From Campylobacteraceae bacterium (GTDB taxonomy: Bacteria > Campylobacterota > Campylobacteria > Campylobacterales > Sulfurovaceae): a stretch of 18,617 nt of DNA. Location: NCBI GenBank assembly GCA_027083895.1, contig JALWMN010000094.1:1-18617 (forward strand). The letters run 5' to 3'. The position numbers and the translations under genes are program-made. Below the pieces are notes generated by a model. That model made no database searches, was not told where the DNA came from, and worked only from the letters and a program-made list of their open reading frames with translations. Positions 1-18,617 of this stretch are shown here, piece after piece (position 1 is the first letter of the stretch; the number at the start of each line of letters is the position of its first letter).

Positions 1-2
1 TT

Positions 3-1598
3 GGTAGAAATAGTAAAGTAATCTCTTTTAAAGCAAATAATATGATAGCAGTGACTGCCTATCCAGAGCAGCTAAAGACCATTAAGAGTCTTATAGAGGA
101 GATTGAGGCAAATGCGAGAAAGGGAACCACAATTATTAAACTCAAAAGAGCTGCTGTTAAAGATGTCTATCCAAATGTAAAGAATATGGCTAAATTGCTC
201 TTTCCGCAAACAATTAGTAGCGAGAAAGTGGGCGTACTTAAAGACGAGACGACAAATGCACTCATCTTAGTTGGTAAAAAAGAGAATGTTGATAAACTCT
301 TGCGTTATATTGTACGGCTCGATGTTGCAGGGGAGTCTGTTGAGCAGAAGATGTATGTTATACCTCTACAAAACTCTAATGTTGAGGAGATGGAGAAGAT
401 CTTAGGAAAACTTGTAGCACAAATGAATAATATGTCCCCACCAAAGAGTCCAGCCAAAGCTGCAGCGGCAAAAAAGAGTGGGCAAAAGATTGCAAAAGCG
501 ATGGTTGTTGGGGATAAGGAGAGAAATGCACTTATTGTTTTAGCAACTCCTGAACAGATTAAAAATATTCGTGAGGTTATCCGCCGTATCGATGTAGCGA
601 AGCCGCAAGTCTATGTAAAAGCTAAAATTGTAGAGATCAATATCCAAAAGGCAAAAAATGTTGGTTTAAAGTATGGTTTTGAAGGTGGTAAAATTACTAC
701 AAAAGGACTCTTTAGTTTAGCAGGGAATATGGGGGCACCTTCACTTATGGTAAGCAAGAGTCTTTTAGGCTTCTTAAGTACCTCTACAACCGATAGTGAG
801 GGGACAACTACTACAAGCAATCCTTTTAGCTTTAGCTCTTCGATTAAAGAGCTCTTTGCATTAGGAATCAAGATGGATCTTTTACAGCAAGAGGGGGCAG
901 CACATACTCTAAGTGAACCATCTGTTCTTTGTACTAATAACCAAGAGGCAGAGATCTATGTAGGGGAGACTAGATCTATTTTAGTAAGCTCCTCTCAAGG
1001 GGATACAAAAGATGCAGTTGTAAGAAATAAGTATAGTCGTGAGGATATTGGTATCTCGCTGAAGGTGACACCAAGACTTTCGAGCAATAATAAAGTGACA
1101 CTTAAGGTAGAAGCTCTTTTAGAGGATGTAGTACCAGGTTCATCAGCAGCTGCAGATAGACCAACAACAACAAAGAGAAAGGTTGTAACAAATGCAATAG
1201 TTAATCATGGTCAGACAGTCATTTTGGGTGGATTGATGAAGAGTAGTGGAGGAAAGACAGTAAGTAAAATTCCTGTTTTAGGAGATATCCCAATTTTAGG
1301 AGCTCTCTTTACCTCAACTGGATATAGTGAGAGTAAGATCAATGTTGTTATCTACTTAACACCATATATTGTTCGCAATAGTAGAGATTTAACGAGACTC
1401 AGAGAGTTTCTAAGTGAGTTAGATAGAATTCAGGCTCGATATAGTAAATTTATTCGCCAAAAACTTGCAAAAAGAGCGGGTATCTATAGCGAAGGGAGTG
1501 ATGAGGTAACTATTAAGAGTCAAAAGCATACTGCTCCAGCATTGATACAACCAGTACATGTTAAAGATCCATTAGAAGTTTTAAGAGTGCGTGAGTAA
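3..1598 (+). CDS. gspD: Type II secretion / type IV pilus secretin, 5' end outside window
   Basis: This is an outer-membrane secretin that forms the gated channel through which a type II secretion or type IV pilus machine passes its substrate. The frame is open from base 3, so the Met codon at 42 is internal and the true start lies upstream. Visible parts are the end of one N-domain, N-domain repeats at about nt 126-600 interrupted by a Pro/Ala/Lys-rich linker near 430-490, and the C-terminal secretin domain at about 603-1390. That domain carries a SEPSVLCTNNQEAEIYVGE-like segment and the hallmark KIPVLGDIPILGALF followed by a closing YLTPYIV strand. A tail of about 65 residues follows the barrel. 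No signal peptide can be seen because the start is missing. The next gene encodes a GspE-type ATPase. An MSHA-type MshL secretin is the main alternative. The secretin call is firm; the subtype is not. Confidence 0.93.
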   Translation, partial: GRNSKVISFKANNMIAVTAYPEQLKTIKSLIEEIEANARKGTTIIKLKRAAVKDVYPNVKNMAKLLFPQTISSEKVGVLKDETTNALILVGKKENVDKLLRYIVRLDVAGESVEQKMYVIPLQNSNVEEMEKILGKLVAQMNNMSPPKSPAKAAAAKKSGQKIAKAMVVGDKERNALIVLATPEQIKNIREVIRRIDVAKPQVYVKAKIVEINIQKAKNVGLKYGFEGGKITTKGLFSLAGNMGAPSLMVSKSLLGFLSTSTTDSEGTTTTSNPFSFSSSIKELFALGIKMDLLQQEGAAHTLSEPSVLCTNNQEAEIYVGETRSILVSSSQGDTKDAVVRNKYSREDIGISLKVTPRLSSNNKVTLKVEALLEDVVPGSSAAADRPTTTKRKVVTNAIVNHGQTVILGGLMKSSGGKTVSKIPVLGDIPILGALFTSTGYSESKINVVIYLTPYIVRNSRDLTRLREFLSELDRIQARYSKFIRQKLAKRAGIYSEGSDEVTIKSQKHTAPALIQPVHVKDPLEVLRVRE

Positions 1599-1608
1599 AG
1601 GAGCATCT

Positions 1609-3123
1609 ATGCAGATTCCAGTATTAGAGCATGTAAATCTTGAGCCTCTTGTGGAGGAAGGGATCGATTATGCAGCAGCACTCAAAAGTAATCTTCTCTT
1701 TGCCACAATTGGGAAGGAGAAGGCTGCAATTGTAAGTAAAGAGCATCTCTCTACTGCACTTAATCACAAAGCTAGAATAGGAAATAGTTATAAAACCTAT
1801 ATGCTTGATAGCGAGAGTTTTGAGCGGCTACGTCAAAAGTTTGTGGAGATTCAAACAAGTAGTGAGTTTGAGAAGATGCAATCAAACGCCTCTGAAGAGC
1901 TTATTGAGGCGGAGAGTGAGCTGTTAGAGTTTATTCAAAACTCACAAAATCTCTTAAGCTCTGAAGAGTCTGCACCAATTATTAAACTTGTAAACTCTCT
2001 CTTTTTTCAGGCAATTAAAAAGGGGGCGAGTGATATCCACATAGAAGTTCATGAGCGAAAAGGAGAGGTTCGTTTTCGTATAGATGGGGCACTCAAGAAG
2101 CACCTCGATTTAGAAAAGAGTGTAACAACGCTTGTTATTAACCGTATAAAGGTTATTTCAAACCTTGATATATCTGAGAAGCGGATACCGCAAGATGGAC
2201 GTACTCAAGTGGCAATCTCTGGAAAGACACTTGATATTAGGGTCTCTGTACTTCCAACCTATCATGGTGAGCGGGTTGTTATGCGTATTTTGATGCAGAG
2301 TGAGTCGATTCCAACACTTGAAGAGCTTGGCTTTGCACAAGATACTACCGAGGCATTCTATAAACTCTTAAACCATTCTCATGGGATGATTTTGGTTACT
2401 GGTCCAACAGGCTCTGGTAAATCGACAACGCTCCACTCTTTTTTGCAGCATATTGCCTCTCCAGATAAGAATATTATTACGATTGAGGATCCAGTTGAGT
2501 ACAATGCAGACCATGTTAACCAGATTCAGGTAAATGAGAAGGTTGGCCTTACCTTTGCAGCAGGACTTCGCTCGATTTTACGACAAGATCCCGATGTTGT
2601 TATGGTTGGGGAGATTCGAGATAGTGAGACAGCACAAATTGCTATCCAAGCAGCTCTTACAGGGCACTTGCTGCTCTCAACACTCCACACCAATGATGCA
2701 ACCTCCTCTTTGACCCGTCTTATGGATATGGGAATCGAAGATTATCTTTTAAGCTCTACACTTATTGGTGTACTCGCTCAGCGACTTGTACGGAAGCTCT
2801 GTTCACACTGTAAAGTACCAACAATGCTTCCAAAGTCAGTACTCCAAGAGCTTCATTTGGATGAAAAACATGTATACTACAAGGCGGTAGGGTGTCGAAA
2901 GTGTGACTTTACAGGTTATAGTGGACGTCAAGCGGTTGGGGAGCTCTTTATTATGGGCCCTGAAGTAAAAGAGATGATGAAGAAGGGGCTAAATGATCAT
3001 GAGATTCGCCAAATTATGAAGTCTCAAGGGATGAAGACAATCTCCGATAAGCTTAAAGAGATGATGATAAAGGGTATAACAAGCTACGAAGAGGCACTCC
3101 GTGTCGGAATTATGGATGAGTAG
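1609..3123 (+). CDS. gspE: GspE/PilB-type secretion ATPase
   Basis: This is a cytoplasmic hexameric ATPase that powers pseudopilus or pilus assembly. Seen in the 504-residue product: a variable N-terminal region to about residue 130; a core with Walker A GPTGSGKST at about 265-273; a Walker B region with DVVMVGEIRD from about 329; and a zinc-binding pair of CxxC motifs at 398/401 and 429/432, typical of GspE and PilB. I chose the ATG at 1609 because AAAGGAG (1596-1602) sits six bases before it. A GTG at 1591 in the same frame overlaps the secretin end but has no Shine-Dalgarno. The ribosome-binding site overlaps the secretin stop codon, so translation is probably coupled. The 504-residue length is in the GspE range. 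PilT-type retraction is unlikely given the cysteine motif. Confidence 0.94.
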   Translation: MQIPVLEHVNLEPLVEEGIDYAAALKSNLLFATIGKEKAAIVSKEHLSTALNHKARIGNSYKTYMLDSESFERLRQKFVEIQTSSEFEKMQSNASEELIEAESELLEFIQNSQNLLSSEESAPIIKLVNSLFFQAIKKGASDIHIEVHERKGEVRFRIDGALKKHLDLEKSVTTLVINRIKVISNLDISEKRIPQDGRTQVAISGKTLDIRVSVLPTYHGERVVMRILMQSESIPTLEELGFAQDTTEAFYKLLNHSHGMILVTGPTGSGKSTTLHSFLQHIASPDKNIITIEDPVEYNADHVNQIQVNEKVGLTFAAGLRSILRQDPDVVMVGEIRDSETAQIAIQAALTGHLLLSTLHTNDATSSLTRLMDMGIEDYLLSSTLIGVLAQRLVRKLCSHCKVPTMLPKSVLQELHLDEKHVYYKAVGCRKCDFTGYSGRQAVGELFIMGPEVKEMMKKGLNDHEIRQIMKSQGMKTISDKLKEMMIKGITSYEEALRVGIMDE

Positions 3124-3140
3124 TGCAAGCGAGTAGAGTA

Positions 3141-3800
3141 ATGGAGTGTAGGCAAAGAGGTGCATTTACCCTTATTGAGGTACTTATAGCTACTTTACTC
3201 CTTACATTTGTACTTATAGGGCTCTATAGTGCTCTTGATACACAACGCCGTGCAGTCTATAGTGTTAAAGAGAATCTCGATAGAAGTGTCGATTATGATC
3301 GAGCAGTGATGGTGCTCTATAATGATATACTCCATAGTGATGGGAATTTAACCATTAAAAAGGGGGAGAGAGATAGACTCTGTATAGAGGCGACTAGAAA
3401 TTCGCTTTATGAACTTGGGGTCGCAAAAGTGTGCTGGTTAGTCCTAAAAGATGGCGATACTCTTATTCGTATAGAGGGGAATGGCTATAGACTCCCATTA
3501 AGTTTAGAACAAAATGTAGAGGTTGATAGAGTCTTTAAGGGAGTTAATCTTTTTGATATAACACGAAAAAAAGATAAGATATTGGTTGTGGTTGGGCAGG
3601 TAAATAAAAAAGAGCCCTATGCTTTTTTGCTACAGGGGATAAAAAAGCCACCAAAGCCAAAGCCAAAGCCGAAACCAAAGCCAAAGCCAAAACCTAAGAC
3701 CCCACCAAAAAAGAAGACTCCTCCTAAAAAGAGTGGCGAGAGTAATAATAGTAAACCTGCAGAGGAGGAAGAGATCCCTCCAGAAATAGAAAACCCATAA
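3141..3800 (+). CDS. Pseudopilin-like protein with Lys-Pro repeat tail
   Basis: The N-terminus reads MECRQRGA then FTLIEVLIATLLLTFVLIGLYSAL: a short basic leader, a prepilin peptidase site and the hydrophobic helix of type IV pilins and pseudopilins. Cleavage before Phe puts Glu at +5 and leaves Ala, not Gly, at -1, a form I recall in Campylobacterota. A globular region of about 150 residues follows, then a (PK)8 tract, two TPPKK-like repeats and an acidic end (EEEE). The minor pseudopilin GspJ group is a reasonable guess, but no subfamily is proven. I prefer the ATG at 3141 because it gives an 8-residue leader; a GTG at 3123 overlapping the gspE stop would give 14. It is last in the visible operon, with a possible terminator after it. 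Confidence 0.8.
   Translation: MECRQRGAFTLIEVLIATLLLTFVLIGLYSALDTQRRAVYSVKENLDRSVDYDRAVMVLYNDILHSDGNLTIKKGERDRLCIEATRNSLYELGVAKVCWLVLKDGDTLIRIEGNGYRLPLSLEQNVEVDRVFKGVNLFDITRKKDKILVVVGQVNKKEPYAFLLQGIKKPPKPKPKPKPKPKPKPKTPPKKKTPPKKSGESNNSKPAEEEEIPPEIENP
3651..3698 (+). repeat. Eight tandem hexamers encoding (Pro-Lys)8
   Basis: Eight consecutive 6-bp units, mostly CCAAAG with CCGAAA, CCAAAA and CCTAAG variants, encode a Pro-Lys string near the C-terminus of the pseudopilin-like protein. Gains or losses would keep the reading frame, so the tail length could vary between strains. The reverse strand of this tract gives a spurious Gly/Phe-rich open frame. Confidence 0.9.
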
Positions 3801-3826
3801 GATGGAGATGATTTACCTTTTAATTT

Positions 3827-3857
3827 AAGAGGGAAGCTCCATACATAGGCTCCTTTT
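3827..3857 (+). terminator. Possible rho-independent terminator after the secretion operon
   Basis: The arms AAGAGGGAAGC (3827-3837) and GCTCCTTTTTT (3849-3859, running into the T tract) can pair through about ten pairs, with one bulged A and two G-U pairs. The loop is about 11 nt. Six T residues fall on the 3' side, 26 bases after the pseudopilin stop. The stem is imperfect, so this is tentative. Confidence 0.45.
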
Positions 3858-3859
3858 TT

Positions 3860-4172
3860 CACCTTTGATAAAGAGGTTTTGTAAATACTTTTACTCTTTT
3901 TTGTGAGTGAAGCTAGATTGTATTTTGCTCTATAGACCCAAATTTTGTATTAGAATGAGCAAAGATTTGACAAATGATTTAGTTGTGGGTGTTTGTAAAA
4001 ACTGTGCAAGTGTTGGTTCTTAACAGTGGCGAGCTTTACTAGTAGGTTAATTGATCGATTTTTGTTAATGTTATAGAGCAAATGATTTGTTAAAGATTTC
4101 TAATCCCTATTGCAAAATTTGAGCTAAAGCTACCAACAAGATGCTTGGACTCACTAGTAGGAGAAGTAGCTT
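3860..4172. other. Non-coding gap between the secretion operon and the thioredoxin gene
   Basis: No credible gene, tRNA or clear hairpin is visible in these 313 bases. Small repeats are present. ACTAGTAGG occurs at 4038-4046 and 4153-4161. Two related AT-rich segments, GAGCAAAGATTTGACAAATG at 3957 and GAGCAAATGATTTGTTAAAG at 4075, resemble each other. One copy of a 21-bp dispersed repeat lies at 4100-4120. TATTAGAAT near 3949-3957 could be a -10 box, but no product is evident. Confidence 0.5.
4100..4120. repeat. Short dispersed repeat, copy 1
   Basis: This 21-bp segment contains CCCTATTGCAAAATTT. It matches 14439-14459 at 20 of 21 positions, the only change being C to T in the CCCTAT part. 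Both copies are intergenic. Confidence 0.5.
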
Positions 4173-4535
4173 CTACTTTCGAAGATACCCTTCTACCCAC
4201 ATTATAATTGAGTCTTTATCTAAAACACCCTGTTTTTGCTCAATTGCTTTTCCATTGACATAGAGTATGAGTGTTGGAATAGTATAGACACCATATTTAG
4301 TGGAACCACCAAGATCTACATTATACTCTGCAACAGTAACTCCCTTTTTTTTCAAAACCCTTTTAGCTGCCTCAAAATCAGGCTTCATGATAGAGCAGGG
4401 AATACACCAACTTGCCCAAAACTTTACCAATACAATTTTGTGCGAATGGATAACTCTATTTAAGCTTTTTGGTCCAACTGAGAGTGCTAATGCAAGTGAT
4501 GAACTTAATAGTAGAATAAGTGCTAACTTCTTCAT
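4173..4535 (-). CDS. Exported thioredoxin-like protein (WCIPC)
   Basis: This is a 120-residue thioredoxin-fold protein with a cleavable signal peptide (MKK followed by a Leu/Ala/Ser-rich core, cut near residue 18-19), so it should act in the periplasm as a thiol-disulfide enzyme. The active site is FWASWCIPC with Cys44 and Cys47. The cis-proline is in YTIPTL (Pro87). The Ile-Pro dipeptide differs from GP of classical thioredoxin and PH of DsbA, so the redox role (reductant or oxidant, partner cytochrome or other) cannot be read from sequence. The start is supported by GAAAGG at about 4542-4547 and an extended -10 upstream. A rhodanese gene follows upstream on the same strand but has its own promoter-like site. 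Confidence 0.87.
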   Translation of the reverse strand: MKKLALILLLSSSLALALSVGPKSLNRVIHSHKIVLVKFWASWCIPCSIMKPDFEAAKRVLKKKGVTVAEYNVDLGGSTKYGVYTIPTLILYVNGKAIEQKQGVLDKDSIIMWVEGYLRK

Positions 4536-4561
4536 TGATACCTTTCTATAATTTTTTAATA

Positions 4562-4570
4562 ATTATAACA
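4562..4570 (-). promoter_or_regulatory. Extended -10 promoter of the thioredoxin-like gene
   Basis: On the minus strand this reads TGTTATAAT, a perfect -10 hexamer with the TGn extension, about 27 bases before the start codon. No clear -35 hexamer is visible, as is common in Campylobacterota. Confidence 0.6.
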
Positions 4571-4617
4571 TAAGAAGTGTGGAGAAAAAGTGCAAATAGA
4601 ATAAGAGCTGCAAAAAG

Positions 4618-4980
4618 CTACTTTTTAAATGCCCCTTGGCCAATTTCGCCACTATACTCTACAATACCATACTGGAGATTTCCTACATACTTAAAGCCCC
4701 GCTGTTTTAAAAACTGTTGTACTTGATAGCTTCTATTGCCTGTTCGGCAATAGATAATAAGGTTTTTATCTTTTAAATTTTGGATCTTTGGAAACCACTG
4801 CTGAAACTGTGTTGTTGGTAAAAGCATATCTGTTGGTACAATATGTGCCATCTCATACTCAAATGGTTCTCGAACATCGATAAGTGTAAACTCAACTTCA
4901 CCACGCTTTCTTGCTGCTAAAAGCTCTTTGAGATCACTATCACTTAACTGCTCTTTTTTTACTAACTCTTCTATACTCAT
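4618..4980 (-). CDS. Single-domain rhodanese (sulfurtransferase)
   Basis: This is a 120-residue cytoplasmic rhodanese-domain protein that would carry a persulfide on its active-site cysteine. It contains the substrate-side motif LIDVREPFEYEMAHI (from about residue 33) and the active loop YCRTGNRS with Cys78. The six-residue loop after the cysteine is the GlpE/PspE-like sulfurtransferase size rather than the longer Cdc25-like loop. There is no signal peptide. I start at the ATG ending at 4980; a TTG one codon earlier also fits but is less likely. GGCAGG lies just before. A promoter-like TATAAT at 5006-5011 suggests separate transcription from the thioredoxin gene. Its physiological thiol acceptor is not evident. 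Confidence 0.9.
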   Translation of the reverse strand: MSIEELVKKEQLSDSDLKELLAARKRGEVEFTLIDVREPFEYEMAHIVPTDMLLPTTQFQQWFPKIQNLKDKNLIIYCRTGNRSYQVQQFLKQRGFKYVGNLQYGIVEYSGEIGQGAFKK

Positions 4981-5005
4981 CAAACCTGCCTAAAAATTTT
5001 TTTGC

Positions 5006-5011
5006 ATTATA
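5006..5011 (-). promoter_or_regulatory. -10 box for the rhodanese gene
   Basis: The minus strand reads GCTATAATGC, a perfect -10 hexamer about 26 bases before the rhodanese start. The stretch further upstream (5012-5100) is A/T homopolymer-rich, with no recognisable -35. Confidence 0.5.
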
Positions 5012-5119
5012 GCTTGTTAAAATAAAATAGAAGCATCAAAAAAATTGTAAAAAAAGAGAATTTTTTTTGAAACTGAGTGAAAAAGAAACACCATTAAACT
5101 TAATATAAAAAAAATCGAG

Positions 5120-5125
5120 TATAAT
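5120..5125 (+). promoter_or_regulatory. -10 box of the alpha ribosomal-protein operon
   Basis: GAGTATAATAC contains a perfect TATAAT. Transcription would start near 5131-5133, giving a leader of about 147 nt before rpmJ. The operon therefore seems to have its own promoter rather than being read from an upstream spc operon; the neighbour upstream is on the opposite strand. Confidence 0.7.
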
Positions 5126-5130
5126 ACATC

Positions 5131-5278
5131 TCCCCAAATTCTATTTGGTGGACTGCGTGAAGAGCTTTTATATAGTTCTACACCGTCTATATAAGAGCTG
5201 GAATAGCAATTTAGCATCTGCTAAAAACTCGCTACTCCACGCAATATTGAGGTGTAAAAGAATATTTAGGAGTGCCTT
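5131..5278 (+). promoter_or_regulatory. Structured 5' leader RNA of the rpmJ-rplQ operon
   Basis: Hand folding gives a compact set of helices. Hairpin A is CCAAAT/ATTTGG (5134-5139 with 5143-5148, loop TCT). A three-way junction is closed by TGCGT/ACGCA (5154-5158 with 5239-5243). Inside it, hairpin P2 pairs AGCTTTTATATAG (5163-5175) with CTATATAAGAGCT (5187-5199), 13 pairs with one G-U and an 11-nt loop. Next to it, P3 pairs GGAATAGC (5200-5207) with GCTACTCC (5231-5238), one mismatch, and continues as TTTAGC/GCTAAA (5210-5215 with 5220-5225). An AATATT/AATATT pairing (5243-5248 with 5261-5266) abuts the rpmJ ribosome-binding site TTAGGAG at 5266-5272. Ribosomal protein operons are often controlled by such leaders, with S4 the usual alpha-operon regulator. 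I do not recognise this fold as a described one. Confidence 0.65.
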
Positions 5279-5392
5279 ATGAAGGTAAGACCATCGGTTA
5301 AGAAGATGTGCGATGATTGTAAAGTGATCAAGCGCAAGGGTATAGTAAGAGTGATTTGTAAAAATCCTAAACACAAACAGAGACAAGGATAA
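5279..5392 (+). CDS. rpmJ: 50S ribosomal protein L36
   Basis: This 37-residue protein begins [20 protein letters not shown] and ends with the [12 protein letters not shown] motif. It is the zinc-ribbon (C+) form: Cys11, Cys14, Cys27 and His32 make a CCCH site. L36 binds 23S rRNA late in assembly of the large subunit. The start is preceded by TTAGGAG with six bases of spacing. It is the first gene of the operon; rpsM begins two bases after the stop, with its own AAGGA inside the rpmJ end. The infA gene, often found just upstream of rpmJ, is absent here. Confidence 0.96.
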
Positions 5393-5394
5393 GT

Positions 5395-5757
5395 ATGGCT
5401 CGTATTGCAGGTGTTGATTTACCAAAAAATAAGAGAATGGAGTATGCTTTAACCTATATCTACGGTATAGGTTTAACAACATCAAGAAAGATTTTAGATG
5501 CTACTGGCATCAGCTACGATAAAAGAGTACATGAGTTAACAGATGCTGAAGCAGCAACAATTCGTAAAGAGATCCAAGAGAATTATATGGTTGAAGGTGA
5601 TCTTCGCAAAAAAGTTATGATGGATATTAAAACACTTATGGATCTAGGTAACTATCGTGGGCTTCGCCACAGAAAAGGTTTACCAGTTCGTGGTCAAAAA
5701 ACAAAAACAAATGCGCGTACTAGAAAAGGTAAGCGTAAAACTGTTGGTTCAGCTTAA
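5395..5757 (+). CDS. rpsM: 30S ribosomal protein S13
   Basis: This 120-residue S13 starts [26 protein letters not shown], contains the [12 protein letters not shown](K/R)[10 protein letters not shown] signature near residues 92-112 and ends in a basic tail. It sits in the head of the small subunit and contacts the P-site tRNA and the large subunit. The length matches the family (about 118-125). The AAGGA Shine-Dalgarno at 5385-5389 lies inside rpmJ, which suggests coupled translation. Confidence 0.98.
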
Positions 5758-5774
5758 TCTAGGAGCAAAGAGAG

Positions 5775-6149
5775 ATGGCAAAAAGAAAGATTAAAAAGCA
5801 GGTTGCAAAGGGTGTTGTATACATCGCAGCAACATTTAATAATACAGTAGTTACAGTTACAGATGAGATGGGTAATGTGCTTGCTTGGAGTAGTGCAGGT
5901 AGTTTAGGTTTTAAAGGGAGTAAAAAGTCTACTCCATATGCGGCACAACAAGCTGTAGAGGATGCTATGGCCAAAGCAAAAGAGTATGGTCTTAAAGAGG
6001 TTGGGATTAAAGTACAAGGACCAGGCTCTGGAAGAGAAACAGCTATTAAGAGTGTGGGTGCAGTTGAGGGTATTCGAGTAACCTTCTTTAAAGATATTAC
6101 ACCATTACCACACAACGGTTGTCGTCCTCCTAAAAAGCGTCGTGTATAA
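5775..6149 (+). CDS. rpsK: 30S ribosomal protein S11
   Basis: This 124-residue S11 has the [13 protein letters not shown](E/P) stretch, the [14 protein letters not shown] segment and the C-terminal signature [18 protein letters not shown]. It lies on the platform of the 30S subunit near the mRNA exit and Shine-Dalgarno helix. AGGAG at 5761-5765 precedes the start. The stop codon lies within a TATAAT (6145-6150), after which a tandem decamer fills part of the gap to rpsD. Confidence 0.98.
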
Positions 6150-6203
6150 TTGTGCATAATTGTACATCTTAAGCAAATAAAGAATTTAGTAAAAGGTAGT
6201 TAA

Positions 6204-6830
6204 ATGGCAAGATATAGAGGTCCAAGAGAGAAACTCGAAAGAAGACTTGGTGAGGATTTAGGATTAAAGGGCGAGAGAAGATTAGCTGGCAAAAGTGCTC
6301 TACAAAGACGCCCATACCCTCCAGGTCAGCATGGTCAACGCCGTGCAAAAATTAGTGAATATGGTATGCAGCTTCGAGAGAAGCAAAAAGCGAAGTTTAT
6401 GTATGGTGTTAATGAAAAACAGTTTAGACGACTCTTTAAAGAGGCTGCTAGAAAAGATGGCAATACTGGTGAGTTGTTAATTCAGCTGCTTGAGCAGAGA
6501 CTCGATAATGTAGTCTATCGTCTAGGGTTTGCAACTACAAGAGCTTTTGCAAGACAACTTGTAAACCATGGGCATATCTTAGTTGATGGTAAAAGGGTGG
6601 ATATCCCTTCATACCGTGTAAAGCCTGGACAGAAAATTGAAATAAGAGAGAAGAGCAAGAGTAATCCTCAAATTATTCGATCGATTGAGTTAACAAATCA
6701 GACAGGAATAGTTGATTGGGTAGATGTTGATAAAGAGAAACTATTTGGTATCTTTACAAGAGTTCCAGAGAGAGATGAAGTCAAAATTCCAGTAAAAGAG
6801 CGCTTTATCGTTGAGTTGTATTCTAAATAA
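6204..6830 (+). CDS. rpsD: 30S ribosomal protein S4
   Basis: This 208-residue S4 is a primary 16S rRNA-binding assembly protein and, in many bacteria, the autogenous repressor of this operon. The N-terminal domain ([19 protein letters not shown] to about residue 95) lacks the zinc cysteines found in some homologues and keeps [11 protein letters not shown]. The S4 RNA-binding fold is at about 97-160 ([12 protein letters not shown] to KIEIREKSK). AAAAGG at about 6191-6196 precedes the start. The 54-base gap after rpsK is the largest inside the operon and could hold a weak internal promoter. Confidence 0.98.
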
Positions 6831-6848
6831 TAGTTAAAGGCATGTGTA

Positions 6849-7847
6849 ATGAATAAGATAAAAGTTGCTCCTTTTCAGCCAGAAGAGGTTGGTGTTAATC
6901 AGATTAGCGAGAATAGAGCTGAGATTCTCGCGTGGCCATTTGAGACAGGCTACGCAATTACACTTGCTCATCCATTAAGACGGCTTATCCTTGGTAGCTC
7001 GATCGGTTACGCCCCAATCTCAGTAAAGATTGATGGAGTCCTTCACGAATTTGATAGTGTTCGGGGGATGAAAGAGGATATTGCTGTATTTATTATCAAT
7101 TTAAAAAACATTCGATTTAAGATTAAAGATGATCTTGATCGTGTTGTCGTAAACTATAGCTTTAGTGGACCACGAGAGATCAAAGCTATCGATTTAGCAA
7201 ATGATCAAGTAGATGTCATTGAGAATGATATAACTTTAGCGACTCTCAATGAGGATGCAACACTCAATTTTACTCTAGAGATTGCAAAAGGAATTGGTTA
7301 TGTACCAAGCGAAGAGCTTCGTGAAAGTGTCGATAGTGAAGCGATTGCTCTAGATGCATTCTTTACGCCTGTTCGTAAGGCAAATTATCGAATCGAGAGT
7401 GTTTTACATGAAGATAATCCTAACTATGAGAAGATTATCTTTGATATCGAAACAGATGGCCAAATTACTCCAATTGAGGCGTTTGGAAATGCCTTGGAGG
7501 TAATGAATAAGCAAATGAGTGTATTTGGCAAAGTGTTTGATCTCGATCTTGAGGCAACAAAAACAAAAGGTAAGAGTGAGAGTATATTGAAACAGCTCCT
7601 TATTCCAATTAGTAAGCTTGGCTTTAGTGCAAGAAGTTCAAATTCACTCGAGAGAGCTGGTATTAAATATATTGGTGAACTAGTACTAATGAGTGAAAAT
7701 GAGATTAAAGCTATTAAAAATCTTGGTAAGAAATCATTTGATGAGATTATGTCTGCACTTACGGCTCAAGGTTTTGGTAAAAATTTTACATTAGATGCTA
7801 AAGTAAGGGCTGATCTAATTGAAAAAATTAAACAACTAAAAGAGTAA
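6849..7847 (+). CDS. rpoA: DNA-directed RNA polymerase alpha subunit
   Basis: This 332-residue alpha subunit has the assembly domain at about residues 1-235 (AYAITLAHPLRR-type start: GYAITLAHPLRRLILGSSIG) and, after a linker, the C-terminal domain at about 255-330. The C-terminal domain keeps the helix-hairpin-helix LGKKSFDEI and the promoter-contacting ARSSNSL segment, so UP-element and activator contacts should be possible. The family length is usually 310-340. AAAGG at about 6836-6840 precedes the start. An out-of-frame ATG at 6842 leads to a stop after four codons and is ignored. The position between rpsD and rplQ is the universal bacterial order. Confidence 0.98.
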   Translation: MNKIKVAPFQPEEVGVNQISENRAEILAWPFETGYAITLAHPLRRLILGSSIGYAPISVKIDGVLHEFDSVRGMKEDIAVFIINLKNIRFKIKDDLDRVVVNYSFSGPREIKAIDLANDQVDVIENDITLATLNEDATLNFTLEIAKGIGYVPSEELRESVDSEAIALDAFFTPVRKANYRIESVLHEDNPNYEKIIFDIETDGQITPIEAFGNALEVMNKQMSVFGKVFDLDLEATKTKGKSESILKQLLIPISKLGFSARSSNSLERAGIKYIGELVLMSENEIKAIKNLGKKSFDEIMSALTAQGFGKNFTLDAKVRADLIEKIKQLKE

Positions 7848-7856
7848 AGGATTCCC

Positions 7857-8207
7857 ATGAGACATAGACATGGATATCGTAAATTAGGTAGAAAGTCACA
7901 ACATAGACAAGCATTGCTGAAAAACTTAGCGATTGCTCTTACAAAAGAGGGCAGAATTGAAACAACTGTAGCAAAAGCAAAAGAGCTAAGAAGATATTAT
8001 GAGAAATTAATTACTAAAGCGGCAAAGGGTGACTTTAATGCACACAGAGCAGTTTTTGCTCAGTTACAGTGCAAAGAGAGTACAAAAAAACTTGTTGAAG
8101 AGATTGCACCTGAGTATAAAGATAGAAATGGTGGATATACTAGAATTATTCGTACACGAATAAGACGCGGTGATGCTGCTGAGATGGCAATTATCGAGCG
8201 TGTCTAA
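7857..8207 (+). CDS. rplQ: 50S ribosomal protein L17
   Basis: This 116-residue L17 begins [25 protein letters not shown] and contains the typical [11 protein letters not shown] and [20 protein letters not shown] segments. It lies near the polypeptide exit tunnel of the large subunit. AAAGGA precedes the start, nine bases after rpoA. It is the last gene of the operon and is followed immediately by a clear hairpin terminator. Confidence 0.98.
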
Positions 8208-8240
8208 TTTAGGCTCTTTGCCTAAATCTTATATTGTTTT
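8208..8240 (+). terminator. Rho-independent terminator of the alpha operon
   Basis: TTTAGGC (8208-8214) and GCCTAAA (8220-8226) form seven perfect pairs around a TCTTT loop, directly after the rplQ stop. A T-rich tract (TCTTATATTGTTTT) follows. Confidence 0.8.
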
Positions 8241-8256
8241 ATCTACTTTAAATTCT

Positions 8257-8539
8257 AATTAAATCCTCTAAACAACCATTAATTACACGTGAATGAGTAT
8301 TATTTTCGCTTCGTTAAAGCAAAAAGCTTTTATTGAAATGAATAAATAGAAAGACTTAGTAAGCGAAAGCAAAATACTACACTTTCTAAGCTTTACATAG
8401 CACTGCGTCTATGCAAGCTTGCTTAGCCTACACCCTTGTCCTTTTAGGATTAAGTGCTCTTTTTAATCTATTAATAGTATAAATTTTGTTAAAAGTATAA
8501 AGCTTTCATTCAATTTATAGGTTGTTAGAGGGTTTAATT
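8257..8539 (+). ncRNA. Unidentified 283-bp folded element (structured RNA or miniature inverted-repeat element)
   Basis: The ends are near-perfect inverted repeats. The left end AATTAAATCCTCTAAACAAC (from 8257) is complementary to GGTTGTTAGAGGGTTTAATT (8520-8539), with one mismatch and one extra base. GAATGA (8291-8296) and TCATTC (8506-8511) extend the pairing inward. Inside are three more hairpins. AGTATT plus TTTCGCTT (8296-8311) pairs with AAGCGAAA and AATACT (8361-8378). AAGCTT-TA-CATAG (8388-8400) pairs with CTATG-C-AAGCTT (8409-8420) around CACTGCGT. TCCT/AGGA lies at about 8439-8449. TAATT flanks both ends (8256-8260, 8535-8539) and could be a 5-bp target duplication. I found no match in memory to tmRNA, RNase P RNA, SRP RNA or 6S RNA. 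The strand is assumed. Confidence 0.5.
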
Positions 8540-8574
8540 GTAATACAGAAAGAAAAAATATCTCTTAAAACTTA

Positions 8575-8628
8575 CCTCCTTTACACACCTTTAAAATTTA
8601 ATTGGCTATTATTAAAAAAAATAGGAGG
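8575..8628 (+). promoter_or_regulatory. Possible ribosome-binding-site sequestration upstream of the FmdE-like gene
   Basis: CCTCCT (8575-8580) is perfectly complementary to the strong AGGAGG (8623-8628) of the next gene, which has seven bases of spacing to the ATG at 8636. In a transcript starting upstream of 8575 this could mask the start. A promoter with -10 TATTAT at 8607-8612 would instead leave the CCTCCT out of the message. The helix is only six pairs, so the call is tentative. Confidence 0.35.
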
Positions 8629-8635
8629 ATTTTAG

Positions 8636-9247
8636 ATGAGTAGTTATCCAAAATGGTTTGATGATGTAGAGAGTATTACACTCTATGATGGATTGAGTGA
8701 AATACTTGGCACATTTCAAGATGGTACAATTAAGATAACTTATCTTGAAATAGTAAAGATGGCTGGACATAGCTGCCCAACAGTTGCAGGAGCATATCTT
8801 ATGACACTACGAGCCCTCAAAGCTCTCTATCCAGATACACTACCAGTTCGTGGAGAGATTAAAGTAAGCTTCAAAGAGGCAAGTAGTGAAGGTGTAGCTG
8901 GCGTAATTGCACAAGTTATCTCTAATATTACAGGAGCTACAGATACTACTGGTTTTAAAGGACTTGGTGGAAAACATTCCCGCATTGGTTTAATGAATTT
9001 TAATAGTGATATAGATGCCTCTGCACGTTTTGAACGCATAGATACAGGGAAAAAGGTTGATGTTTATTATAATCATAGTAGTATTCCAGGTGATCCAAGA
9101 ATGCAAGAGCTTATGCCAAAAGTTATTGGTGGAGTTGCGTCAAGTGAGGAGAGAGAGCTTTTTGGTGAGCTTTGGCAAGAGAGAGTAAGAAAAATCCTTA
9201 TTGAAAGTGCCAATAGTAATAGAGTGTGTAGTGTTAAGAACATATAA
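8636..9247 (+). CDS. FmdE-domain protein of unknown role
   Basis: This is a 203-residue soluble protein. GHSCPTVAGAYLM (about residues 44-56) fits the conserved GHxCPG-type motif of the FmdE domain, named after formylmethanofuran dehydrogenase subunit E, where His and Cys are likely metal ligands. The C-terminal zinc-finger part found in some FmdE proteins is not visible; the end (SNRVCSVKNI) has one lone Cys. No methanogenesis genes are nearby, so the archaeal role should not be transferred. It has a very strong AGGAGG Shine-Dalgarno. The next gene starts 17 bases after its stop, also with a strong site, so the two probably form an operon. Domain call fairly good, function unknown. Confidence 0.72.
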   Translation: MSSYPKWFDDVESITLYDGLSEILGTFQDGTIKITYLEIVKMAGHSCPTVAGAYLMTLRALKALYPDTLPVRGEIKVSFKEASSEGVAGVIAQVISNITGATDTTGFKGLGGKHSRIGLMNFNSDIDASARFERIDTGKKVDVYYNHSSIPGDPRMQELMPKVIGGVASSEERELFGELWQERVRKILIESANSNRVCSVKNI

Positions 9248-9264
9248 AAAGGAGGTTTACTAGG

Positions 9265-9591
9265 ATGTATCTTATATACTTTTATGTGCCAAAAGAGAGT
9301 GCAAAAGGTGTAAAGAGTGCTATGTTTGAAGCAGGAGCAGGTAGAATTGGGGAGTATATTGAGTGTTCATGGGAGTGTGAAGGTGTAGGGCAATTTAGAG
9401 CTCTTAGTGGGGCAAATCCAGCAATTGGGAAAATTGGCGAGCTGGAGAGAGTTGTGGAATTAAAAGTCGAGATGGTGTGTCAAGAAGAGTCCATTAAAGA
9501 GGTAATAGAAGCGATGAAAAGGAGCCACCCTTATGAAGAGGTGGCCTATGGAGTGATACCTATACTGACTGAAGAGTCGATTAGAGATTAA
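9265..9591 (+). CDS. Stand-alone YqfO / NIF3-insert-like protein
   Basis: This 108-residue protein resembles the CutA-like insert domain of NIF3/DUF34 proteins such as YqfO. The order is YFYVP at the start, then EAGAGRIGEYIECSWECEGVGQF, GANPAIGKIGELERV and finally AMKRSHPYEEVAYGVIP. It is complete here as a separate gene: no NIF3 metal-binding half is encoded next to it. AAGGAGG (9249-9255) precedes the start with nine bases of spacing. It follows the FmdE-like gene closely and the pair is probably co-transcribed. CutA-like folds are usually trimers; the ligand is unknown. The downstream gene is convergent. Confidence 0.8.
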   Translation: MYLIYFYVPKESAKGVKSAMFEAGAGRIGEYIECSWECEGVGQFRALSGANPAIGKIGELERVVELKVEMVCQEESIKEVIEAMKRSHPYEEVAYGVIPILTEESIRD

Positions 9592-9635
9592 AATATTGAT
9601 ATACTTCGAAAATATAGATAAATAGCCATATATAT

Positions 9636-10538
9636 CTATGGATTGAGAAATTTGTCTATTGTTGCTGCAAATTTTTTAGGATACTCCATCGCAACCATAT
9701 GACCGCACTCTTTAAATATGAGTAGTTGTGAATGCTTAATAAGTTTTTGGAGTTCATATGCATTTGCAACATTTAAGACTCTATCCTCCTCTCCCCAAAT
9801 AATTAATGTAGGTATATTAATAGATTTGGCAACTAAAGTTAGATCGTCGGCAAGTTTATACTCTTTTTCATTAATGAGTGCAAGGATCTTTTTCTCTTCC
9901 AGTTTAGCATCAGCACACTTTTTGGCAATGATATCTTCTATTATTATATTTGGAATTTTTGGCTTTATATAAAAGAGTGTATCGATAAGTGCCCAAAATC
10001 GTTCTATTGAGCAGATATGAAAAAAAGAGGCTTGCTTGATACTTTTTAGTGCTTTTGTCTGCTCAATAAGGTAGGAGCTGTGGTAATTTATAGAGAGAGG
10101 GGCGACTAATATGAGTGCATCGAGCTTAAAAGAGTTTGCAAGAAGTATAGCTAAGCCACCACCCATTGAGTGTCCAAGAAGTGAGAATCTCTTAATACCC
10201 TCTTTTTCTATAAGAGCAGATATAAGCTTTTGCAAAAATTGAGCTTGTGAAGTTAAGGAGTAGTCAAATTCAAAAGGTTTGCTACTCTTACCACACCCTA
10301 GAAGATCGATTAAAATAGTTTGATAGTTTAGATTTAAGTGTTTAAGAAAAGGGAGCCATGTCTCTTTAGTACCATTTAATCCATGGAGTGAAACTAAAGT
10401 GTGAGTATAATGTTTTCGTTTTTTTAAATAGCTAATTGTATAGTTCTCTACCTCGATAGTATCCTCTTTTAAGCCAAGGAAGCGTAAATAAAAATTGAAT
10501 AGGAGTTTATATAGAAATGATGAGACTTTTTTATACAC
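9636..10538 (-). CDS. Alpha/beta hydrolase
   Basis: This 300-residue alpha/beta-hydrolase-fold protein has the oxyanion motif LHGLNG (about 51-56), nucleophile elbow GHSMGG with Ser124, acid Asp252 in WGEEDRVLN and His280 in ECGHM, so the triad is complete. A basic, hydrophobic N-terminus (to about residue 22) may associate with the membrane. I start at a GTG ending at 10538 because AAAGGAG lies seven bases upstream. That GTG overlaps the end of the preceding gene by eight bases (GTGTATAA). A longer start at 10568 is also GTG but lacks such a site. Being last in a lipid-glycosylation-like operon suggests a lipid or ester substrate, but that is inference. Substrate unknown. Confidence 0.87.
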   Translation of the reverse strand: MYKKVSSFLYKLLFNFYLRFLGLKEDTIEVENYTISYLKKRKHYTHTLVSLHGLNGTKETWLPFLKHLNLNYQTILIDLLGCGKSSKPFEFDYSLTSQAQFLQKLISALIEKEGIKRFSLLGHSMGGGLAILLANSFKLDALILVAPLSINYHSSYLIEQTKALKSIKQASFFHICSIERFWALIDTLFYIKPKIPNIIIEDIIAKKCADAKLEEKKILALINEKEYKLADDLTLVAKSINIPTLIIWGEEDRVLNVANAYELQKLIKHSQLLIFKECGHMVAMEYPKKFAATIDKFLNP

Positions 10539-11382
10539 TCTGCTTCTCCTTTTGTAGCACTTTAGCACTATTAATAAAGAGAACTCCTATAGCAGAAGAT
10601 AAAAGTGTAACAAGGAAAAAGAGAAAACTAAAAGCGATGCCGCTATCTGGGGAGAGCTTGATAAATTTTAAGCCGTAAAGAAAGGTGAGTTCACGTACTC
10701 CGACACCACCAATAGTAATTGGAAGCACTGAGACGACCGAAGAGATTAAAAAGAGTACTAAAAATTCAATAAGAGGCAAAGATGGATCGAGAGCAAAAAG
10801 GAGTGCGAGGGCACTTAAAAGCTGTATAGATTGTACAAGGAAGCCTAGGATGTTTGTGGTAAGAAAATAGTCCATAAATAGCTCTTTTTTGCGGCTTATA
10901 AGGTAAAAGAGTGGGTAGATGCCAATTGCAACCATTAAAGCAAGATAATTGAATGGTGTAATAGCGTAGCGACTAAAGAGAAAAAGAAGAGCCGCAAGAA
11001 AGATGAGTGCAACCAATCCGCTAATACGATCGAATAGAAGAGCCTTAAGGATCGAAGTAAGCTTTCTATTGTAGTGTTTTTTTAGGATATAGGCTTTGTA
11101 CCCATCGCCACCAATGCCTCCTGGGAGAAAGAGATTATAGAACATTCCAAGGTAGTAGAGACGAAGATTCTTTAAAAGTGGCAAGTCTATGCCGATCTCT
11201 TTAAAGTAGTAGTTAAGCCGAATAGCACTAATGATTTTAGAGAGATTATAGAGTAAAAAAGCGAGGAGAAAATAGAAAATATTCACAGAAGATAGGGTGG
11301 CAATTACTCTTTTTAAATCGATTTGTTGGATAATAAACCAAAGAAGTGCTAGAGTGATAAGAAGCTTGAAGGCTACTTTCAC
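10531..11382 (-). CDS. UPF0104 / LPG-synthase-type membrane protein, possible lipid flippase
   Basis: This 283-residue polytopic membrane protein has about seven to eight hydrophobic segments. It shows the two family marks of the lysylphosphatidylglycerol-synthase transmembrane region: LPGGIGGDGYKA at about 87-98 and ITIGGVGVREL in the second half. It lacks the soluble aminoacyl-transfer domain of MprF, so it should not lysinylate lipids. In archaea AglD-type relatives act in glycan assembly, and flipping of lipid-linked sugars is a common proposal for this family. It overlaps the GT2 gene by four bases (ATGA), which points to moving that enzyme's product across the membrane. The function is inferred. 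Confidence 0.82.
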   Translation of the reverse strand: MKVAFKLLITLALLWFIIQQIDLKRVIATLSSVNIFYFLLAFLLYNLSKIISAIRLNYYFKEIGIDLPLLKNLRLYYLGMFYNLFLPGGIGGDGYKAYILKKHYNRKLTSILKALLFDRISGLVALIFLAALLFLFSRYAITPFNYLALMVAIGIYPLFYLISRKKELFMDYFLTTNILGFLVQSIQLLSALALLFALDPSLPLIEFLVLFLISSVVSVLPITIGGVGVRELTFLYGLKFIKLSPDSGIAFSFLFFLVTLLSSAIGVLFINSAKVLQKEKQSV

Positions 11383-12317
11383 TCTTTGACTCCTCTAAAC
11401 TCCTCTTTAATAACATAAGCTTTTTTATTTTGGGATTCATAATAGGTTCGCATTAGTAGTTCTGCAAGAAAACCAGTTGTGATAAGTTGGATGCCTCCAA
11501 TTACTAGCAAAAGGCCTAAAATAAGGAGTGGACGCGAGCCAATTGATTCTCCAAAGAGTTTGAGTATGAAGAGATAAAGGTTAATAAGTACGCCAACAAA
11601 GAGCATACCAAAACCTAAGCCACCAAAGAGGTGCATAGGTCGTGTGGCATACTTTTGGAAGAAGATCATAAGCATTAAATCGCTAATTACTTTAAAAGTT
11701 CTTCCAATTCCATATTTGCTTTGGCCATGAAGTCTTGGGTGATGCTTTACATCCACTTCGCACATTTTTGCACCATACATGGCTGCAAGTACAGGAATAA
11801 AGCGGTGGAGTTCTCCATAAAGCCCTAAATTTTTGGCGACATCTCTTTTAAAGAGTTTAAGTGTGCAACCATAGTCGTTTAGATAGACGCCAGTACTTTT
11901 ACGAATAAGCCAATTGGCAATTTTGCTTGGGATTTTTCGAAGCAATACACCATCTTGCCGTTTTGCTCTTCTACCGGCTACAACATCCCACCCTTCACTC
12001 TCTAGCTTCTCTATCATCATAGGAATATCGCTTGGATCATTTTGTAAGTCGCCATCAATTGTTGCAATAAGTTCTCCTTGTGCTGCATCAATACCAGCTG
12101 CCATTGCAGTTGTTTGTCCAAAATTTCGATTAAAAACGATAAGTCGTGTTCGTCTATTGGCATGCTCTTTTATTCGCTCAACAGTTCTGTCGGTAGAGCC
12201 ATCATCAACTAAGATAACTTCATAATCGATATTTTTAAGAGCACTATAGACTGCTTCAAAGAGGGGCTTAATGTTATCCTCTTCATTCATTACAGGAATT
12301 ACTAAAGAGAGTTTCAC
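11379..12317 (-). CDS. GT2 polyprenyl-phosphate glycosyltransferase (ArnC/DPM1-like)
   Basis: This 312-residue enzyme has a cytoplasmic GT-A domain: IPVMNEEDNI near the start, VDDGSTD (37-43) for nucleotide binding and TIDGDLQNDP with the metal-binding Asp88/Asp90. Then come two C-terminal membrane helices (about 231-253 and 264-290), the layout of ArnC, GtrB and DPM1-like enzymes. These transfer a sugar from a nucleotide sugar to undecaprenyl phosphate at the inner face of the membrane. The sugar cannot be told from sequence. It overlaps its neighbours by four bases on each side (ATGA). The gene just upstream encodes an ArnT-like enzyme that would use the lipid-linked sugar. Confidence 0.9.
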   Translation of the reverse strand: MKLSLVIPVMNEEDNIKPLFEAVYSALKNIDYEVILVDDGSTDRTVERIKEHANRRTRLIVFNRNFGQTTAMAAGIDAAQGELIATIDGDLQNDPSDIPMMIEKLESEGWDVVAGRRAKRQDGVLLRKIPSKIANWLIRKSTGVYLNDYGCTLKLFKRDVAKNLGLYGELHRFIPVLAAMYGAKMCEVDVKHHPRLHGQSKYGIGRTFKVISDLMLMIFFQKYATRPMHLFGGLGFGMLFVGVLINLYLFILKLFGESIGSRPLLILGLLLVIGGIQLITTGFLAELLMRTYYESQNKKAYVIKEEFRGVKE

Positions 12318-13828
12318 TTTTCAATCCTTATTAGATAGAGACCATTTTTGGAGTATTGTACACTGTATTTTTTAAATTTAGCCAAATTATGTTTTTGGAT
12401 TAAGAGATAATCGCCAACTTTTGGTTCTCTTTTTGGACTAAGCTTTTCAGCGTAGACTAAGAAACTCGGTTTAGTAAAGCGGTAGAGTATCACATGGAGA
12501 TTGTGTTTTTTAGCGTATAGAGCCGCCTCTTTAATTGGCTGTTGTACAACCAATGCATAGTTACGAATAACAATCATATTGATATAGAGTCCAAAGAGTA
12601 TAGCAATAATTACAACTTTAAACTCTTGATTGAAGCGGAGATATCGAAGGAGTATAAAGATTAAAATGAGTAGTGATGTGACTATCTGAAACTTTAGTCC
12701 AAAAATCTCTTTAGCTGCTGCAAAGAGTGCTTCGTAGTAGCTATTTTTTGCTGGTATATAATTGAGTATCAGAGGGAAAAAGAGTAAAAGGGTAAAAAGG
12801 AGTAGTGACGGTATAAGAAAACTCCAAGTTACATGGATTTTACTCTTTGCCATTGCTAAGCCTATAAAGAGAAAAAGGGGTGTATAGCCATAGATTACAT
12901 AGTGGGGTAGTTTTGTTCCAGAGAATGAAAAGAAGAGGAAAACAAAGAGAAACCACAAAAGCAAGAAACGCATTAATGGCTCTGCTAAAAAACTTTTAAT
13001 TCGATAGAATGCCTTTAAAAGAGGTGTCGTAAAGGGCAAAAAGCCAATAAGTACTACTGGGAGATAGTAAAAAAAGGAGCCTTTATGGTTCTCAAAAGCA
13101 GTGTTAAATCGCTCTAGATTGTGTTTGAGGAAAAAGCCATTGATAAACTTTTCTCCCTGATCTAAATACTCTAAAATATACCATGGCATCGCAATAATTA
13201 AGAATATTCCTATCCCTACTGGATTAAAGATGGTTTTAAAAAAACTCTTTAAATCTTGCTTGATAAGAAAGTATAAAAATGTCGTTGCAAGTGGTACAAG
13301 AATTGCTACGGGTCCTTTTGTTAAAAAGCCAAGAGCAATTGCTGTAAATGCTATATAGAGCCAACGTAAACGAGCACTCTCAAGATAAATCCAGAGAGCA
13401 AAAAGTGAGAGGGCTATAAAGAGATTTAAAAGAGCATCTGCAATTGCAGCTTTGGCTATGAGATTAATCTGGAGGCTTGCAAGCATCGAAAGGGTGGCAT
13501 AAAATGCAACTTTTTCATTAAAGTATCGCTTTGTAAAGTACCAAATTGCAACTGCCCAAAGAGAGGCTGCAAGTGCAGAGGGGAGGCGTAGAGCAAATTC
13601 GTTGAGACCAAAAATTTTTACACTCAGAGCTTGCAACCAATAGATAAGAATTGGTTTATCAAAACGCAAATCTCCATTAAGATAGGTTGTTAGGTAGTTG
13701 CCACTTGCTAGCATCTCTCTTGTTGCTTCGCTAAAGGCACCTTCGTCAAGGTCGAAGAGAGGCACAAAAGATAATGGTAGAAAAAAGTTGAGGAGTGCAA
13801 CAACTATTAAAAGAAGTTTTAGATTCAT
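12314..13828 (-). CDS. ArnT-like membrane glycosyltransferase (GT39/GT83 type)
   Basis: This 504-residue protein has about 10-12 hydrophobic segments and a short soluble C-terminal region (from about 430). The first periplasmic loop holds FDLDEGAFSEATREML, with Asp26, Asp28 and Glu29 in the place of the catalytic acidic residues of protein mannosyltransferases and ArnT, and RFDKPILIYW soon after, like the (D/F)KPP-type motif. Such enzymes move a sugar from a polyprenyl phosphate to lipid A, a glycan or a protein on the outer side of the inner membrane. The overlap with the PAP2 gene before it and the GT2 gene after it is four bases each. The acceptor is unknown. Confidence 0.87.
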   Translation of the reverse strand: MNLKLLLIVVALLNFFLPLSFVPLFDLDEGAFSEATREMLASGNYLTTYLNGDLRFDKPILIYWLQALSVKIFGLNEFALRLPSALAASLWAVAIWYFTKRYFNEKVAFYATLSMLASLQINLIAKAAIADALLNLFIALSLFALWIYLESARLRWLYIAFTAIALGFLTKGPVAILVPLATTFLYFLIKQDLKSFFKTIFNPVGIGIFLIIAMPWYILEYLDQGEKFINGFFLKHNLERFNTAFENHKGSFFYYLPVVLIGFLPFTTPLLKAFYRIKSFLAEPLMRFLLLWFLFVFLFFSFSGTKLPHYVIYGYTPLFLFIGLAMAKSKIHVTWSFLIPSLLLFTLLLFFPLILNYIPAKNSYYEALFAAAKEIFGLKFQIVTSLLILIFILLRYLRFNQEFKVVIIAILFGLYINMIVIRNYALVVQQPIKEAALYAKKHNLHVILYRFTKPSFLVYAEKLSPKREPKVGDYLLIQKHNLAKFKKYSVQYSKNGLYLIRIEK

Positions 13829-14415
13829 TCAATGCCTTTAAAAATTCGTTTATAGAGATAGTATGCCCATAGTGTGCCAATAGCTCCACCAATAATTATA
13901 TCACTAAGGTAGTGTACGCCTAATATAACGCGACTAAGGGCAACGAGTGTTGCAATAAGCAAAAAGAGTTTAGAGTATTTTGGCATAAGAAGGCTTAATG
14001 CAACAAAGGCACTAAATGCAGTAGCCGCATGGCCAGAGGGGAAAGAGTTAACCATATAACCAAGCTCAAACCAGTTAAATCCAAAAAGGTTATCGTGGAT
14101 GAGTGCAGGGGGGCGAAAACGAGCTACGATAACTTTAATAATAATTATAAAGATCCCAGAGAGTGCTACCGATAAAAAGAGAACGAGTGCTCCTTGTGAG
14201 AGTTTTTCGCTTTTCTTCTTTGCAAAGAAATAGATAAGAAATGATGGAACTAAATAGTACTCTGAGAGGCCAAGTTGAGTAATGTAAGAGAAGATACTAT
14301 GTAAGTTATATGGGTTTTTTGAGAAGTAGAATGCTAATGTCTTATCCCAATAGTAATAGGAGAGAAGTGCCAGAAAAGATGCTATAACTACGAGGATTAT
14401 TAGGCTATACTTCAT
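13825..14415 (-). CDS. PAP2-family membrane phosphatase
   Basis: This 196-residue integral membrane protein has about five to six helices and the three PAP2 motifs in order: K94-x6-R101-P102 in KVIVARFRPP, PSGH at 126-129 and SR(161-162)xxxxxH168 followed by D172. The His in PSGH and His168 would be the catalytic pair, on the periplasmic side. Known members dephosphorylate undecaprenyl pyrophosphate, phosphatidylglycerol phosphate or lipid A (LpxE-like). In this operon recycling of the polyprenyl carrier or trimming a lipid A phosphate are both sensible. It is the first gene of the operon, with AAAGGGAG before the ATG and a promoter-like site about 78 bases upstream. Confidence 0.9.
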   Translation of the reverse strand: MKYSLIILVVIASFLALLSYYYWDKTLAFYFSKNPYNLHSIFSYITQLGLSEYYLVPSFLIYFFAKKKSEKLSQGALVLFLSVALSGIFIIIIKVIVARFRPPALIHDNLFGFNWFELGYMVNSFPSGHAATAFSAFVALSLLMPKYSKLFLLIATLVALSRVILGVHYLSDIIIGGAIGTLWAYYLYKRIFKGIE

Positions 14416-14438
14416 CTACTCCCTTTAACCTAACTTTG

Positions 14439-14459
14439 CTAATCTCTATTGCAAAATTT
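14439..14459. repeat. Short dispersed repeat, copy 2
   Basis: This is the partner of 4100-4120, matching at 20 of 21 bases. It lies in the likely 5' leader of the PAP2 operon, antisense to the orientation printed. Its core is TATTGCAAAATTT. Confidence 0.5.
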
Positions 14460-14492
14460 TGGTTTCATTTTAGCACTGCAACAACTGCCCTA

Positions 14493-14498
14493 ATTATA
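14493..14498 (-). promoter_or_regulatory. -10 box of the PAP2-glycosyltransferase operon
   Basis: TATAAT reads perfectly on the minus strand. Transcription from here would give a leader of about 70 nt before the PAP2 start. It lies only 23 bases from the oppositely facing -10 at 14522, so the two promoters share the same short region. Confidence 0.5.
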
Positions 14499-14521
14499 GA
14501 AAGTTAAAATTAAAATTAAGT

Positions 14522-14527
14522 TATAAT
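14522..14527 (+). promoter_or_regulatory. -10 box of the second ArnT-like gene
   Basis: GTTATAATACC contains a perfect TATAAT 45 bases before the GTG start. Downstream, TACCA and TGGTA (about 14540-14557) form a five-base inverted repeat with an eight-base spacer, a possible operator or small hairpin. Confidence 0.55.
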
Positions 14528-14572
14528 ACCTAAAATAGTTACCAATATAAACTGGTATGGCAAAGGGTTTGT

Positions 14573-16141
14573 GTGCAGTTAGACAGGAATCAAACTGTTC
14601 CAATTATTATTGTAACGTTAGTAGTTATTGTAGCACTCTTTTTTCGACCACTTCTTGTAATTGATGAGACACGCTATTTTGGTGTTGCTTGGGAGATGTT
14701 CGAGAGTAAAAACTTCTTGGTGCCTCATCTCAATGGGCTCCCTTATGATCATAAACCACCACTGCTTTTTTGGCTCATAAATCTTAGTTGGTTCCTCTTT
14801 GGTATTAATGAAGTTTTGGCTCGCTTAATTCCACTTCTTTTTGCCATTGGATCGATGTTACTTGTTTGGAGGATCTATAGGCTACTTTGGAGAGAGGATC
14901 GCTTTGGAGCAGATGCAGTTTTGTGGGTAATGGCAGGGTTGGTAATCTTTAGCTTCTATAGCACTCTTTTTATGTTCGATATTATGCTTGGATTTTGGGT
15001 TTTGCTTGCAATCTATGGAGGCTTAAGGGCTCTTGAAGAGCCAACAGTTAAAAATTTTGCAATTATCGTCTTTGCAATAGGCTTTGGCATCTTAGCCAAA
15101 AGTCCTGTTATAGTAGCTCACCTCTTACCTATATACCTTTTTGCACACACCTTTTCTAAGCCAACAAAACGATTTTATATAGGTGGCTTTATTGCTGTTC
15201 TTGTAGGGATTGGCATCGCTTTGCTTTGGGGAATTCCAGCTGCACTTTTAGGAGGAGAGGAGTATGCTAGGGGAATATTTTGGGGGCAGTATGCTGGGCG
15301 AGCGATAGACTCGTTTGCTCACAAACGCCCCTTTTGGTGGTATCTCTATTGGATTCCTATTGTTTTGTTTCCTTGGCTTCTTACGCAACCATTCTGGAAA
15401 GGTCTAAAAGGGGAGAAAGTCTTCGATAACGGTATGCGATTTTTAGCTATTTGGATCCTTGGAACACTGCTCATCTTTTCACTCATTAGTGGCAAGCAGC
15501 TCCACTACATAGTACCAGAGTTTGGTGGGTATGCAATGCTTATAACTCGCTTGATCTCAAAAGCAGAGCTTCGCTTCTTTAAAGCCCCAATGGTAGGAGT
15601 AGTTTTTATACTCTTTGGAGTACTCTTTTTTGTAGCACCGCTCTTTATTAAAGGCTTTTTGCTTGCCTATTTAGATAAGATAGCTTTTTGGATAAGTGGA
15701 GCACTTTTAATCCTCTTTGGGCTCTACTTTTTCGTCAAAAAATTTAGCGATAAGTTGCAATTTGTCTCCCACTTAGCGTGGGGTTCTTTACTTATTATTT
15801 TTGTGGTTCATTATGTGCTTCATATCTACTTAGATACACAAAATTTAACAAAAATCTCTCAATCAATTGCTAAGCTCCAAAAGAGTGGTCAAGTAGTTGC
15901 CCATTATGGAAAATATAACGACCAATACCACTTTTTAGGACGGCTTAAAAAGCCGTTAAAAATACTAAAAAACGGTAAAGAGTTTGATGAGTATATCAAA
16001 ACAAATCCAAACGATGGAGTTATTCTATACCTAAAGAGAGACATACTATATAATGAAAGTGTAGTAATCGATAAGGGCAAACTACGGACACAAAATATTC
16101 TTTTAATTTGGGCAAAGGATTATAGCAAACTCTTAAAGTAG
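14573..16141 (+). CDS. Second ArnT-like membrane glycosyltransferase
   Basis: This 522-residue polytopic membrane protein shows the ArnT/PMT pattern: an N-terminal helix, then VIDETRYFGVAWEMF with Asp31 and Glu32, then YDHKPPLLFWL with His60-Lys61-Pro-Pro. About eleven more hydrophobic segments and a soluble C-terminal part (from about 420) follow. It should transfer a sugar from undecaprenyl phosphate to a periplasmic acceptor. The start is GTG with AAAGGG (14562-14567) five bases before. It keeps the HKPP motif, whereas its minus-strand paralogue has DKP followed by Ile, so the two may differ in donor or acceptor. It is monocistronic here, facing a convergent haem-protein gene 24 bases away. 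Confidence 0.87.
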   Translation: MQLDRNQTVPIIIVTLVVIVALFFRPLLVIDETRYFGVAWEMFESKNFLVPHLNGLPYDHKPPLLFWLINLSWFLFGINEVLARLIPLLFAIGSMLLVWRIYRLLWREDRFGADAVLWVMAGLVIFSFYSTLFMFDIMLGFWVLLAIYGGLRALEEPTVKNFAIIVFAIGFGILAKSPVIVAHLLPIYLFAHTFSKPTKRFYIGGFIAVLVGIGIALLWGIPAALLGGEEYARGIFWGQYAGRAIDSFAHKRPFWWYLYWIPIVLFPWLLTQPFWKGLKGEKVFDNGMRFLAIWILGTLLIFSLISGKQLHYIVPEFGGYAMLITRLISKAELRFFKAPMVGVVFILFGVLFFVAPLFIKGFLLAYLDKIAFWISGALLILFGLYFFVKKFSDKLQFVSHLAWGSLLIIFVVHYVLHIYLDTQNLTKISQSIAKLQKSGQVVAHYGKYNDQYHFLGRLKKPLKILKNGKEFDEYIKTNPNDGVILYLKRDILYNESVVIDKGKLRTQNILLIWAKDYSKLLK

Positions 16142-16165
16142 ATTGCATGTAGACAAGAGAGAAGA

Positions 16166-16588
16166 TTATCTCTCTAAAAATGTCTTTTTAAGCCCATTAA
16201 TTAAAGATTCTCTCTCATCTTTAGTTAGTTTAGCCTCTTTATGCATAAGCGTGTAGAGAGATGGTGGCATTTCATTCTCCTCTATCTCTTCGATAGCCTC
16301 TTTTATAGTTTTTGCTTTTACACTATGGGATATGTTAAAGTGCTCTCTTCCTTCATCTACATCGTGTGCAATAAGCCAAGAAATAGGTGCTATGTTTGCA
16401 TAAATTGGCCAATTTGTATAGTTTGAGTGGCAATCTTTACACGCTCTATCAAAGAGCTCTTTTGTCTTAGGCGAGTCCCATTGTACTTCTAGAGTTGATG
16501 GCGGATTCTTGTGCTCTTTTCCATAGGGTACAAACTGTATTGCAATTGCAATAATTGCAATTGCTAAAGCTAATTTAGCGAGATTCAT
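16166..16588 (-). CDS. Membrane-anchored haem-binding (CxxCH) domain protein
   Basis: This 140-residue protein has an N-terminal hydrophobic segment (about 4-20, membrane anchor or signal). A periplasmic haem-binding domain follows, with one c-type site C50-KD-C53-H54 and, later, EMPPS at about 106-110, whose Met107 is a likely second iron ligand. It resembles the small Haem_bd domain family more than classical cytochrome c. AAGGAG at 16596-16601 supports the start. It is the third gene on the minus strand after a response regulator and a kinase, 67 bases behind the kinase stop, and two direct repeats lie in that gap. It may be a sensor partner, an electron carrier or a regulated target. Confidence 0.83.
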   Translation of the reverse strand: MNLAKLALAIAIIAIAIQFVPYGKEHKNPPSTLEVQWDSPKTKELFDRACKDCHSNYTNWPIYANIAPISWLIAHDVDEGREHFNISHSVKAKTIKEAIEEIEENEMPPSLYTLMHKEAKLTKDERESLINGLKKTFLER

Positions 16589-16629
16589 TTTTTGCTCCTT
16601 TATCTAAAAGATATAAGAACTATATATTA

Positions 16630-16651
16630 TTAAAATGAAGCAAAAATGAAG
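16630..16651 (-). promoter_or_regulatory. Candidate response-regulator operator upstream of the haem-protein gene
   Basis: On the minus strand two adjacent 11-bp units read CTTCATTTTTG and CTTCATTTTAA, identical in their first nine bases. This is TTCAT-N6-TTCAT, one helical turn apart, the usual geometry for a dimer of an OmpR-family regulator. TATA-rich DNA (16611-16629) suited to a -10 box follows, then the haem-protein start at 16588. Confidence 0.5.
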
Positions 16652-16655
16652 AGCA

Positions 16656-17906
16656 CTAAAACTCTACGATAAATTCGCTTCCTTTATGGAGTGTAGATTG
16701 GACAGTTAATTTAGCATCTAAAAGTTTAGTAGCCTCCTTAACAATACTTAAGCCTAATCCAAAACTGCTATTATCATTGTGTGCAACCTTAAAGAAGCGT
16801 TCGGTTATATTGTTGAGATCCTCTTTGGCAATGCCAATACCATTATCTTTTACACGAAAGTATATCTTATCCTCTTTTTGAGAAAGTGATATAGAAACTT
16901 TAGAGTTTTGATGGGAGTATTTTATGGCATTCTCTATTATATTTTTCATTATACAGTTGAGCAGTTCTCGATTTGATAGCTTAGATGCTTTGGTAAACTC
17001 CACTACATCAAGCTCAATACTCTTTTGGGCTGCAAAGGGTTCGAGCTCTTCTAATATAGCTAGCAAAACAGTATTAAAGTCGCAGAGCTCTAGCTGCTCT
17101 TTAATTTCATCTTTAGAGTATCGAGAGAGGATTAAGAGGGTCTTTACAAGGAGTTCAAGGCTTTGAAGCTGCTTTTGAAGCTTTAAAAATCGCTCTTTGT
17201 AGTAGCTGCTCGTTCGATCTTGAGTGAGTGCTAACTCTATCTCTCCTTGCATTATAGCTATTGGTGTTTTGAGTTCATGGGCAATAGTGTCATTTGCTCT
17301 TTTGAGTCTTGCTACACCACTATTGAGCCGCTTTACCATAGCGTTAAAGTTATCTCTTAATTTAGCTATTTCGTCATTGAATTTTGTTTTGGCAAGTGAG
17401 CTTTTAAAGTTATCTATACTTACCCGTTTAATATCTCTGTTTAATTGATTTATTGGAATTAAAATAGTATTTACAATAGAGTTGGTCACAAATAGCAAGA
17501 TGGTAAAAATCGCAAGAGTAATAGTGCAAATTGTAATAATAATATTCTCTAAAATAGCATCAACCTCTAGTTTTTCAGCAATAATTGTTGTATTGCTCTC
17601 CTCTATAGTATATTGAAAGAAAGCCAAATTATTAGTTAGAGGTATAAGTGGCATATAGAACTCTCTATGAAAAGGGGGCTCTTGAAAGTTTTCGCTCTTA
17701 AAGAGGAGCTTTCCATCTTGATAGATCGCAAAGGGGATTCGGAGTTCTAATAGATCTTGCTTTTTCTCTATATATCTCTCTATTTTCTCTGCACTAATAA
17801 AGAGTTGCTCTTTGACTAACAGTGAGCTTTTTTGCCAAAAGAGAGTATAGAAAATTGCACTAAAAAGGAGGAGAATAGTTGCAATGATTGCACCAAACTT
17901 AAGCAT
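16656..17906 (-). CDS. Sensor histidine kinase
   Basis: This is a 416-residue inner-membrane kinase: TM1 at about 4-24, a periplasmic sensor region at about 25-120, TM2 at about 121-143, HAMP to about 195, and HisKA with IAHELKTP (His210). The ATPase domain carries the N box NIIENAIKYS, DNGIGIA (354-360), an ERFFKV F box and GLGLSIVKEA. All catalytic boxes are intact. I start at the ATG ending at 17906 (AAGAG upstream). A TTG at 17936, overlapping the regulator by 11 bases, would add ten basic residues but lacks a ribosome-binding site. The periplasmic region has no Cys or His-rich metal motif I recognise, so the signal is unknown. Confidence 0.91.
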   Translation of the reverse strand: MLKFGAIIATILLLFSAIFYTLFWQKSSLLVKEQLFISAEKIERYIEKKQDLLELRIPFAIYQDGKLLFKSENFQEPPFHREFYMPLIPLTNNLAFFQYTIEESNTTIIAEKLEVDAILENIIITICTITLAIFTILLFVTNSIVNTILIPINQLNRDIKRVSIDNFKSSLAKTKFNDEIAKLRDNFNAMVKRLNSGVARLKRANDTIAHELKTPIAIMQGEIELALTQDRTSSYYKERFLKLQKQLQSLELLVKTLLILSRYSKDEIKEQLELCDFNTVLLAILEELEPFAAQKSIELDVVEFTKASKLSNRELLNCIMKNIIENAIKYSHQNSKVSISLSQKEDKIYFRVKDNGIGIAKEDLNNITERFFKVAHNDNSSFGLGLSIVKEATKLLDAKLTVQSTLHKGSEFIVEF

Positions 17907-17925
17907 TATTCTCTTTTTTAAACTC

Positions 17926-18579
17926 TTATAACTCAATTTTGTACCCCAATCCCTTAAAGCTTTTTATAAACTCTTTGCCTAACTTTTTGCGAAGGTTATA
18001 GATGTTAACCTGCACAGCATTACTCTTTGGTACCTCATCGATCCATAAGCACTCTTCTATAGTGTATTTAGAGAGGTAAGTGCCTCTATTTTGCAGTAGT
18101 AGGAGCAGAATATCATACTCTTTTGCAGTTAATAAAAGGTTCTTGCCACCCTTTGTAACCAATTTTGTATTGAGATCAATCTCTATATCACCAATTGTTA
18201 TACTATTTGTGCCTTGATTGATAGCTCGTCTATAGAGTGCTTCGATTCGTGCAATTAGCTCTTTAAAGCTAAAGGGCTTTGCTAAGTAGTCATCTGCTCC
18301 AGTGCTTAGCCCCTCAACTTTATCGTCTACTTCAGCTTTTGCAGTGAGCATAAGAATAGGTGTCGTTATAGATCTTTTACGAATCTCTTTAAGGGTTTGG
18401 AGTCCATCGAGATTGGGCATCATCCAATCTAAGATGACTATATCGAAACTATCGACTTGGAGCATATAGAGAGCCTCCTCTCCATCTTCGGCTAAAAAGG
18501 GGTGGTGTCCTGCTTCACTCAAGCCTTGCAGTAACAGTTGTGCTAAGTTGTTATCATCTTCAACTACCAGAATTCTCAT
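17926..18579 (-). CDS. OmpR-family response regulator
   Basis: This 217-residue regulator has an N-terminal receiver domain: acidic pocket E7-D8-D9, phosphoacceptor Asp51 in ILDWMMP, Thr79 in MLTAK and Lys101 in AKPF. A winged-helix DNA-binding domain follows at about 128-217 (LLTAKEYDILLLL, then a VQVNIYNLRKKLG recognition helix and GLGYKIEL at the end). It is paired with the kinase gene 19 bases downstream. It probably controls its own operon and the haem-protein gene. Its family member (PmrA-, CusR- or QseB-like) cannot be fixed from sequence alone. Confidence 0.94.
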   Translation of the reverse strand: MRILVVEDDNNLAQLLLQGLSEAGHHPFLAEDGEEALYMLQVDSFDIVILDWMMPNLDGLQTLKEIRKRSITTPILMLTAKAEVDDKVEGLSTGADDYLAKPFSFKELIARIEALYRRAINQGTNSITIGDIEIDLNTKLVTKGGKNLLLTAKEYDILLLLLQNRGTYLSKYTIEECLWIDEVPKSNAVQVNIYNLRKKLGKEFIKSFKGLGYKIEL

Positions 18580-18585
18580 CTTGCT

Positions 18586-18603
18586 ATTGTAGCATAAATT
18601 ATA
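18586..18603 (-). promoter_or_regulatory. Promoter candidates for the two-component operon
   Basis: On the minus strand TATAAT (18598-18603) and TGCTACAAT (hexamer at 18586-18591, with TGn extension) lie just before the regulator start. The leader would be very short (about 0-13 nt) with no good Shine-Dalgarno (only GCAAG), so the first gene may be translated leaderless or nearly so. Confidence 0.4.
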
Positions 18604-18617
18604 AATAGTTATAAAAT

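Follow-up and report, generated by a model that had tools for sequence, protein, structure and literature searches.

REP and REPIN elements are dispersed extragenic palindromes moved by RAYT transposases, and integron attC sites are folded single-strand recombination sites. The repeat described here, which we call family A, likewise occurs as dispersed extragenic palindromes, but unlike REP/REPIN elements it makes 4-bp duplications and has ends in common with an element carrying a DDE transposase. It resembles attC sites in that the letters of the stems are free to vary as long as they still pair, with a small number of mismatched bases conserved, but its 4-bp duplications point to a DDE transposase. 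The ERIC, Correia and bcr1 repeats are also palindromic, intergenic, mobile-looking and folded; they are known from other taxa. In PMC2267715, bcr1 appears in a secondary-structure table. The closest described systems are the miniature inverted-repeat elements (MITEs) that derive from prokaryotic insertion sequences (here NF033581, transpos_IS5_4), which, like family A, are short, have no ORF, carry terminal inverted repeats and short target duplications, are mostly intergenic and multicopy, and have ends common to an autonomous insertion sequence. Unlike these, family A keeps its core, and not its ends alone, as a covarying branched fold. The accessible text of a MITE review (PMC10969869) describes stable stem-loops in MITE transcripts and contains nothing on covariation across genera, and no earlier report of family A was among the papers listed in searches of the open PubMed Central literature. 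The conserved and apparently strand-balanced fold is the unusual part of the family; the anatomy is otherwise that of an old MITE copy.

Anatomy of the element between rplQ and the FmdE-domain gene

The window, the whole stretch of 18,617 nucleotides that was analysed, carries a 275-bp element on its forward strand at 8261–8535, in the gap between rplQ (7857–8207, forward strand), an ORF that we take, from reading its sequence, to encode ribosomal protein L17, and a gene with an FmdE domain (8636–9247, forward strand; PF02663 at 30.3 bits, cut-off 22.9). In our reading this stretch is very probably a decayed copy of a MITE, a non-autonomous transposable element, and we propose that an IS5-type DDE transposase mobilised it in trans. 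The first-pass annotation had described a folded 283-nt stretch at 8257–8539 with inverted ends, and these ends are real (AATTAAATCCTCTAAACAACC at 8257–8277 and GGTTGTTAGAGGGTTTAATT at 8520–8539). Relative to the right-end 20-mer, the left arm carries one substitution and an extra base, a difference that probably explains the absence of a terminal pair from the repeat finder's output, which for this stretch consists of two short inner palindromes. At up to three mismatches, the 20-mer matches nowhere else in the window. Folded as RNA, 8257–8539 is more stable than shuffled sequence on both strands (z = −3.92 on the forward and −3.90 on the reverse strand, with none of 200 shuffles equal), a comparison that the same annotation had proposed, and its AAGCTT/CATAG hairpin lies where it had been placed, at 8388–8420. 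With DNA parameters the folding of 8261–8535 is weaker (z = −2.71 and −2.89, with 3 and 1 of 200 shuffles as good).

Such pairing would also suit a structured non-coding RNA gene or a riboswitch-like leader closed by a 5'–3' stem, in which case the multicopy look of the element would be secondary. An Rfam scan of the stretch gave no family above its gathering threshold and, when run permissively, two matches only (E = 8 and 9), which counts against an RNA gene; the first-pass annotation had likewise recognised no RNA family. A search for tRNA and tmRNA genes gave none, and the ORF list holds no frame of at least 60 amino acids overlapping 8261–8535.

The flanking duplication proposed earlier holds in a shortened form: rather than a 5-bp TAATT it is a 4-bp AATT, at 8257–8260 on the left and 8536–8539 on the right, since the boundaries of the family make the T at 8535 the last base of the element. 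As AATT is palindromic, the duplication of this one copy is weak evidence. The outer part of the left terminal inverted repeat (AAATCCTCTAAACAACCATTAATT, 8261–8284, forward strand) has two mismatches to the family end pattern and that of the right (AAACCCTCTAACAACCTATAAATT on the reverse strand, 8512–8535) has three. A covariance model of the family, R1, matches the window at exactly 8261–8535 (model positions 1–198, 65.1 bits, E about 4e-12), the lowest score among the 68 aligned copies in the R1 search. Its fold is partly decayed, with 48 of the 67 model pairs kept (41 Watson–Crick and 7 G–T), and the four positions at which the family has TC doublets read AC, GT, TC and TC. The partly altered doublets and the loss of pairs indicate an old copy.

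Most of the AAGCTT/CATAG hairpin falls in a segment at 8360–8418 (forward strand) that has no counterpart in the 197-bp standard form. This segment matches two places in genome G008 (contigs C113 and C96; 77%, E = 6.6e-5), near which no family-A end was seen in the stretch of sequence examined, and, by eye, a similar insert is present in two long family-A copies of G098 (g98_825 and g98_646). The segment 8360–8418 is part of a separate palindromic module in the middle of the element, and the window copy is a diverged, module-carrying member of the family.

Copies, target duplications and ends shared with IS5-type insertion sequences

When the folded stretch of the window was used as query, 18 places were found in its own genome, and a query closer to the family norm (a 205-base copy from contig C69, flanks included) found 28 matching stretches there; both counts include the window copy itself and pieces of interrupted copies. 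The standard form is about 197 bp long; some copies are shorter (97–105 bp) and others are lengthened by inserts. G098 also has a version of about 56 bp (L276, about 1010–1066; CCCTCTGAAAAATTACAAAG ... CTTTGTAATTTTTCAGAA) with little in it beyond the two ends. The search of relatives that had been suggested from the sequence yielded matches to this stretch in 4 of the 12 genomes of its genus (G000, G004, G008 and G009). Allowing up to three mismatches, the end pattern occurs 34 times in G000, 17 times in G008, 10 times in G004 and 0–2 times in the nine other genomes of the genus, with 0 or 1 per strand in reversed-pattern controls. The exact pattern was found in 12 stretches of the GTDB contig collection, all of them in Campylobacterales or Campylobacteraceae MAGs.

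Identical 4-bp flanks are present at 21 of the 29 copies with two ends, compared with a mean of 5.8 and a maximum of 13 in 20,000 shuffled pairings; without the AATT/AATT cases the count is 13 of 21 (shuffled mean 3.0, maximum 10). The duplicated flanks include AATA, AATC, TATA, AGTT, GATT, TATT and AATT; 8 of the 29 copies have no perfect duplication. The end motifs of all 29 copies were picked by reading, with more latitude for three in G000 (C174, C100 and C68). Copies that are one-ended or interrupted by another repeat were left out of this test, namely those on C176, C190, C64, C3, C154, C229 and C75 of G000, on C7, C97 and C130 of G004, and on C41, C28, C169, C181, C283, C255, C258 and C281 of G008. 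At one further locus (L225, contig C257 of G115) the flanks of the copy are mutually inverted, perhaps an assembly artefact near the contig end. By eye, some family-A copies of G000 and G009 contain or adjoin a second repeat family of about 155–170 bp, CCAAAAATTTGCATTAGAGATTAACAACC ... CTAATACAAAATTTGG (L016, L020, L024, L136, and L122 near 2400 and at 3380–3545).

The rplQ protein is present in 11 of the 12 genomes of the genus, and the relative nearest by this protein (G009, 97% identical) has rplQ adjoining the FmdE gene with the element absent. The gap between the two genes is 130 bp in G009 and 149 bp in the window after subtraction of the element and one AATT, and the exact empty-site junction is blurred by divergence of the flanks. 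An RNA gene would be expected as a single syntenic copy, so both the many dispersed copies with 4-bp target duplications and this absence speak against one.

A search for the end pattern in three other genomes (G098, G123 and G115) gave, among the matches listed, a pair of ends spanning 1,177 bp in G098, a complete genome from another genus, and the element between them carries a frame-broken transposase with DUF772 and DDE_Tnp_1 domains. One 117-aa piece of this transposase was used as query against 37 chosen genomes and matched four, the source G098 together with G221, G092 and G005. The intact 330-aa proteins of G221 and G092, which represent two other genera, score 243.8 and 245.3 bits to the IS5-family model NF033581 (cut-off 140), and the insertion sequences that encode them start and finish in GAACCCTCTGAAAAA; in G221 the outermost 15 or 16 bases of the ends agree fully with the family-A consensus. 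The flanks are TATT/TATT and AATT/AATT for the two elements in G221, TATT/AATT (a one-base mismatch) in G092 and AATT/AATT in G098. G005, which belongs to the genus of the window, has a degenerate insertion sequence flanked by AATT/AATT. Based on the shared ends and these flanks, family A fits a non-autonomous derivative moved by an IS5-type transposase. In the genomes of the genus with the largest numbers of copies found, namely G000 (72% complete), G004 and G008, the same 117-aa query gave no match, and none of the seven ORFs sent to Pfam from 17 regions around family-A ends in genus genomes was a transposase.

We propose that the transposase of a full-length insertion sequence would have recognised the outer 15–16 bp of the GAACCCTCTGAAAAA-type ends, and that the element would have inserted into the gap between rplQ and the FmdE-like gene, at a target resembling AATT, giving rise to the 4-bp duplication. 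That an IS5-type transposase itself did the moving is something we infer rather than observe, as the genome's own incomplete assembly yielded no transposase copy. Family A has the features expected of an IS5-type MITE: terminal repeats, a target duplication of constant length (4 bp), no transposase gene, dispersed copies and, in other genomes, an autonomous element with the same ends. Its many genomic copies, the 4-bp target duplications, the site lacking the element in G009 and the same-ended IS5-type insertion sequences make a MITE the most likely reading, ahead of an RNA gene, and uphold the mobile-element explanation, one of the two between which the first-pass annotation had been undecided.

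Covariation and apparent strand balance of the folded core

Eighteen copies went into model R1, and a single copy among them supplied its structure. RNAalifold gave a weak consensus for these 18 close copies (−5.9 kcal/mol), with pairings through A/T runs that we judged implausible and rejected, and for these reasons the fold of one copy was adopted as a hypothesis. Covariation among the 18 copies is modest (15 pairs changed on both sides compared with 6.6 in shuffles), and their further pair types are no better than in 50 of 500 shuffles. Among 398 genomes sampled from the order, with no row for G004 or G008, R1 has patchy matches in 39 genomes and 16 of the 87 genera at the search's own cut-off. 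By manual count, 17 genomes in 8 of the 87 genera reach at least 80 bits; in the other matched genomes the best match ranges from 77 down to about 34 bits, and these lower-scoring matches may be distant relatives or alike by architecture only. Six genomes studied more closely have between 8 and 35 matches apiece, and in these counts a site can appear twice, once per strand.

For alignment A3 we retained 68 matches in 64 sources with an E cut of 4.5e-12, chosen to keep the window and to drop opposite-strand duplicates; the full search comprises 114 matches in 74 sources, of which 10 sources were left out, and two of the retained copies (L168 at 76.5 bits and L169 at 66.7) come from genomes whose best match is under 80 bits; both also enter the eleven-copy sample below. 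Among the 68 copies, 90.9% of cells are paired compared with 76.8% after shuffling, changes on both sides occur in 595 cells compared with 166 in shuffled and at most 138 in slid controls, and 58 of the 67 pairs have such changes. These values come from an alignment fitted to R1, the structure of which was taken from one copy; the slid controls agree with them, as do the samples in which each genus contributes few copies. In eleven copies from ten genera, 90.3% of cells are Watson–Crick compared with at most 67.6% in shuffles, and 56 of 71 pairs have at least two Watson–Crick types. For eight copies from eight genera, all of at least 130 bits, the corresponding values are 92.4% and 42 of 71 pairs, none of 500 shuffles exceeding 75.6%. 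The eight-genera set, with one copy per genus, is a repeat of the eleven-copy test and lies nearer our own reading; we report both. A helix that R1 had missed covaries too.

The shape to which the inner core would be constrained is a branched hairpin. Its outer stem is interrupted by two TC/TC internal loops, both conserved, and the other parts are a side hairpin, an inner stem and two apical hairpins. A whole MITE interior thus appears to be kept in shape across genera as its letters change, in a class of repeats that is often treated as two-ended debris. Strong folding and strong covariation across genera are also what a structured RNA gene should have, and one placement of the family could be read that way. 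Two genomes of one other genus, G179 and G147, have one R1 match each at a shared place (L166 1501–1684 and L167 1501–1681), between a promoter-like TATAAT (TTTGCTATAATCGCG) and a gene that we read as mnmG; the outer stem of this relative partly differs in sequence between the two and, by eye, pairs in both.

In a fold kept on one strand as RNA, G–U mismatches should outnumber A–C. As a control we used RNase P RNA from 27 Campylobacterales genomes (27 of 38 matches; 8 had no locus, and G000, G027 and G043 were dropped as long), in which GT outnumbers AC by 59 to 11 with pairs whose commonest form is G–U left out. The 68 family-A copies have 181 GT and 139 AC, and without the hairpin-B loop helix, which has a fixed G–T pair, the counts are equal at 131 each. 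An independent alignment and structure gives 57 GT and 79 AC, and the 66 copies of A3 without L168 and L169 give 126 and 143. The outcome varies with the sample: the eight copies from eight genera have 9 of each (p = 0.004 against RNase P), and the eleven copies, which bring in two genera with weaker matches and, for one genus, a second lineage, have 20 GT and 11 AC (p = 0.037). Since GT and AC mismatches appear balanced, unlike in RNase P, we hold with moderate confidence that the pairing is kept in DNA or on both strands, and the core shape would accordingly be maintained at the DNA level or on both strands alike. The equal counts (131/131 and 9/9) weigh against an RNA gene, which we now regard as highly improbable for an element that is multicopy and non-syntenic, belongs to no known RNA family and has no clear one-strand G–U pattern.

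The first-pass annotation had proposed that many copies with duplications would support a mobile element and a syntenic copy with covarying stems an RNA gene. Both the duplications and the strongly covarying stems were found in family A, so this test does not cleanly separate the two readings. For RNA-gene discovery this is a caution, as covariation alone could have passed family A as a new RNA family.

With the MITE reading retained, the reason for the fold can still be contested. Template switching between the arms of an imperfect palindrome repairs one arm from the other and could explain linked changes, producing covariation without function; according to PMC8794818, the process can both generate stems and preserve them. 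In line with it, some pairs have changed on both sides with wobble intermediates being scarce (columns 49/338, for example, have 31 AT, 25 GC, 2 TA, 1 GT and 8 mismatches), and part of the outer stem of the G147/G179 relative looks replaced as a block. The TC doublets, two per arm, place TC on both sides and are unpairable, and the pairs next to them change. Of the 68 copies, 42 keep all four and 62 keep three or more, which counts against template switching because copying from arm to arm should turn mismatches into pairs; several unpaired columns are nearly invariant as well. We consider template switching a possible account of the fold, albeit one that is more probably wrong than right. The family makes testable the question of whether folded DNA matters for the movement or survival of MITEs, or whether errors in copying palindromes mimic selection.

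Placement near rplQ and outer ends in other lineages

A further alternative is that the host took over the copy beside rplQ as a terminator or an mRNA-stabilising 3' element. The standard form has a central hairpin followed by a T run (AAAAAGAGC...GCTCTTTTTT), and two other genomes also have a family-A copy downstream of rplQ, one about 107 bp past the end of a gene that we read as rplQ (L148, 1478–1674) and one about 730 bp past rplQ (G008, C149:30389–30593). The three placements may reflect chance, shared descent or a hot spot. The sequence beyond rplQ looks different in the L148 and G008 genomes, so these copies may be separate insertions, which weakens the case for a takeover. By eye, rplQ has a terminator-like hairpin of its own, shared with the element-free G009, and the copy beside it in the window is the one that scores lowest of the 68. 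Nor do the gene contexts of the 68 copies favour a role at gene ends: as assigned with a crude ORF caller, 36 lie between tandem, 8 between convergent and 10 between divergent genes, 2 are inside an ORF and 12 are unassigned. A takeover by the host therefore seems quite improbable to us, and we return to the reading of the window copy as a decayed MITE.

The outer ends of the family differ by lineage. IS5-type ends (GAACCCTCTG) go with 4-bp duplications, and two genomes have the same core with other outer ends, G045 (171 bits) with AACTGAYSTTACGCA-type ends and G221 (160 bits) with AGAGGTTTTTG. Together with the changed stem of the G147/G179 relative, these support, without proving, a core that outlives its ends. 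In the other strand, the TC/TC internal loops are tandem G–A mismatches. It is conceivable, if rather unlikely in our estimate, that selection acts on the folded core as a unit in its own right, a passenger recognised by its structure that has spread through the Campylobacterales by borrowing the ends of different transposases.

Weak R1 matches of about 52–65 bits in G086, G242 and G041 (L324, L333, L334 and L328) have GGTACTGACTAAAT-like ends and direct repeats of 8 bp (AAAATATC, CTTTTCTT; in L328 the repeat has a single mismatch), which suggests a distant, differently mobilised relative. An IS1595-type transposase was considered as the driver of the relatives with GGTACTGACTAAAT ends and rejected, since only one of 11 genomes yielded a fragment of it and that fragment had no such ends close by. 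Three loci in G115 (L278, L282 and L283) carry a short repeat whose outer GAGTCYTCTGAAAAA ends are similar and whose interior (TGATTYGCGAAAACATCTGC...) is unrelated; the transposase type proposed for family A perhaps mobilised it as well.
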